DNA of 64,000 nucleotides, from contig NVUW01000009.1 of assembly GCA_002733205.1 (NCBI GenBank), forward strand, positions 1 through 64,000, given 5' to 3'. The DNA is from Thalassobium sp. (GTDB taxonomy: Bacteria > Pseudomonadota > Gammaproteobacteria > Pseudomonadales > Oceanobacteraceae). This document shows, one piece after another, positions 1 to 64,000 of this stretch. The notes below the pieces were generated by a model, which saw only the letters and a program-made list of their open reading frames with translations, was not told the origin of the DNA and searched no databases. Each line of letters opens with the position of its first letter. Position 1 is the first letter of the stretch. Made by a program: the position numbers and the translations under genes.

Positions 1-957
1 TATACCAAAATAGGTTTAGTGATTCGATTAAACTTTTGGTGTTTTTGTATTTTTAATATATTTCTCTTCCGCTAACCTAGTTAAAATTTCCATAAATTAA
101 TATCTACTAATACCTTTTTCTGGGTTTCTTTTATTTCCTTTTTCAGGAATATTAGTTACAACATTTCATTTAATAGGAATATCCTCAGATAGAATTTTAT
201 TATTATCAATTAATTAAATTTAACTCACAAAATCATAGAAAGAACTATATTAAATAGCCCAAATATAATCAATTGGGTGATAAGTAGAGTAATATTTAAA
301 ACAATTTTTGACAAACTAATATTTTTCCTTCCAAAAGTTTTTAATTAATTCTTCTTCTTCTGGATATTTTATCAACCATTTCCAGTTATTTTTATTCAAA
401 TTTTAAAGTTTACTGTAATTGTAATCAAATTCGAAGCAATCGGCTAATAATTTTTCATTATCTTCTCTTACTTTATTAATAATAAATAATTTTTATTAAA
501 CTATTTCTTCTTCTTAGATTAAAGTTTTAATGTATTCAAGTTTTTTTTATCTTGGTTTAGATTTTAATAATTCAGGATCTGGTAAATATTTAATAAAATT
601 GTCTTATTATGACAAAACTTATTAAGTATTAATCAAATCTAATTAAATATCTTTATTATGAATTTAATAGTCAGCCCCGTATAATTTAATATTTTCTAAA
701 GAAAATCCTTATTAATATTTCTGATCACAGGCTGATTAAGTTTCTCCTTGATTATTTGAAAAAAAATATTATATATTTTAAGTTGATAAAACTTTAGTTA
801 TTTTGTGGTTGTTGTAATTTAATTCCATATAATTTGGTTAATAATCTTCAAGGTTTATGTGAACAAATAAAGATTAATTTAATTCTCCTGAATTGAATTT
901 ATCGTAGTAAAATTAGTGATCAACCCAATTATCGCAGATCCAACATTAATCTTTCAT
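1..957 (-). CDS. Conserved ciliate-type protein, partial, ciliate code
   Basis: Read from an ATG at 957 down to base 1 with TAA/TAG = Gln, the frame stays open for 319 codons except for one TGA at 168-166. The product starts MKDQCWICDNW and has a hydrophobic/aromatic-rich N-terminal part, an acidic/lysine-rich middle, and near the window edge the segment NPEKG.SRYQFMEILTRLAEEKYI. From memory, Cys-Trp-containing and RYQFMEIL-like segments of this sort recur in large uncharacterised ciliate proteins; no function is claimed. The gene continues beyond base 1. The single TGA is either a sequencing error (TGG is one base away), a lesion or a recoded codon. An intron may precede the chosen ATG. Confidence 0.6.
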
Positions 958-988
958 TTAATTTTTATTTTATTTAATTGTTTTACAG

Positions 989-1435
989 GCAGTTATTTAT
1001 CTTCGCATTGTTGAATAAAAATCGCTTTTACTTGAAGAATCTGGGATTAAAAATTAATTTGAATCTATAAACAATAAATATTTATAAAATAAAGTCATTA
1101 AAACACCTGAAATTGTTGAAAATTATGAACAACTCGACAATATATAAATATTTCAAAAAGCTATAGACGAACGTGAAATCCAAGATGAACAAATTGGCTT
1201 ATTAATCGACGGTGTAAAACAAATTAAACACAACGGTTTATTACTAGATAAACACATTCAAGATGACAACCAAATATTAGATAAAATGTAAATAAATGTT
1301 GAAAATTAAAATTCCTACTTAAACAAAATAAAAATAAGAATGTTACAAATAATCCACAAGGACGCCGGATGTTAACTTATCCATGTAATGATTCTAATAG
1401 AAATAGTAATTTTAATCTTTCTGTTGATTTTTTGA
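989..1435 (+). CDS. Qc-type SNARE (syntaxin-8-like), ciliate code, 5' end unresolved
   Basis: From 989 to a TGA at 1433-1435 the frame is open for 148 codons with TAA/TAG = Gln. The C-terminal half has the layout of a SNARE: REIQDEQIGLLIDGVKQIK, then GLLLDKHIQDDNQILDKM with heptad-spaced hydrophobics, a short linker with DAGC, and a terminal membrane anchor (LIHVMILIEIVILIFLLIF) that stops at TGA. This matches syntaxin-8/Bet1-type Qc SNAREs, tail-anchored fusion proteins of endosomal or Golgi membranes. TTTTACAG at 981-988 could be a 3' splice site, so a first exon may lie upstream; no in-frame ATG is evident. It is divergent from the 1-957 gene. Confidence 0.72.
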
Positions 1436-1460
1436 TCAAATTTTAAAATATTATGTATTA

Positions 1461-1863
1461 TCAAGCTTGGATGAACAAAACTTCGACTTCATTTTTAATT
1501 TTGTTTATGGTTTCGTTGAATTTGCTCTTGCCGTCTTTAATAATAACTACAGCAGTGACTTCTCTTGTTGTTCCACAAGCCTAACCTAATTTTTTTTTGC
1601 TTGAAACATAAATGAATTAAACATCCTATTAAATATAAATAAAATACTTTATCTTCACAAATTAATGGCAAATGCATAACAATTTCAAGTGGAGATGTAT
1701 CGGCAGCAATGATAACCAATTCGGCCAAAGATCTATTCAAAGCTTTTGTGCATTCGTTGGCTCCTTTTTTAATTTATTTTGTGCTTATGCAATTTTTAAT
1801 TAATGTCATTAATTTTTTGGTCATATCATCTTCAGCAAGTGGTTTAGCTCTTGGGTCACTCAT
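1461..1863 (-). CDS. SNU13: SNU13 / NHP2L1 (15.5K) RNA-binding protein, one 22-nt intron, ciliate code
   Basis: ATG at 1863 to TGA at 1463-1461. After removing a 22-nt GT-AG intron (1647-1626) the product is 126 residues, close to the 128 of human SNU13, and collinear throughout: [40 protein letters not shown], then [19 protein letters not shown] and an end at LFIQA. SNU13 is the L7Ae-family protein that binds K-turns in U4 snRNA and box C/D snoRNAs. Three TAA/TAG codons fall where Gln is expected (STKQIKKGAN, DKDVQFIYV, KLGQACG). This gene independently proves both the genetic code and the splice sites. Confidence 0.93.
1626..1647 (-). other. 22-nt spliceosomal intron in SNU13
   Basis: On the minus strand the segment begins GTATTTTA and ends TTTAATAG. 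Excising it joins ICEDK to DVQFIYV and restores the SNU13 frame through to the expected C-terminus; retaining it shifts the frame. The GTA...TAG ends and 22-nt length resemble the very short introns known from Paramecium and some other ciliates. Confidence 0.9.
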
Positions 1864-1912
1864 AAGAATATTTATTATAATAACTTTTAAATATATTTAT
1901 AAAATAAAACTG
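1864..1912. promoter_or_regulatory. 49-bp divergent intergenic region (ciliate)
   Basis: Only 49 very AT-rich bases separate the start codons of SNU13 (minus) and the RCC1/IPT gene (plus), so both promoters and 5' leaders must fit here or overlap. No specific motif is claimed. Confidence 0.5.
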
Positions 1913-4642
1913 ATGGGAAGTTTCGGTGAAATTTTTATTACTAATTAAGAAGTTGAAGGTTGTTTGGAGCCTTTAAAACATTTTAGAGGCAAATTGATTA
2001 CAACCATTTGTGGAGGGTATAACAAACTTTTTATAATCGAAGAAGGTGATTAAGAAAATGGAGTTGTATCATCATTACATTCACCATAATATGACGATTA
2101 CGACATTAATTTTACTTAAAACTAAGAAAACCCTTTAGAAGTTTTCCAATCTTTTGACGGAAAAGGGTAAATTTAAAACATTATCTGCGGAAAATACTTT
2201 ACTTGTTTGTTAACGGAAAATAATTAAATTTTCACATATGGCATAAACGAATTTGGGGTCCTAGGCCACGGTGGTTCCACAAACTACCCCATCCCAAGAA
2301 TAGTTTTAAAATTATCTCACAAGAAAATAAAATAAATTGCTTGCGGAGAATTTCACACTTTAGCATTAAGCGATATTGGGGATGTCTACAGTTGGGGTAA
2401 GGGATTTGAAGGATAATTAGGTCTAGGAAATTATGTAAATAAAGAATTTTAACCAGTCACAACAGCCTCTACTCCATCTTATATTAAAGCTTTTAAATAA
2501 AAAATAATTAAAATTGAATGCGGGGCTAGCTTTTCTTTGGCTATTTGTGACAAAAATTAGTTGTACAGTTGGGGCGATTCTAGTGTTGGATAAACTGGTT
2601 TAGGCAAAAGAAACCATTAATTTGTTCCAGAATTGGTTTAAGTGACTTCAGATGTTGATGAAACAATTTAATAAGTTTCAGCAGGTTGGGCTCATGTTGT
2701 TGTTATATCAAAAGGTATTTTATATTCTTGGGGTTTTAATAATAAAGGGTAGTTAGGCACAGGAGACGAAATTTCACTAAAAAAACCAGTAAAACTTAAA
2801 GACGATATTTTAAAAAATGAGCTGCCTTTGTTTTAAAAAGTCGTTTGTGGCTATCACACAACTTTTGCAATTGATGTAGTCGGCAATCTGTGGTCGTTTG
2901 GAGGAGGATATTTGGGCGTTAAAAGCGATTTTTAGTGCTCATTTCCAAGAAGATTATTCGAAAATACAGAAAATAGATAATTTTGTGATATAGTTTCTAC
3001 AATTAACTCTACTATATTTTTTTGCAAAATGAGGGTAATAAGTGTAAAACCAAACTATGGGCCTTCAAGCGGAAACACACTTATTAACTTAATCGGAACA
3101 GGATTTGCCAACACAGGTAAATAAAAAATTAAATTTAAATATGCAAATATAGAAATGGAAGAACCCTTACAATATGATAATACAACTGAAAGTTTTTTCT
3201 GTAAAACACCTAAATTTGATTAAGAAGATATAAATTTTCCTTAAGAGGTAAGTCTTAGTGTAACATTAGATGGAAAAATTTACATAGAATCTGAAACGAA
3301 CTTTTTGATTTATAGCTCCAAAATAAACCTCACATAAATCTATCCAAGATAATGCTAAGTAAAAGGTGGAATGGACTTATAACTTCAAATGAATCTTGAC
3401 GAAAAAACTGAAAAGTTTTTAAAATATTTAACAGTCGGTTTCTAGCTCAAAAACCTTAAATAAGACATGTAAGCTTAAAATTCTCAAAAAAAATCTATAT
3501 CTAATATAAACTTAAATTTTAAAGAAAATAACTCTTAAGTCCGCCCTTCTGTAATAGAAGGACCTACAAATCCCTTAGACCTTTCAATCAACGACCCAGA
3601 ACTTGAAAAAGAAAATTATATTTGTTTGTAAGCAGATTATTCAAAAGGAAAAATTTACTGTAAATGTCCTGATATAACTTCATATATAGACCCAATAAAC
3701 CCTCAATTTTCTTTAAATTATTCAGTTGATGTTTCACTAAATGGTCAATAATTTACAGGTAAACCAATTTCTTTTAAATTTTATGATATTAAAATTAAAT
3801 CTTTATTACCAAATAATACTACAATTGAGGGTAGTGCTAATTGTATTATTGAAGCGTCTGGACTATTTGATAGTCCGAATAAAAAACTTATGTTCAAATC
3901 TTCAAAGGGAGAGAGACTAATTGATATAATTTGGAATAAATAAGATAAAAATTACAAATTTGTTGCACCACCATTGTCATGGTTGATAATTAAATAGGAA
4001 ACTGATGATGAAGAGGTTTTGTCATTATGCGGTTAAGACATAGAAGTGAACATGACATTAAATGGAATCGAATGGTTAAAAGTAGGAAAATTCGTTTATA
4101 TAAATGTTGTTGTTGAAAGAATTTCTAGCGTCTAATATGACAAAGAAAATACTCCTGAAATTGTTGATGAAAAATTTAAAGATTTAGAAGAAATAGAAAT
4201 ATTAGAAGGATTGAGCGAGACAGAAATTTAAAAAAAGCAAGAAATAAAATAAAAATAAATAGAAGAAGAGAATCTAGATATAGAAAATTATTTTAAGAAA
4301 CAAGGTTAACATCTGTACATCAATGGTTAGAACTTTATTTCAGATGATTAGGTTTTAGTTTAACTTATTTTTAACTAAAAAATTTAGACTATACAAGGAT
4401 TTTACAAAAATTCACAAAAAATCGGATTTATTCTACCTAATCTAGATGATATGGGTATGGGTCTTGGTATTCACACTATAGATGTTCAAGTAAGTTTCAA
4501 TGGTTAATAATATAGCAAAAATAGCAAATCTTTTAAATACATTTGCTTTGATAAAGATATGGACCCTAAAGTAAAAGCTAAATACGAAGATGAATAATTA
4601 AAAATAATTAAGAAAAATATGGCTCCTGTTAAAAAAAAATGA
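1913..4642 (+). CDS. RCC1-repeat and IPT/TIG-domain protein, 909 aa, ciliate code
   Basis: ATG at 1913 to TGA at 4640-4642 gives 909 sense codons with about fifty in-frame TAA/TAG and no TGA. Residues ~85-340 contain RCC1 (beta-propeller) repeats, each with the typical CG..HT..L and L.SWG...GQLG.G pattern, e.g. LYSWGFNNKGQLGTG. From ~375 an IPT/TIG-like immunoglobulin fold begins (VKPNYGPSSGNTLINLIGTG), with further IPT-like segments near ~625 and ~800, separated by an acidic, coil-like stretch (~745-790) rich in Glu and Lys. RCC1/IPT combinations occur in protist proteins; a cytoskeletal or signalling scaffold role would be a guess. No signal peptide is seen. Confidence 0.85.
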
Positions 4643-4657
4643 TTTATATACTAGAAA

Positions 4658-5480
4658 TCACATTTAATATAAGTTTTTAAAAGTACTATCAAAGGCTTTA
4701 TAAATATATTACATCATCTTTATTTTTTAAACATAATTCAAACTTTAAATCTCCTCTATCACAAACTTTTTAAAGTCTAAATAAATTTTTGGCCCATCTA
4801 AATTTTCATAATTTTTTGCAAAGTTTTTTAATAATTTAGTTTCCAAATCTATTTCATTGTCTCTATAATAATATCTTTTTTTAATTTAAAAATCAACAGA
4901 TTTTTCATCTTCAAGAACAAAATTATTAGTAGTCAAAGTTGTAGATTATTCAAAAATTAAAGTATCTAATTTTTATTTTTTAACTATTTTATTCTCATCT
5001 TCGTTAAGTTTAACTCTAAAAATTATTTTTTAAAAAATAGTTTTATATTCATTAATTTCCAATTATTTAATTTTTTATTCAAACATCTATTAGTATCTCA
5101 TAAGGGGATTTTTAGAATTAAAATCAAATTTAATTTGACTGCCTTTAATGAAAGGCTCATATATTTCTTATACATATTTTATGTGATTTGTGTGCGAATT
5201 ATAATTCATTAGCCCATATAGGGTAGGAATTTCATCAAATACATATTCAACTGAATTTCTGAACATTTTGTGGCTTATGTCTTTGAAAAAACTTATGAAC
5301 AATAGGTGGTCCCTGCCGCTAAATAATCATAAATATTTTATATCTAAATTATATAAAAAATACTTTATTATGTTCTGGTTTGCAAATTAGCCAACTTTTG
5401 CAACAACTTCTCCACTTCTAATTATGTAAAAGTTATGGGATTTTAATTTAGTTTTTTTTAGTAAAAGATTATGTATCGCT
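4658..5480 (-). CDS. Ciliate-code gene of unknown function, cut by the junction
   Basis: Minus-strand frame ending at TGA 4660-4658. With TAA/TAG = Gln it is open back to about 5318 (segments such as FRNSVEYVFDEIPTLYGLMN and IEEIQSLNYVQKIKM). It rejoins the same frame upstream if a 45-nt GT-AG segment (5363-5319) that carries an in-frame TGA is removed. The upstream exon includes HNFYIIRSGEVVAKVG, which weakly resembles the first strands of a cyclic-nucleotide-binding domain. The frame stays open into the junction, so the N-terminus is missing. Tail-to-tail with the RCC1/IPT gene, 15 bp apart. Confidence 0.55.
5319..5363 (-). other. Putative 45-nt intron in the 4658-5480 gene
   Basis: On the minus strand it begins GTATTTTTTATATAA and ends GATTATTTAG. 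Its length is a multiple of three, but it contains an in-frame TGA, so retention would terminate translation and removal keeps the frame. A shorter 20-nt GT-AG alternative (5363-5344) leaves the wrong downstream frame. Confidence 0.45.
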
Positions 5481-5490
5481 TTTACTTTTG
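5463..5490. other. Eukaryote-bacterium sequence junction
   Basis: On the left side the ciliate frame is open to here; on the right side a bacterial reading frame with a signal peptide reads toward the junction and ends at 5482-5484, directly at the composition change. There is no transposon end, target duplication or long repeat at the joint. The exact breakpoint cannot be fixed to the base. Confidence 0.75.
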
Positions 5491-5700
5491 ATAAGGAGTA
5501 TCGTCAAGGCTGATAGCCACAACCAGATCGGCATCACCCAACCCGGTAAGCGACTGATAAGCAGCGTCCGGAAAGGTATTATTGCTTCTCAGCGAAAAAT
5601 AGGTCAGATCTGAATAATCTTTATTTCTTCCCGCCTGTACAGGAGTAATGATTAACACCAGCTGAACAAGCAGCAGTATTTTTAATAAGTTTCCGTACAT
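5482..5700 (-). pseudogene. Secreted protein fragment truncated by the junction
   Basis: 72 codons starting MYGNLLKILLLVQLVLIITP with a clear signal peptide ending VQA. The remainder ends LGDADLVVAISLDDTPYQK and then meets a stop lying in the junction zone. The last stretch looks like the first strand region of a bacterial periplasmic substrate-binding-type domain, so the real protein was probably much longer, but the family cannot be confirmed. Upstream (5700-6230) lies a repeat-rich intergenic region. Confidence 0.45.
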
Positions 5701-5769
5701 TTTTTATCCATTGAGTGATCTGCCTTAACCGGCCCGAGATTACAACAAATATGGGTAAAGTTATGCAGT

Positions 5770-6215
5770 ATTTCTCGTTCCCATTTCTCGTTCCCAAGCT
5801 CCGCGTGGGAATGCAACTTCGCCAGCAAAGGCTACCACGCAGAACGTGGGAGCCAGATGCAGACACTCTCCAGATAAGCAGTACCGTTCATCCTGAGCCG
5901 CGATTTATATCTACACCGTTCACCCTGAGCAGCGAGGTATGAGCGTGTCGAAGGGCCAAACAATCACGTTCATACTTCGACTGCTTCGCGCTCAGCACGA
6001 ACGGTAAAGTTGGATCCGTTCATCCTGAGCCGCGATTTATATCCACACCGTTTACACTGAGCCGCGATTTATATCTACACCGTTCACCCTGAGCAGCGAG
6101 GTACGAGCGTGTCGAAGGGCCGGATACCAAGCTCCGTGTGGGAATGCAACTTCGCCAGCAAAGGCTACCACGCAGAACGTGGGAGCCAGATAAGAGCGTG
6201 GGAGCCAGATGTTTT
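5770..6215. repeat. Cluster of two dispersed palindromic repeat families
   Basis: Family A (CGTTCACCCTGAGCAGCGAG ... GTGTCGAAGGGC followed by TTCGACTGCTTCGCGCTCAG ... GAACGG) forms a long imperfect hairpin and occurs whole or in part about five times between 5888 and 6121. Family B (CCAAGCTCCGCGTGGGAATG ... AACGTGGGAGCCAGAT) occurs at about 5795-5858 and 6127-6190. Truncated monomers with ATTTATATCTACACCGTT spacers show repeated duplication. Family A recurs at 9180-9725. No gene is seen here. Confidence 0.8.
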
Positions 6216-6229
6216 TCAAACAGCCTGTT

Positions 6230-7216
6230 TCAGCTGCTGAACAACTTGGCCCGCACTTTTTTGCGGTATTCCGCTGGCGTCTGCCCGGCCAGGCGGCGGA
6301 AAATCCGGGTAAAATAACCACCGTCGTTATACCCCACGGCTGCGGCGATATCGGCCACGCTCAGATTGGAGTTCTGTAATAAATCGCGGGCATTGTCACA
6401 GCGTAATTTCTGCAGATATTGCGTCGGTGTGGTACCGGTAACTGCACGAAAGCGCCGGTCAAACTGGCGCTCACTTAATCCGGCATCAGCCGCCAGCTGA
6501 CTTAACAATAAGGGTTTCTGCACATTTTGCTGCAGCCAGGTTTGCGCTAAAGCGATGACTTCATCGGGGTGCTGATGTGCCTGATCGGCGTAAAAGACTT
6601 TTTTCTCGAACGGGTTACGAACCTCCGGTGAAAACTGCTGCTCTACCTGCAACGCCAGCTCACGGCCATATTGCAGGCCAATATAATGCACCATTAAATC
6701 GGCACCGGAATTCACACTGGCCGCACAATACAGCCGGCCATCCTGTGTCAGCAGATGCTGGCGCTGTAATTTTACTTTAGGGTAATCGCGCGCGAACTGA
6801 TCCAGATAATGCCAGTGCGTGGTGGCCGGTTTGCCATCCAGCAGCCCGGCCTCTGCCAGCAAACAAACGCCGGTACCAATGGCAATAATGCTGGCACCGG
6901 CGCGGTACTGACGCGCCAGCCAGGCAATGGTATCGGCCTGCTGCGCCAGTTGCGGTTTTGGGTTACGCCACAGTGCCGGCACCACAATTAAATCGGTATG
7001 TTCAACTTCATCCAGAATTTTGCCCGGGCGGATCTGAAAACCACCCAGCATGGTCAGCGGCTGTAATTGCTGTGCCACTACGTCTACCTGAAATACCGCA
7101 CGCGGATCACGCGCCAGACGTAATCGTGCCCGTGTGGCCTCAAGCATTTCCAGCGGAATAGCGACACTCGAACTGAGCATCTGGCCCATGGCCAGCAGGG
7201 TGACATGACGGATCAT
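6230..7216 (-). CDS. GlxA-family transcriptional regulator (DJ-1/PfpI + AraC HTH)
   Basis: 328 residues. The N-terminal ~190 residues form a DJ-1/PfpI (class I glutamine amidotransferase-like) domain (HVTLLAMGQMLSSSVAIPLE; IIAIGTGVCLLAEAGLLDGK, where the Cys sits at the usual nucleophile-elbow position). The C-terminal ~100 residues carry two AraC-type helix-turn-helices (LAADAGLSERQFDRRFRAVTG, VADIAAAVGYNDGGYFTRIF). Such regulators usually sense small metabolites and control nearby catabolic genes; the target here is not evident. AAGGAG precedes the ATG. Divergent from the fabY-like gene, so it could regulate it. Confidence 0.88.
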   Translation of the reverse strand: MIRHVTLLAMGQMLSSSVAIPLEMLEATRARLRLARDPRAVFQVDVVAQQLQPLTMLGGFQIRPGKILDEVEHTDLIVVPALWRNPKPQLAQQADTIAWLARQYRAGASIIAIGTGVCLLAEAGLLDGKPATTHWHYLDQFARDYPKVKLQRQHLLTQDGRLYCAASVNSGADLMVHYIGLQYGRELALQVEQQFSPEVRNPFEKKVFYADQAHQHPDEVIALAQTWLQQNVQKPLLLSQLAADAGLSERQFDRRFRAVTGTTPTQYLQKLRCDNARDLLQNSNLSVADIAAAVGYNDGGYFTRIFRRLAGQTPAEYRKKVRAKLFSS

Positions 7217-7442
7217 TCCGGCTCCTTAAACAGCTCCTTAAACAGCAACGGCAACGTTCACTTAACAGGCTGCGCAACACAGCTATGAACCCGCCTCTGT
7301 AATAGCGTCTTTTTTATCACCATATTTGTCCAGACTATCCTAATAGCTAAGCAGAATGCACTCCTACAATGGCCTTATTCCCCCATTTGTCCGCCCGGCA
7401 GACGTTTTCCCCTGCCCGGCCTGCGTTATCAGGAGAGCAATC

Positions 7443-9158
7443 ATGAGAAAACTGGCCGTTATTACCGCCTTTGGTGGCATTAACGCTGCGGGCCGCAGTT
7501 CAGCACACCATGCTTACCAGCGTCTGGTTCTGGATGAACTGGGCAGCCAGCAGCAACAGGTCACTTTGAATGCTCTGGCCCAAAGCATGAACCTGCCACT
7601 GAACGGCGATGCTGCCTGGCGTGAACAGATCATCAACGGCACTCTGGTACGCGGCTGGGACAATATGGACTGGGATGCCAGCGCGATACCTTTTCACCAG
7701 CCATTTACCGACAGCGATGGCACGCCCTGCTGGCGTTTAAGCCATAAGCGCCTGGCGGTACAGAGTGCCGGACAAACACCCAAAGGCTTTGACCCGGCCG
7801 CGCTGTACCCATCACACCATCATCCCCGTGGATTGCAGATGGCGGTATATGCCGCCTCCGACGCACTGGGCCAGCTGGGCATGGACTGGGATGCTATCCG
7901 CCAGCGTTTACAGCCTGACGAAATCGCTGTGTATGCCGGTTCTGCCATGGGCCAGCTCGACGGTAATGGCCACGGTGGCATGCTGCAGTCTTCCCTGCTG
8001 GGCAAGCGCACCAGCTCCAAACAGTGTGCGCTGGGCCTGAGCGAAATGCCCGCCGATTTTATTAATGCTTACGTGCTGGGCAATGTTGGCGCCACCGGCA
8101 GTATGGTCGGTGCCTGCGCGACCTTTTTATACAATTTAAAAGTCGCACTGGATGATATTCAGAGTGGCCGCCGCCGGTTGGTGATTGTCGGTAACAGCGA
8201 AGCGCCACTGGTACCGGAGGTCATTGAAGGTTACAGCGCCATGACGGCGTTAATTACCGAACAAAAATTGCGCGACTTAGACGGTTTAAGCGCAGAACAG
8301 ACGCCGGATTTCCGCCGCGCCAGCCGCCCGTTTGGCCATAACGGCGGCTTTACCATCGCCGAATCCGCGCAGTTTTTTGTGCTCTGTGATGATGAATTAG
8401 CACTGGAATTAGGCCTGACCATTCATGCCGCGGTAGGTGATGTATTTGTAAATGCCGACGGTTATAAAAAATCCATATCCAACCCCGGTGTTGGCAACTA
8501 CCTGACCATGGGCAAAGCCATGGCCGAAGCCCGCCGCTGGCTGGGTGAAGATGCCCTGCGTCATAGCTCTTTTGTTCAGGCCCACGGCAGCAGTACACCA
8601 GCGAACCGCACAACAGAGTCGCATATTTTCAGCGAACTGGCCGGCGCCTTTAATATCCAGAACTGGCCGGTAACCGCCGTTAAAGCACACCTCGGCCACT
8701 CCATTGCCGCCGCCTCCGCCGATCAGTTATTGATGAGCCTCGGCAGCTGGGCTAACCATATGATTCCCGGTATTACCACGACCACCGAAATTGCCGACGA
8801 TGTGCACCAGCAGGGGCTGAATATTCTGCTGCAGCACCAGCCAATTAATGCCGATAAAATGCCGCTGGCCTTTGTTAATGCCAAAGGTTTTGGCGGTAAT
8901 AATGCCTCTGGATTTTTTGTCAGCCCGCAGCAAACGCATAAATTACTGGCACATAAATACGGCAACCAACGCTGGAAAGACTATCTGGCGCGCAATGAAT
9001 TTGTTCAGCAACAGGCGCAGGATTACGATCAGAATATGACCGCCGGAAAAATCAAACCGCGCTACTGCTTTGGTGAAAATGTGCTGGAACCGCAAGACCT
9101 GCAGATTTCCGATAGTGAAATCCGTATTAAAGGCTGGGAGCAGGCCGTGGCACTTTAA
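7443..9158 (+). CDS. fabY: Beta-ketoacyl-ACP synthase, FabY-like
   Basis: 571 residues from the ATG at 7443, which has an AGGAG ribosome site; an upstream in-frame ATG at 7356 lacks one. The N-terminus (LAVITAFGGINAAGRSSAHH) resembles FabY of Pseudomonas aeruginosa, an unusual KAS I/II-fold enzyme that condenses acetyl-CoA with malonyl-ACP to start fatty acid synthesis. Catalytic candidates are Cys in VGACATFLYN and His in FVQAHGSSTPANRTT and VKAHLGHSIAAAS. The ~570-residue length exceeds FabB/FabF (~410) and fits FabY. It stands alone between repeat regions. Confidence 0.8.
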   Translation: MRKLAVITAFGGINAAGRSSAHHAYQRLVLDELGSQQQQVTLNALAQSMNLPLNGDAAWREQIINGTLVRGWDNMDWDASAIPFHQPFTDSDGTPCWRLSHKRLAVQSAGQTPKGFDPAALYPSHHHPRGLQMAVYAASDALGQLGMDWDAIRQRLQPDEIAVYAGSAMGQLDGNGHGGMLQSSLLGKRTSSKQCALGLSEMPADFINAYVLGNVGATGSMVGACATFLYNLKVALDDIQSGRRRLVIVGNSEAPLVPEVIEGYSAMTALITEQKLRDLDGLSAEQTPDFRRASRPFGHNGGFTIAESAQFFVLCDDELALELGLTIHAAVGDVFVNADGYKKSISNPGVGNYLTMGKAMAEARRWLGEDALRHSSFVQAHGSSTPANRTTESHIFSELAGAFNIQNWPVTAVKAHLGHSIAAASADQLLMSLGSWANHMIPGITTTTEIADDVHQQGLNILLQHQPINADKMPLAFVNAKGFGGNNASGFFVSPQQTHKLLAHKYGNQRWKDYLARNEFVQQQAQDYDQNMTAGKIKPRYCFGENVLEPQDLQISDSEIRIKGWEQAVAL

Positions 9159-9179
9159 AGCTATAGCCCTTTAAATCTG

Positions 9180-9725
9180 AGATGCGAGGTACGAGCGTGT
9201 CTCCAAACCGTTCATCCTGAGCCGCGAGGCACGAGCGTGTCGAAGGGCAAATACTAAAACATCCGTTTATGCTTCGACTGCTTCGCGCTCAGCACGAACG
9301 GAAAATAAGCACAGGTAAAATCAGCCTCAAATAAAACTCGTTCACCCTGATCAGCGAGGCACGAGCGTAACCCCAAACCATTCATCCTGAGCCGCGAGGC
9401 ACAAGCGTCCCCCCAAACCGTTCACCCTGAGTCGCGAGGCACGAGCGTGTCGAAGGGCAAATGCCATAATCTCCGCTCATACTTCGACTGCTGCGCGCTC
9501 AGTACGAACGGAAAATAAGCACAGGTAAAATCAGCCTCAAATAAAACTCGTTCACCCTGAACCGCGAGGCACAAGCGTAACCCCAAACCATTCATCCTGA
9601 ACCGCGAGGCATGAGCGTATTCCCAAACCGTTCATCCTGAGCAGCGAGGTACGAACGTGTCGAAGGGTAAATACCGCTATCTCCGCTCATACCTCGACGG
9701 CTTCGCACTCAGCACTAACGGCGAT
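9180..9725. repeat. Repeat-rich intergenic region with family A palindromes and a 210-bp tandem duplication
   Basis: Family A arms (TTCATCCTGAGCCGCGAGGC and TTCGACTGCTTCGCGCTCAG ... GAACGG) recur about nine times. A block beginning GAAAATAAGCACAGGTAAAA occurs at 9301 and again at 9511, so a ~210-bp unit has been tandemly duplicated and then diverged. Several copies are degenerate (GTAACCCCAAACC instead of GTGTCGAAGGGC). No coding region is seen. Confidence 0.85.
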
Positions 9726-9827
9726 AAACATCCGAAGGAATAGAGCCACGAAGCACGAAGGACTATAGATATTTCGAAAGAAAAAGCGCTCACCGCTGCT
9801 CATTAAAAATCAGGTAGCGATGGGCCG

Positions 9828-10799
9828 CTACCCGTTAAATATTAAATAGCGATGAGCACCAACTCCGGCCATCACACCGGTTGCGGAAGCCAGCGTGGCA
9901 TTATGCATTGGCATTGCCGTATCACCGGCGGCAAACACACCCGGCACGCTGGTCTGGCGCATGGCATCGGCAGTGATCATTTGCCCGGTGGGTGCCTCTT
10001 CGGTAGCAAGCCCCAATTGCTCAACCAGAGCCTGCGCAATCCGAGTTTGCGGGGCAACATAAACCGCGCCGACCGCAATACGGCGACCATCGGCCAGACG
10101 CACCGCCGATACCGCATCGCCTTCCCCTCCAACTTCGCCTTCAATCGCCACAATCGGTGTGCGCTCAATGGTTACGCCACGCCGTGTCAGAACCGGCAGA
10201 AGGTCGTCGTCCGGCTCGAAATCGCCCTGCGTGAAATACGTAGTCGGCCCCCAGTCCGGCAACATCGCGGCCTGCATCGCCGAATGCGCGGAACCAGCGA
10301 GAACGGCAATCGGCTGACCACGCAGCTCATAACCGTGGCAATACGGGCAATGAATTACCGTTTTGCCCCAGCGCTCTTTCAGACCCGGAATATCCGGCAG
10401 CTGATCGGCCACACCGGTCGCCAGAATTAAGGTTCGCCCTTTTACCTCCTGGCCATCGTCACTTTGCAGCACAAAGCCCTCTTCGCTCTTGCGTGCCGCC
10501 GTGACACGGGTCTGACGCAGGCTGACCGTTGGGTAGGCCAGCAAGGGTTCAAGCGCGCGCTGGCGTACCTCGGCCGGAGAGACACCATCGAGGGTGAAAA
10601 ACCCGTGGGATGCTTCGGCAAAGCGGTTGCGTGTTTCCCCGGCATCAAGAATCAGCACCTGACGCTGGCCCCGGGCCAGTTGTAGTGCCGCCGATAAACC
10701 GGCAAAACTGCCGCCGATGATCAGGCAGTCGTAGATGTCCGGCGTACGGGTCTGAATGTTAAAGGTATGGCTGTTTTGCGGGTGAGTTGCGTGCGTCAT
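9828..10799 (-). CDS. Thioredoxin-reductase-like FAD/NAD(P)-dependent oxidoreductase
   Basis: 323 residues. FAD-binding Rossmann motif near the N-terminus (DCLIIGGSFAGLSAALQLA), redox-type CPYCHGYE in the position of the TrxB active-site CxxC, and a C-terminal FAD-contact segment (GVFAAGDTAMPMHNATLASA). Length equals bacterial TrxB (~315), but this divergent clade often acts as a standalone NAD(P)H oxidoreductase rather than a thioredoxin reductase. Transcribed divergently from an Rrf2 regulator 144 bp away, the typical arrangement for a regulator controlling its neighbour. Confidence 0.85.
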   Translation of the reverse strand: MTHATHPQNSHTFNIQTRTPDIYDCLIIGGSFAGLSAALQLARGQRQVLILDAGETRNRFAEASHGFFTLDGVSPAEVRQRALEPLLAYPTVSLRQTRVTAARKSEEGFVLQSDDGQEVKGRTLILATGVADQLPDIPGLKERWGKTVIHCPYCHGYELRGQPIAVLAGSAHSAMQAAMLPDWGPTTYFTQGDFEPDDDLLPVLTRRGVTIERTPIVAIEGEVGGEGDAVSAVRLADGRRIAVGAVYVAPQTRIAQALVEQLGLATEEAPTGQMITADAMRQTSVPGVFAAGDTAMPMHNATLASATGVMAGVGAHRYLIFNG

Positions 10800-10862
10800 G
10801 ACATTTCCTCCGTCTTATTCACTCACGAAACAATATAAGTTACTTAAGATGAGAAAATCAAC

Positions 10863-10889
10863 TCATGATACTTTTAATGTGTCATGATA
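10863..10889. promoter_or_regulatory. Direct repeat in the divergent Rrf2/oxidoreductase promoter
   Basis: The octamer TCATGATA occurs twice (10863-10870 and 10882-10889), 19 bp apart, in the 144-bp gap between divergent genes. It is a candidate Rrf2 operator; binding is inference. Confidence 0.35.
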
Positions 10890-10943
10890 AAACCGCGTAG
10901 AATATGCGCCATCAGCCATCGCCACTCACATCACGGATACATC

Positions 10944-11396
10944 ATGAGAAAAGACAGCCGCCTGTCTCGCATGCTGCACGTACTGGTTCATATGCATTAC
11001 CAGACCGCTCCGCTGACATCGGACCAGATTGCGCAGATGCTGCACACCAACCCGGTGGTGGTAAGGCGCACCATGGCGATTCTGAAAGCCGCGGGCTATG
11101 TAAGCTCGGGCAAAGGCCACGGTGGTGGCTGGCAACTGGCCACACCGCTGGCTGACATTACGCTGCAGGATATTCACCGCGCACTGAAAGAAAGCTCGTT
11201 ATTTACCATCGGCCTGACCGATGAGCACACGGCCTGCCCGATAGAACAGGCGGTAAATGGCGCTATTACAGATGTATTGCAGGAAGCCGAAGCGCTGGTA
11301 CTGGAGCGCTTCAGCCAGGTGACACTGGATCAGCTGGCCGTGGGTTATTCGCCCGACGGCCGCTTGCCCGGAACTAGCCATGAGTCTGAGCAATAA
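10944..11396 (+). CDS. Rrf2-family transcriptional regulator
   Basis: 150 residues from the ATG at 10944 (MRKDSRLSRMLHVLVHMHYQ). The N-terminal winged helix has the Rrf2 pattern (LTSDQIAQMLHTNPVVVRRTMAILKAAG, GKGHGGGWQLA). Only one cysteine is present (HTACPIEQ), so the three-Cys Fe-S site of IscR/NsrR is missing; it is more like the NsrR/YwnA subset without a cluster. Probably autoregulatory and controlling the divergent flavoprotein. The nearby in-frame ATG at 10884 lies inside the promoter and is less likely. Confidence 0.85.
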   Translation: MRKDSRLSRMLHVLVHMHYQTAPLTSDQIAQMLHTNPVVVRRTMAILKAAGYVSSGKGHGGGWQLATPLADITLQDIHRALKESSLFTIGLTDEHTACPIEQAVNGAITDVLQEAEALVLERFSQVTLDQLAVGYSPDGRLPGTSHESEQ

Positions 11397-11438
11397 GCCG
11401 GAAAGTATTTAAACGGCCTGCTCCTAAAAGGTTTGACC

Positions 11439-12233
11439 CTAAGCAGCCTTAGCCGGCAATTTTGCCCAGACCTTACCACGGTGTTCAGCATAGATATCAC
11501 GCACCCACTGCAGCGCCGCACTGTCAGCCCATTGTTGCGCCGGGCCGGCCATTTTGGCGCGGAATTCTGCTTCGCCGTAAATCGGATGTTCAGGTGGACA
11601 GGCCAGCGGCGCCAGAATAGAGGCTGCAGCAATATCGGCAAACGAAAACGCATCGCCCACCAGATAACGACATTTCCTTTCCTTCTCCAGCTGCTGCAAG
11701 CGCTGCTCCAGCCAGCGGATTTCAGCGTCAATTAACTGCTCTGCCTGCGTCACCGCACGCGGATAAATACGCAATTTAATTCTGAATGCCGGTTTAATCA
11801 GCGGGTACGCCAGCGTAATAAAGCGCCGCTCCCAGGGCTTTGCAAACTGCGTCCAGATGGTGCGGATTAAAGCATCATGGGCAAAACCCGGCAGGTATAA
11901 ATAACGCGCAATGGGCTTACCAATGGCATCAAAACGCTGCTGCACTGCCAGTATTTCCTGCTGTTTTTCGCTGGGCATACTGTCGAGCGGGCTGTGATGC
12001 CCGGCCAGCCAGCTCACAATGCGTGGGCTGTCCTGAATGCAGGTTTTACCGCTTTGCAGTAACGGCACCGTGGTTAGTGCACGCCGCCCTTTAAACCACA
12101 TCGGCAGGGTATGCAGCGCCGGCGTCAGCGCAATTTCCTGATAGGGAATCTCTTCATAATCGAGCAGCCAGCGGATTTTCTCACTGTAGTGCGACATATT
12201 AATGGTGAATAACGTCAGCGCCCTGTTTGCCAT
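11439..12233 (-). CDS. Glutathione S-transferase family protein
   Basis: 264 residues. N-terminal thioredoxin-like half with FTINMSHYSEKIRWLLDYEEIPYQE and TVPLLQSGKTCIQDSPRIVSWL, the latter matching the glutathione-binding cis-Pro and (D/E)S motif. Helical C-terminal domain with GDAFSFADIAAASILAPLA. Substrate unknown. Convergent with the Rrf2 gene. Confidence 0.85.
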   Translation of the reverse strand: MANRALTLFTINMSHYSEKIRWLLDYEEIPYQEIALTPALHTLPMWFKGRRALTTVPLLQSGKTCIQDSPRIVSWLAGHHSPLDSMPSEKQQEILAVQQRFDAIGKPIARYLYLPGFAHDALIRTIWTQFAKPWERRFITLAYPLIKPAFRIKLRIYPRAVTQAEQLIDAEIRWLEQRLQQLEKERKCRYLVGDAFSFADIAAASILAPLACPPEHPIYGEAEFRAKMAGPAQQWADSAALQWVRDIYAEHRGKVWAKLPAKAA

Positions 12234-12391
12234 ACAACCACTCCGGCATAAAAAAGCGCCTATTGTGCGTACGCATAACCGCCGGGGTAAGGTTCAAACC
12301 GGAGAGAATAAAGGCCGGAAAATCCCTGCCGGTGGCGTAATTGGCATACGCCTGACAGCAAACAGGCAATGCATGGCCAATAGTAAGAAAC

Positions 12392-12423
12392 AAAAAAGCG
12401 CAGCCAAATGGCTGCGCTTTTTT
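12392..12423 (-). terminator. Rho-independent terminator after the DUF3127 gene
   Basis: Stem AGCGCAGCC / GGCTGCGCT with loop AAAT, flanked by A and T runs, so it can work on both strands. It lies 30 bp past the DUF3127 stop codon. Confidence 0.85.
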
Positions 12424-12452
12424 AAATGCGTTTATTCAGCGGGAGCCGATAC

Positions 12453-12842
12453 TCAGAACGGCACATCATCATCGTAGTTCGGCATGGTCTGCGCAAACTG
12501 ATCATAATCGCCGCCAGCCGACGGAGCAGAACCTTCAGCACCGGCACGCTCAATACGCCAGGCCTGCAGGCTGGTAAAGCATTTTTCCGGGTTACCCGGC
12601 TTGGTCCACAGACGGCCAGACAGATTGAAATGCACCACCACTTCTTCGCCAACACGGTAAGCATCCATCAGCGCACACTTGTCTTTCAGAAGCTCCAGCG
12701 CGACGTAATTAGGGTACTCCGGCTTCTCGCCATCGCCGGTCAGTTTGATCACAAACTCACGCTTGGTAAAACCATTGGCGCCGTAAGAACGGGTTTCGTC
12801 GATGGAATGGATGATTCCCTGAGCTTCGAAGTTTTTGGACAT
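12453..12842 (-). CDS. DUF3127 OB-fold protein with SSB-like acidic C-terminal tip
   Basis: 129 residues. DUF3127 proteins are predicted OB-folds related to single-stranded-DNA-binding proteins. The sequence shows the DUF3127 core (SYGANGFTKREFVIKL, NYVALELLKDKCALMD, GEEVVVHFNLSGR), a Gly/Ser/Ala linker and the ending NYDDDVPF, almost the DDDIPF tip that SSB uses to recruit repair proteins. Residue patterns suggest nucleic-acid binding; function is not established. Confidence 0.75.
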   Translation of the reverse strand: MSKNFEAQGIIHSIDETRSYGANGFTKREFVIKLTGDGEKPEYPNYVALELLKDKCALMDAYRVGEEVVVHFNLSGRLWTKPGNPEKCFTSLQAWRIERAGAEGSAPSAGGDYDQFAQTMPNYDDDVPF

Positions 12843-12904
12843 AGCGTTGATACCTGATGATTCCTGTAACGTTAGCCACGAAGGATAACACCGAACACGC
12901 AGAC

Positions 12905-12936
12905 ATAAAAAACGCCGCTTAACGCGGCGTCTTGTT
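12905..12936 (-). terminator. Rho-independent terminator after the repeat-protein gene
   Basis: Minus-strand GACGCCGCG TTAA GCGGCGTTTTTT directly follows the stop codon of the 12942-14054 gene. Confidence 0.85.
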
Positions 12937-12941
12937 TTTGA

Positions 12942-14054
12942 TCATAACGACCGTCTGCGTCGCAGCAGTAAACCGCCCAGTAAAACAAACCAAAAACCCG
13001 TATGACCACCTGATGAATCGTCAGAATTACCATCAGATTCTCCCGAAGGATCGGTTGGATCAGTTGGATCGGTTGGATCAGTTGGATCAGTTGGATCGGT
13101 TGGATCGGTTGGATCAGTTGGATCAGTTGGATCAGTTGGATCAGTTGGATCAGTTGGATCAGTTGGATCAGTCGGATCAGTCGGATCAGTCGGATCAGTC
13201 GGATCAGTCGGATCAGTCGGATCAGTCGGATCAGTCGGATCAGTCGGTTTCGCTGCCACGGTAATCAGCAATGGATATTCATTACTCACATACAGGCCAT
13301 CATAAACCGCTACCGGAACCGTAAGCGTACCGACAAACGATTCGCTGATGCGAATACCATCACTCTCCAGCGTAAAGCTGCCATCGTCTGGCAAGGTTAT
13401 CTGCAGAGTAAAACCATCGGGGTAAACCGTCTGCCCGCCGGTTACGGTTAAATAATCCAGACGGATTTCAACGTAATCACCCGCGGTGGCCGACAAAAGC
13501 TGAGTCGCCGTAATCTCCGGAGCAACCACCCGCGTTTTCAGTTCATAGTTAACCGATTCCAGAAAGAAATACACATCGCTCTGATCCAGGTCCATATCAT
13601 TGCTGATAACCACCTTATCCAGACGATCAAACCCGGTCAGCGCAACCGCAACACCGGTTTTATTATCGCTATCCCAGAATGACGGAACCGATTGCGTAAT
13701 AACCACAGCATCGTTGCGATAACCACGTACCAACAGAACTTTATCCGCCATTTTAAACAGATCAGTTGCGGCAAAGCTGCTCAGCGTTAATTGTTTATCG
13801 GCATCCACAGGCTCAATAGTCAGCGTTTGCGCCGGATATTCAGGATTAAAACCCGGATACAGCGCAGCAGGCGCCACAACGGCTTTCATACCCGCAGACG
13901 AGGGCACCGAAAAAACAAGATCATCGACAATGACCGATGACGCCAGCTCTTCATGATTACTCCACGGCTGCGTTTCAAAATTCATTTCCGCAGCATGAGC
14001 ATTCATCAGTGAGACAATGGCCAGGCAAGCAAGAGAAACCTTCCAGTATTGCAT
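12942..14054 (-). CDS. Secreted Pro-Thr-Asp-repeat protein with GlyGly-CTERM-like sorting end
   Basis: 370 residues. Signal peptide (MQYWKVSLACLAIVSLMNAHA), an N-terminal beta-rich domain (~25-170), an Ig-like or cadherin-like segment (~175-265), then about 22 tandem PTD triplets. The C-terminus has SSGG, a hydrophobic helix (FWFVLLGGLLL) and RRRR, the tripartite layout of GlyGly-CTERM tails processed by rhombosortase. The flexible repeat likely spaces the domain from the anchor. Ten bp downstream of the tail-collar gene, so co-transcribed. No recognised enzyme domain. Confidence 0.8.
   Translation of the reverse strand: MQYWKVSLACLAIVSLMNAHAAEMNFETQPWSNHEELASSVIVDDLVFSVPSSAGMKAVVAPAALYPGFNPEYPAQTLTIEPVDADKQLTLSSFAATDLFKMADKVLLVRGYRNDAVVITQSVPSFWDSDNKTGVAVALTGFDRLDKVVISNDMDLDQSDVYFFLESVNYELKTRVVAPEITATQLLSATAGDYVEIRLDYLTVTGGQTVYPDGFTLQITLPDDGSFTLESDGIRISESFVGTLTVPVAVYDGLYVSNEYPLLITVAAKPTDPTDPTDPTDPTDPTDPTDPTDPTDPTDPTDPTDPTDPTDPTDPTDPTDPTDPTDPTDPTDPTDPSGESDGNSDDSSGGHTGFWFVLLGGLLLRRRRSL
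13046..13250. repeat. 9-bp tandem repeat encoding Pro-Thr-Asp
   Basis: About 22 copies of a 9-mer (GGATCAGTT / GGATCGGTT / GGATCAGTC variants on the plus strand). Homogeneous blocks of variants (TT-type on the left, TC-type on the right) suggest recent slippage expansion. Confidence 0.9.
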
Positions 14055-14063
14055 GGTAATGCC

Positions 14064-14669
14064 TCAATCGCGTGACGGGAAAAGGCCTTGAGTGGCAATA
14101 CAGACGGTCATCACCTGATATGGATCTCTCACAGAGAAAGGCTGACTTCCACCGTTATTACCGGTAGCTGCACCAGCAGTGGCCATAGGCTCAGTTGTAG
14201 TGGTGTCTGCGGCTTTACGATAGATCGCGGCGCGCTGACCATCAGCAATAAAACTGCCAACCGGATCGGCGGTATTACCCGGCTCTGCCGTGGCGACAGG
14301 TGCAGGCAAGGCATGATTATGACTAGGTAAGTTGCTTTGACTTAAATAAGCAGATTCAGAACCGCCTCGCTGCCCAACATCCACTCTGGACAGGCCCGGC
14401 CCTTGGCCTGCACCAACAGATGTCCGGCCACGTAAGTCAGGCAATGCAAAGCTAGTACGACCATCACCGCCAAAGTATGTTCCGAGTAACGAATACAGCG
14501 CGGTATTTTGTGAGATAGGCAGCAGCCTACCATCCGCCGGAGCCCATCCACGTGGGCAAAAGTTATAGCCAACCCACATAACTTCACCAATAAAGGGATC
14601 GGATCCGGCAGTAACCGGGGCAGAAGGCAGAAGGAATACGAAAGCTAGTGAGGCGAGGTAACGTTTCAT
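14064..14669 (-). CDS. Secreted phage-tail-collar-domain protein
   Basis: 201 residues from the ATG at 14669, with AGGAC upstream; a TTG 15 bp earlier is less likely. It has a signal peptide (MKRYLASLAFVFLLPSAPVTA) followed by a tail-collar (microcystin-dependent/MdpB-like) domain: GEVMWVGYNFCPRGWAPADG, SLLGTYFGGDGRTSFALPDLRGR and SHNHALPAP, ending DPYQVMTVCIA. Collar domains occur in phage fibres and in free-standing bacterial secreted proteins; no phage genes surround it. First gene of a two-gene operon with the PTD-repeat protein. Confidence 0.82.
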   Translation of the reverse strand: MKRYLASLAFVFLLPSAPVTAGSDPFIGEVMWVGYNFCPRGWAPADGRLLPISQNTALYSLLGTYFGGDGRTSFALPDLRGRTSVGAGQGPGLSRVDVGQRGGSESAYLSQSNLPSHNHALPAPVATAEPGNTADPVGSFIADGQRAAIYRKAADTTTTEPMATAGAATGNNGGSQPFSVRDPYQVMTVCIATQGLFPSRD

Positions 14670-14684
14670 GGGACGTCCTGTCAA

Positions 14685-15208
14685 AGTTGACCATTGATTA
14701 TTTTATGACCGGCATCATACCACTAATCATTTTCTAATCAATATGAATCCCAACCCTCCCGATATTTCTGGCAAACCTGAATTCCACATTTCAAATCAGG
14801 CCAGAAAACGCGATATTCAATCCAATGCATTGAAAAAATGTATTGAAACAAATGTATTGAAACAAATGTATTGAAACAAATGTATTGAAATAAAGGCCCG
14901 CAATATGGCAAAACCGCTTACCTTAAACATGGAATAAAATGGCACCAACCACTTCAACCATATCAACCGAAAAGACATAACCATCTGTTAGATGACGACT
15001 ACGTAAGGATCAAAGAGAGAGGAAACCAGCGCTATATCAACCCTTAAAACAATCCCGAATGGCACACGCACCCGCTGCAAGAGAATAACCACCCAACATT
15101 GCGCACAACCAAGGCGCACAACCAAGGTACAGATTTCAGACGGTTTATTTTATCAGGGCACCGCTGAATAATTCAGAGCCCATTTTGGATTACTTAAAAC
15201 GTTAAGAA
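14685..15208. other. Gene-free region
   Basis: About 520 bp without a supported gene. It holds the 14-bp tandem repeat at 14824-14892 and a small duplicated GCGCACAACCAAGG at ~15100-15125. The promoter of the collar operon must lie near 14690-14760. Confidence 0.6.
14824..14892. repeat. 14-bp tandem repeat, about five copies
   Basis: Unit AATGTATTGAAACA; three exact copies at 14837-14878, flanked by imperfect ones on each side. Confidence 0.85.
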
Positions 15209-15790
15209 TTATTCAAATGTGTACTGATTTCCGGCATCCAGACTTTCCAACAACTCCAGCATCGCCCGATCCGGCCAGATCATGCCCTTGCCTTTGATAT
15301 TACGCGGCGTATCCGACAGCCAGGCACCAACGCTGTAGCCCGCGACCTCGGCTAAATCGACCGGTTCATCCTCCAGCATGCATTCAACCTCAAACCTCAC
15401 CCGGTTAAGGGTGCCCTGAACCGAACGGTTGCACTGAGTATCGACCTGCAGCGGGCGCAGGTACTGCTGCGCTGCGGTCATATGACGATCATCGGCCCCG
15501 CACTTCAGCAAGGTGCTCATAAATACATCGAGAAAAAGATCATTCAGCTCAGCAACATCAGGCTTGGTTAACGCCGGTAAAAACAGCGAGAAACGTGTTT
15601 CGTCATGAACAAAAAACACACAGTCATAACCATCAAAATCAACCAGATGGCCATGCCAGCCACTTAACGGATTATTGTCCAGCGCTGTCTGTTGATAGAG
15701 CGACTGAGTATTTGGGGTCAGATAAAACATACCGTCTTCGTTCAGCGGCAGTTTTTCAAACAGCTTTTTTGAGGCGTGGAGGTGGATCAT
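15209..15790 (-). CDS. DUF6933-like hypothetical protein
   Basis: 193 residues beginning MIHLHASKKLFEKLPL, a start typical of the uncharacterised DUF6933 family as I recall it. Central segments include GWHGHLVDFDGYDCVFFVHD and FSLFLPALTKPDVAELNDLF. No catalytic signature, signal peptide or membrane segment is seen. No good ribosome site precedes the ATG. Function unknown. Confidence 0.65.
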   Translation of the reverse strand: MIHLHASKKLFEKLPLNEDGMFYLTPNTQSLYQQTALDNNPLSGWHGHLVDFDGYDCVFFVHDETRFSLFLPALTKPDVAELNDLFLDVFMSTLLKCGADDRHMTAAQQYLRPLQVDTQCNRSVQGTLNRVRFEVECMLEDEPVDLAEVAGYSVGAWLSDTPRNIKGKGMIWPDRAMLELLESLDAGNQYTFE

Positions 15791-16009
15791 GTCAAAACCA
15801 AAAATATAGTGAAGAACTTTATAATACAGAGAAGAACATAAAGAATCCGTAAGATGAAACAGAATTCAAAGTATTTCTACAGGATCAAAAGATATAACAG
15901 GGGTAGATATTCCTGTACCAGCTGGCGGATATTCTGAATACCAATAATGCGAAAGAGCTCAATCTGTATGGTCATTCCCTTATATGAGCGACTCCAATAC
16001 TGAATAAGC

Positions 16010-16297
16010 TCAATGCTCGTTAAAAATATAGATATCCGCGGAAGCAGGCACACTCCAGCTCAGGTGATATTCTTTCTTTTCCCATTCACTGGGCACACAT
16101 TCATCCGGTGAAAATAAGGCAATATGCAACGGCAACTTCTGATGACGCAAAGCAACGATATTCCTGTTTGGTTCATTAGCTTCGCCCCAGAATACCACCA
16201 GACTACCGTCATCACAGCGGCATTTCAGACACCAAACGCCTGACTCTGAAAAATACCGATCCAGAAGGATTTTCGTGATAACCAATTCAACATCCAT
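16010..16297 (-). CDS. Small hypothetical protein
   Basis: 95 residues from the ATG at 16297 (MDVELVITKILLDRYF), with GGAAG eight bases upstream. Contains a CXC-type pair (WCLKCRCDDGSLVVFWGEA) and ends SADIYIFNEH. No family recognised. It lies in a low-density region next to another hypothetical gene in the same orientation. Confidence 0.5.
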   Translation of the reverse strand: MDVELVITKILLDRYFSESGVWCLKCRCDDGSLVVFWGEANEPNRNIVALRHQKLPLHIALFSPDECVPSEWEKKEYHLSWSVPASADIYIFNEH

Positions 16298-16725
16298 GTT
16301 CGCTTCCAAATAAACAGCTAACGACAGAAAGACAGAGTCTTTGCCCTACACTTCACTCACTTCTGAATTCACTTCCAACGCAATCATCCCAAATGAGCTC
16401 TACACTTCGCTACCTTCCGATTATTTTTTTACCCGTGGAAGTAAACGGTTTAATACTCTCTCTACAATATCCAAAGCCTTCCGCCATCATTGAACAGGCC
16501 ACTCAGAAAACACCACAGAATCACAGCCAGCTAACAAATATCCCAGAATTCAATATAAACTCCAATATCATGTGACCTTCACGGGCTTCGGGCAGAGTCC
16601 ACAAGAAACCGTCCATAAATACAGGACAAAGCCCATCCGCATTCCGTGTCCTTACAGGCGTTACTGCTTTTGGGCTGTGATTATACTGAGTGTTTCGTCA
16701 ATGCCTATCCCTGATTTGGGGCGGG
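16298..16725. other. Gene-free region
   Basis: Short frames on the plus strand here lack ribosome sites and recognisable content; no repeat or RNA gene is seen. Confidence 0.5.
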
Positions 16726-17478
16726 TTAATAAGGCAGCACACTACCATCCCAGTGCAGCAGGTGGCCGTGCTGTTCTGGTTGTAAATTGAGCAACACATC
16801 GCTGATGCGCTGCGCGGTTTGTTGCGGGGTGTAGAGTTTGCCGGCGGCGATATTCTGCTGAAACGGTGCCGACAGGCTGGTGTTGGTGGTGCCGGGATGC
16901 ACGGCGGCAACCAGACAGTGCGGCGCTTTGCGCTGCCATTCTATGCTGAGGTTTTTTATAAACATATTGAGCGCGGCTTTGCTCATGCGGTAGCTGTACC
17001 AGCCGCCCAGCTGGTTGTCGCTGATGCTGCCGACCATCGCCGATAACGATAACCAGCGCAGCTGGCTGCCGCGTTTAATAAAGGGAGCCAGTGCCTGAGC
17101 GGTGTGAATATGGCTTATCACGTTGCTTTGCAGGCTGTGTTGCAGCCAGTCGGCGCTGAGTTCTTGCAGGGATTTTTCCGGGCCGTTTTGCGGGTTATGG
17201 AGTATGCCGTTGCAGACGATGACAGCATCGGGTGTGCCTTCGCGGCGGATAAAGGCCTGCAGCTCGGCCACGCTGTGCGGTTCGCGGGTATCGGTCTGGT
17301 AATGGGCGCTGGCGGCGGAGTCTGGCCCGCGGCCACTGCTGATTACGCGCACGCTCTGGGCGGTCTGTCCTTGCTCCTGACCCTGGCCCTGACTCTGTCC
17401 GTGATTCTGGCTCTGGCAGTGCTCAATTAAGGCTTTGGCGATTTCGCTGCCGCTTCCGGCAATCCACAATGTGCGCAT
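16726..17478 (-). CDS. Short-chain dehydrogenase/reductase (CsgA/C-factor-like)
   Basis: 250 residues. N-terminal nucleotide-binding turn (LWIAGSGSEIAKALIEHC), NG motif (VIVCNGILHN), catalytic Ser (LSAMVG) and YRMSK (YxxxK). A short Gln/Gly-rich insert (QSQGQGQEQGQ) between beta-1 and beta-2 looks like a microsatellite expansion. Substrate unknown. Confidence 0.85.
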   Translation of the reverse strand: MRTLWIAGSGSEIAKALIEHCQSQNHGQSQGQGQEQGQTAQSVRVISSGRGPDSAASAHYQTDTREPHSVAELQAFIRREGTPDAVIVCNGILHNPQNGPEKSLQELSADWLQHSLQSNVISHIHTAQALAPFIKRGSQLRWLSLSAMVGSISDNQLGGWYSYRMSKAALNMFIKNLSIEWQRKAPHCLVAAVHPGTTNTSLSAPFQQNIAAGKLYTPQQTAQRISDVLLNLQPEQHGHLLHWDGSVLPY

Positions 17479-17590
17479 GTTATGTCCTTTTTTATTTCTT
17501 TTTGCGGTTTAAAGCGGGCTGCCGCATTGCATTCAACCGGCGGCGACTCTACCTTATTGCAAACTGACACACAGAGTAAGGAACGTCCGC

Positions 17591-17872
17591 ATGATTAAGG
17601 TGATTATCGAGCGCAATATTGCCGAGGGTATGGAATCTACCTATGAGCAGATTATGAAAACCATGCTGCGCACGATGGTTGAAGCACCGGGCTACACCTC
17701 CGGTGTTAACTATATCGATATGAAGAACAGCGCCCACCGGGTGATTATTACCACCTGGCAGAGCGAACAGGCGTGGGATATATGGAAGCATACCGAGCAG
17801 CGTGCGGCGCTGCTGGCGGCCATTAAGCCGATTCTGGTGGGCGAAGAGAAAATTACCCTGCTGACGGTGTGA
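17591..17872 (+). CDS. Antibiotic biosynthesis monooxygenase (ABM) domain protein
   Basis: 93 residues, AAGGAA upstream of the ATG. Single dimeric alpha-beta-barrel fold: IKVIIERNIAEGMESTYEQI, APGYTSGVNYID, VIITTWQSEQAWDIWKHTEQR. Such proteins are often small quinol or aromatic-compound monooxygenases or heme-related; substrate unknown here. Divergent from the SDR gene. Confidence 0.8.
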   Translation: MIKVIIERNIAEGMESTYEQIMKTMLRTMVEAPGYTSGVNYIDMKNSAHRVIITTWQSEQAWDIWKHTEQRAALLAAIKPILVGEEKITLLTV

Positions 17873-17938
17873 TGAACGATCTGTTTTGTTCTGACATGCC
17901 CGGCCTGACAACCAGCAGTGACACAGAGAGCAACCAGC

Positions 17939-17977
17939 AATGCCCGCCCTGTTTTCATGGCGGGCATTGTTGTTTTA
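17939..17977 (+). terminator. Probable terminator after the ABM gene
   Basis: Stem ATGCCCGCC / GGCGGGCAT with a ten-base loop, followed by TGTTGTTTT. Confidence 0.7.
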
Positions 17978-18059
17978 AAAGCCGCACTCTGCGAAAGCGA
18001 GAATTTTTGGGGAATGAAGCGGGTGAGATAACGCGGCGAATGACCTTTGTGGAATAACA

Positions 18060-18165
18060 CCTGTGGGAACGACTTTCAGTCGTGATACTCACCATCGCGG
18101 CAGAAATGCCGTTCCCACAAATAATATGGTTTTATTTCGCGGCAAAATGCCACTCCCACATGAAA
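18060..18165. repeat. Palindromic intergenic element (GTGGGAACGACTTTCAGTCG ... CCGTTCCCAC)
   Basis: Outer arms GTGGGAACG and CGTTCCCAC enclose inner complementary segments (CGACTTTCAGTCG), with a further partial copy (GCGGCAAAATGCCACTCCCAC) on the right. It resembles dispersed REP-type elements and may fold at the convergent gene ends. Confidence 0.6.
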
Positions 18166-18246
18166 CGCGGCGGTTAATGTCGTTACCTGCATTGTTAGCG
18201 TAAACTCCAGCCTATTATGCTCACCTTCTGCTGGTTTTAACCGTTA

Positions 18247-19680
18247 TTAATAGACGTCTTTACGGTAACGCCCCTGCTGTTGCAGGCGTTCGGTTGCGCG
18301 CTTGCCGAGCCATTGTTGAAGCAGCTGGTCGATATCGCTGGCCATGCCGTCGCGGCTGCCGCAGACGTAGATCGCTGCGCCTTTTTTCAGCCATTGCAGC
18401 AGGCGTTTTTTCTCGCTGTTGAGGGCGTGTTGTACATAGCCGCTGTGGCTTCGTCCGCACTGTTCGGGCAGTTCTGCAGTGCCGGATGCACGCGAGTAGC
18501 AGCGGTCGAGTTCAGTGAGTAGGCCGCTCTGATACCAGTGGTCGAGTTCCTGCTGCCAGATGCGGTCATGTTCCGGGCTGCGTTCGCCAAACAGCAGCCA
18601 GCAAGGCGCTTGCGGGTTTTGCAGGCAACGGTGTTTGAGGTGGGCACGCAGTCCGGCGAGGCCGGTGCCATTACCGATCAGTATCAATGGCACAGTCGTT
18701 GGCTGCGCATGAAAAGCAGGGTTACTGCGCAGGCTGAACAGGCTTGTGCTGCCGGGTTGCCATTGCTGGCACAGCCAGCCGGAGCCCAGTCCGGGCTCGC
18801 CATTATCGTGGTGTTGTTCACGCACCAGCAGGCGCAGATGGTTCTCTTCTGGCAGGCTGGCGATGCTGTAATCGCGGTAGCGGTCGGCCAGCCATAAGCG
18901 GGCGATGTCTCCGGCCTGCCAGGTGTTGTGCTGCGGCTTACTCAGATGCAGTTCGTATAACGCGGCGCCGGGGCTGCCAGGATTTAACCAGCGCCGTTGT
19001 TCCAGTGTCAGTTCATCTTTGGCGCTATCACAGCCTTGTGCAGTGTCAGCCACGGTAAAACCCTGCTCTGCCAGTTGCTGCTGCCATTGTTCAAGAGACT
19101 GGCGCTCCAGGCGATTCACGCACAGCGGGTCAAACATGGGTTGCGCACCGGCCTGTTGCAGCTGTTTGTGCAGCTGCAGACCAAAAGCGCAGAACTGCGG
19201 GTAGTCGTCGTCGCCCAGAGCGAGCACGGCGTAGCGTACGTTTTGCAGCACATGCTGCCCTTGCCGCTGACTGTGCTGCAGACGACGGAGAAAGTGCTGG
19301 CCGTTGGTCGGCGCTTCACCATCGCCATAGGTGCTGGCAATGATCAGTAAACGATGGCTGACGGCCAGTTGCTGCGGGCTCATCTGGTTAAGGGGCAGCT
19401 GGTTAAGGGGCAGCTGGTTAAGAGGCAGCAGGCTAACCGCCTCGCCGCCCTGCTCTAGCTGCTGCGCTAAATCCCCGGCCAGTGCCGCTGCCGTGCCGCC
19501 TTCGCTGGCGTAGGCAACTACTACAGGATCAACCATCACAGGAGCAACAGCCAGATTGCGCTGCGCCGCACGGCGGTTATGCCAGCGCTGCCGCAGGGCT
19601 GTGCGGAAACACCAAAGGGTGAACAGGCACCAGCCAAGTATCAGCAGCGTAGCCTGCTCCCAGGGTTGCAGGGAGATCAT
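18247..19680 (-). CDS. Membrane-anchored flavodoxin/ferredoxin-reductase-type flavoprotein
   Basis: 477 residues. One N-terminal membrane helix (LLILGWCLFTLWCF), a flavodoxin-like FMN domain (~50-190: VVVAYASEGGTAAALAGDLA, IASTYGDGEAP, LGDDDYPQFCAFG), and a C-terminal FAD/NAD(P) reductase domain (LIGNGTGLAGLRAHLKH, IYVCGSRDGMASDIDQLL, ending GRYRKDVY). The order equals CysJ or P450-reductase minus the linker. LPLNQ repeated three times reflects a 15-bp duplication. Last gene of the TonB/PepSY set, so likely reduces the imported metal chelate; that role is inference. Confidence 0.85.
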   Translation of the reverse strand: MISLQPWEQATLLILGWCLFTLWCFRTALRQRWHNRRAAQRNLAVAPVMVDPVVVAYASEGGTAAALAGDLAQQLEQGGEAVSLLPLNQLPLNQLPLNQMSPQQLAVSHRLLIIASTYGDGEAPTNGQHFLRRLQHSQRQGQHVLQNVRYAVLALGDDDYPQFCAFGLQLHKQLQQAGAQPMFDPLCVNRLERQSLEQWQQQLAEQGFTVADTAQGCDSAKDELTLEQRRWLNPGSPGAALYELHLSKPQHNTWQAGDIARLWLADRYRDYSIASLPEENHLRLLVREQHHDNGEPGLGSGWLCQQWQPGSTSLFSLRSNPAFHAQPTTVPLILIGNGTGLAGLRAHLKHRCLQNPQAPCWLLFGERSPEHDRIWQQELDHWYQSGLLTELDRCYSRASGTAELPEQCGRSHSGYVQHALNSEKKRLLQWLKKGAAIYVCGSRDGMASDIDQLLQQWLGKRATERLQQQGRYRKDVY

Positions 19681-19682
19681 GA

Positions 19683-20510
19683 TCAGTCTGGCAGAACCTC
19701 AAGCACGGCGACGTAGCTGCCACTGCGCACGGTGGCGGGTTTTTGCGCTTTATTGTCTTTGTATTCGGCTTCCAGAAAGTAACGTCCGGCACCGTTCCAG
19801 CGTACGGTAATTTCGCCGTTGCTGTTGGTTTTGAGGGTGATTTCTTCCTGCGCATTGCGGTAACGGGTGCCTTCGCGAATCAGGGTAACGTCGGCACCCT
19901 GTGCGGCTTCACCGTCGATCAGAAAACGGAATGTGGCTTCTTCGCCGGCAAACAGATCATTGGGGTGTGTGACGGCCACCAGTTCCAGCCCTTGCTGAGT
20001 TGGTGCCAGCGCGGTGCGGGTGGGTGCCCCCAGAGTGACAAAGGTTTCCATACGGCGTGATGACTGAATAATGCTGAGTTTTTCGGCGTTATCCGGTACG
20101 GCTTTGGCAAAGCCTTCAGCACTGTATTGTTCGCCACGGCCCGGATACATGCGGCGCTGTCCGTCTTCTTCCCACAGGGCGCGCAGACCGGATGAGGCGA
20201 GAAGCAGGCGATACGTGCCCTCCTGTGTTAATGGCAGATCAAACACGCTGCGGTATTTGCCGGTGTGCAGATTTTCGACCTGACCGGCGCTGCCGTCAGG
20301 GTTAATGACCTGTACGTCGCTGAAACGGCCGGGGTTGTAGTTGGCCAGAAAGATGTCATTGGATACCGCGGCATCAAAGCTGACCCAGCGGTTTTCACCG
20401 GACAGTACGGTTTCCTGCGGTACGATCCAGGCGCGGTGAGCCTGCACACTCAGACTGGCGGATACCAGGGCGCTGAGAAGCAGCGTTTTTAACAAATTTT
20501 TGTTCAACAT
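19683..20510 (-). CDS. DUF4198 periplasmic protein
   Basis: 275 residues with signal peptide (MLNKNLLKTLLLSALVSASLSVQA) then HRAWIVPQETVLSGENRWVSFDAAVSND, the usual DUF4198 start, and an Ig-like C-terminal half (GEITVRWNGAGRYFLEAEYKD). DUF4198 proteins are found with metal-uptake systems. Stop codon two bases before the flavoprotein gene start, so tightly coupled. Confidence 0.8.
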   Translation of the reverse strand: MLNKNLLKTLLLSALVSASLSVQAHRAWIVPQETVLSGENRWVSFDAAVSNDIFLANYNPGRFSDVQVINPDGSAGQVENLHTGKYRSVFDLPLTQEGTYRLLLASSGLRALWEEDGQRRMYPGRGEQYSAEGFAKAVPDNAEKLSIIQSSRRMETFVTLGAPTRTALAPTQQGLELVAVTHPNDLFAGEEATFRFLIDGEAAQGADVTLIREGTRYRNAQEEITLKTNSNGEITVRWNGAGRYFLEAEYKDNKAQKPATVRSGSYVAVLEVLPD

Positions 20511-20524
20511 GATGGTCTCCCGAC

Positions 20525-21097
20525 TCAGGGTTGGATGCGCAGCGTAACGCTGCCCAGTTCTTCGGTTCCGGATTGTGTAACGCTGATTCCGCCGCCCTTG
20601 GTGCGGTTGGCGTCATTCGCGCTTGAATTCAACGGCCAGCTGAACGGCAGGTTGAGCACTTCACGTCCGCCCACTTCGCGCGCGGCTTCTGCGCGCAGGG
20701 TGTAATCACCTTCGTCCAGTTCATGCAGAGGCTGCGTGCCGAAGCGCAATTGCAGGCTGTGCTCGCCCGGCCCTTTGGTGGCGCCGGTAACGCCATCGAC
20801 CGGCATTTGCAGCGTGCGGCCACTGCGACGCCACCACTGGCGCATGTCTTTCAGCCATTTCTCGCCTTCGTTATTGCGCATATCGGCGTCGTACCATACC
20901 GCCAGATTGGTCACCGCTTTGGTGCTGTTGTTTTCAATCCAGATGGCGACATAGGGCTTGTGATATTCGGCAACGTCGAGCTTGGGTATGGCGAGCGTTA
21001 CGCTCAGTTCGGCGGCGTAAACCGACGGCACACTGACGCACTGTGCTGCGGCGAACAGTAATGCTGGCAGTGCCATACGCGGACTTACTTTGTTCAT
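20525..21097 (-). CDS. DUF2271 periplasmic protein
   Basis: 190 residues from the ATG at 21097 (MNKVSPRMALPALLF), chosen because AAAGGA lies at proper distance; two ATGs slightly upstream are alternatives. Signal peptide ending VYA. Core: YHKPYVAIWIENNSTKAVTNLAVWYD and FSWPL, typical of DUF2271. Family members cluster with PepSY proteins, TonB receptors and flavin/iron enzymes. Confidence 0.8.
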   Translation of the reverse strand: MNKVSPRMALPALLFAAAQCVSVPSVYAAELSVTLAIPKLDVAEYHKPYVAIWIENNSTKAVTNLAVWYDADMRNNEGEKWLKDMRQWWRRSGRTLQMPVDGVTGATKGPGEHSLQLRFGTQPLHELDEGDYTLRAEAAREVGGREVLNLPFSWPLNSSANDANRTKGGGISVTQSGTEELGSVTLRIQP

Positions 21098-21107
21098 ATC
21101 CATTCCT

Positions 21108-21743
21108 TTAATGCACACTCAAAATAATGATCAGCAGCGGGATAACCACGCCCAGTGCCACCAACGGCCAGGTGGATGGGCGCTGGCGGGCGTAACGCAC
21201 CAGCAGCCATAAACCGCTGAGCGAAAAAATCAGACACAGCAGCGAAAAAATATCGATAAACCATGACCACAGCAGGCCGGTATTGCGGCCTTTATGCAGG
21301 TCGTTCAGGTACGAAATCCAGCCGCGCTCGGTGCGTTCGTAAAGCAGTACACCGCTGTCGGTTTCAATGCTCAGCCAGGCATCGCCGCCGGGTCTGGGCA
21401 TGCCCAGATACACCTCATCGCCCTGCCATTCGGCAGCGGTAGATGGCACGCTGATGTTGTGCTCCTGCAGCAGCCATTGGCGCAGTGCCAGCGGTAACGG
21501 GCCGTCGCTGCGCCCGCTCAGGGTTTTTAACAAGGTGGCGGACAGCTCGGTTTCCAGCGTGACCGTAACCGGCTCGGCTTTGATATCGGCCGCGTGATTT
21601 AGCGTAATGCCGGTAAAGGCAAACAGAATCATGCCCACCAGACACAGTGCTGAGCTGATCCAGTGCCACTGATGCAGGCTGCCGAAAGCAGTTCCTAAAA
21701 CAGCGCCTAAGGCAGACAGGCGGGCTGAAAAATATCGGGTCAT
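21108..21743 (-). CDS. PepSY-associated membrane protein
   Basis: 211 residues. Transmembrane helices at ~27-50, ~165-185 and ~190-210, with a periplasmic PepSY-like region between (VYLGMPRPGGDAWLSIETDSG, LNDLHKGRNTGLLWSWFIDIF). The histidines HQWHW and LHKGR are the usual candidate haem/electron-transfer ligands in PepSY-TM ferric reductase-like proteins. Upstream of DUF2271 in the same operon; probably passes electrons to the periplasm for ferric reduction. Confidence 0.82.
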   Translation of the reverse strand: MTRYFSARLSALGAVLGTAFGSLHQWHWISSALCLVGMILFAFTGITLNHAADIKAEPVTVTLETELSATLLKTLSGRSDGPLPLALRQWLLQEHNISVPSTAAEWQGDEVYLGMPRPGGDAWLSIETDSGVLLYERTERGWISYLNDLHKGRNTGLLWSWFIDIFSLLCLIFSLSGLWLLVRYARQRPSTWPLVALGVVIPLLIIILSVH

Positions 21744-21789
21744 CTTGAATGCATCATGGCTAAGACTGAACAGACGGTGGCTCTGAGGC

Positions 21790-21845
21790 CGGGCATTCTA
21801 ACAGGAATAATATTAATACGAATAATTTGCATTACATTATTTACA
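21790..21845. promoter_or_regulatory. AT-rich Fur-box-like stretch upstream of the PepSY gene
   Basis: AATAATATTAATACGAATAATTTGC has overlapping AATAAT/ATTAAT hexamers as in Fur operators, though it is a poor match to the 19-bp consensus. Confidence 0.3.
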
Positions 21846-21923
21846 CTTCTATTCACTTATTTCTCATTAACAGAAGCCTCCGCTGGCTAAAACGCTCTGC
21901 TGATGCAATCTCCAGCAACACGT

Positions 21924-21979
21924 ACCGAGCCTTAAAAACCGAGCCTTAAAAACCGAGCCTTAAAAACCGGGCCTTAAAA
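21924..21979. repeat. 14-bp tandem repeat, four copies
   Basis: Unit ACCGAGCCTTAAAA, last copy with one change. It lies between the TonB receptor and PepSY genes, just before a GGCCCTTCAAAAGAAGAGCC-like hairpin that may end the receptor transcript. Confidence 0.85.
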
Positions 21980-22046
21980 AAACGGCCCTTCAAAAGAAGA
22001 GCCGCTTTATACGCCTGCCTGTATTTACTGCGGCATATGCCGTGGA

Positions 22047-24410
22047 TCAGAACTGATAGTTCACACCCAGCCACAGGTTGCGGCGTTTGTCTTTGTTGTT
22101 GTAATCGTCGATGTAGGTGATCTCGCCGTCGTCATCGTAATCACCATCAGCGGCATCGCCTTCAACCCCATCCTCAAAACGGGTCTGATAGCTGGTGAAA
22201 TCTTCATCCAGCAGGTTATTGATGCGGCCGTTAACGCTCAGATTGGCACTGATTTCATACGACGCGCCGAGGTGCAACACGTTGTAGTTTTTGAAGTACA
22301 GCGCGTTGCCGTCTTCGTCCACATCGCGGAAGCGTGACGAGCGGGTTTCGCTGGTCAGATAAACGTTGGCTTTGTCGTTGATGTCCCAGCCCAGCGTCAG
22401 GTTCGACATGTGCTTGGCACTGTTGGTCAGCGGCTGGCCTTTTTCACCACCGGACAGTTGCTTGCTGTCGGTATAGGTGTAGTTGGCACGCAGTGACAGC
22501 GCTTCACTCATCTGCCAGCGGGCTGCAACTTCGGCACCGCGCACCAGCGCTTCGTCGATGTTGATTTTCTGGCTCCAGCTGGTGTAGTTCAGCGTTTCGT
22601 ACTCGCCCAGATTCACGCACGGCTTAGCACCGTTGGTGCTGGCACAGGTCGGCACCCGGTCGCCGCTGGCGATTTTGTCTTTGAACTTGTTATGGAAAGC
22701 GGTGACGTTGAAGTTATGGCCGCCCTCCATCGCTTCCCAGTACAACGCCAGTTCGCTGTTGACGCTTTTTTCCGGTTCAAGATCCGGGTTACCGGCAAAC
22801 GGCATGGTGCCCTGCCCGCCAAAACCGGTGATGCCGTTAAACAGATCGGTGGTTTTCGGGGTTTTGTAACCGGTAGCCACGCCACCTTTCACGGTCCAGC
22901 TCAGGTCAAGGTTGTACACACCGTACAGGCGCGGACTGACATTGCTGCCGAACACATCGTGGTTGTCATAGCGCACACCGGTGGTGAGAGTGAAATCGTC
23001 GAGCATTGACCAGTTATCTTCAGCGAACAGCGAGTACATGGTGAAGTCGGAGGTTTCACTGCCGGCGTCACCGCCTTCCAGACCAAACACACCGTCTTTT
23101 AATTCAGCAACAATCACCTGGCCGCCGACCACCACCTGATGGTGACCATAGAAGTCGTTGACCGGCATATCGACCTTGGCATCCAGGGTGTATTGGCTGC
23201 TTTCCATGGTGCGCTTAGGACGCGGCAGGAAGGTCTCAGCGGCAATGGTCTTGCGCTCGTCAACGGTCAGGCCAGCATAAGCGCCGGTGCCGTCGTACAT
23301 TTGTTGCAGCAGCTCGCGTTCAGACACCGAGAAAGGCACAGTGCGGCCTTCGTTGGCGGTAGAAATATGCTGCAGCGACACCCAGCTGCTGCCGAATGAC
23401 CATTCGCCTTCATGGGCAATGGCCCACTGATCACGGGTAAATTCCTGATCTTTGGCATAACCGACGCGCGGTTGTACCTGACCACCACGGGCACGCCAGA
23501 GGGTATCGATGCTGTCGACCGTACCCAGCGGGAAGCTGCCATCGGCTAATGGTTTGTTGTCGTAGATCTGCTTCGACTGATCAATATCGAAGGTCAGCGT
23601 CTGATTGGTGGCAGGCTTCCAGTTCACGCCAAAGCCCAGATTAGTGTTGGTGTTATCGGTGGTTTTACCGCCAGAACCAAAGCCCAGGGTACGGGTGTGG
23701 CTGACACCTGCCGGGTCGGTTGCATCTTCGTATTCAGGTTCTGACGCATCGCGCTGATAAAAACTACCGCGCAGTTCAATACCCAGCACATCTTTGATGG
23801 CAGGCCCCATCAGGCTGAAATCGGCGGTGGTGTCGTTGCCGTACTCGTCCTGTTCCTGGAATGAGCGCCCCAGCGTCACAGAGCCTGCCCATTCGTCGGT
23901 GACTTTTTTAGTAATGATGTTAATCACGCCACCCAGTGCATCGGCACCGTAGAGGGTTGAGGCCGGGCCACGGATCACTTCGATGCGTTCAATCGCATCC
24001 AGCGGCGGTACATGGTTAAACTGATTACCGCCGAAATTATTCGGATAAATATCGCCGTGGTTGTTCTGGCGGCGACCGTCGATCAGCAGCAGAGTGTAAT
24101 CCGCTCCCATGCCACGGATACTGACTGAACCCTGGCCGGTTTTATCGCGGGTTTCGCCAATATCCACACCTTCCAGTTCGCGCACGGCATCCAGCAGTGT
24201 CATATAGGGGCGGGAGCGCAAATCCTCCTGGGTGATCACAGAAATACTGGCTGGTGCTTCAACGACTTTCTGCTCAAAACCGGCGGCCGAGACCACCATC
24301 TTACTGAGATCGACAGAATCTTTTTCTGTCTGATCTGCCTGTACAGAGAAGCTGGCCAAGGCAATGGCAGCCGGTAATACAGCCTGGCGCCAAAAAGTCG
24401 GTCTGATCAT
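22047..24410 (-). CDS. TonB-dependent outer-membrane receptor
   Basis: 787 residues from the ATG at 24410 (MIRPTFWRQAVLPAAIALASFSVQA, signal peptide); an ATG 33 bp upstream lacks support. A TonB-box-like DLSKMVVSAAGFE follows, then the plug domain (DLRSRPYMTLLDAVRELEGV, RGPASTLYGADALGGVINIIT) and the 22-strand barrel ending NLWLGVNYQF with terminal Phe. It resembles FepA/CirA-type siderophore receptors; the ligand is unknown. Two cysteines in a late loop (VPTCASTNGAKPCVNLG) probably form a disulfide. Confidence 0.9.
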   Translation of the reverse strand: MIRPTFWRQAVLPAAIALASFSVQADQTEKDSVDLSKMVVSAAGFEQKVVEAPASISVITQEDLRSRPYMTLLDAVRELEGVDIGETRDKTGQGSVSIRGMGADYTLLLIDGRRQNNHGDIYPNNFGGNQFNHVPPLDAIERIEVIRGPASTLYGADALGGVINIITKKVTDEWAGSVTLGRSFQEQDEYGNDTTADFSLMGPAIKDVLGIELRGSFYQRDASEPEYEDATDPAGVSHTRTLGFGSGGKTTDNTNTNLGFGVNWKPATNQTLTFDIDQSKQIYDNKPLADGSFPLGTVDSIDTLWRARGGQVQPRVGYAKDQEFTRDQWAIAHEGEWSFGSSWVSLQHISTANEGRTVPFSVSERELLQQMYDGTGAYAGLTVDERKTIAAETFLPRPKRTMESSQYTLDAKVDMPVNDFYGHHQVVVGGQVIVAELKDGVFGLEGGDAGSETSDFTMYSLFAEDNWSMLDDFTLTTGVRYDNHDVFGSNVSPRLYGVYNLDLSWTVKGGVATGYKTPKTTDLFNGITGFGGQGTMPFAGNPDLEPEKSVNSELALYWEAMEGGHNFNVTAFHNKFKDKIASGDRVPTCASTNGAKPCVNLGEYETLNYTSWSQKINIDEALVRGAEVAARWQMSEALSLRANYTYTDSKQLSGGEKGQPLTNSAKHMSNLTLGWDINDKANVYLTSETRSSRFRDVDEDGNALYFKNYNVLHLGASYEISANLSVNGRINNLLDEDFTSYQTRFEDGVEGDAADGDYDDDGEITYIDDYNNKDKRRNLWLGVNYQF

Positions 24411-24494
24411 TGTGTTATCCCCTGTTAAACACATGCTGGTCATAAATCAGGCTTTTCTGACAAGCCCATCAAAAACGCAGCGCATGCTAACAAG

Positions 24495-24524
24495 AATAAA
24501 AACCATTTACGAATAGTTTTTATT
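24495..24524. promoter_or_regulatory. 9-bp inverted repeat in the TonB-receptor promoter
   Basis: AATAAAAAC (24495-24503) and GTTTTTATT (24516-24524) with a 12-bp spacer, about 90 bp upstream of the receptor start. Candidate metal-regulator site. Confidence 0.4.
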
Positions 24525-24546
24525 TAGATAAGGAATTAAATCTCAT

Positions 24547-25236
24547 TCATACTGTCTGGCCGACCAGCTCCACGCCAACCAGCTCCGTGCCGATCGTCTC
24601 CACATTGGCACGAACAAACGCCGCCACCGCAGCGGCGGCCTGCTGCATATGCTGCTCATGACTGAAGCCGGATTTTTTCCGCGGTTTTAAGTCGTGATCG
24701 CCGTCTTCCAGCCATAACCACTGCAGCGCGGCATCCAGGGCATAGCTATCCACTTCGTCTTTATTGCCCAATGCGTCGCGCGTGCCCTGCACAATCAGCA
24801 GAGGTTGCTGCAACTGTTGCAGGTGGCCTGTGCGCAGCGATTCAGGCTTACCAGGCGGATGAAACGGATACCCCAGACAGGCACAGCCACGGATCAGGCT
24901 GACAACCTCATCCTGTTCTCCGGCTTCCTGCATCAATAAAGAAGCCACCCGACCGCCCATGGATTTTCCGCCAATTACACAGGGACGGCCCAGCTGCAGC
25001 AACAGCGCACGGTAATCGTCCAGCAGTGCCGGCATACGCTGCGGCGGGCGACGTTTACCATCAATGGCGCGCTGTTCCATATAGGGAAAATCAAAGAGCA
25101 CCACGCACACCCCCTGCGCGGCAATGAGTTGCGCCATCTGTTGCATAAATTCGCTGTCACTGCCGGCTCCGGCACCGTGGGCAAAGATAAACAGCGGATG
25201 CGCTAAGTGACCGTTAACTGTGTATTTTTTGTTCAT
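24547..25236 (-). CDS. Alpha/beta-hydrolase (TEX30/KANSL3-like)
   Basis: 229 residues. LFIFAHGAGAGSDSEFMQQM is the oxyanion-hole region, GGKSMGGRVAS the nucleophile elbow (GxSxG), LIVQGTRDALG the Asp region and LEDGDHDL the His. The short single-domain layout fits the dienelactone-hydrolase-like family annotated only as alpha/beta family hydrolase. Substrate unknown. Confidence 0.82.
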   Translation of the reverse strand: MNKKYTVNGHLAHPLFIFAHGAGAGSDSEFMQQMAQLIAAQGVCVVLFDFPYMEQRAIDGKRRPPQRMPALLDDYRALLLQLGRPCVIGGKSMGGRVASLLMQEAGEQDEVVSLIRGCACLGYPFHPPGKPESLRTGHLQQLQQPLLIVQGTRDALGNKDEVDSYALDAALQWLWLEDGDHDLKPRKKSGFSHEQHMQQAAAAVAAFVRANVETIGTELVGVELVGQTV

Positions 25237-25313
25237 TGAAATCTCGTTCAGACATGGCCTTCAGGGAAAATTGTCTCATGACTTGCAATTGTGTTTCCTG
25301 TCCCCAACGCTTC

Positions 25314-25327
25314 TTGCGCTATATCAA
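25314..25327. promoter_or_regulatory. FNR/Anr-like half-conserved box upstream of ccoN
   Basis: TTGCGCTATATCAA versus TTGAT-N4-ATCAA: right half perfect, left half three of five. It lies about 280 bp from the start codon, rather far. Confidence 0.4.
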
Positions 25328-25518
25328 GATTCAGCGTTGCCACTTCCTTATGATTTGCTCAACCGTCATCAGGATAACTTACAGCTATTCTGTAGCGGCA
25401 GAGAGTGTGGGCTGTTTGCTGGAGCAAACCATCAGACGATGGTGAGAGACGTTCTCAGTTAGCTGTTCATAAGCTCCATAAAAGCAGGATAACCTGCTGT
25501 AAAATCTGGTGTTTTTCG

Positions 25519-25551
25519 GGTGTTTGATTGCAAATAGCAGCATCAAACACC
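25519..25551. promoter_or_regulatory. 10-bp perfect inverted repeat in the ccoN leader
   Basis: GGTGTTTGAT and ATCAAACACC with a 13-base loop, about 55 bp before the ccoN start. Its inner edges (TTGAT ... ATCAA) look like an FNR box with an over-long spacer, so either a hairpin in the mRNA leader or a regulator site. Confidence 0.5.
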
Positions 25552-25606
25552 ATAATTGCGCCGATTTTTTTAACCCTCAATCCTCGCTGTTAAATGGAAT
25601 CTGATC

Positions 25607-27040
25607 ATGAGCACAGCATTTGACCATCCCGAGTACAACTACAAGGTGGTAAGACAATTTGCCATCATGACCGTAGTTTGGGGCATTGTTGGCATGGCGG
25701 TCGGTGTACTTATCGCTGCCCAGCTGGCTTGGCCTGCACTGAACTTTGATACGCCTTGGCTGTCTTTCGGTCGTTTACGTCCGTTGCACACCAATGCGGT
25801 TATTTTTGCTTTCGGTGGTTCTGCACTGTTTGCAACTTCTTACTACATTGTGCAGCGCACCTGTCGTACGCGTCTGTTCTCGGACACGCTGGCAAGCTTC
25901 ACGTTCTGGGGCTGGAATGCTGTGATCGTTGCAGCGGCTATCACTCTGCCAATGGGTCTGACCTCTACCAAAGAATACGCTGAGCTGGAATGGCCAATCG
26001 ATATTCTGGTTACTCTGGTATGGGTTTCTTATGTTGTGAACTTCCTTGGCACACTGGCTATCCGTAAAGAAAGCCACATCTACGTTGCCAACTGGTTCTT
26101 CGCAGCCTTCATGATCATGATTGCGATCCTGTACGTCGGTAACAACCTGGCCGTACCGGTATCTCTGACCAAATCTTACTCCATCTGGGCCGGCACCATT
26201 GATGCCATGATCCAGTGGTGGTGGGGCCATAACGCGGTAGGTTTCTTCCTGACTGCAGGCTTCCTGGGGATTATGTATTACTTCGTGCCTAAGCAGGCTG
26301 GCCGTCCGGTTTACTCTTACCGTCTGTCCATCGTGCACTTCTGGGCACTGATCTCTATCTACGTATGGGCCGGTGCTCACCACCTGCACTACTCTGCTCT
26401 GCCTGACTGGGCTCAGACTTCCGGTATGGTTATGTCTCTGATCCTGCTGGCACCAAGCTGGGGCGGTATGATCAACGGTATGATGACGCTGTCCGGTGCC
26501 TGGCACAAACTGCGTAACGACCCGATCCTGCGCTTCCTGGTGGTATCTCTGTCTTTCTACGGTATGTCTACGTTCGAAGGCCCGATGATGTCAATCAAGA
26601 CCGTAAACGCGCTGTCTCACAACACTGACTGGACCATTGGCCACGTTCACTCCGGTGCTCTGGGCTGGGTTGCGATGGTATCTATCGGTGCTCTGTACCA
26701 CCTGATTCCTATCATGTTCGGCCGTAAAGCCGGTGACATGCACTCCGTTAAACTGATCAACGTTCACTTCTGGCTGTCCACCATTGGTACCGTACTGTAC
26801 ATCGCAGCGATGTGGGTAAACGGCATCATGCAGGGTCTGATGTGGCGTGCAGTTAACGCTGACGGCACCCTGACCTACAGCTTCGTTGAATCCGTAGAAG
26901 CCTCTCACGGCGGCTATGTGGTTCGTGTACTGGGTGGCGCACTGTTCCTGACCGGTATGCTGATCATGGCTTACAACGTGTTCATGACTGTTCGCGCTGC
27001 CAATAAAGAAGCTGGCAACGCAGTCGCAGCACAGGCTTAA
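25607..27040 (+). CDS. ccoN: cbb3-type cytochrome c oxidase subunit I
   Basis: 477 residues with about 12 membrane helices. Haem/copper ligands visible: [13 protein letters not shown] (haem b His), [11 protein letters not shown] (CuB His), [11 protein letters not shown] (CuB HH pair), [10 protein letters not shown] (haem b3/b His). High-affinity terminal oxidase catalytic subunit used under low oxygen. First gene of ccoNOQP; its codon usage is strongly biased, as expected for an abundant protein. Confidence 0.97.
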
Positions 27041-27053
27041 GGAGTACTGAAAC

Positions 27054-27662
27054 ATGATTAAGCACGACAATATTGAGAAAAGCCTGCCGTTGATGGTGGT
27101 GATGATCGTCATCGCCCTGAGCTGGGGCGGCATGGCGGAAATTGTTCCACTGTTCTGGCACAACGACACCAACAAGCCGGTTGAAGGCCTGGAACCTTAC
27201 ACTGCGATGCAGCTGGAAGGTCGTGACATCTACATCCGTGAAGGTTGTCACGTATGTCACACCCAGATGGTTCGTCCGTTCCGTGCAGAAACCGAACGTT
27301 ACGGCCCATACTCCACTGCCGGTGAATCGGTATACGAGCATCCGTTCCTGTGGGGTTCCAAGCGTACCGGTCCTGACCTGGCACGCGTAGGTGGCCGTTA
27401 CTCTGATGAGTGGCACCGTGCACACCTGTACAACCCACGTGACGTTGTACCTGAGTCCATCATGCCGTCTTACCCATGGTTGTTTGAAGATAAGGTCGAT
27501 GGCCGCCTGACTCCGAAGAAAATGGAAGCTCTGCGTATGGTCGGCGTACCGTACACCGATGCCGACATCGAAGGTGCTAAAGAGGCCGTTGACGGCAAAC
27601 GTGAAATCGAAGCTCTGGTTGCTTATTTGCAGCACCTGGGCACTGTAGTCACTAAACGGTAA
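27054..27662 (+). CDS. ccoO: cbb3-type cytochrome c oxidase subunit II
   Basis: 202 residues. N-terminal membrane anchor ([20 protein letters not shown]) and a periplasmic mono-haem cytochrome c domain with CHVCH ([13 protein letters not shown]) and Met ligand in ESIMPSYPW. 13 bp after ccoN, with GGAG before the ATG. Confidence 0.97.
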
Positions 27663-27667
27663 ATCCC

Positions 27668-27844
27668 ATGGATATTAACGACGTGCGCGGTTTGGGCAGC
27701 GTTTTCGCCCTGATAGCTTTTATCGGCATCTTCTGGTGGGCCTATGGCTCCAGCCGTAAAAAGCGTTTTGATAACGATGCTCAGATTCCATTTCTCGAAA
27801 ACGAAGAAATGCCAGCGCACGACGATAAAGATCGGAGTAAATAA
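27668..27844 (+). CDS. ccoQ: cbb3-type oxidase small subunit CcoQ/FixQ
   Basis: 58 residues: MDINDVRGLGSVFALIAFIG, one membrane helix (ALIAFIGIFWWAY), basic SSRKKRF and an acidic tail ending HDDKDRSK. CcoQ stabilises the NOP complex. Six bases after ccoO, two before ccoP. Confidence 0.93.
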   Translation: MDINDVRGLGSVFALIAFIGIFWWAYGSSRKKRFDNDAQIPFLENEEMPAHDDKDRSK

Positions 27845-27846
27845 AT

Positions 27847-28770
27847 ATGTTAAGCACTTTCTGGCAAGTGTGGGTTGCAGTCATCGTACTGGGATCCATG
27901 ATTGGTTGCGGCGTACTGATCATGTACACCAGCCGCGGCCAGCGTAAAGAAGAAACCGACCAGACAACTGGTCATGACTACGACGGTATTCAGGAACTGG
28001 ACAACCCGCTGCCACGCTGGTGGGTATTTATGTTCTGGGCAACCATCGTGTTTGGTTTTGGCTATCTGGGCGTGTATGGCCTGGGCAATGTCAATGGCCT
28101 GCTGACGGTTGAAGTCGATGGCGAACAGGTTGCCTGGTCTTCTACCAACCAGTGGAAAGCGGAAGTACAGAAGTTCGATGCAGACATCGCACCGCTGTAC
28201 GCCAAGTACACCGCCACTCCGGTTGAAGAGCTGGCCAAAGACGCAGACGCTTTGCAAACAGGTCAGCGCCTGTTCAAGAGCAACTGCGCTGTGTGCCACG
28301 GCTCGACCGCTAAAGGCGCTCAGGGCTTCCCGAACCTGACCGATAACGATTGGTTGTACGGTGGCGCTCCTGAGAACATCAAGCACACTCTGACTTACGG
28401 TCGTCAGGGCGCGATGCCTGCATGGGGTGGCGTTCTGGGTGAAGAAGGTACTACAGACATGGTGAACTACGTTCGCAGCCTGTCTGGCCTGAAGCACGAT
28501 GCCGAAGCCGCTGAAAAAGCAGCACCGAAGTTCCAGCAGCTGTGTATGGCTTGTCACGGTGCGGATGGTAAAGGCAGCCAATTGGTTGGCGCACCAAACC
28601 TGACTGATGACATCTGGTTATATGGCGGTTCTTCCAAGCAGATTGAGTTCACTCTGAAGCATGGTCGTAACGGTAAAATGCCAGCGCACCTGGAAATTCT
28701 TGGCAACAACGCTGAAGCCAAGATCCATCTGCTGACCACTTACGTTTACTCGCTGTCTCATCAGCAGTAA
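27847..28770 (+). CDS. ccoP: cbb3-type cytochrome c oxidase subunit III (dihaem)
   Basis: 307 residues. Two N-terminal membrane helices (WQVWVAVIVLGSMIGCGVLIM; WWVFMFWATIVFGFGYLG) and two cytochrome c domains with CAVCH (NCAVCHGSTAKGAQG) and CMACH (LCMACHGADGKGSQ). Receives electrons from soluble or membrane cytochromes and passes them to CcoO. Followed by a strong terminator. Confidence 0.97.
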   Translation: MLSTFWQVWVAVIVLGSMIGCGVLIMYTSRGQRKEETDQTTGHDYDGIQELDNPLPRWWVFMFWATIVFGFGYLGVYGLGNVNGLLTVEVDGEQVAWSSTNQWKAEVQKFDADIAPLYAKYTATPVEELAKDADALQTGQRLFKSNCAVCHGSTAKGAQGFPNLTDNDWLYGGAPENIKHTLTYGRQGAMPAWGGVLGEEGTTDMVNYVRSLSGLKHDAEAAEKAAPKFQQLCMACHGADGKGSQLVGAPNLTDDIWLYGGSSKQIEFTLKHGRNGKMPAHLEILGNNAEAKIHLLTTYVYSLSHQQ

Positions 28771-28831
28771 GCGCAGCAAGACCCCGGACAGGCAAAACCA
28801 GCCGGGGTTGAGCTAAGGCAATAAAAACAGA

Positions 28832-28858
28832 AAAAAGCGGCTTAATGCCGCTTTTTTC
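28832..28858 (+). terminator. Rho-independent terminator after ccoP
   Basis: AAAAAAGCGGC TTAAT GCCGCTTTTTT. An additional stem (ACCCCGG / CCGGGGT) lies at ~28781-28808. Confidence 0.9.
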
Positions 28859-28879
28859 GTTATAGCGACAAGCAACACG

Positions 28880-28903
28880 CTATATAATTGCTGCGTTATA
28901 TAG
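28880..28903. promoter_or_regulatory. 8-bp inverted repeat upstream of ccoG
   Basis: CTATATAA and TTATATAG with an 8-base spacer, ~80 bp before the ccoG start. Possible regulator site or promoter element. Confidence 0.3.
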
Positions 28904-28979
28904 AGCGCTGTGGAGCCCTGCTCCGTCTCTGGTTTCGCCAAGCGCCATCATGCACATCCAACCAAGGTGATTTGCCGTT

Positions 28980-30386
28980 ATGAGTAATATTCCGGTCAAA
29001 GATGTCACACCAAAAACCCAAAGCATGTATGAAAAACGTAAAAAGATTTACGTGCGTGAGATTGAGGGTTTTTTCCAGAAATTACGCACATGGTCGCTGT
29101 GGGCATTAATGCTCGGTTACTTCGGCAGCGCCTGGCTTAACTGGGAAGGCCGACAGGCCATTCTGTTTGATTTACCGGCGCGCCAGTTCCATATTTTTGG
29201 CGTCACCTTCTGGCCGCAGGATTTTATGCTGCTGTCGTGGTTATTAATTATCTGCGCCTTTGGTCTGTTCACCATTACCAACCTTGCTGGTCGTATCTGG
29301 TGCGGTTATACCTGCCCACAATCGGCCTGGTCGTTTATTTTTATGTGGATTGAAGAGCGTACCGAAGGTACCCGCAACGCCCGCATGAAACTCGATAAAG
29401 AACCGATGAGTGCGAGCAAATTCCGAAAAAAAGCGCTTAAGCATACGTTGTGGATGATCATTGCCATCTGGACCGGCATAACCTTTGTGGGCTACTTCAC
29501 TCCAATCCGCGAACTGGTGCCCGACTTCTTCACCCTCAACATTGGTGGCTGGGGTCTGTTCTGGATTGCCTTTTTCACCGTGGCCACCTACATCAACGCC
29601 GGTTGGATGCGAGAACAAGTCTGCATTTATATGTGCCCATACGCTCGCTTCCAGTCAGTGATGTACGATCCGGATACCCTCGCTGTGTCTTACGATGTAG
29701 ATCGTGGCGAACCACGTGGAAAACGCAGTAAAAAAGAAGAAAATGCCGCCGAACAGGATCGTCTCGGCGACTGTGTCGACTGCTCGCTGTGTGTTCAGGT
29801 TTGTCCGACCGGCATCGACATCCGCGATGGCCTGCAATATCAGTGTATCGGCTGCGCTCTGTGCATCGATGCCTGTGACTCCATTATGGAAAAACTGAAC
29901 AAGCCGAAAGGCCTGATCCGTTACACCACCGAGAATGAACTGGAAGGCAAGAAAACCCATTTCTTCAGGCCGCGACTGGTGGGTTATGCCGCGCTGCTGC
30001 TGATTATGATGGGCGCATTTGTCTACGCCATCGGCACCCGTACACCGTTCAAGCTGGACATTGAACGTGACCGTGGCGCGCTGTACCAGATGACGGCCAA
30101 CGATACCGTCACCAATGCGTACACACTGAAGCTGATTAATATGTCGCAAAGCCCGAAAACCTATACCCTGAGCCTGGATGGCATGGAAGGTATGAAAATG
30201 GATGCGCCAACTACTCAGTACCTGCGCGTGAACGAGCTGAAAGAAGTGCTTCTGACCATCGAAATTGATCCGGAAGAAGTGCACATGCCAGCCAGCCGTG
30301 TGGATATTGAGTTCGTCATCACCGATGCCGATACCGGCGAAGAAGTGGCGCGCGAAGAAAGCCGCTTTATTGCACCACGCAGTTAA
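28980..30386 (+). CDS. ccoG: cbb3 oxidase accessory protein CcoG (FixG-like, Fe-S)
   Basis: 468 residues. Several membrane helices, a conserved WCGYTCPQ near ~100, and a ferredoxin-like domain with two CxxCxxCxxxCP-type motifs (CVDCSLCVQVCPTG, CIGCALCIDACDS), then a C-terminal Ig-like periplasmic domain. CcoG is thought to reduce copper for delivery to CcoN. Starts its own unit after the ccoP terminator. Confidence 0.95.
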   Translation: MSNIPVKDVTPKTQSMYEKRKKIYVREIEGFFQKLRTWSLWALMLGYFGSAWLNWEGRQAILFDLPARQFHIFGVTFWPQDFMLLSWLLIICAFGLFTITNLAGRIWCGYTCPQSAWSFIFMWIEERTEGTRNARMKLDKEPMSASKFRKKALKHTLWMIIAIWTGITFVGYFTPIRELVPDFFTLNIGGWGLFWIAFFTVATYINAGWMREQVCIYMCPYARFQSVMYDPDTLAVSYDVDRGEPRGKRSKKEENAAEQDRLGDCVDCSLCVQVCPTGIDIRDGLQYQCIGCALCIDACDSIMEKLNKPKGLIRYTTENELEGKKTHFFRPRLVGYAALLLIMMGAFVYAIGTRTPFKLDIERDRGALYQMTANDTVTNAYTLKLINMSQSPKTYTLSLDGMEGMKMDAPTTQYLRVNELKEVLLTIEIDPEEVHMPASRVDIEFVITDADTGEEVAREESRFIAPRS

Positions 30387-30460
30387 TTTGTGGAAAAAGA
30401 TTCGCCGCCACGGAACCATGACCCGTGTCAGCGAATCTGACAAATCCAAACTGGAGACTG

Positions 30461-30495
30461 ACCGTCCAAGTGGTTAAACTTGGGCGGTTTTTTTT
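30461..30495 (+). terminator. Rho-independent terminator between ccoG and ccoH
   Basis: Stem ACCGTCCAAG / CTTGGGCGGT (one G-U wobble), loop TGGTTAAA, then eight T. Unusual inside a cco assembly operon; it would uncouple ccoG from ccoHIS unless partly read through. Confidence 0.85.
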
Positions 30496-30523
30496 ATCCC
30501 GCCCGATGCCGATTGAGAAGTCT

Positions 30524-31024
30524 ATGAACACCGAATCCAAAGAACACGCTCCCTGGTACAAAGAACCCATGGTGTGGCTGGTTGCGGGTATTCCGCTGCT
30601 GTCTATCTGCTGGGGTTTTGTGATGCTGACACTCGCCCTCGAGTCCAAAGATTCTCTGGTAAGCGACAGCTATTACAAAGACGGCGTCAGCTATACCGAA
30701 AACGTTGAAGCCGATGCTCATGCCGCCCGCCTGCAGATCAAGGCCGACCTGACGTTCACCGCAGACGAAGTCCACCTGACCCTGAACGGTTATCTGGACG
30801 AAGAACCCGCCACCCTGCAACTGCAATTGATTCACCCGACCCTGCAGGACCGTGACGTAACCGTACTGCTGCAACGCCTGGGTGACGGCCATTACGCCGG
30901 CGTCAATGAACTGGTATTACCGGAACGCCGCCATATCTGGCTGCTCAGCCACGAACAGCAATGGCGTATCCGCGGCACCGAACGGATCGAAGCAGACAAG
31001 GTTATTAATTTACACGCCAAATGA
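30524..31024 (+). CDS. ccoH: cbb3 oxidase assembly protein CcoH (FixH)
   Basis: 166 residues from the ATG at 30524 (MNTESKEHAPWYKEPMVWLV), preceded by GAGAAG. One N-terminal membrane helix (VWLVAGIPLLSICWGFVML), then the FixH signature (LVSDSYYKDGVSY) and a periplasmic Ig-like domain. It overlaps the ccoI start by four bases (ATGA). Confidence 0.92.
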   Translation: MNTESKEHAPWYKEPMVWLVAGIPLLSICWGFVMLTLALESKDSLVSDSYYKDGVSYTENVEADAHAARLQIKADLTFTADEVHLTLNGYLDEEPATLQLQLIHPTLQDRDVTVLLQRLGDGHYAGVNELVLPERRHIWLLSHEQQWRIRGTERIEADKVINLHAK

Positions 31025-33465
31025 ATGCACATTCAGCCCAAGAGCGCTGCTTTCACTGCGGTGAAGCCACCACCGAAGGTGAGCGCTGGTCAACCCTGAT
31101 TGATGGCCAACGGCAGCCGATGTGCTGCCCGGGCTGTAAAGCCATTGCCGAAACCATCGTCGCCAGTGGCCTGAAAGATTATTACCGCCACCGTACCGAA
31201 TTGCCGGAGTTATCACCGGCCGAGCTGGAAGACAGCGATCTTTCTGCACGCGAATCCCTCACGCTGTATGACAGCGAAGCCCTGCAACGCCGCTTTGTCG
31301 CTCACTTGAGTGGCAATCAACAAGGCGAAGCGGAAGCCACTTTTATTATCGACGGCATCAGCTGTGCCGCCTGCGCCTGGCTGATTGAGCACCGCGTCGG
31401 CCAGTTGCCCGGCGTAAAAAACGCCGTGTTAAATCTGTCAAACCACCGTTTGGTGGTGCGCTGGCAGTACGACCAGATTGCCGTATCCAGTATTGCCGAG
31501 GCGATTTACCGCCTGGGCTACAAAGCCTCGCCTTTTTCGGCCACCGAACAGGAAGAGCAACGTCACCGCGAGGGTAAACTGGCCATCCGCCGCCTGGCCG
31601 TTGCCGGTATCGGTACCATGCAGGTGATGATGATGGCCGTACCGCTGTACGTTGGCATGGCCGAGCAATACGAGTTTTTTATGCGCCTCGCCTCGATGGT
31701 GATGACCCTGCCGGTGGTGATGTTCAGCGCCCGGCCGTTCTTTACCGCCGCCCTGCGTGATCTGCGCACCCGTCACCTGACGATGGATGTGCCGGTGTCA
31801 CTGGCCATTGTGCTGGCATTTTGTTCGAGCATCTGGAGCACCCTGAATCAGGGTATCGAGGTCTATTTTGACTCGGTCTGTATGTTTACCTTTTTCTTGT
31901 TACTCGGCCGCTTTCTGGAAATGCGCGCCCGTCACCGGATGGGTAAAGCCGGTAATAATCTGTTGACGCTGCTGCCCAACATCGCGCTGAAAGTTGGTGA
32001 CGACGGTGTCGAGCACGTCATCGCCAGTGAAGATATCCGTATTGGTGACGTACTGCGTCTCAAACCCGGCCATGCGATTCCGGCTGACGGCGTGGTGATG
32101 GAAGGCCGCAGCTCGGTCGATGAAGCCGCACTCACTGGCGAATACCTGCCCATCAGCAAAAAAGCCGGTGATCGCCTGATCGGCGGTACGTTTAACGTCG
32201 AGAGTCCGCTGCTGATGAAGGTTACCGCCACTGGCGCCGAAGCGCAGTTGTCGACCATCATGCGCCTGATGGATCGTGCCCAGCAGGAAAAACCGCGCGC
32301 GGCGCTGCTGGCCGACAAAATTGCCAGCCACTTTGTTGCGGCGGTGCTGATCATTTCCAGTTCAGTCTTCACCTTCTGGTGGCTGCAAGGTAATGAACAC
32401 GCCTTTTTTATCGCCCTCAGCGTGCTGGTAGTAACCTGCCCCTGCGCTCTGTCACTGGCCACGCCAACCGCTCTGACGGCGGCAACAGCTGCACTGCGCG
32501 AACGTGGCCTGCTGATCAGCAAAGGCCATGTACTGGAAGTGCTGCCACAGATTAACCGTGTGGTATTCGATAAAACCGGCACCCTGACCCAGGGCAAATT
32601 AACCCTCGAGCAGGTCGAACCTCTGGCGGATCTGGATGAAACCCAGGTGCTGGCGCTGATCGCCGGACTAGAGAAGCACTCGACTCATCCGATTGCCCGT
32701 GCCTTCCGCGCTATTAAATCCGCAGCGGTAGAGAACACCGAACAAACCGCGGGTCAGGGTATCAGCGGCCAGTGGAACGGTCTGACCCTGCGTTTTGGCC
32801 GGGCTGATTATGCCTGGCCTGCCGCCCCTCTGGCGGAACCCGACAGCAATGCAGCCGGTCAGTGGCTGTTACTGGCCAGCGACCAGCAGCCGCTGGCCTG
32901 GGTACGCCTGAACGACAGCCTGCGCCGCAACGCGGCGTCGATTGTCAGCGGTCTGCAACAGCGCGGTATTGCTGTCTCTCTGCTGACCGGCGACCCCGGC
33001 GCATCCGGTCAGGTGGTGGCTGATGCACTGGGTATTACCGATCTGCAGACCGGTGTCTCGCCAGAGCAGAAACTGGCGGCGGTACGCGCCTGGCAGCAGG
33101 CGGGTGAACGGGTCATGATGGTGGGTGACGGTATTAACGATGTGCCGGTTCTGGCCGGTGCGGATATTGCTCTGGCCGTTAACGAGGCCACCGATCTGGC
33201 CAAAACCAACGCCGATGCCATGCTTACCAATGGCCGTCTGGAAACCTTACTGACCGCTCTGGATGGTGCTACCAAGACGCGCCGTATTATTGCCCAGAAC
33301 ATCGGTTGGGCTTTGCTGTACAATCTCATCGCACTGCCGGTGGCGGCCGCAGGCTTTGTTCCGCCCTGGGCTGCAGCGATTGGTATGTCATTCAGTTCGC
33401 TGCTGGTCGTTACCAACGCCCTGCGCCTGAACCGTTTGCCAGCTCCTGACTCCTCTGAGGTTTGA
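31021..33465 (+). CDS. ccoI: Copper-transporting P-type ATPase CcoI (FixI)
   Basis: 814 residues. N-terminal Cys-rich zinc-ribbon-like domain (CFHCGEATTEG ... CCPGCKAIAE), HMA domain (GISCAACAWLIE), eight helices with the CPC motif (VVTCPCALSLATP), phosphorylation site DKTGTLT, TGE (DEAALTGEYLP) and hinge GDGINDVPVL. Exports Cu(I) for assembly of the CcoN CuB centre. Overlaps ccoH. Confidence 0.95.
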   Translation: MNAHSAQERCFHCGEATTEGERWSTLIDGQRQPMCCPGCKAIAETIVASGLKDYYRHRTELPELSPAELEDSDLSARESLTLYDSEALQRRFVAHLSGNQQGEAEATFIIDGISCAACAWLIEHRVGQLPGVKNAVLNLSNHRLVVRWQYDQIAVSSIAEAIYRLGYKASPFSATEQEEQRHREGKLAIRRLAVAGIGTMQVMMMAVPLYVGMAEQYEFFMRLASMVMTLPVVMFSARPFFTAALRDLRTRHLTMDVPVSLAIVLAFCSSIWSTLNQGIEVYFDSVCMFTFFLLLGRFLEMRARHRMGKAGNNLLTLLPNIALKVGDDGVEHVIASEDIRIGDVLRLKPGHAIPADGVVMEGRSSVDEAALTGEYLPISKKAGDRLIGGTFNVESPLLMKVTATGAEAQLSTIMRLMDRAQQEKPRAALLADKIASHFVAAVLIISSSVFTFWWLQGNEHAFFIALSVLVVTCPCALSLATPTALTAATAALRERGLLISKGHVLEVLPQINRVVFDKTGTLTQGKLTLEQVEPLADLDETQVLALIAGLEKHSTHPIARAFRAIKSAAVENTEQTAGQGISGQWNGLTLRFGRADYAWPAAPLAEPDSNAAGQWLLLASDQQPLAWVRLNDSLRRNAASIVSGLQQRGIAVSLLTGDPGASGQVVADALGITDLQTGVSPEQKLAAVRAWQQAGERVMMVGDGINDVPVLAGADIALAVNEATDLAKTNADAMLTNGRLETLLTALDGATKTRRIIAQNIGWALLYNLIALPVAAAGFVPPWAAAIGMSFSSLLVVTNALRLNRLPAPDSSEV

Positions 33466-33468
33466 TCG

Positions 33469-33666
33469 ATGGATATCATTTACATCCTGGTACCGCTGTC
33501 TCTGCTGCTGATCGGCATTGCTGTACTGATCTTTTTCTGGGCGGTGAAAAGCGGCCAGTTTGAAGACATGGAATCCCCCGCCCACCGCATTCTGTTCGAT
33601 GACGATGAACCCGTCAGCCGTCCGCGCAACGACACACAAGACGATAAGCCGTCCGACAAACCATGA
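33469..33666 (+). CDS. ccoS: cbb3 oxidase maturation protein CcoS
   Basis: 65 residues, MDIIYILVPLSLLLIGIAVL, one membrane helix, then FFWAVKSGQFEDMESPAHRI, the CcoS signature. Required for cofactor insertion into CcoN. Its end overlaps the next start by four bases (ATGA). Confidence 0.93.
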   Translation: MDIIYILVPLSLLLIGIAVLIFFWAVKSGQFEDMESPAHRILFDDDEPVSRPRNDTQDDKPSDKP

Positions 33667-34325
33667 TTGAACCGCTCTCGCTGCTGACCGCGTTTCTGCT
33701 CGGCCTGTTTGGCTCCAGCCACTGCCTGGTAATGTGCGGCGGAATTGCCGCCGCCATTGGCAGCAACGCCGGCACGCAACGTGTACGCGTGACTCTGCTG
33801 TTTAACGCCGGGCGCATACTCAGTTACAGCATCGCCGGATTGATTGTCGCCAGCGCCGGCCTGTGGCTGCAGAGCCAGCACCAATGGCTGATGCTGGTAT
33901 TGCGCACGCTGGCGGCACTGATGCTGATCCTGATGGGCCTGTATATTGCCCGCTGGTCATTAATGCTGACCCGTATCGAACAACTGGGTCAGGGAATTTG
34001 GAAATACCTGCAGCCTCTGACCCGCCGTTTTATGCAGTCACCACGCGCGATTGATCGCTTGTGGCTGGGCATGCTCTGGGGCTGGCTGCCCTGCGGCCTG
34101 ATTTACAGCACGCTGAGCTGGGTTGCCGCAAATGGCCAGCCTTTGCTGGGAGCCGCCGCGATGTTCGCCTTTGGTCTGGGTACCCTGCCGGCGCTGTTTG
34201 CCAGCACACTGGCGGCCAATGTTCTGACGCCGTTTCTGAGCAATAACCGCGTGCGTCAGGTTGCCGGAGGATTACTGATAGGATTTGGCCTGTGGACGGC
34301 CGCTTCGGTCTGGCTGCTTTCTTGA
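33663..34325 (+). CDS. SafE/TauE-like membrane protein of the cco cluster
   Basis: 220 residues with six membrane helices. Starts with FLLGLFGSSHCLVMCGGIA, the HCxxMCGG motif of the sulfite-exporter-TauE-like family that follows ccoS in many proteobacteria and is thought to act in copper handling for cytochrome oxidases (CcoA is a different, MFS protein). Translationally coupled to ccoS. Confidence 0.85.
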   Translation: MIEPLSLLTAFLLGLFGSSHCLVMCGGIAAAIGSNAGTQRVRVTLLFNAGRILSYSIAGLIVASAGLWLQSQHQWLMLVLRTLAALMLILMGLYIARWSLMLTRIEQLGQGIWKYLQPLTRRFMQSPRAIDRLWLGMLWGWLPCGLIYSTLSWVAANGQPLLGAAAMFAFGLGTLPALFASTLAANVLTPFLSNNRVRQVAGGLLIGFGLWTAASVWLLS

Positions 34326-34410
34326 CAGATCGCGCGCTAATGCCGAACATAGCCGCAACTGTTGCACTTGTTACCTACTCCAGTGTTGGAGTTTTACTCA
34401 GGAATCAGTC

Positions 34411-35178
34411 ATGAAAACGACACCCGTTGCGCCTGCTCCCATGCGGGGCACTCAACCACACTGCCAGACCTGCTCACTGAATGCACTGTGTCTGCCACTG
34501 TCCCTGAACGATTCCGATATGGAGCGCCTCGACGATATCATCCGCCGTGGTCGTCCGATTCAGAAAGGCCAGCTGCTGTTCCAGCAAGGCGAAGCGTTTC
34601 AATCCGTCTTTGCGGTCCGCACCGGCGCTCTGAAAACCTACACATTAGCCAGTAATGGCGAAGAACAGATTACCGGTTTCCACCTGGCCTCAGAACTGGT
34701 CGGTCTGGCCGGCTACGATAACGGCAACTATCCGCTGACCGCCAAAGCACTGGAAACCACCACCGTGTGTGAAATTCCGCTGCAACAACTCGACACCCTG
34801 GCCGATGATCTGCCCGATTTACGCAAACAGTTAATGCGTACGATGGGCACTGAAATCCGTCACGACCAGAACATGATGCTGCTGCTCAGCAAAAAGAACG
34901 CCGAAGAGCGCGTCGCCTCTTTCCTGATTGATATTTCTCAGCGTTACTCACGCCGCGGCTTCTCGGCCAGCCACTTCCGCCTGCCGATGTCACGGGTGGA
35001 TATCAGTAATTATCTGGGTCTGGCGGTTGAAACCATCAGCCGGGTTTTTACCCGCTTCCAGAAAAACGGTCTGATCGAAACTCAGGGCAAAGAAGTGATC
35101 CTTCAGGACGCCGATATGCTCTATGAGCTGGCGGGCCTGAACACTGACAAAGAGTGCGCCGTTCATCCGCAGGAATAA
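34411..35178 (+). CDS. fnr: FNR/Anr-type oxygen-sensing transcriptional regulator
   Basis: 255 residues from the ATG at 34411 with CAGGAA upstream. N-terminal Fe-S ligands (HCQTCSLNALC, three Cys) plus a fourth in TTVCEI; cyclic-nucleotide-binding-like fold; Crp-type HTH with VDISNYLGLAVETISRVFTRF (E..SR recognition). The [4Fe-4S] form dimerises without oxygen and activates cbb3 and other genes. Placed right after the cco cluster it probably regulates. Confidence 0.95.
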   Translation: MKTTPVAPAPMRGTQPHCQTCSLNALCLPLSLNDSDMERLDDIIRRGRPIQKGQLLFQQGEAFQSVFAVRTGALKTYTLASNGEEQITGFHLASELVGLAGYDNGNYPLTAKALETTTVCEIPLQQLDTLADDLPDLRKQLMRTMGTEIRHDQNMMLLLSKKNAEERVASFLIDISQRYSRRGFSASHFRLPMSRVDISNYLGLAVETISRVFTRFQKNGLIETQGKEVILQDADMLYELAGLNTDKECAVHPQE

Positions 35179-35199
35179 GCAACCCTCAGCCGCACGTTG

Positions 35200-35226
35200 A
35201 AAACCGGTCACTGACCGGTTTTTTTA
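35200..35226 (+). terminator. Rho-independent terminator after fnr
   Basis: AAACCGGTCA CTGACCGGTTTTTTTA hairpin 20 bp past the stop codon. Confidence 0.88.
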
Positions 35227-35430
35227 TGCCTGTATTTCATTCGTTAACTCAGGTCACGGTGGTACGGGAAATGCTTTGTCTGTAGTAAAGGCTGAACGGA
35301 TGTTATTTTTCTGGCGCCGGTTTCCAATCATTCTATTGGCAATTGGTATAAAACGGCGGCAGATAAACCAATCTGATCTAAGATTGCAGAATAGCGTCAT
35401 TCAGCCGATATGACGTATAAGGAGGTGACC

Positions 35431-35925
35431 ATGGGCATCTGCGCAACCGAATTAACCCGCTGGGTAATCCAGCCAACCCTGCAGCGTATTGGCGTAACCG
35501 CGCCGATGGCCTGCACTCTGCTGCTGGCGACAGCCGCACAGGAGTCGGCGCTGGGATCTCACCTGAAGGTCGCTGGCCAACGCGGCCTGGGCATTTACCG
35601 TATTCACAGCCTGACCCATCGTCATGTCTGGGATGCTTATCTGGCGCAACAACCGGAATTGGCCAGCACCGTACGCGGCCTTGCCAGTCAGCATGACTTT
35701 CTGAATCATCCCCACGCCGAACTGACCACCAACCTGTCGTATGCCACCGCCGTTGCCTGGTTCATTTATGCCCGCAATGGCGATTTCGTGTTACCGGATA
35801 CAGCCACCCCGGAACAGCTTGCCCGCTTATGGAAGCGGTTTTACCACCCTCGCAGCAGCGTCAGCATTGAAGACTTCTGCGCCAACGTTGCCGAAGTCAG
35901 CGCCCTGCTCGACCGTGCCGCCTGA
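35431..35925 (+). CDS. Putative lysozyme/transglycosylase-like protein
   Basis: 164 residues from the ATG at 35431, which has an ideal AAGGAGGT ribosome site; the frame opens 21 bp earlier. It has LLLATAAQESALGSHLKVAG with a candidate catalytic Glu, GLGIYRIHSLTHRHVWDAYL, and AVAWFIYARNGDFVLPDTAT ... LWKRFYHP. The layout is that of small phage-type proteins with a lysozyme-like fold. No signal peptide; assignment is tentative and phage neighbours are missing. Confidence 0.5.
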   Translation: MGICATELTRWVIQPTLQRIGVTAPMACTLLLATAAQESALGSHLKVAGQRGLGIYRIHSLTHRHVWDAYLAQQPELASTVRGLASQHDFLNHPHAELTTNLSYATAVAWFIYARNGDFVLPDTATPEQLARLWKRFYHPRSSVSIEDFCANVAEVSALLDRAA

Positions 35926-36060
35926 GCAGGCGACAACCCTTTCTGCTTACGCCCACAGACGGCGACTTTCCCTACAGAATTAACTGCCAGAACTGCGCAG
36001 GCGGTTCCTTCACCCGGTGCATTCTGCTATAAAGCGGGCGCAATTATTCAGGGTGTTTTT

Positions 36061-36912
36061 ATGATCGAATCCGCTGCCGAGCGCAAAGAGCAACTCGAGT
36101 TCAACAAACTGCAGAAGCGCCTGCGCCGTAATGTCGGCAAGGCCATTGAAGACTACCGCATGATCGAAGACGGCGATAAGGTTATGGTTTGCCTGTCCGG
36201 CGGTAAAGATTCGTACACCATGCTCGATATTCTGCTGAGCCTGCAAAAAAGCGCGCCGATTCATTTCGATATCATTGCCGTGAATATGGACCAGAAACAG
36301 CCCGGTTTTCCGGAGCATATTCTGCCGCAATACCTGACCGAGCTGGGCGTTGATTTTCATATTGTGGAAAAAGACACTTACAGCGTGGTGAAAGACATCA
36401 TTCCGGAAGGCAAAACCACCTGTGGCCTGTGCTCGCGCCTGCGTCGCGGCACCCTGTACGGCTTTGCCGAAAGCATCGGTGCCAATAAAATTGCTCTTGG
36501 CCATCACCGTGATGACATCATCGAAACCCTGTTTCTGAATATGTTCTATGGCGGAAAACTCAAAGCGATGCCGCCTAAGCTGTTAAGCGACGATCAGAAA
36601 CACGTACTGATCCGCCCATTGGCTTATTGCAAAGAAAAAGACATTGAAAAATTTGCCGAGGCACGGGGCTTCCCAATTATTCCGTGCAACCTGTGCGGGT
36701 CGCAGGAAAATCTGCAACGCCAGAACATTAAGATGATGCTGGAACAGTGGGACAGAGAACAGCCGGGACGCAGCGAGAATATCTTTGCCGCTATCTGTAA
36801 TGTGGCACCGTCGCAATTAGGTGATACGCAGTTGTTTGATTTTGTCACCCTGCAGGATAAGCAGGACAAAGGTCATCTGTTTACCCGTCTGGATGTCGTT
36901 CAGATCGACTGA
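36061..36912 (+). CDS. ttcA: tRNA 2-thiocytidine(32) synthetase TtcA
   Basis: 283 residues. PP-loop SGGKDS ([17 protein letters not shown]), Fe-S cysteines [11 protein letters not shown] and a further PCNLCGSQ, all as in TtcA. It adenylates C32 and adds sulfur using a [4Fe-4S] cluster. The position downstream of fnr is also seen in enterobacteria. Confidence 0.95.
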
Positions 36913-36937
36913 TCTGACTGCTCTTTTTTGCCAGCAA

Positions 36938-36964
36938 AAGAAAAGGCGGTCACAAACCGCCTTG
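36938..36964. terminator. Bidirectional terminator between ttcA and a minus-strand gene
   Basis: AAGGCGGT CACAA ACCGCCTT; the minus-strand gene's stop codon lies inside the stem and a T-rich run follows on that strand. Confidence 0.65.
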
Positions 36965-37450
36965 CAACATGCTGGTGACCAGCAGCTGATAATCCCCCGG
37001 CCCTTTCACAATAAACTCCATTTTATAGCGCCGGTCGGTAATGATGGACTCCGCCAGCGCTGTCAGGTGGCAAGCCGCACTGCTGAGTTCCGGCTGCGGC
37101 ATTTGCAGACGTACCTGATACTGCTCTTCCAGCTCTTTTACCCGTACCGTTGAAATGGCCTGGGTTTCACTGCCGGCAATGCCTTTGCGGATCCATTGCA
37201 GATAAATACCGTTCGGACCTTTGATATTAGTGCGGACGACACGGATATATCCCTCTCCGGCATCGGACTTCCACGGGCAGACCCGCTGCACCTGATCAAT
37301 CCAGACCGGCATTTTATACACGCCGGCAAAGGGCCAGGTTTCGCCCTCTTCGGCCGCAGACTCAGCGTTGGCTGTGACGTCCGTAGCTTTAACAGCAGCA
37401 GCCATCGGCCAGAACAGCAGCAAAACGGTAATAACGCGTGCTAATGTCAT
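36950..37450 (-). CDS. Secreted hypothetical protein
   Basis: 166 residues with signal peptide (MTLARVITVLLLFWPMAAAVKA). Mature part contains YKMPVWIDQVQRVCPWKSDAG, RVVRTNIKGPNGIYLQWI and a second Cys in SSAACHLTALAES, so a disulfide is possible. No family recognised. Confidence 0.7.
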   Translation of the reverse strand: MTLARVITVLLLFWPMAAAVKATDVTANAESAAEEGETWPFAGVYKMPVWIDQVQRVCPWKSDAGEGYIRVVRTNIKGPNGIYLQWIRKGIAGSETQAISTVRVKELEEQYQVRLQMPQPELSSAACHLTALAESIITDRRYKMEFIVKGPGDYQLLVTSMLQGGL

Positions 37451-37516
37451 AATGATCCTCCTGCCATTAAGCCTAGCAGCGATCTGTCTCAGCGCTCTGC
37501 CTGATGATGCCCGGCC

Positions 37517-38065
37517 TCAGGCCGAAAACACCGCCTGATTACTGCCGCCGGCATCCCACGACGGACGCTGATAACACACACTGAGAATGTAAAAGGTCTC
37601 CTCACCTTTCGGCAGGCGCACGGTCACTTCGTCATCAATGCGCTTACCTAATAGCCCCCGCGCCAGCGGCGCATCGACGCTGATATAGCCGCGCTTGAGG
37701 TCAATTTCGTCCTCGCCCACCAGACGATAGCGGTGGACGTTTTCCTCATCGTCTTCCAGTTCCAGCCAGGCACCAAAAAAGACTTTCTGCGGATCAGCCG
37801 GCAGCCGATCCACCACCGTCAGAATCTCCAGACGCTTCAGCAGAAAGCGGACACGACCGTCGATCTGGCGCAGGCGGCGTTTGCCGTAAATGTATTCGGC
37901 ATTTTCTGAGCGATCACCCAGCTTGGCCGCATCGGAGACTTCCTGCGTGACCTTTGGTCGTTCGGTTCGCCACAGATAGTCGTATTCTTTGCGTAAAGCC
38001 TGTTCCCCTTCGGGGGTAATCAGATGGCTGCGCTTGGGCAGCGGCTTTTTTTCCTGTTCACTCAT
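37517..38065 (-). CDS. greB: Transcription elongation factor GreB
   Basis: 182 residues from the ATG at 38065 (MSEQEKKPLPKRSHLITPEG). N-terminal coiled coil with acidic tip (KLGDRSENAEYIYGKRRLRQID) and C-terminal FKBP-like domain (ISVDAPLARGLLGKRIDDEV). Stimulates transcript cleavage by backtracked RNA polymerase. YIYGKRRLRQID is the GreB rather than GreA version. Confidence 0.92.
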   Translation of the reverse strand: MSEQEKKPLPKRSHLITPEGEQALRKEYDYLWRTERPKVTQEVSDAAKLGDRSENAEYIYGKRRLRQIDGRVRFLLKRLEILTVVDRLPADPQKVFFGAWLELEDDEENVHRYRLVGEDEIDLKRGYISVDAPLARGLLGKRIDDEVTVRLPKGEETFYILSVCYQRPSWDAGGSNQAVFSA

Positions 38066-38209
38066 AAACAACGGGGCCTGTACCAAAAGATTTCATGGTT
38101 TCGCAACAGAGTCATGTCAGGGTGTCAGTATGGGCATGCCTGAAGAGCAACGAACAGTATGCCAAAAGAACCGGAAAAACCGGCACGACAATCTGGATGA
38201 TGACGCAGA

Positions 38210-38476
38210 ATGATCAAACGCAGCGTAAAAATGGTGACCGGTATTCTGCTGTTGCTGCTGGGGATTATTATCACTCCGATGCCCATCCCGCTGGGCATTA
38301 TCCTGATCATCCTTGGCCTGTCCATGCTCGTCGGCACCATTCCGCAAGTGCGGCATTTTTTGCAGTTTATACGTCGCCGCTATCGCGCGTTTTCACACAA
38401 ACTCAACCGGATCAAACATCGCCTGCCGGCGTTTGCCCGTCAGCTGATTGAAGATACCGACCCCGACCAGCCTTGA
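38210..38476 (+). CDS. Small membrane protein
   Basis: 88 residues. Hydrophobic hairpin (VTGILLLLLGIIITPMPIPLGIILIILGLSML) then a basic amphipathic region (FIRRRYRAFSHKLNRIKHRL). Similar two-helix proteins with a central Pro-Met/Pro-Gly turn are common; function unknown. Confidence 0.65.
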   Translation: MIKRSVKMVTGILLLLLGIIITPMPIPLGIILIILGLSMLVGTIPQVRHFLQFIRRRYRAFSHKLNRIKHRLPAFARQLIEDTDPDQP

Positions 38477-38537
38477 GCAGCACGCTTTGCCTGCACCATA
38501 AAACCGGAAACACCCGCCGCTGTGCTAGCATAAAGAC

Positions 38538-39158
38538 ATGAATTCAGATGCCCTTTCTCCACTGGCGGCCAACGATACCGCCACTGACGACTTCGCACCC
38601 CTGCTCGAATTACTGAGCCTGCGTCTGGCCGATGGTCAGGCCTGCAGCGAATATGACCTGCTGTGCTGGCTGCAGGCACCTGAACAAGGCGTATTCCGAG
38701 CGGATGCTTTGCGTGACTCGCTGACCATGTTCCGCAGCCATTTTATTCTGATGCACTGCCTTTACCGCCTGCAGCAGCAATGGGCTGCTGAACAATCTGC
38801 CCTGCTGGAAATCAGCGCCCTCAGAATTTGCCGCCAGCCCTGGCCGCAGACCTCTCAGAGCAGCACGCTGGCGGAGCACCAGCCACTGGCTGAGTATTAT
38901 CTCGATCTCAGCCAGCTGAATACCGGCCAGGATGAAGTGGATGAACTGCTGCGCAGTTTCTGGCAAACGATGCTGCAGCCGGAACAGGAAGATCAGGATA
39001 TTGCTGAACTGCAACTCAGTAAGCCAGTGACAGGGGCGGATATTCGATTACAATATCGCCGCCTGGCCATGCAACACCATCCGGACCGTGGCGGTGATGT
39101 AAACCGTTTCCGCGATATTCAGGCCGCCTTTCAACGACTCAAGCACCGGTATTCATGA
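38538..39158 (+). CDS. DnaJ-related protein (C-terminal J-domain)
   Basis: 206 residues. The N-terminal part matches the DNAJ-related domain (LLELLSLRLADGQACSEYDLLCWLQ, FRSHFILMHCLYRLQQQW), and the C-terminus a J-domain with HPD (YRRLAMQHHPDRGGDVNRF). J-domain at the C-terminus is the hallmark of this co-chaperone family. Overlaps the next gene by four bases. Confidence 0.85.
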   Translation: MNSDALSPLAANDTATDDFAPLLELLSLRLADGQACSEYDLLCWLQAPEQGVFRADALRDSLTMFRSHFILMHCLYRLQQQWAAEQSALLEISALRICRQPWPQTSQSSTLAEHQPLAEYYLDLSQLNTGQDEVDELLRSFWQTMLQPEQEDQDIAELQLSKPVTGADIRLQYRRLAMQHHPDRGGDVNRFRDIQAAFQRLKHRYS

Positions 39159-40198
39159 TTAAGTTTTCTTTTCCGTTCGTTCTGCTCAGTGTGTTGCTCA
39201 GTTTCTCCGCCCACGCTCAACTGGTCATTCTGCAATACCATCATGTATCCACGGATACTCCTGCCTCCACCAGCATCAGCCCGGAAGGCTTTGCCAGCCA
39301 TCTGCAGTTGCTGGAGCAGGAGAATATGCATGTGATTGATCTCGGCCAGGCGCTGGCCAAAATCCGTGCAGGTGAATCATTGCCGGAGAAATCCGTCGCC
39401 ATTACCTTCGATGACGCCTATCGCTCGGTGTATGACAACGCCTATCCATTGCTGAAACAGCGCCAGTGGCCTTTTACCGTTTTCGTGAATACCAATGCGG
39501 TGGATGAACAACACGGCGTGGTGATGGACTGGAAACAACTGAAAGAACTACAGGACAACGGTGCCCTGATTGCCAACCACAGTGCCGATCACCCTTACCT
39601 CATTGCACGCCCCGATGGCATGACTCTCGATGCCTGGCTGACCCAGGAAGTGGCAGAACCGGAAGCCCGTCTGCAGAAAGAGCTGGGCACCAGTCATAAA
39701 CTGCTGGCCTATCCTTATGGTGAATTCGATCTGGAGATCATCGATTGGCTGGCAGCAAACGGTTATCTGGCTTTTGGTCAGCAATCCGGGCCGGTCGGCC
39801 CGATGTCTCATCCGCAGGCGCTGCCGCGCTTTCCGGCCTCGGGTATTTATGCCAACGTCAAAACCCTGAAAACCAAACTCTACACTCTCGCCCTGCCGGT
39901 GCCGCCAACACAACTGGTTGAACCGGTACTGGCCGAAGACAATCCGCCGACTCTGGCCATTCATTTCCCGGAAGTTGACCTGCGCCCGCGCCAGATCCAG
40001 TGTTTTGCCAGTGGTGAGGGGGCGATCAGTACGCAGACCGAGTCCGACAACGGCGTCGTGAATCTGATCACCCGTGCAGAAAACCCCATTCGCGGCGGCC
40101 GCAGCCGTTATAACTGTACAGCGCCCAGTATCCGCCACCGAGGTTGGTACTATTGGTATTCACAACTGTGGATTAACAGTGCAGTAAAATCACGCTGA
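39155..40198 (+). CDS. Polysaccharide deacetylase family protein
   Basis: 347 residues with signal peptide (MIKFSFPFVLLSVLLSFSAHA). NodB-like motifs: VAITFDDAYRSVYDNA (catalytic DD), ANHSADHPYL (metal His), YPYGEFD. C-terminal ~100 residues form a beta-rich domain ending GWYYWYSQLWINSAVKSR. De-N- or O-acetylase for an extracellular polysaccharide. Coupled to the DnaJ-related gene. A copy of its last 19 codons follows (40242-40298). Confidence 0.85.
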   Translation: MIKFSFPFVLLSVLLSFSAHAQLVILQYHHVSTDTPASTSISPEGFASHLQLLEQENMHVIDLGQALAKIRAGESLPEKSVAITFDDAYRSVYDNAYPLLKQRQWPFTVFVNTNAVDEQHGVVMDWKQLKELQDNGALIANHSADHPYLIARPDGMTLDAWLTQEVAEPEARLQKELGTSHKLLAYPYGEFDLEIIDWLAANGYLAFGQQSGPVGPMSHPQALPRFPASGIYANVKTLKTKLYTLALPVPPTQLVEPVLAEDNPPTLAIHFPEVDLRPRQIQCFASGEGAISTQTESDNGVVNLITRAENPIRGGRSRYNCTAPSIRHRGWYYWYSQLWINSAVKSR

Positions 40199-40298
40199 AA
40201 CCGGAAAACAACGGCGGCCAGCATCCGTCTGCCATCATTGTGGCTGGTACTATTGGTATTCACAGCTGTGGATTAACAGCGCAGTAGAATCACGCTGA
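40142..40298. repeat. 57-bp direct repeat: deacetylase tail and an orphan second copy
   Basis: 40142-40198 and 40242-40298, exactly 100 bp apart. The second copy differs at a handful of positions, nearly all third-codon synonymous (plus one Lys to Glu), still encodes GWYYWYSQLWINSAVESR and still ends in TGA. It looks like the leftover 3' end of a paralogous gene. Confidence 0.85.
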
Positions 40299-40308
40299 CA
40301 AGCAGACC

Positions 40309-41007
40309 TCAGAGCAAACGGCGCGACAGCTGATTTAACTGTTGCTCGCGCTGCTTCCAGTCCGGCAGACACTGAGTCATCAACGCTTTAAACCCCGCAC
40401 CATGATCAAAGTGGCGCAGATGACACAGTTCATGCACCACCACCAATTCCAGCAACTCAGGCGGTAACTGCATCAAAGCCAGATTCAGGTTGATATAGCC
40501 GCGCTGCGACAGACTGCCCCAACGGGTGCGCATCTTTTTAATACGCAATTGCGGACGGCGTACATCAAACTGGCTGAAAAACGGCCACCAGCGCTCAATC
40601 ATCTGCGGATATTCATGGCGCGCTTCAGCTCTGAGCCAGGCATCCAATGCCTGCTCAATCTGTGCAGGCTGCCAGCTTTCCGGCACCCAGACCGCCAGTT
40701 CGGCCACCATAAACTCGTCCAGCGCACTGCGCTTAAAGGGTAACTCACGGCCACGGATCAGGACGCTTTGCTGCGCTACCTGCTGTCGTGCCAGCACTTC
40801 ACTGCGGCGTTTCAGCAACCAATCGTGGTTAGCATTAACAAAAGCCAGCACATCGGCCTTCGGGTACCCCAGCGGAATACGCAGATCAACGTCGCCATCG
40901 GCATTAATCAGCATGCGCATACTCTTACGCCGCATCGCTGACAAATGAACAGCGACCTGCTCACCGCCCACTGTCAGCCAGAATTGTTGTTTGTAAGATT
41001 TCCGCAC
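40309..41007 (-). CDS. YgjP-like metallopeptidase (DUF45, SprT/WLM-type)
   Basis: 232 residues. Zinc motif HELCHLRHFDHG (HExxH...H), RWGSLSQRGYINLNLALMQLP typical of the YgjP/DUF45 family. Associated in other bacteria with type I restriction loci, not here. Substrate unknown. Confidence 0.88.
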   Translation of the reverse strand: MRKSYKQQFWLTVGGEQVAVHLSAMRRKSMRMLINADGDVDLRIPLGYPKADVLAFVNANHDWLLKRRSEVLARQQVAQQSVLIRGRELPFKRSALDEFMVAELAVWVPESWQPAQIEQALDAWLRAEARHEYPQMIERWWPFFSQFDVRRPQLRIKKMRTRWGSLSQRGYINLNLALMQLPPELLELVVVHELCHLRHFDHGAGFKALMTQCLPDWKQREQQLNQLSRRLL

Positions 41008-41051
41008 GGTCTCAAGCCTGTTAGGATTAGCGCCAAATTCAGGAGTAGCGT

Positions 41052-41627
41052 ATGTCCGACCTCAATAGTATCCCATCCCTTAATGAAGACGAACTGGAAA
41101 CCCTGGGCGTATTGCTCGAAGACGAAGCCGACCGCCAGGACAGTTTCGATTTCTTCGCCGTTCACGGTCTGATGACGGCACTGATCGCCGGTCCGGTTGA
41201 ATTCAATGTTCAGCAAGTCTGGGATTGCGCCTTCGACGAACAACTGGGCTTCAGCAAAGCCGAGAAAGAGCAGGTTAATGCCCTGCTGCTTAAACTGGGC
41301 AAAGAAATTCAGGCATGGCTGGATTCCGGCCAGGACTTCCCGGTTCCTGCCGACCTGACGCTGGTCGACGATGAAGAAGAGCCACCGCTGGAAAGCTGGG
41401 CCATGGGGTTTATGACCGGAGTCCTGCTGCAGGAAGAACAATGGTATGCGCGTGAAGAAGAAACCGTTGCCCAGCACCTGTTCCCGATTATGTATGCCTC
41501 AGGCCTGTTTATGGACGAGCCGGAGATGGAAGACATCGACGATGACATCGACCTGTCGAATCAGATGTGCAGTAATATTCCTGCAGCCGTCGTTGAGCTG
41601 TATCTGTTGTTGCACGCCGAAGACTGA
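41052..41627 (+). CDS. UPF0149 / YecA-YgfB family protein
   Basis: 191 residues. N-terminal LNEDELETLGVLLEDEADRQ and FFAVHGLMTALIAGP, then SWAMGFMTGVL, the UPF0149 pattern. YgfB-type proteins lack the zinc-binding SEC-C tail, as here. YgfB in Pseudomonas modulates the alpA-ampDh3 pathway; role here unproven. Confidence 0.85.
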   Translation: MSDLNSIPSLNEDELETLGVLLEDEADRQDSFDFFAVHGLMTALIAGPVEFNVQQVWDCAFDEQLGFSKAEKEQVNALLLKLGKEIQAWLDSGQDFPVPADLTLVDDEEEPPLESWAMGFMTGVLLQEEQWYAREEETVAQHLFPIMYASGLFMDEPEMEDIDDDIDLSNQMCSNIPAAVVELYLLLHAED

Positions 41628-41651
41628 CACAGCACCCAGCGTGACACACAT

Positions 41652-41681
41652 AAAAAAGCCCGGATATTTCCGGGCTTTTTT
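41652..41681 (+). terminator. Bidirectional rho-independent terminator
   Basis: AAAAAAGCCCGG ATATTT CCGGGCTTTTTT between converging genes. Confidence 0.9.
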
Positions 41682-41705
41682 ATGTGTTAAAAGAATCAGA
41701 ATACG

Positions 41706-43070
41706 TTATGCGCCGACGTTACGTACCCACACTTCCACCCGGCGGTTTTTATTACGTCCTTCCATCCCATTAACAGAAGCAACCGGCAGGTTTTCACCAT
41801 AGCCGACCGAGTTTTTCGGATAAATGCCGTAACGCACCAGCTCTCGACGCACCGCCATGGCGCGTAATTTGGATAATAACTGCGAACGTTTTTCGGTTTT
41901 CTTTTTATCGCCAAAACCAATCAGAACCACTTCAGCGGAACCGTTGGCGTGCAGGAAATCGGCCAGACGCTCCAGATCTTTCAGGGCTTTGTTATCCAGC
42001 TTGGCGCTGCCTTCCTGAAAACGGAAATTAATGGTTAAACGCTTGGCATCGGAAGTCAGCTGGCGAAAATCTTCTGGTAATTCATCGTAGAATTCCGGCA
42101 TCACCGCTTTTAATTCCTGCGAAATAAAGCCTGTATCAGCAACGATTTGTTGCCCGGCATCCTGCAGTGAAAAATCAATAAATTCTTTAACGTAAGCATT
42201 CGCCGGTTCATCATCGGTGTACATAAACAAACGACGGGACAGTGCGTAATCTTCGGTCGCGACGGTCAGTTTGTTCGGCAGCAACGACTTAGCACTGCCA
42301 TCAGATACCGACAACAACCGCGCAGAGCGTACCGACGACAAGCCGACAAAACCAATTCCGGCACTGTCAGCGGATACACGGTCCGATAACTCCGCATTGG
42401 ATTCAAAGCGCTCGGCATCGGCAATTAACGTACGATCGCCTAATACCATGCCACTGAAGCTATCCCAGGTACCGGACTTATCATCACGGGCATACACATG
42501 AATCGGGCCTGGCTTGCCACCCACTTCAGACCAGTCGCTGTAACCACCGGAGAATATCTCGGCAATTTCTTCCACGCTCAGATCACTGACCGGATTATCC
42601 GGATGCACAATAATGGCCAGACCATCAATCCCGATAATGTGTTCGCTGCCCGGGCTGCGCATATTGGCCAGCGGCTGCAGTAAATTAAATTCTTTATCTT
42701 TAACCGGGCGGGAAGCGGCGGCGATATCGGCACGCCCTGACGCCAGGCCTTTAAAACCAGTACCGGATCCGTGGGCTGCAATGTTTACCGTCAACCGGGT
42801 ACGGGTGGGCGCGTAAAAGCCACTGACCTGAACCTCGTTCTCAACATCGGTATTTTGCACGGCAATGTTTTCTGCACCTTTTTCCTGCAGCCAGGCTTTC
42901 ACCAGATTGGGGGCCAGTTCGGCGCCAATGGTGTTCGATCCCTGAACAGAAAAAAGATTAATTTCGCCATCAACCGGCAGCCCCTCAAAAGGTGCTGAAG
43001 GCTCGGCGTAAGCCGTCGCAGCAGAGATAAGAGTTAAAGCGGAAAAGAAAACATTGCGCCAGAAATTCAT
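41706..43070 (-). CDS. PstS-like phosphate-binding domain fused to an OmpA domain
   Basis: 454 residues from the ATG at 43070 (MNFWRNVFFSALTLISAATAYA, signal peptide). Residues ~30-330 form a PstS-type binding domain (VQGSNTIGAELAPNLVKAWL, HGSGTGFKGLASGRADIAAASRPVK, YARDDKSGTWDSFSGMVLGD). Residues ~345-454 form an OmpA/MotB peptidoglycan-binding domain (INFRFQEGSAKLDNKALKDLE, VVLIGFGDKK, VGYGENLPVASV...GRNKNRRVEVWV). A phosphate binder tethered to the cell wall; no pst transporter genes adjoin. Confidence 0.88.
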   Translation of the reverse strand: MNFWRNVFFSALTLISAATAYAEPSAPFEGLPVDGEINLFSVQGSNTIGAELAPNLVKAWLQEKGAENIAVQNTDVENEVQVSGFYAPTRTRLTVNIAAHGSGTGFKGLASGRADIAAASRPVKDKEFNLLQPLANMRSPGSEHIIGIDGLAIIVHPDNPVSDLSVEEIAEIFSGGYSDWSEVGGKPGPIHVYARDDKSGTWDSFSGMVLGDRTLIADAERFESNAELSDRVSADSAGIGFVGLSSVRSARLLSVSDGSAKSLLPNKLTVATEDYALSRRLFMYTDDEPANAYVKEFIDFSLQDAGQQIVADTGFISQELKAVMPEFYDELPEDFRQLTSDAKRLTINFRFQEGSAKLDNKALKDLERLADFLHANGSAEVVLIGFGDKKKTEKRSQLLSKLRAMAVRRELVRYGIYPKNSVGYGENLPVASVNGMEGRNKNRRVEVWVRNVGA

Positions 43071-43200
43071 AAGACTTACTTCTGAGTTTAAATTTGGGCG
43101 CGATTGTATGACGCTTTTGTGACAATGCAATGACAAATGTCAGGAGGCCAGGACGATGAGTGGCAACCTCAGAATAAAAACCTGCAGCGCCGCGTACGGC

Positions 43201-43863
43201 TTAAGGTTTTTGGCTAACGTCCCGAATATGAGACAGATGCGCGCTGACATACGGTTCCTGAGTAACCATTTTTCGCATATTTTTCAGTGTGTAATAAGGC
43301 GCTTCAACCACCATGCTGTTGGCCAGCCAGGCTGGAATCCCCCCTGCCGGGTCTGCATGCACCTGATAAATCACCATAACCCAACCATCATCCTGTGGCT
43401 GAAATTCCCAGAAGCCCTGCATATCGGTTATACGGATAAACTCATCATTGGCCGGGAACACATCGTTGCGGACCTGCATATCAATATGCACTGTGCCAAG
43501 GGCCGAATCCTGAGTAAGAACACTGTCAATGACACTGTCACGGTCTTTCACCGGCCAGGGAGCCTCTGTCACCATATAAAATAAACGCTGCTGCGCAGAG
43601 ATCTGCTCGATGACTTCCAGTGCACGGCAATTATGTATCCACTGCGGGCCGGCTTTATTATCTTCAATCAGAGCCACCAGCGCAGACAGCGATGTCTGCA
43701 CACGCAGCTCGCCACGAAACTCGCGCATGTCAGAATGTTCTGCGGCACGGGTGTACACACGAATCTGATGACTCTTATCCTCTTTTGCCAATTCCCAGTC
43801 CGCCATACAGACCTGGCTCAACAACAAAGACACCACGACCAGCAGACGAGCAGCCAACCACAT
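43201..43863 (-). CDS. START-domain lipid-binding-like protein
   Basis: 220 residues with signal peptide (MWLAARLLVVVSLLLSQVCMA). START-type pattern: WELAKEDKSHQIRVYTRAAE, MREFRGELRVQTSLSALVALI, EAPWPVKDRDSVIDSVL, GFWEFQPQDDGWVMVIYQ. Bacterial periplasmic START proteins are poorly characterised; ligand unknown. Confidence 0.85.
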   Translation of the reverse strand: MWLAARLLVVVSLLLSQVCMADWELAKEDKSHQIRVYTRAAEHSDMREFRGELRVQTSLSALVALIEDNKAGPQWIHNCRALEVIEQISAQQRLFYMVTEAPWPVKDRDSVIDSVLTQDSALGTVHIDMQVRNDVFPANDEFIRITDMQGFWEFQPQDDGWVMVIYQVHADPAGGIPAWLANSMVVEAPYYTLKNMRKMVTQEPYVSAHLSHIRDVSQKP

Positions 43864-44024
43864 AAATAGATCTCGCTATGCTTGATTACAGGCCGGAGCA
43901 TGCCTGCACTTTTATGATCACTGTAGGTGCACATCAGCCAAAATAGCGCTGTCATAATCGGCAGAACCAGCGCGAAAATCAGCCCGGAAGTACAGGGCCT
44001 ATGATGCCCCGCTGTCGGCTCTGG

Positions 44025-44321
44025 TCAATGACCGCCATGACACTGAGGGGACGGCGGCACGGTCGCTTCCTGCCATTCCTGTGGTGAATAAAGATGCAAA
44101 GCCAAGGCATGCACCGGCCCTGAAAGCTCTTCAGCCAGCAACTGGTATACCTGCTGATGACGGGCCACCGGGCGTTTGCCATTAAACGCATCACTGACGA
44201 CCACCAGCTTGAAGTGTGAGTCAGTGGCTGGCCCGGCATGCATATGGCTTTCGTTAACAATATCCAGATGCGAAGGGCTTAAAACAGCGAGTTTGGAGGC
44301 AATAGATTCAGCGATGTTCAT
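44025..44321 (-). CDS. BolA-family protein
   Basis: 98 residues from MNIAESIASKLAVLSPSHLD (ATG at 44321; the frame runs further upstream without support). ESHMHAGPATDSHFKLVVVSDAFNGKRPVARHQQVYQLL is the BolA class-II KH-like core. BolA proteins partner with monothiol glutaredoxins in Fe-S trafficking or act as regulators. His-rich end (QCHGGH). Confidence 0.88.
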   Translation of the reverse strand: MNIAESIASKLAVLSPSHLDIVNESHMHAGPATDSHFKLVVVSDAFNGKRPVARHQQVYQLLAEELSGPVHALALHLYSPQEWQEATVPPSPQCHGGH

Positions 44322-44444
44322 GTTCGGCCTATTAGAAAAGATGACAACAATGGCTACTATAAAACAACCGCGGACAGTTGCACAAAACCTATGTAAACAT
44401 ATACAGTACCGGACTGAATTTGAACCACCAGACGGAAGCCAATC

Positions 44445-45059
44445 ATGCAGGATATCGATACCACCAGCACCCAATCTCTTGTTGATCGTTACTACGAAGA
44501 AGAGAAAGCAAAACGTGAGCGCGAGCAGACTCTGGCCGCTTTCACCATGCGCCTGGACGCCAACGATCTGGCCATGCTTAACGTTATTGCCCGTCGCTTC
44601 CGCAAGAATCGTGATGAAATCGCTCAGGAAGTGTTGTCCAACGCTCTGATTGATCTGTTTGCCCGCCTGGACAGCGGTGAGCGTAAACTGCTGGCCCGTG
44701 ATGCCGATGAAGCTGCCCGCTCAATCGCCGATGAAATTGCCGAAGAAAACGGCATTCGCAGTGTTGAAGTTAAAACCGGTGTCTGGGCCAACCATGACCG
44801 TCAGATCACCAAAATCGAACGTAAGAAGGCCAAAATGCAGGAGTCCGATAATCGTCCGCAGGCTAACAACGCCGATAACGATGACTCTGACGATGACGCC
44901 TCTCAAGCAGACGAGCCGTCTGACAACCAGACACTGACAGCTCAGGCAGACAATACTGCAATGGCATCAGCGGACACCAACCCTGAAACAGAAACAGTCG
45001 CGCAGGAAGAAGCGAAAGAAACAGAAGAGAATCAGCCAATGTCGATGTTCGGCAGCTGA
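44445..45059 (+). CDS. Hypothetical protein with RHH-like segment and acidic tail
   Basis: 204 residues, GGAAG before the ATG. Residues ~25-70 (AFTMRLDANDLAMLNVIARRFRKN...EIAQEVLSNAL) resemble a ribbon-helix-helix DNA-binding fold. A basic linker (KIERKKAK) and a long disordered Asp/Glu/Asn/Thr-rich tail follow, ending PMSMFGS. Possibly a chromosomal regulator; not established. Confidence 0.6.
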   Translation: MQDIDTTSTQSLVDRYYEEEKAKREREQTLAAFTMRLDANDLAMLNVIARRFRKNRDEIAQEVLSNALIDLFARLDSGERKLLARDADEAARSIADEIAEENGIRSVEVKTGVWANHDRQITKIERKKAKMQESDNRPQANNADNDDSDDDASQADEPSDNQTLTAQADNTAMASADTNPETETVAQEEAKETEENQPMSMFGS

Positions 45060-45297
45060 TTCATAATGCAGGCAGAAACAAGCGCTGTAACGCAGCTCTC
45101 GTTTCTGCTGGCTTGTTTTCACCAGCCCGCCTTCGCAACCCTGGTGTAGCAGTAGCAGATCACAGGCTGAAACATGAACAGCCAGAGCGCTGAAGTGAAC
45201 GAAGCCCCTGGCGCACTCACACCAGATTCAATCGCCGATGCAGCACCGTGTTAACGAAAACGCTCAGCGCGGGATAAATACCGTCAACCCAGATCCG
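45060..45297. other. Gene-free region
   Basis: No gene, repeat or RNA feature could be supported between the RHH-like gene and the minus-strand small gene. Confidence 0.5.
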
Positions 45298-45489
45298 CTA
45301 CTTGCGCCACAGGCGCAGTTCTCTGAACTCCCCCGGCCCCGCTTCAACCCAGACAATCTCAGCCTGATCTGAGAAGACAAATTTATTGCCGAGCAGAAAG
45401 CCTGCCCGTCGCCGACCGGACACCGTTGCCGAGGCCTGACGCCCCTGCTTTTTGGCGCTCCGGGCAAAATTTTCTTGTAAGACATCCAT
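45298..45489 (-). CDS. Small basic hypothetical protein
   Basis: 63 residues from the ATG at 45489 (MDVLQENFARSAKKQGRQAS), with GGAGA upstream. It has TVSGRRRAGFLLGNKFVFSD and ends ELRLWRK. No family recognised. Confidence 0.55.
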   Translation of the reverse strand: MDVLQENFARSAKKQGRQASATVSGRRRAGFLLGNKFVFSDQAEIVWVEAGPGEFRELRLWRK

Positions 45490-45696
45490 AGTTGTCTCCA
45501 ATCCAATCAATTTCACCTTGCCGATTGAGATTAACTTACCCCTCAATTGTGACAGTCCAGTGTCGGAGATTTTCACCGGTTAACGCAGTATCTATCGGTC
45601 TTCAGGCCACTGCGTTCAAGTGAGCGGTTGCTCTCCACTGGCCTTGCTTTACAATGTGCCGCCCTTTTAATCACTCGTCAATTGGAAAGCGTCACT

Positions 45697-46608
45697 ATGG
45701 CAATTCAATGGTTCCCAGGGCACATGAACAAAGCCCGCAAGAAAATCAGCGAAGCGATGCCGGACATCGACATCGTGGTCGAGGTTCTTGACGCCCGCCT
45801 GCCCTATTCCAGCACCAACCCGATGGTTGACGAGCTGCGCGGCGATAAAACCTGCATCAAGGTACTGAACAAGGCCGATCTGGCCGACCCTAAGGTCACT
45901 CAGCAGTGGGTCGATTACTTTGGCAAACAGCACAATACCCAGGCCATTCCGTTGGTTGCGGAAGACCGCAATCAGGTTAAAAAGCTGATTGCTTTGTGCA
46001 AAAAACTGGGTAGCTCCCGACTGGAGAAAAAACTCTCGATCCGGGTGATGATCATGGGCATTCCCAACGTCGGTAAGTCCACCCTGATCAACGCACTGGC
46101 CGGGCGCTACATCGCCAAAACCGGTAATGAGCCGGCGGTGACCAAATCCAATCAGATGATTGATCTGAAAAACGGCATCATTCTGTCCGATACGCCGGGA
46201 ATTCTCTGGCCAAAATTTGAGAACGAACACAGCGGCTACCGTCTGGCCGCCAGTGGTGCCGTCAAAGATACCGCCATGGAATACACCGATGTGGCGACCT
46301 ATGCACTGGGTTATCTGCTCGACCAGTACAGTACTGAGCTGTCGGCACGTTTTCGCTTTAAGGAATTACCGGCCACAGCCTCTGAAGCCCTGAGCACCAT
46401 TGCTGCCAAACGCGGTTGTCTGAGACCCGGTGGCATTGCCGATTTGCACAAAGCCGCGGAGTTGTGCCTGCATGAGTTGCGGGCGGGAAAGATTGGCCGG
46501 ATTACGTTGGAGAACCCGGCCATTGTCGAACAGGAACTGGCTGAAATTGAAGAGCGCCGTCTGGAAGCACTCAGACTTCTTGAAGAATCGCCTGATAAAC
46601 CTGCGTAA
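45697..46608 (+). CDS. ylqF: Ribosome biogenesis GTPase (YlqF/RbgA)
   Basis: 303 residues from MAIQWFPGHMNKARKKISEA. Circularly permuted GTPase: G4 (LNKADLAD) precedes G1 (GIPNVGKSTLIN) and G3 (SDTPGILWP). C-terminal helical domain binds the 50S precursor. Its last 38 bp overlap the converging DUF695-like gene. Confidence 0.93.
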   Translation: MAIQWFPGHMNKARKKISEAMPDIDIVVEVLDARLPYSSTNPMVDELRGDKTCIKVLNKADLADPKVTQQWVDYFGKQHNTQAIPLVAEDRNQVKKLIALCKKLGSSRLEKKLSIRVMIMGIPNVGKSTLINALAGRYIAKTGNEPAVTKSNQMIDLKNGIILSDTPGILWPKFENEHSGYRLAASGAVKDTAMEYTDVATYALGYLLDQYSTELSARFRFKELPATASEALSTIAAKRGCLRPGGIADLHKAAELCLHELRAGKIGRITLENPAIVEQELAEIEERRLEALRLLEESPDKPA

Positions 46609-47008
46609 AGGTCTGCCACTGAGGGTCTTCGTCCGCCACCACTTCGATCGGGTATAAACCCTCGGCGGTGGGAATACGGTCAAGGCCCTCTTTCAACAGC
46701 TCAATGTCTTTGCAGTAAATAATCCACTGACACACTCCGGCATGGGTAATCACCATCGCCACCAGAGCATTTTCACCGGGCTCAAGTTTATTTTGCAGGT
46801 GCTCACCAAAGATCAGAATTTTGCCCTGCTCGCCTAAGCTGGGAAAGCCGGTACTGTCATCAACACTGCCGGCGTTCCAGGCAATCTGCACGCACAGCGG
46901 GTAAGATTCCGACTCGCGGGCAAGCTCCCAGTCTTCACGGTACTGAATGCTGATGGGCTTGTCGTTCAGACTACCGCCAGCCCGGACCCAACGGTTGTTC
47001 GCCAGCAT
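46571..47008 (-). CDS. DUF695-like hypothetical protein
   Basis: 145 residues. RESESYPLCVQIAWNAGSVD, GFPSLGEQGKILIFGEHLQN and ALVAMVITHAGVCQWIIYCKD resemble the DUF695 family. No catalytic motif. Convergent overlap with ylqF. Confidence 0.7.
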   Translation of the reverse strand: MLANNRWVRAGGSLNDKPISIQYREDWELARESESYPLCVQIAWNAGSVDDSTGFPSLGEQGKILIFGEHLQNKLEPGENALVAMVITHAGVCQWIIYCKDIELLKEGLDRIPTAEGLYPIEVVADEDPQWQTFTQVYQAILQEV

Positions 47009-47090
47009 GGCTTATTCCTTTTTGTTTGGTTGCATTCAGACTAATAGAAATCGGTGCAAATGCCAAAAAGTCATTGCCGTCAGCCCCCTC

Positions 47091-47978
47091 TCAAAGCAGG
47101 TTTAATGGCAATTTGAGATACGCCACACCATTCTCTTCGGCCTGAGGGAATGCTCCGGCTCGGATATTCACCTGCAATGACGGCAAAATAAGCCGCGGCA
47201 TATCCAGGCCCGCATCACGTTCCGTGCGCATCTGAATGAAATCCGTCTCACTGATACCGGCTTTTACATGGATATTGTCAGCCCGCTGCTCCGCTACCGT
47301 AACAGCCGAACAAACCGGCCGCTCAGACGGCGGATAGTCATGACATAAATGCAGCACCGTCGTTTCCGGCAGCGACAACAAACGCTGTACCGACTGATAG
47401 AGCGTCGCCGCATCACCACCGGGAAAATCACAGCGGGCAGTGCCCACATCAGGCATAAACAACGTATCGCCAACAAACACATCCTGCTGGTTGACCCGAT
47501 AGCTGACACAGGCTGGCGTATGGCCGGGTGTGGCCAATACATCAATGTTGCTGTCACCCAACGGCAAACGGTCGCCGTCGCTGACCAGCTGGTCAAACTG
47601 ACGACCATCGGCGACAAAGCGCTCATCTTCATTGAAAATTTTCTTAAAGGTACCCTGCACCTGACGGATGTCAGCGCCAATCACAATCTGCGCGTTACTG
47701 TGCTGGCGAATGTAATCAGCGGCGGTCAGATGATCGGCATGTGCGTGGGTTTCCAGCACATAGTTCAGCGTCAGCGACTGCTGTGCGACCTGAGCCAGAA
47801 TATCGTCAATAAACGGAGTACTGGTACGCCCGGACTTCTGATCGAAGTCGAGCACCGGGTCGATAATGGCGGCCTGACCCGTGGCTTTATCCGTTAACAG
47901 ATAAGTAAAGGTGGACGTATCTGCGTGGAAAAAACTGTCGATGCGGATGGTTGCATCATCATTTGGCTGGCGGGTCAT
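47091..47978 (-). CDS. MBL-fold hydrolase, persulfide-dioxygenase/BlH-like
   Basis: 295 residues. Metal motif HAHADH (LETHAHADHLTAADYI), GHTPACVSYRV, GDTLFMPDVGTARCDFPGG and HLCHDYPP. The C-terminal NIHVKAGISETDFIQMRTERD is typical of the BigR-regulated BlH branch, which oxidises glutathione persulfide during sulfide detoxification. Divergent from a BigR-like regulator and followed on the other side by a SulP transporter. Confidence 0.87.
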   Translation of the reverse strand: MTRQPNDDATIRIDSFFHADTSTFTYLLTDKATGQAAIIDPVLDFDQKSGRTSTPFIDDILAQVAQQSLTLNYVLETHAHADHLTAADYIRQHSNAQIVIGADIRQVQGTFKKIFNEDERFVADGRQFDQLVSDGDRLPLGDSNIDVLATPGHTPACVSYRVNQQDVFVGDTLFMPDVGTARCDFPGGDAATLYQSVQRLLSLPETTVLHLCHDYPPSERPVCSAVTVAEQRADNIHVKAGISETDFIQMRTERDAGLDMPRLILPSLQVNIRAGAFPQAEENGVAYLKLPLNLL

Positions 47979-48079
47979 TGTTACCTCCGGCGATATGAAT
48001 TTAGCGTGATTATATTAGCATATTCTTATTTAGCAATATTTGATATACACTTTAAAAAGCGTAGCCCGGAAGACAAACC
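47979..48079. promoter_or_regulatory. AT-rich divergent promoter of the BlH/BigR-like pair
   Basis: ATTATATTAGCATATTCTTA and ATTTAGCAATATTTGATATA form an AT-rich, partly repeated (TTAGCA) region between the genes, as expected for an ArsR-family operator. Confidence 0.45.
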
Positions 48080-48436
48080 ATGATCAATCACGATGCCCTC
48101 GACCATCATCGTCAGGATGCCGTCCGCCTGCTTAAGGCTTTGGCCAACGAGCACCGCCTGACCATTCTGTGCTGCCTGCGTCATGGTGAAATTTCAGTCA
48201 GTGAACTGACCAGTCGTCTGCCTCTGAGCCAGTCGGCGCTATCCCAGCATCTGGCCTGGCTGCGCAGCGAACATCTGGTACATACCCGCCGCAGCGCCCA
48301 AAATGTCTATTATCAGCTCAGTGACGATAAAGCCGAGCGGATTATTAATGTACTGAATGGCCTGTATTGCGATACCACACCCAAGACAACACCACCTGCC
48401 GCCTCTCAGGAGACCACGTTGCATGCGCCTGACTAA
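48080..48436 (+). CDS. ArsR/SmtB-family regulator, BigR/SqrR-like
   Basis: 118 residues. Winged helix with ALANEHRLTILCCLRHGEISV, LPLSQSALSQHLAWLRSEHL and VYYQLSD. Cys in ILCC and the LYCDT Cys match the two-cysteine persulfide switch of BigR/SqrR; the metal motif CVC of ArsR is missing. Likely represses the divergent MBL hydrolase and the overlapping SulP gene. Confidence 0.87.
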   Translation: MINHDALDHHRQDAVRLLKALANEHRLTILCCLRHGEISVSELTSRLPLSQSALSQHLAWLRSEHLVHTRRSAQNVYYQLSDDKAERIINVLNGLYCDTTPKTTPPAASQETTLHAPD

Positions 48437-50141
48437 CACTCTGTCGGGTTATCAGCGCCGCTGGCTGATGTCCGACATTACGGCCGGACTGGTCGTTGCA
48501 GCGCTGATTACCCCACAAGCCATGGCCTACGCGCTGCTGGCCGGGATGCCTCCACAAGCCGGGCTGTACGCCGCCCTGTTGCCGGTGCTGGCGTACGCGC
48601 TGCTGGGCAGCAGCCCCATTCTGGCCGTAGGCCCGGTGGCGGTTATTTCCCTGATGACCTTTGAGGCACTGCACAACGCTGCAACGCCCGGCAGCGCTGA
48701 ATACCTGAGCATGGCCAGTGCGCTGGCACTGCTAACCGGCTTGTGGCTGTTATTGTTTTATCTGATTGATCTGGGACGCTGGACCACGTTTATCAGCCAT
48801 TCGGTGATTTCTGCCTTTACCAGCGCAACCGCCATTCTGATTGTCGTCAGCCAGTTAAAATACATTACCGGCATTCCGCTACCCGGTGGCAGCTCACTGT
48901 GGCAAACCGCAACGCATCTCAGCAACGACTATCCGCAATGGCAACCGGAAGCGGTAGCCATTGCGCTGGCGGCGCTGCTGCTGCTGTACAGCTGGCAATG
49001 GCTGATTCCGAAAATCACCTGCCGCCTGCCACTCTGGCTCAGCAGTCTGCTGAATAAAGCCGGGCCACTGGCTGCGGTTGCAATGGGCATTGCCGTCGTT
49101 CAGGCCGTGACACCGACCATTGCCACTATTGGTGAATTACCCGCGGGCCTGCCAGTGCTGGCTCTGCCTGCACTGACCATTGATCAATGGCAAACGCTGC
49201 TGCCGGCGGCGGCGGTTATCGCCCTGATTGGCTATCTGTCGAGTCTTTCGGTGGCGGAAGCGCTCGCGCCACTGCCGGATAGCAACTCAGCCGCCAACGC
49301 GGAACCATCCACGCCGCCGCGCTTACGCACCAATCAGGAGCTGCTGGCCTTAGGCATCGCCAATTTAGCCGCTGCCATCAGTCAGGCTTTCCCGGTGGCC
49401 GGTGGCTTTGGCCGCAGTGTGGTGAACCGCGCAGCAGGCGCCCGCACGCAGCTAGCCAGTATCATTACAGTCGTATTGGTTGCGCTGGTTTGCCTGTTTG
49501 CCAGCCGGCTGTTTATGGATCTTCCTTACGCGGTTCTGGCAGTCATTATTGTCAGCGCGGTGCTGCCCCTAATCAGCTTCAGCGACGCCCGGCGCGCCTG
49601 GCATTTTCAGAAAAGTGACGGACTGGTATGGCTAACCACCTTTACCGCCGTGTTGGCAGCGGGTGCGGTCGATGGCATTTTACTCGGCATGGTGCTGTCG
49701 CTGGTGCTGTACCTGCGCCGCTCCAGCGAGCCTCATATTGCCGAAATCGGCCGGGTCGGAGACAGTGACCATTTCCGCAATGTCAAACGCCATCAGGTGA
49801 CCACCAGCACGCAGGTACTGATGATCCGTATTGATGAAAATCTGTATTTTGCCAACGGTCAGTATCTGGAGGATGTTATTCGCCAGCGCCTGCAAAGTGG
49901 CGGGCACATCCGCCATGTGGTTCTGGTCGGCAGCGCCATCAACCATATCGATTTCAGTGGGTTTGAAACCCTGCAACACTTACTCAGAGAACTGCGCAAG
50001 CAGCACATTCAGCTGCATCTGGCTGAAGTTAAAGGTCCGGTCATGGATCAGCTGGGTAAAACCAATCTGCTGGAAGAACTTGCCCCGGGCCAGGTATTTT
50101 TTACCGCCAGTGAGGCATTGCGCACCCTGGCAGACTGCTGA
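48423..50141 (+). CDS. SulP-family anion transporter with STAS domain
   Basis: 572 residues from the ATG at 48423, overlapping the regulator's last 14 bases. The SulP signature (DITAGLVVAALITPQAMAYALL) and helices run to ~430; then the C-terminal STAS domain (~450-570: VLMIRIDENLYFANGQYLED, HVVLVGSAINHIDFSGFETL). Probably imports or exports sulfate-like anions; coupling to a persulfide regulator suggests sulfate/sulfite export from sulfide oxidation. Confidence 0.9.
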   Translation: MRLTNTLSGYQRRWLMSDITAGLVVAALITPQAMAYALLAGMPPQAGLYAALLPVLAYALLGSSPILAVGPVAVISLMTFEALHNAATPGSAEYLSMASALALLTGLWLLLFYLIDLGRWTTFISHSVISAFTSATAILIVVSQLKYITGIPLPGGSSLWQTATHLSNDYPQWQPEAVAIALAALLLLYSWQWLIPKITCRLPLWLSSLLNKAGPLAAVAMGIAVVQAVTPTIATIGELPAGLPVLALPALTIDQWQTLLPAAAVIALIGYLSSLSVAEALAPLPDSNSAANAEPSTPPRLRTNQELLALGIANLAAAISQAFPVAGGFGRSVVNRAAGARTQLASIITVVLVALVCLFASRLFMDLPYAVLAVIIVSAVLPLISFSDARRAWHFQKSDGLVWLTTFTAVLAAGAVDGILLGMVLSLVLYLRRSSEPHIAEIGRVGDSDHFRNVKRHQVTTSTQVLMIRIDENLYFANGQYLEDVIRQRLQSGGHIRHVVLVGSAINHIDFSGFETLQHLLRELRKQHIQLHLAEVKGPVMDQLGKTNLLEELAPGQVFFTASEALRTLADC

Positions 50142-50160
50142 AATCATGAGCGGAAGGATA

Positions 50161-50403
50161 ATGAGTATGAAACAACCAACCTCAGAGCAACCCTGTCAGA
50201 ATGCCGCACCCTGCCAGAATGCCAATACCAGCCCCACGGACGATGTAGCGCCCCCTAACCCTGCTGAAAACGCGGGTGAACCGGTTGATGAACGAACGGA
50301 CGGACGCCGTTACGAAGTCCAGCCGCAACGCGACGGTGCGCGCTTACGGGTTCGCTACCGCGAAGGTACAACCCGCAGCGGCGCCTGCCGTCTTTGCCGC
50401 TGA
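50161..50403 (+). CDS. Small hypothetical protein
   Basis: 80 residues from the ATG at 50161 (GGAAGGATA upstream). Low-complexity N-terminus with CQNAAPCQNA repeats, Pro/Glu/Asn-rich middle, basic C-terminus RYREGTTRSGACRLCR. Four Cys in two pairs could bind a metal. No family recognised. Confidence 0.45.
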   Translation: MSMKQPTSEQPCQNAAPCQNANTSPTDDVAPPNPAENAGEPVDERTDGRRYEVQPQRDGARLRVRYREGTTRSGACRLCR

Positions 50404-50500
50404 TCCCCAGTCTCAGGGGTTAAACCCCTAATAACTGCAGGTTAATTTCTCTTTGCTCACAGGCTATGATGCCTGCCCTGCTATGTGACGGAGCCTGTTT

Positions 50501-50983
50501 ATGATTCTGACTTACAGCCTGATGATTCTGGGTCTGTTGATTATCGCCCTGCTGGCTGGCTATGCCTGGCATCTGACCCGCAAGGTCAACGCAGTAAAAC
50601 AGCGCCAGCAGGAGGAAGAAGCTCAGGCCGCCCTGCAATTGCGTAACCGCCAACTGGAACTGTTGCAGGATATCCGCTTTATCGCCCGCTCCGTACTCGA
50701 CGAGCAATGCGAAATTACCGAAGGCGTGCTGCGCATTCAGTACCTGCTGTCGGCCCTGGACCCGACGGTATGGGAGCAGGATGAACTGCGCGCCGTACGC
50801 AGCCATTACCAGTCAACAGCATCGATGCCTATTCTGGATGCCTACAAACAGCTGCCCCGCAAAGAACAGTTCAAACTGGATCAACAACGCTGGGCTCTGG
50901 AAAAAGAAAACCAACCGGTCATTGAACGCGAACTGCGTTGGCTGGTCAGTTATTCTTTCCCTGCCGTCACGCTGATCCAGTGA
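50501..50983 (+). CDS. DUF2489-domain membrane protein
   Basis: 160 residues. N-terminal helix (LGLLIIALLAGYAWHL), coiled-coil (VNAVKQRQQEEEAQAALQLR), then DIRFIARSVLDEQCEITEGVLRI, the DUF2489 signature. Cytoplasmic domain; function unknown. Confidence 0.8.
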   Translation: MILTYSLMILGLLIIALLAGYAWHLTRKVNAVKQRQQEEEAQAALQLRNRQLELLQDIRFIARSVLDEQCEITEGVLRIQYLLSALDPTVWEQDELRAVRSHYQSTASMPILDAYKQLPRKEQFKLDQQRWALEKENQPVIERELRWLVSYSFPAVTLIQ

Positions 50984-51028
50984 TTGCATAAAACTCACCA
51001 GCCCGCCAATAAAGACAAGGAGCACACC

Positions 51029-51601
51029 ATGCGTCATCTACTGCTTATTTCTGCCCTGCTGTTCAGCGCGTTCAGCCAGGCCGAATGGACACTGCAACCT
51101 TCTTCTGCACTGACTTTTCTGACCACCAAAAATACTCACCTGACCGAAATACATCACTTCCGCAGCATCAGCGGCAAAGTCAGCGATCAGGGCATGGCCG
51201 AACTGAACATCGATCTGACCAGCATTGATTCCGGCATTCCGGTACGCGATAGCCGCATGCAGGAATTTCTGTTCGAAACCAACCGCTTTAGTCATGCAAC
51301 GTTTAATGCCGTGATTCCTGTCGAAGCGATGAATAAAGCGCGCAACGGTGCCAGCCAGACGCTGGATCTGAAAGGCACGCTGATGCTGCATGGTAACGAG
51401 GAAGAAGTAACGGTGCCCGTGCTGATTGTTCCGGCACAGGATAAAAGCGTGGTCATCACCAGCCTGCAACCAGTATTGGTGCATGCGGACAGTTTCGCCC
51501 TGACCGCCGGCATTCAGAAATTGCGCGATATTGCCAAGCTGGAACGTATCGCCGAGGTGGTGCCGGTCAGCTTCAGCCTGACCTTCAGCCCTGCGCAATA
51601 A
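51029..51601 (+). CDS. YceI-family periplasmic protein
   Basis: 190 residues from the ATG at 51029 (AAGGAG upstream) with signal peptide ending FSQA. YceI lipocalin-like fold: SSALTFLTTKNTHLTEIHHF, GMAELNIDLTSIDSGIPVRD, NRFSHATFNAVI, LKGTLMLHGNEEEVTVPVLI. Binds isoprenoid-type lipids in relatives. Confidence 0.9.
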   Translation: MRHLLLISALLFSAFSQAEWTLQPSSALTFLTTKNTHLTEIHHFRSISGKVSDQGMAELNIDLTSIDSGIPVRDSRMQEFLFETNRFSHATFNAVIPVEAMNKARNGASQTLDLKGTLMLHGNEEEVTVPVLIVPAQDKSVVITSLQPVLVHADSFALTAGIQKLRDIAKLERIAEVVPVSFSLTFSPAQ

Positions 51602-51646
51602 TCCGCAGAGCCGTTATAACCCTGCCGCCGCGAACCCGCGGCGGCA

Positions 51647-51868
51647 TTAACCTTTGGCACGCTGCTTTGCCTGTTTCAGCAGCTGTTCGATATCGTTAAC
51701 GGTATCATTCATGGCCGTCATCACCACGGTATTCAGTGCCGATTCAATCAATACCTCCAGACTGCCAAAGTGGTAATCGCCAATAGCATCCGCCAGCCCC
51801 TTATCGAGATCACTGCGGAAATTCTGCACGATCTTTTGTGCGTGTTTACGGTGCGGTCTGTCCTGCAT
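51647..51868 (-). CDS. Small helical hypothetical protein
   Basis: 73 residues, mostly helical (IVQNFRSDLDKGLADAIGDY, ALNTVVMTAMNDTVNDIEQL), basic ends. Next to ppk2 in the same orientation, ~30 bp after it. No family recognised. Confidence 0.55.
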   Translation of the reverse strand: MQDRPHRKHAQKIVQNFRSDLDKGLADAIGDYHFGSLEVLIESALNTVVMTAMNDTVNDIEQLLKQAKQRAKG

Positions 51869-51898
51869 ATCGAGTCTCGGTTCATTAAAGGTTACGCC

Positions 51899-52747
51899 CT
51901 AGCAGTCCATAGACTGAGTAGCAGGCTGAATGATCAGTGGGTCAGGCGTCAGATCTAAAGATGTGGATTTATTGGTATAATCCAGCTGATTCAAAACATG
52001 GCGCATCGCATTCAGACGCGCGCGCTTTTTGTCATCCGAGCGCACCACCGTCCAGGGCGCATCCAGATGATTAGTGTAATAAAACATCGCCTCTTTGGCT
52101 TCGGTGTAGTCATCCCATTTATCCAGCGATGCCAGATCAATCGGGCTTAATTTCCACTGTTTTAACGGGTCTACCTGGCGGCTCTGAAAGCGTTGTAACT
52201 GCTCCTGACGGCTGACAGAAAACCAGAATTTCACCACACGGATGCCGGAACGTACCAGCATCCGTTCCAGCTCCGGCACTTCGCGCATAAACTCCAGATA
52301 TTCGCTGTTGCTGCAAAATCCCATCACCCGCTCCACACCGGCCCGGTTGTACCAGGAGCGGTCAAACATCACGATTTCGCCCGCCGCCGGTAAGTGCTGA
52401 ACATAACGCTGAAAATACCATTGGGTGCGTTCGCTATCACTGGGCTTTTCCAGTGCCACAACGTGAGCGCCACGCGGATTCAGATGTTCCATAAAGCGTT
52501 TAATGGTTCCGCCTTTACCTGCGGCATCACGTCCCTCAAACAGCAGAACAATTTTCTGACCGGTTTCTTTGACCCAGCTCTGCATTTTTAACAGCTCAAT
52601 CTGCAGACTCTGTTTTTCCTGTTCATAGCGTTCGCGGGTCATCCGCTCACCGTAGGGCAAATGCAGGGTTTTCCCCGGCTCGGCCTGTTCAGCTTTTTTA
52701 TCCGCCGGAATGATCAAAGGAAATGAGTGAGAAGCGGAATCAGACAT
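51899..52747 (-). CDS. ppk2: Polyphosphate kinase 2
   Basis: 282 residues. Walker A in VLLFEGRDAAGKGGTIKRFM, Walker B region EIVMFDRSWYNRAGVERVMGF, lid SREEQ-like (SVSRQEQLQRFQSR), and CPWTVVRSDDKKRARLNAM-type region (here APWTVVRSDDKK). Uses polyphosphate to phosphorylate nucleotides. Length and motifs fit class I PPK2 (NDP to NTP). Confidence 0.93.
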   Translation of the reverse strand: MSDSASHSFPLIIPADKKAEQAEPGKTLHLPYGERMTRERYEQEKQSLQIELLKMQSWVKETGQKIVLLFEGRDAAGKGGTIKRFMEHLNPRGAHVVALEKPSDSERTQWYFQRYVQHLPAAGEIVMFDRSWYNRAGVERVMGFCSNSEYLEFMREVPELERMLVRSGIRVVKFWFSVSRQEQLQRFQSRQVDPLKQWKLSPIDLASLDKWDDYTEAKEAMFYYTNHLDAPWTVVRSDDKKRARLNAMRHVLNQLDYTNKSTSLDLTPDPLIIQPATQSMDC

Positions 52748-52810
52748 GACACCTCCAATAGAAGCAAAATAAGACTCTAGCCGAATCTGAGTGGCGGCTT
52801 TTGATGCTTG

Positions 52811-53806
52811 TCACTGTTCGGCACTGATAAAAGAATCACGGCCATTGCGCTTGGCCTGATACAGGTAGCTGTCGAGATGATCAATGACCTGCCCCAACTC
52901 AAGGTTCTGATGGGGGCGCGGTGTAATGGAGACAAAGCTGCCGGACGCCGTCATCGGTACCGGCTGCTGCAGGTCGTTATGCACATTCATTGCGTGGATT
53001 GCCTGCTGTACACGTTCAACCACGGCACGCAGCTGATCCGGCTGACAACCGGGCAGCAGCAGCGCAAATTCTTCGCCACCAAGACGGCCGATATGATCGG
53101 TTGGACGCATCACGCTTTTCAGGGTGCGGCATAACGTTTTTAATACCCGGTCACCGGTGCCATGACCATGCACATCATTCACCCGTTTAAAATGGTCAAG
53201 GTCGAGCAGAACCATGGCAAACACATGATACTGTCGCTGCCCGCGCGACCATTCGCGCTGATAGGCACGTTCAAAACCACGACGATTTTCGGCTCCGGTC
53301 AAAGGATCAGTCAGTGCCAGTCGCGCCTGCTCTTCCGATTGCTTGACCATCATCAGACAGGCGGCAATAACCGCCGCCAGATGCTGCATAAAATCGGTGG
53401 CCATACCGCCCTGAAAACGCGTTGGATTCATTGAATACAAACGCAATTGCCCCAGATACACCTCGTTGCGCATTAACGGCAAAGCCAGACCACTTTGCCA
53501 GGGCGGAGGTGGCGCAATCGGGGCGGCATCAATAATGGGAACGCGACTCTGAAACTCGAGCTGATTGAGTAATACGCCCTGTTCCAGATCGAGGGATTGC
53601 AGCATCGCGGCTTTTAATTCGCCGTCAGGGTCGCAAACTTTGAGGGTGGCGGCGTCCAGATCAAACTGAGCGGGTAAGCCATCAAGCAAAAGGGTCAGAA
53701 AATCAAACCAGGTCTGGCAGGACAGCAACTGCAGCTCAAATGCCTGCAGGCGGCGCAACAGCGCTTCATTGCGCCGGGCGTTATCCAGTAATTCCTGTAA
53801 GTCCAC
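52811..53806 (-). CDS. Diguanylate cyclase with DUF484/GAF-like sensor domain
   Basis: 331 residues from a GTG at 53806, chosen because AAGGAGC precedes it and the product then starts VDLQELLDNARRNEALLRRL. N-terminal DUF484-type GAF domain (~1-165), then GGDEF domain (LTDPLTGAENRRGFERAYQR, LLDLDHFKRVNDVHGHGTGD) with active site GGEEF. RPTD five residues before it is the RxxD inhibitory I-site, so c-di-GMP feedback is likely. Confidence 0.9.
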   Translation of the reverse strand: MDLQELLDNARRNEALLRRLQAFELQLLSCQTWFDFLTLLLDGLPAQFDLDAATLKVCDPDGELKAAMLQSLDLEQGVLLNQLEFQSRVPIIDAAPIAPPPPWQSGLALPLMRNEVYLGQLRLYSMNPTRFQGGMATDFMQHLAAVIAACLMMVKQSEEQARLALTDPLTGAENRRGFERAYQREWSRGQRQYHVFAMVLLDLDHFKRVNDVHGHGTGDRVLKTLCRTLKSVMRPTDHIGRLGGEEFALLLPGCQPDQLRAVVERVQQAIHAMNVHNDLQQPVPMTASGSFVSITPRPHQNLELGQVIDHLDSYLYQAKRNGRDSFISAEQ

Positions 53807-53936
53807 TCTGTTACAGCTCCTTATCCGTCCAGAGCAGTATAGATGCTCCCTGCCATTTCGCGTTCCTGGCATGCCGGCGGAAGATAAAAACAGAAACATT
53901 TGCTAAACTGCCGCGCTTTCCATAACCAGTACCGCC

Positions 53937-54782
53937 ATGAATCCATCGGTTTTGATCTTCGACTCCGGCGTCGGAGGACTCAGTATTCTCAGTGAAGTGC
54001 GGCAATTGTTACCGCATCTGTCGCTGTATTATCTGATGGATAACGAAGCATTCCCTTATGGTCTGAAATCGGATGATGAACTCATCCCCCGGGTACTTCA
54101 GGTGTGCACCCGGGCGGTACAGCAGTTACAGCCGGATCTGTTGATCATCGCCTGCAATACGGCCAGCACGCTGACCCTGCCGCAACTGCGTGAACAACTG
54201 GATATACCGGTCGTAGGCGTTGTCCCGGCCATTAAAGTGGCCGCAACCCTTGCAACAAACCAGGCGGCGCTGAGCAACTCCACAACCGGCTGCCATATTG
54301 GTCTGCTGGCCACCCCGGCGACCATTAACCGTACTTACACCGATAACCTGATCCGCGATTTTGCCGGGCATTGCAGCGTGCGTCGCTTTGGCAGCAAAGA
54401 ACTGGTGCAATGGGCTGAGGACTGGATCAGTAAACAGCGTCCGGCGGAATCTCTGTTTGATCATCTGGATGATTGGCTGCAACATCCGGAGCCATTAAGC
54501 CATGTCGTCCTTGGCTGCACCCACTTTCCGTTACTGAAATCGCAGTTGCAGCAGCTATGGCCAGCCATTGAATGGGTTGATTCCGGTAACGCCATCGCCC
54601 GCCGGGTCGCGGATCTGCTGCCACAAGTGGCAGCACCAGCACGGGAAGGCACGGCAACCGCCGTGGCCGACGGCGATTTGCAGTGCTTCTGGACGGATAA
54701 GCACAAGCAACCTGCCGGTGCCATCCGCTATCTCAGCGCGTTGGGATCGCTGAGCCGCTGTGCGGTTTTGCCAGAAAAGTAA
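53937..54782 (+). CDS. murI: Glutamate racemase
   Basis: 281 residues. Catalytic motifs FDSGVGGLSI (Asp/Ser), ACNTAST (first Cys) and GCTHFPLL (second Cys). Supplies D-glutamate for peptidoglycan. Confidence 0.96.
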   Translation: MNPSVLIFDSGVGGLSILSEVRQLLPHLSLYYLMDNEAFPYGLKSDDELIPRVLQVCTRAVQQLQPDLLIIACNTASTLTLPQLREQLDIPVVGVVPAIKVAATLATNQAALSNSTTGCHIGLLATPATINRTYTDNLIRDFAGHCSVRRFGSKELVQWAEDWISKQRPAESLFDHLDDWLQHPEPLSHVVLGCTHFPLLKSQLQQLWPAIEWVDSGNAIARRVADLLPQVAAPAREGTATAVADGDLQCFWTDKHKQPAGAIRYLSALGSLSRCAVLPEK

Positions 54783-54814
54783 AACTTATACAAAAACCTG
54801 TTTGTATAAGTTTT
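54781..54814 (+). terminator. Perfect 14-bp inverted repeat after murI
   Basis: AAAACTTATACAAA and TTTGTATAAGTTTT with a six-base loop, starting within the murI stop codon. An AT-rich hairpin; terminator or regulator site for folE. A second small palindrome (GAGTA AAA TACTC) lies at 54823-54835. Confidence 0.6.
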
Positions 54815-54863
54815 AAAAAATTGAGTAAAATACTCAGGTATTTAAATTAACAACGGTATAGAC

Positions 54864-55415
54864 ATGTCAAATCTAGAATCCCTGTACCAACAGGTTCTGT
54901 CGGAACTGGGCGAAAACGTTGAACGTGAAGGTCTGCTGGATACACCAAAGCGCGCAGCCAAAGCGATGCAATTTCTGACCAGCGGCTACACCACCGACCT
55001 GCATGAAGTGGTCAACAATGCGGTTTTCACCAGTGATAACGATGAAATGGTCGTGGTTCAGGGCATCGAGTTTTACTCCCTGTGCGAGCATCACGTGCTG
55101 CCCTTTATCGGCCGTTGTCACATTGGCTATCTGCCGGATGGCAAAGTACTGGGTCTGTCCAAATTTGCCCGCATCGTTGACATGTTCGGCCGCCGTCTGC
55201 AGATTCAGGAAAACATGACGAAGCAGATTGCTGAAGCCGTACAGGAAGTCACTGGCTGCCGTGGTGTCGGTGTTATCGTTGAAGCACAGCACATGTGCAT
55301 GATGATGCGCGGCGTGCAGAAACAAAATTCCATGATGCGCACATCGGTCATGAAAGGTGATTTCCGTTCTAACGCCGCCACACGCGACGAATTTATGCGC
55401 TTGATTGGCCTCTGA
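54864..55415 (+). CDS. folE: GTP cyclohydrolase I
   Basis: 183 residues. Zinc/active-site motifs [18 protein letters not shown] and [14 protein letters not shown]; ends [15 protein letters not shown]. First step of tetrahydrofolate/queuosine precursor synthesis. Confidence 0.96.
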
Positions 55416-55456
55416 TAATCCCGTTTACTCGGACAATTATCGGTTAAGGGGGCGTC

Positions 55457-56854
55457 ATGCCAGAGCAAGCGTGGTGGATATGGCCGCTGCTGCTGTATAC
55501 CTTCGGCATACTGGCAGCGGTTGATGCACTTTGGCAGGGGCGCACCGCGCAAGGCACCATTGCCTGGGTTCTCGGCCTGTTGCTGATGCCCGTCATTACC
55601 CTGCCACTCTATGCTTTCTTCGGCAGCAGGCGCTTTCATGGCTACCTGCGCGCCCGACGTCACGGCGACCACAGCCTCAGTTTTATTGCCGACCAGGTAC
55701 AGAACGGACTGGAACCTTTCGCGCTTGATCCCGGTACGCTGACTCAGCCTCTCTACCCTCTCTTTCGCTTGCCGCAGATTGGTGGCAATCAATGCCGCCT
55801 GCTGACCGATGGTGAAAGCACCTTTACCACGATGTTCCAGCGTATCGCGGCTGCGCAACGCTATGTTTGTGTGCAATTCTATATTTTGCGTGACGACGAC
55901 ACCGGCCAGAAGCTGGCCGATTTACTCTGTGAACGCGCCCGCGCCGGCGTTGCCACCTACCTGCTGTACGATGAAATCGGCAGTCGTGGTTTAGGCCGCC
56001 GCTTTCTGAAACCGCTGCGCGACGCCGGCGTTCGGGTATCGCGTTTTAATCCTCTGCAACTGCGTAACCGTACCCAGCTCAATTTCCGTAATCACCGTAA
56101 ACTGGTGATTTGCGATGGCGAGTACACCTACGTCGGCGGCTACAACGTTGGCAATGAGTATCTTGGCAATCCACAGGACAACAGTGTCTGGCGCGATACT
56201 CATGTCGAAATTCACGGCCCGGCGACACTCAGTTTTCAATTGTCATTTACCGAAGACTGGCACTGGGCAACCCAATACCTGCCGAGCATCGAATGGCTCG
56301 GATGCCCCGCCCAAGGTGACAGTAATGTGATGTGCATCGCCTCCGGGCCTGCCGATGAAACCGAAAGCGCCAGTCTGTATTTTACGCATCTGATTCACAG
56401 TGCCAAAAAACGCTGCTGGCTGGTCAGCCCGTATTTTGTTCCCGATCAGAATCTGGTCAGCGCACTGCAGCTGGCTGGCCTGCGCGGTATTGATATCCGC
56501 ATTCTGGTGCCGGAAAAAAGTGACAGCTGGCTGGTACAACAAGCCATGCGTGGCTACATCGATTTACTGAGCCACTGCAATGTGCGCTTTTACACGTACA
56601 AAAAAGGATTTTTGCATCAGAAGGTTCTGCTGATTGATGATGAATGGTCGAGCATTGGCAGCGCCAACCTCGACAATCGCTCACTGCGGATTAATTTTGA
56701 AATCGGCGCTCTGATTCAAAGCCGCCATTTTGCCGCTGACGTTGAAGCCATGCTGCTGACCGATTTCAACCATTCAGAACCGACTACCATCAGCCAGCAC
56801 TGGTGGCCTGTATTGCTGGCCAAGACAACCCGCCTGTTGGCACCTTTGCTGTAA
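55457..56854 (+). CDS. cls: Cardiolipin synthase
   Basis: 465 residues. Two N-terminal membrane helices (~5-55) with PLDNT-type features, then two HKD phospholipase-D motifs: NHRKLVICDG with ...YTYVGGYNVGNEY, and LHQKVLLIDDEWSSIGSANLD. Joins phosphatidylglycerol units into cardiolipin. Confidence 0.94.
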   Translation: MPEQAWWIWPLLLYTFGILAAVDALWQGRTAQGTIAWVLGLLLMPVITLPLYAFFGSRRFHGYLRARRHGDHSLSFIADQVQNGLEPFALDPGTLTQPLYPLFRLPQIGGNQCRLLTDGESTFTTMFQRIAAAQRYVCVQFYILRDDDTGQKLADLLCERARAGVATYLLYDEIGSRGLGRRFLKPLRDAGVRVSRFNPLQLRNRTQLNFRNHRKLVICDGEYTYVGGYNVGNEYLGNPQDNSVWRDTHVEIHGPATLSFQLSFTEDWHWATQYLPSIEWLGCPAQGDSNVMCIASGPADETESASLYFTHLIHSAKKRCWLVSPYFVPDQNLVSALQLAGLRGIDIRILVPEKSDSWLVQQAMRGYIDLLSHCNVRFYTYKKGFLHQKVLLIDDEWSSIGSANLDNRSLRINFEIGALIQSRHFAADVEAMLLTDFNHSEPTTISQHWWPVLLAKTTRLLAPLL

Positions 56855-56966
56855 GCCCGCAGCAAGGCCTGAGCATAATTTGATGAATTAATTATGACAG
56901 TCATTGCCGATACCAGCTCAGGGGCATAGAGTGAACGAATAACAATAAGAAACCAGAGGGATCGCC

Positions 56967-57620
56967 ATGGTTAATCTGTTATTCCGCAAAGCACTCAAAC
57001 ACCCGTTCACATCGGTTCTGCAACCCATTCTGCTTACCAGCATGCTCGCCCTTGGCGCCACCAGCCACGCCCGCACCATCGAAGGATTTGAATTTCCGGA
57101 AATCCTGCCGCAATCCACCGATCACCCGGAACTGCAATTAAACGGTGCCTCTGTCCGCACCCTGTATTATCTGGTCGATACCTACGTTGGCCTGCTGTAT
57201 GTTGAACAGCCCTCTGCAAATCCCGACCAACTCATCGAGCAGGAAAGCTACAAACGTATCGTTTACCACATTCTGGTCAACCGCGTGAGCGGTCGCCGTA
57301 TCGCAACAGCCATGTACGATGCGCTGCAACTGAACATTTCAACCGATGAAGCAGCGAAAATGGATGAACGGCTGGATAAGCTGGTCAAAATGTTTGACGG
57401 AAAGCTGGTACGCGGCGATGCCGGCTATGTTGATTACGTGCCCGGTGTAGGTTCACGCGTGGTCATTAACGACGAAGTTAAAGGTATTTTGCCCGGCAAA
57501 GATCTGTATGACGCATTATTGAAAATATGGATTGGCGAGTATCCGGTGTCTCATCGCTTTAAAAATGAAATTCTGGGCCTGAACAAAGACGACCAACATG
57601 AGCACATTGCGGCTGAATGA
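56967..57620 (+). CDS. Chalcone-isomerase-like periplasmic protein
   Basis: 217 residues. Signal peptide region ending TSHA; then TIEGFEFPEILP, LQLNGASVRTLYYLVDTYVGLLYVEQPS, the chalcone isomerase-like fold found widely in bacteria with unknown role. GAGGGA precedes the ATG. Confidence 0.85.
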   Translation: MVNLLFRKALKHPFTSVLQPILLTSMLALGATSHARTIEGFEFPEILPQSTDHPELQLNGASVRTLYYLVDTYVGLLYVEQPSANPDQLIEQESYKRIVYHILVNRVSGRRIATAMYDALQLNISTDEAAKMDERLDKLVKMFDGKLVRGDAGYVDYVPGVGSRVVINDEVKGILPGKDLYDALLKIWIGEYPVSHRFKNEILGLNKDDQHEHIAAE

Positions 57621-57678
57621 TTACGGCCCAGACTGTGTTATTGCACGCCACACTGCTTGCCTTTAGCCCAACCGATAC

Positions 57679-57709
57679 AAAAAAAGCCACGCATGCGTGG
57701 CTTTTTTTA
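57679..57709. terminator. Bidirectional terminator between CHI-like gene and ompW
   Basis: AAAAAAAGCCACGC ATGCGTGGCTTTTTTT. Confidence 0.9.
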
Positions 57710-57723
57710 CACCAGTTCTTTGA

Positions 57724-58311
57724 TCAGAACTTCATACCAGCGCCGACCATAAATACCAGCGGATCGATTTCAATATCAATACCGGTATCATTCAGCTCAG
57801 AATCGATGTCCATTTTCCACACAGCAACGTTAGCCAACATACTATCGTCGATGTTGTAATTCAGACCCGCTGAGTAAGCCAAACCCCAGCTCTTTTTCAG
57901 ATGCGCTGCTGCGCCATCTTCATCAAAGAAGAACGTATGGTTCACGCCCAGACCCACATAAGGCTGCAGTTTGGATGCAGGATCCATCAGATAGTACTGA
58001 GCAGACACTGTAGGTGGCAAGTGCTTGGTAGAAGCGATTTTATTACCGTTCAGCGTAACGTCGTGTTTGAACGGAGTAGCCGCCAGCACTTCAACACCAA
58101 TCTGAGGAGCCACCATATAAGTCAGGGTCAGGCCCAATTGAGTGTCATCGCTGATTTGAGCCTTGGCACCACCACCGAGGTCAATATTGTCTTCCTTCGG
58201 ATTCACATTAACGATACCCGCCTTAACAATAATATCGCCGGCTTCATAAGCCAGTGCTGGCATTGCCGAAACCGCGACTGCGCTTGCTAACAAAGTTTTC
58301 AACAGTTTCAT
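57724..58311 (-). CDS. ompW: Outer-membrane protein OmpW
   Basis: 195 residues from the ATG at 58311 (MKLLKTLLASAVAVSAMPALA, signal peptide). AGDIIVKAGIVNVNPKEDN at the N-terminus and C-terminal LVFMVGAGMKF with terminal Phe; eight-strand barrel. OmpW channels hydrophobic compounds and is FNR-activated in E. coli, consistent with the box at 58374. Confidence 0.93.
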   Translation of the reverse strand: MKLLKTLLASAVAVSAMPALAYEAGDIIVKAGIVNVNPKEDNIDLGGGAKAQISDDTQLGLTLTYMVAPQIGVEVLAATPFKHDVTLNGNKIASTKHLPPTVSAQYYLMDPASKLQPYVGLGVNHTFFFDEDGAAAHLKKSWGLAYSAGLNYNIDDSMLANVAVWKMDIDSELNDTGIDIEIDPLVFMVGAGMKF

Positions 58312-58373
58312 TCTGTGTTCCTCATCTATGCTCAAAAGATGGACTCAGATTAACGGTTAATACCGGGTGCAGT

Positions 58374-58387
58374 TTGATGCAAATCAA
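58374..58387. promoter_or_regulatory. Perfect FNR/Anr box upstream of ompW
   Basis: TTGATGCAAATCAA matches TTGAT-N4-ATCAA at all ten positions, 62 bp before the ompW start codon, a distance that allows class II placement. Confidence 0.8.
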
Positions 58388-58604
58388 GAAATAAAAATGC
58401 CCGTGTTTATACCCGGATATAAGTTGTGACAGGTCAACTTACGACGATATTAGCCGTTGTCCATTCCACTTCTGGCATGAGTATTTCATTGTCTTATCGG
58501 CATAAGCCCGCCAGAATGAATCACACCGGTCTAATATGAACCCATACAGAGCGGCAATAACCCGGTGTATACCCAAATCCGACAACTGACTGTGAAGCAC
58601 TGAT

Positions 58605-60443
58605 GTGAATACCCCAGCCAGCTACAAAAACTACGCATCCATTGGCCGACGGCTGTTATCGTACCTGCTGGCATTCAGCTTTGTGACCACGCTGGCTGCC
58701 TTTCTCTACATCCTGATGTCCGATTATCAACGCGGCATGAGCAGCTACGACAAAAACCTGCGCCAGATCCAGACCAGCTATCAGCAAAGCATCAGTTACA
58801 GCCTGTGGAACTTTGATGCGCGCCAGATTGAGTCACAACTGAACGGTATTCTTAACTTTCCGGGCGTGGTGTATGTCTACATCGAAAACCGCGGCAACGT
58901 GCTGCACAGCGCCGGGGATGTGTACAGCCAATCCGATCAGAGCTACTCGTTCGCTCTCGACTACCAGAGTGCTGGCCAGCCCTACCATCTTGGCAACCTG
59001 CACCTGAACATTAATTACACCGGCCTTTACGACGAGCTCAAACACAAAACCGTCAATATCCTGCTGACACAGTTCGTCAAGACCTTTTCCGTCTCCATAT
59101 TCGTCCTGTTTATTGTCCACCAGGTAATTACCCGACGTCTCAGCAAAATGGCCGAATGGGCCAGCCAGTTCAACCTGAGCAAACTGGATCACCCATTGGT
59201 ACTGAACGATGCTCAACATCAGCGTGATGAACTGAGCATGGTCGCCGACGCCATTAACCGTATGCGCGAAACCCTGCAACAGGATGTTGACGAGCGCGAA
59301 CGCTCACGTATGCAGCTGGAAAGCACCAAAGAACAACTCAGCATGGCAATTAACAACGCAGCCATTGGTTTTTGTCGTTATCTGCCGGATGACGATACGT
59401 TTGAATGCAACAATCACTTCGCCAACCAATTAGCCAGCACTGAGCTGGAGCTGGAAAGCATGAAACACCCGATGGACCGCCTGATGGATATGATCAGCGG
59501 CCCTCACGGAGTAGAGCAAAGAGAACGTATTAATAAACTGCTGCAGGGACGTATAGCCCGTATTCACGATGAGTTTTGCCTGTACAACTTCCGCAAGGAA
59601 GAATGTTATTTCGACATCACGCTGCAGATTATCCGCTACGATGAAAACCGCCCCCAGCAAATTTTAATCTGCGTTGTTGACCGCACCAAAGAGCAGATTG
59701 CCCGCCGCCACGCTCAGGAACTGACCATATCACTGGAAAATAAAGTGACCCAGCGCACTGAAGAACTGTACAACGAACAACTGCGCACCAAGGCCACCGT
59801 ACAGAAACTGGAATACGAACTGGATCAACTGAATACCAATGAACGCCAGCAACAACAGAAAAAAATCAACCACCTGCTGCTCAATCAACTGGAACACCTG
59901 GCCGAACACATACGCCAACCGGATATGATGCCGGGCATCCAGGTTTTTCTGCAGTATCTGCGCATCACCACCCATGATGAACGCACCAGCATCAACCTGA
60001 CCCACTGCATTGAAGAATGGCTCAACCAAACGCCGGCTCTGCAGAACATCAAGGTGAATCCGCAATTACCTTTTTCATTGATTATTGAAGAAAACCCTCT
60101 TCTGATCCGCTTCCTGCTTGACTACCTCGTTCTGAAGGAACCGCTACTGAGCCAGTGCTCCCAGCTCGACCTGCAACTGCGCCTGGTAAATAACATGGTA
60201 ATGACGACCATTGATTTCCATCTCGACTCTCCGCTGAATCCCGCGATCAATGAAACGTTAAATGAAACGTTAAATGAAACGTTAAACGACGCGAAGAACG
60301 GCCGGCTAAGCCAGCCCGACAGTGAATTTTACGATTTATGTGATCATATTATTTCACTGCGTTTTGACGGTAAGCTGGAACGGCTGCTGACTGAGCCAGA
60401 GACACTCCGGCTGGAGTTCAGTCTGGATATGGCGCGCCTGTAA
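58605..60443 (+). CDS. Membrane sensor-like protein (HAMP/PAS), degenerate kinase-like end
   Basis: 612 residues. Helices at ~17-38 and ~155-178 flank a periplasmic sensor (~40-150), then HAMP (HQVITRRLSKMAEWASQFNL...), a PAS-like domain (~250-375: NNAAIGFCRYLPDDDTFECN), a long coiled coil (~375-430) and a C-terminal part with HCIEEWLNQTPALQNIKVNP and ENPLLIRFLLDYLV resembling the N-box region of HATPase. The phospho-His H-box and G boxes are not recognisable. No partner regulator is adjacent. Confidence 0.75.
   Translation: MNTPASYKNYASIGRRLLSYLLAFSFVTTLAAFLYILMSDYQRGMSSYDKNLRQIQTSYQQSISYSLWNFDARQIESQLNGILNFPGVVYVYIENRGNVLHSAGDVYSQSDQSYSFALDYQSAGQPYHLGNLHLNINYTGLYDELKHKTVNILLTQFVKTFSVSIFVLFIVHQVITRRLSKMAEWASQFNLSKLDHPLVLNDAQHQRDELSMVADAINRMRETLQQDVDERERSRMQLESTKEQLSMAINNAAIGFCRYLPDDDTFECNNHFANQLASTELELESMKHPMDRLMDMISGPHGVEQRERINKLLQGRIARIHDEFCLYNFRKEECYFDITLQIIRYDENRPQQILICVVDRTKEQIARRHAQELTISLENKVTQRTEELYNEQLRTKATVQKLEYELDQLNTNERQQQQKKINHLLLNQLEHLAEHIRQPDMMPGIQVFLQYLRITTHDERTSINLTHCIEEWLNQTPALQNIKVNPQLPFSLIIEENPLLIRFLLDYLVLKEPLLSQCSQLDLQLRLVNNMVMTTIDFHLDSPLNPAINETLNETLNETLNDAKNGRLSQPDSEFYDLCDHIISLRFDGKLERLLTEPETLRLEFSLDMARL
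60249..60284. repeat. 12-bp tandem repeat (three copies) inside the sensor gene
   Basis: Unit AATGAAACGTTA encodes the NETL repeat near the C-terminus; copies are identical. Confidence 0.85.
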
Positions 60444-60483
60444 GCAATGCCCTGTTTCACCGCAACCCTCAATAACAACCCAT

Positions 60484-60511
60484 AAAAAAGCCCGGCATCG
60501 CCGGGCTTTTT
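60484..60511. terminator. Bidirectional terminator
   Basis: AAAAAAGCCCGGC ATC GCCGGGCTTTTT between converging genes. Confidence 0.9.
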
Positions 60512-60526
60512 AGTGCTTCCTAAATA

Positions 60527-62338
60527 TCAGAAAGCGAAGTGCTCTTCTTTCATCTGCATCAGCGTTTTAGGATCCTTAAGCATCATTTTAGCATGACCTT
60601 TCGCGCGCGGCAGCAGGCGGTCAAAGTAAAACTCTGCGGTATGAATTTTCGCCTGATAGAAATCACGGTCACCTTTGCCGGATTTCATGCCGGTGTAAGC
60701 TTTATCCGCCATCTGTGCCCAGAAAAAAGCCATCATGACGTAACCGGAGAACATCAGATAATCAACGGAAGCCGCACCCACCATATCGCGGTTTTTAGAA
60801 GCCTTGTAGGCCACGCGGAATGTGTTAATGCGCCACTGCAGCATGTAACGCTTCAGCTGCTTGATCAGCGGTTTCATTTCTGCACGGTTTTCATGGGTTT
60901 TAATAAAGGCCGTTACTTCAGCACGGAATTCATTAAACGATTTCAGTTTGCCCAACAGAATTTTACGCCCCAGCAGATCCAGTGCCTGCACGCCGGTAGT
61001 GCCCTCATACAGCTTGGCAATCTGCGTATCACGGACAATCTGTTCCATGCCCCATTCTTTGATAAATCCATGCCCCCCGTAAACCTGTACGCCGTGATTG
61101 GCCGCTTCGTAGCCCAGCTCAGTCAGGAAGGCTTTCAGAACAGGCGTCAGGAAACCCAGTTTATCGTCAAACTGGTCATAGCCTTTTTTATCACCACGGT
61201 CGTGGGCCGCCATCATAAAGTCAGCCAGACGGGCCGCATGATAGAGCATCGCCCGGCCACCTTCAGCAATGGCCTTCTGAGTCAGCAACATACGACGCAC
61301 ATCGGGATGCACAATCAGCGAGTCAGCCACTTTATCCGGATGCTTAGTACCGCTCAGTGAGCGCATGGAACGGCGGTCTTTGGCATAAGGCAACGCGCCC
61401 TGGAACGATAATTCGGCAGCACCAACCCCCTGAATCGAGGTACCAATGCGGGCGGTGTTCATAAAGGTAAACATGCACATCAGGCCTTTATGCTCTGGCC
61501 CAATCAGGAAACCTTTCGCGGCATCAAAGTTCATCACACAGGTAGATGAGCCATGAATACCCATTTTCTCTTCGATAGAGCCACAGACCACCGGATTGCG
61601 GTCACCCAGCGAGCCGTCGGCATTGACGTGGAATTTAGGCACAATGAACAGCGAAATACCTTTCGTACCTTCCGGTGCATTCGGCAGACGTGCCAGAACA
61701 ATGTGAACAATCTGTTCGGTCAGATCATGTTCACCGGAAGAGATAAAAATCTTGGTGCCGGTCAGGTTGTAACTGCCATCACCATTGGGTTCGGCCTTGG
61801 TTTTAACCTGCCCCAGATCTGTACCGCACTGTGGTTCAGTCAGACACATCGTGCCGGCCCAGCGGCCTTCGGTCATCGGCAGCAGAAAGGTTTGCTTCTG
61901 CTCTTCCGTACCGTGCATATAAATGGTGTTCATCGCCCCCAGAGAAAGCCCCGGATACATTCCCCACACCCAGTTAGCCGTGCCGATCATTTCAGATTTG
62001 ATCACACCCAGCGACAGCGGCAGACCCTGCCCACCGTAAGCAACCGGTGCCGACATGCCCTGCCAGCCGCCTTCCACGTACTGACCATACGCTTCTTTAA
62101 AGCCTTTCGGTGTGGTGACTTCGCCATCTTTCCACACACAACCGTCGTCGCCGCTCTGATACAGCGGGGACACCACCTCTTCACTGAAGCGTGCCGCTTC
62201 GGTCAGAATGGCATCAACCATTTCCGGTGTGGCTTCGTCGCCACCGGGAATGGTTTTGTAGTGAGACTGAAAATCGAATACATCGTTAATCAGAAACTGA
62301 ATATCTTTAAGTGGAGCCTTGTACTGAATCATTTGCAC
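60527..62338 (-). CDS. Acyl-CoA dehydrogenase (FadE-like, with C-terminal extension)
   Basis: 603 residues. ACAD motifs MCLTEPQCGTDLGQVKTKA and IGTSIQGVGAAELSFQGALPYAKDR; QVYGGHGFIKEWGMEQIVRDTQIAKLYEGTTGVQALDLLGRK carries the catalytic-base region. The C-terminal ~130-residue extension marks the long fadE-type family (dimethylsulfoniopropionate/medium-long chain relatives). Beta-oxidation; fadD lies just upstream. Confidence 0.93.
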   Translation of the reverse strand: MQMIQYKAPLKDIQFLINDVFDFQSHYKTIPGGDEATPEMVDAILTEAARFSEEVVSPLYQSGDDGCVWKDGEVTTPKGFKEAYGQYVEGGWQGMSAPVAYGGQGLPLSLGVIKSEMIGTANWVWGMYPGLSLGAMNTIYMHGTEEQKQTFLLPMTEGRWAGTMCLTEPQCGTDLGQVKTKAEPNGDGSYNLTGTKIFISSGEHDLTEQIVHIVLARLPNAPEGTKGISLFIVPKFHVNADGSLGDRNPVVCGSIEEKMGIHGSSTCVMNFDAAKGFLIGPEHKGLMCMFTFMNTARIGTSIQGVGAAELSFQGALPYAKDRRSMRSLSGTKHPDKVADSLIVHPDVRRMLLTQKAIAEGGRAMLYHAARLADFMMAAHDRGDKKGYDQFDDKLGFLTPVLKAFLTELGYEAANHGVQVYGGHGFIKEWGMEQIVRDTQIAKLYEGTTGVQALDLLGRKILLGKLKSFNEFRAEVTAFIKTHENRAEMKPLIKQLKRYMLQWRINTFRVAYKASKNRDMVGAASVDYLMFSGYVMMAFFWAQMADKAYTGMKSGKGDRDFYQAKIHTAEFYFDRLLPRAKGHAKMMLKDPKTLMQMKEEHFAF

Positions 62339-62474
62339 ATCCTCAGAATAACGCGGAACTCAGGGCAACAATGGACTGCCCGCTAACGGGTAAAAATGTG
62401 CGGCGATTTTGGCAACAGCCAGCCCCAGCGCCATTGGCTACACGGCCGCGCCTGTCCGTCACTTGGGTAACTGC

Positions 62475-62715
62475 CATGGACGGCAGACATAGCATCAACG
62501 CCGGGAGCGTTGATCAACATTGCACAGCAATGGCCCGCAGGGTGGCTGCCATGGATGGCAGACATAGCATCAACGCCGGGAGCGTTGATCAACATTGCAC
62601 AGTAATGGCCCTCAGGGTGGCTGCCATGGATGACAGACATAGCATCAACGCCGGGAGCGTTGATCAACATTGCACAGCAATGGCCCGCAGGGTGGCTGCC
62701 ATGGATGGCAGACAT
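62475..62715. repeat. 75-bp tandem repeat, three copies plus a partial
   Basis: Copies start at 62475, 62550 and 62625, with a truncated one at 62700. Each contains a perfect stem ATCAACGC / GCGTTGAT with loop CGGGA and a palindromic GCCATGGATGGC-like edge. The period is a multiple of three, giving open frames on both strands without ribosome sites. Confidence 0.9.
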
Positions 62716-62748
62716 AAAAAAGCCCGCATCAGGCGCGGGCTTTTTTAT
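62714..62748. terminator. Rho-independent terminator after fadD
   Basis: AAAAAAGCCCGC ATCAGGC GCGGGCTTTTTT, 17 bp past the fadD stop codon. Confidence 0.88.
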
Positions 62749-62764
62749 TCAGGGTATGAGCCGG

Positions 62765-64000
62765 TCAGGCTGGCTCAGCCTGCTTTTTTGCTTCTTCATC
62801 CTTCAGCTCACGACGCAGAATTTTACCGACCGGAGTCATCGGTAATTCGCTGCGGAACTCAACATGACGCGGCACTTTATAGGCGGTCATATTTTCGCGG
62901 CAGTGTTTCTTGATTTCTTCTACGGTCAGGTTGGCATCGGTTGCCACCACAAACAGCTTAACCGCTTCACCGGTTTTTTCGTCTGGCACACCAATAGCCG
63001 CACAGTTTTCAACCGCCGGGTGCATGGCCACCACATCTTCAATTTCATTCGGGTAGACGTTAAAGCCAGACACCAGAATCATATCTTTAATGCGGTCAAC
63101 GATTTTGACGAAACCATCTTCGTCAATCACAGCAACGTCACCGGTACGCAGCCATTCGCCATCCGGCGTAAAGCTGTCGGTCGTCGCTTCCGGACGATTC
63201 CAGTAACCTTTCATGACCTGTGGGCCTTTCACGCACAGCTCACCGCGCTCGCCCACAGCCACTTCGTTGCCGTCAGGGTCGATACATTTCAGTGCGGTAC
63301 CGGGAACAGCCTGACCCACGGTGCCCATTTGCTCCAGACCACCGGATGGATTCATACACACCGCCGGAGAGCATTCGGTTAAACCATAGGCTTCAGAAAT
63401 GCCGCAGCCGGTCAATTCTTTCCAGCGACGGGCCGTATCTTCCACCAGCGCCGTACCACCCGACAGGGTCAGTTTCAGCTGGCTGAAGTCACAGTTTTTA
63501 AATTCAGGATGGTTCAGCAGCGAGACAAACAGCGTATTCAGACCAATAAAGCCGGTCAGCTGGTGCGGCTTGATCATGCGCACAAACATATTGGCATCAC
63601 GCGGGTTGGCAATCAGGATGCTGTGATCACCGGTTTCAAACAGCGCCATCAGATGCACGGTAAACGAGTAAATGTGGTAAAGCGGCAGCGGTGCCACCAC
63701 CTTTACTCCGGTATCCGGTTTAATCTGCTGACCGGTTGTCGGGTCAATCTGGCTGAGCATGGCGCGAGATTGCATCATATTAGCAACGAGGTTGCGGTTG
63801 GTCAGTTCTGCGCCTTTGGCCACACCGGTGGTACCACCGGTGTATTGCAAAATAATCGTGTCGTTCGGGTTCTTGATGTAGTTGGCAACAAAACCACCGA
63901 ACTTAGCGCCCTGCGACAATGCCTTACGGAACGGAACCGCATCCGGCAGGCTGTAAGCCGGAACCATTTTCTTCACGTATTTAGCAGCCGCATTGATCAG
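62765..64000 (-). CDS. fadD: Long-chain acyl-CoA ligase FadD, N-terminal part outside the window
   Basis: The last 412 residues of an AMP-forming ligase; the frame is open to the window edge. Motifs: LQYTGGTTGVAKGAELTNRN (P-loop-like), EAYGLTECSPAVCMNPSG, TGDVAVIDEDGFVKIVDRIKD, LVSGFNVYPNEIEDVV, and the catalytic Lys in TPVGKILRRELKDE. Activates fatty acids before oxidation by the downstream dehydrogenase. Confidence 0.94.
   Translation of the reverse strand: MINAAAKYVKKMVPAYSLPDAVPFRKALSQGAKFGGFVANYIKNPNDTIILQYTGGTTGVAKGAELTNRNLVANMMQSRAMLSQIDPTTGQQIKPDTGVKVVAPLPLYHIYSFTVHLMALFETGDHSILIANPRDANMFVRMIKPHQLTGFIGLNTLFVSLLNHPEFKNCDFSQLKLTLSGGTALVEDTARRWKELTGCGISEAYGLTECSPAVCMNPSGGLEQMGTVGQAVPGTALKCIDPDGNEVAVGERGELCVKGPQVMKGYWNRPEATTDSFTPDGEWLRTGDVAVIDEDGFVKIVDRIKDMILVSGFNVYPNEIEDVVAMHPAVENCAAIGVPDEKTGEAVKLFVVATDANLTVEEIKKHCRENMTAYKVPRHVEFRSELPMTPVGKILRRELKDEEAKKQAEPA

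Follow-up and report, generated by a model that had tools for sequence, protein, structure and literature searches.

Ciliate genes at the end of a Thalassolituus-like chromosome contig: a very probable chimera in a mixed genome bin

The DNA analysed here, called the window below, is the whole stretch of bases 1-64000 of contig C21 (101,017 bases), which belongs to an assembly, G000, of 22 contigs and 4.15 Mb with supplied values of 86.92 for completeness and 0.24 for contamination. GC content is 25.9% in 1-5484 versus 53.4% in 5485-64000, and the low-GC part begins at base 1 of the contig, being terminal with a single border visible. This raises the question of whether a bacterial chromosome acquired eukaryotic genes or whether DNA of two organisms was joined by accident, and of which organism the foreign part came from.

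The longest stop-to-stop frame in 1-5484 was 1008 codons under translation table 6 and 101 under table 11, and in 200 mononucleotide shuffles the longest table-6 frame had a median length of 303 codons and never exceeded 629. The first-pass annotation had read bases 1-5480 as five packed genes with TAA and TAG as Gln, among them SNU13, a SNARE and a 909-residue RCC1/IPT protein. Five models with these three identities were obtained (Table 1), except that one TGA in gene 1 breaks plain table 6, and the foreign part does end at a joint with bacterial DNA, at 5484/5485 and not at 5480. With TAA/TAG read as Gln and TGA as stop, four of the five models are open throughout and gene 1 is interrupted by this TGA alone; plain table 6 therefore accounts for four of the five genes but not for gene 1. 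Across the 1,703 codons of the models, Gln codons were TAA (91), TAG (11), CAA (22) and CAG (1), with 44 TAA, 8 TAG, 11 CAA and 0 CAG in gene 4. Genes 2, 3, 4 and 5 all end in TGA, the only stop seen, as they would under plain table 6, and the end of gene 1 lies beyond the contig. By coordinates, the convergent stops are 25 nt apart for genes 2 and 3 and 15 nt apart for genes 4 and 5.

Table 1. Features of the window at and around the change from ciliate-code to bacterial DNA.
Feature	Position	Strand	Details and evidence
Gene 1	1..957	-	Starts MKDQCWICDNW; 3' end off contig; 26 TAA and 1 TAG as Gln; in-frame TGA at 166-168
Gene 2, Use1-like SNARE	989..1435	+	C-terminal hydrophobic anchor; stop TGA; Pfam Use1 match
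Gene 3, SNU13 / 15.5-kDa protein	1461..1863	-	126 aa spliced; stop TGA; PDB phmmer
SNU13 intron	1626..1647	-	GT..AG, 22 nt, GTATTTTATTTATATTTAATAG; reading frame and homology
Gene 4, RCC1 repeats and IPT/TIG domains	1913..4642	+	909 aa; stop TGA; Pfam, PDB, codons
Gene 5	4658..5266	-	About 202 aa; starts MFRNSVEYVFDEIP; stop TGA; reading frame and codon score
Ciliate/bacterial joint	5484..5485		Identity break versus three relatives
Truncated bacterial gene (about 345 aa), first 72 codons	5485..5700	-	Intact homologues in three relatives
AraC-type regulator with DJ-1/PfpI domain	6230..7216	-	Pfam

Homology supported these models to different degrees. The SNU13 product matched its best PDB entry at E 2.4e-35 and human Snu13 at 8.4e-35 in phmmer, with residues 3-123 of 126 covered. 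Once the 22-nt intron is removed, CEDK runs directly into DVQFIYVSS and the product stays in register with the SNU13 proteins of other eukaryotes; this single intron was placed by reading frame and homology. Gene 4 matched RCC1 repeats (E 2.3e-53) and TIG (9.3e-13) in Pfam and UVR8 in PDB (E 2.8e-56), and relatives of its product were absent from the genome_contigs and viral_contigs searches. The Use1 match of gene 2 (E 1.6e-5, 25.2 bits) is below the Pfam cut-off of 38.3. By eye, the + strand lacks an ATG from 958 to about 1090, in the region that adjoins the start of gene 1; in this 5' region of the SNARE gene an intron may have been missed, the start may be unusual, or a second joint may be hidden. 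Gene 5 had no Pfam family at cut-off and no PDB match at E<=1. Gene 1 had no Pfam family at cut-off, no PDB match at E<=10 and no relative in the viral_contigs search, and its structure prediction (mean pLDDT 33.6) was unusable. Judged by frames and homology, 1-5484 is a run of real eukaryotic genes with a reassigned code and an intron. Eukaryotic matches for the table-6 translation were thus found in Pfam and PDB (SNU13, RCC1/UVR8), and the chimera proposed in the first-pass annotation stays unrefuted on this point.

In other ciliates, reassigned stops are read as Glu or Lys. The positions of the reassigned codons were compared with homologous proteins. The three GQ[L/T]G motifs in the RCC1 repeats have TAA, TAA and TAG as their Gln codons, and the facing UVR8 residues are Gln at the first and third motifs and Asn at the second. 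In the first UVR8 alignment of gene 4, read by eye, reassigned codons stand against Gln at residues 86, 141, 168 and 280, and against Glu at 105, Val at 88 and Asn at 227, with mixed residues or gaps elsewhere. The conserved Gln of SNU13 in KQ(I/L)..KGANE is TAA by eye and lies opposite Gln in all five alignments shown, at least three of them to human SNU13. On these UVR8 and SNU13 alignments, Gln was preferred over Glu or Lys for TAA and TAG.

The in-frame TGA of gene 1 bears on which code is used. The same-frame codon score was 0.173 bits/codon over the 261 codons before it and 0.185 over the 55 codons after it, compared with -0.478 to 0.004 in the other five frames after the TGA; in 25-codon steps the signal was strong around 120-160 and near zero left of 80. 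No GT..AG interval shorter than 75 nt and starting at most 60 nt upstream spanned the TGA. The codon may be read as Trp, or else be an error or a pseudogene stop. An ambiguous code of the NCBI table 27 type, with TAA/TAG as Gln and TGA as either Trp or stop, karyorelict-like rather than plain table 6, is a serious candidate to which we give somewhat less than an even chance. It would explain why the frame of gene 1 persists for 55 codons past the TGA with no short intron over it, and codes of this kind use TGA as a sense codon only rarely: the coding-TGA rate of Parduczia, 0.120% of codons (PMC4967479), predicts about 2 such codons in 1,703, against 1 seen. On the other side, the proposal depends on a single TGA, and an error, an allele or a pseudogene would look identical; no homologue of gene 1 that could show Trp at this position was found in Pfam, viral_contigs or PDB; and both gene 4 and gene 5 use TAA in their final 20 codons (partly by eye), a zone in which coding UAA is depleted in Loxodes.

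Intron size is the second character that can be compared, here with values from two papers. Loxodes introns average 19.3 bp, with 93% at 25 bp or less (PMC11441545), so that the 22-nt intron suits the table 27 type, but Paramecium introns, with a mode of 25 and a range of 25-45 given in the introduction of that paper (PMC5014332), suit almost equally. Modal or typical sizes are 56 in Tetrahymena, 48 in Ichthyophthirius, about 33-35 for the shortest class in Oxytricha/Stylonychia and 15-16 in heterotrichs (PMC11441545, PMC5014332). The intron is therefore of a size expected in karyorelicts such as Loxodes, Paramecium being almost as good a fit, and is a poor match for Tetrahymena, Ichthyophthirius, Oxytricha/Stylonychia and heterotrichs. 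The ciliate part resembles the karyorelict code as described for Loxodes magnus (PMC11441545) and Parduczia (PMC4967479) in TAA/TAG as Gln, in TGA that serves as stop and, in one apparent case, as sense, in introns of about 20 nt and in close convergent stops; unlike there, a single in-frame TGA is present here and its reading as Trp is putative. A Paramecium-type source (introns of about 25 nt, PMC5014332) shares the Gln reassignment and ultra-short introns, but would leave an error or a pseudogene stop as the only readings of the in-frame TGA.

The statement in the first-pass annotation that this code is mainly one of ciliates stands, and the intron suits the two ciliate groups just named. 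Paramecium uses table 6 and is mainly freshwater, and Thalassolituus is mainly marine. TAA/TAG as Gln also occurs in diplomonads, oxymonads and ulvophyte algae, and a source in one of these groups was weighed on that ground; an intron as short as 22 nt is typical of certain ciliates, and introns in those groups are few or longer, which makes such a source improbable. We return below to a ciliate as the source.

The border of the ciliate part was placed by comparison with three same-genus genomes, G002, G008 and G006. To the left of the joint, 19, 20 and 17 of 60 bases were identical to them, and to the right 28, 27 and 25 of 30; blastn alignments start at 5485 (G002, G008) or 5486 (G006). The sharp change of homology lies inside a native gene, which is cut at codon 72. 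Homologues of the 72-codon ORF were 96% (G002), 92% (G008) and 83% (G006) identical, in open frames of 346, 367 and 353 codons, and were found in 3 of 8 other same-genus genomes and in 0 of 46 further relatives searched. The gene is intact in the relatives, as a 345-aa ORF in G002 and as frames unbroken from ATG to stop in G008 and G006; in G002 it adjoins aceE/aceF-like genes of the pyruvate dehydrogenase region (names by eye from translation). The AraC-type protein to the right of the joint was 99% identical to that of Thalassolituus alkanivorans TMPB967, 97% to that of MAG Saccharospirillaceae S5C81 and 79% to that of T. marinus, and the chromosome was therefore regarded as Thalassolituus-like. 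A repeat of about 75 bp at 5784-5859 has, among the matches listed, many clustered copies in G000 and in other genomes of the genus and family (e.g. G000:C3:91492-92075 and G003:C1:2237025-2238319), like a REP-like interspersed element.

Searches for the remainder of the cut gene elsewhere in G000 gave, besides the window, only matches of 68-72% and short pieces, which were taken as paralogous. The G002 segments searched were 2228000-2235868, 2235869-2241069 and 2200001-2220000, with 2220001-2228000 and 2160001-2200000 left out; one G002-versus-G000 search recovered the window itself, and the empty 20-kb search had no positive control. Within this range the true bacterial continuation seems to be missing from the bin.

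The ciliate part itself is equally isolated. Among the G000 contigs, 1-5484 matched only itself, and 7 of 8 other same-genus genomes had no match; the eighth (G001) gave one 60-bp match (77%, E 8.6e-4) that was regarded as noise. No record of the plasmid collection matched 1-5480, and the literature search returned no paper combining Thalassolituus, a metagenome-assembled genome and a ciliate.

Other contigs of the bin were examined for comparison. C14 matched 1368 plasmid records, 1357 of them from Acinetobacter, and C16 matched 18, all from Acinetobacter, and for neither contig did any record cover 80% of the query. Both appear to be Acinetobacter-type plasmids binned with the Thalassolituus-like genome. 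C7 (5405 bp, 24-34% GC, standard code) encodes ankyrin repeats (WLKENGCPW) and DUF285+RING and Mrr/ResIII proteins, a content that we take to be giant-virus-like; one C7 protein queried in IMG/VR had no relative. C6 is a retrotransposon-like contig by eye, whose integrase-like ORF matched no Pfam family. The two ends of C9, of C10, of C16 and of C18 overlap exactly over 99 nt, and these contigs are therefore apparent circles from a k=99 graph assembly; C9 (74,374 bp) and C10 (42,489 bp) are apparently circular, and C10 carries portal- and head-like phage proteins by eye. Rfam searches of C6, C7, C14, C16, C17, C18 and C21:1-6980 gave nothing at gathering score. Of the 44 contig ends, 8 had a kilobase below 34% GC among their outermost two; the small contigs C7, C14, C16 and C17 account for 7 of these, and the eighth is the start of C21.

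C18 (5322 bp) is an apparent circle of about 5.2 kb that encodes a P-loop GKSSVGKT. When TAA and TAG are read as sense, and only then, one of its strands carries ORFs of 733, 504 and at least 215 aa, in which these two codons make up 61 of 81 'Gln' codons. It gave no Pfam match at cut-off, and its 733-aa ORF had no PDB or IMG/VR relative. On its reading frames, C18 is a candidate virus or plasmid of a host with a ciliate-type code; PMC7468197 reports at least five cruciviruses with codes of this type. In a search for further ciliate DNA in G000, the actin and tubulin queries each had a single match, on C4 (open frame of 350 codons) and on C20 (399 codons), and neither was accepted as ciliate. 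These we take to be bacterial MreB and FtsZ, respectively.

Homology ends at 5485-5486, the foreign DNA sits at the end of the contig, the relatives lack it and the bin holds DNA of unrelated organisms. On these grounds 1-5484 is with great confidence regarded as nuclear DNA of an uncultured ciliate present in the sample, accidentally joined to a Thalassolituus-like chromosome contig. The sharp break, the terminal position, the relatives without this DNA and the mixed bin all agree with the first-pass annotation, which had held a chimeric contig to be most likely and had placed a real joint second. The supplied contamination of 0.24 counts against it, but marker-based contamination figures were made for redundant contamination and can miss the non-redundant kind (PMC8862208). 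The case resembles the non-redundant inter-domain contamination of bins described there, with extra eukaryotic DNA that markers can miss in a bacterial assembly, and differs in that both genomes are fused here in one contig with a base-resolved break.

We infer both the joining step and the ciliate lineage. The assembly would have lost the true bacterial continuation (the pyruvate dehydrogenase region in G002), and its end would have been connected with a ciliate fragment either by a chimeric molecule, produced during library preparation or amplification, or by the assembler while it worked at low k or closed gaps. Since the contig would have been binned by its bacterial remainder, the ciliate genes would have entered the genome with it. 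A k=99 assembler would probably pass the joint only with spanning reads, or would have inherited the join from low k or gap closing. No shared k-mer is visible at the joint, and because of this and the k=99 signs a physical chimeric molecule seems likelier than a pure software slip. Amplification-type inverted duplications were not seen, inverted 31-mers being short hairpins only (2 of 47 stretches checked). The 13-mer ATCGCTTTTACTT, present at 1021-1033 inside the SNARE frame and again at 5475-5487 across the joint, is weakly unusual: a 13-mer is directly repeated in 5.9% of 45-bp stretches of the ciliate part, and in 1.3% the repeated word has at least 4 G/C; the shuffle control for the exact word gave zero. 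Inside the ciliate, TAA/TAG would be decoded as Gln, the tiny intron would be spliced, and TGA would be a stop and possibly Trp far from the mRNA end.

The same k=99 signs suggest that joint-bearing molecules existed. A real joint would mean that a bacterium associated with the ciliate, or living inside it, took up ciliate DNA and carries it in its chromosome as an insertion that is inert and not expressed. Against this, the foreign DNA is terminal on the contig with one border only, 7 of 8 other same-genus genomes have no match and the other a single noise-level match of 60 bp, additional foreign contigs lie in the bin, and intron and reassigned stops are intact, so that there is no sign of adaptation to a bacterium. 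We consider such an insertion extremely improbable, and it is likewise scarcely credible that a Thalassolituus-like bacterium keeps at least 5.5 kb of unexpressed DNA from a ciliate with a karyorelict-type code, derived from a host or prey cell. Functional transfer found no support, the genes being unreadable for the bacterium (longest table-11 frame 101 codons) and without a match in 7 of 8 other same-genus genomes, the eighth giving a 60-bp noise-level match.

Taken together, a fusion of ciliate and bacterium as a biological entity is almost certainly absent, and the uncorrected contig could pass as eukaryote-to-bacterium gene transfer, because the supplied contamination is only 0.24. The in-frame TGA of gene 1, which is unexplained by a short intron and new here, may point to an ambiguous karyorelict-type code. 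The joined fragment provides useful by-catch in the form of a handful of genes from an uncultured ciliate whose stop code may be ambiguous, and the same bin adds a 5.2-kb circular element (C18) with long frames only under a ciliate-type code.
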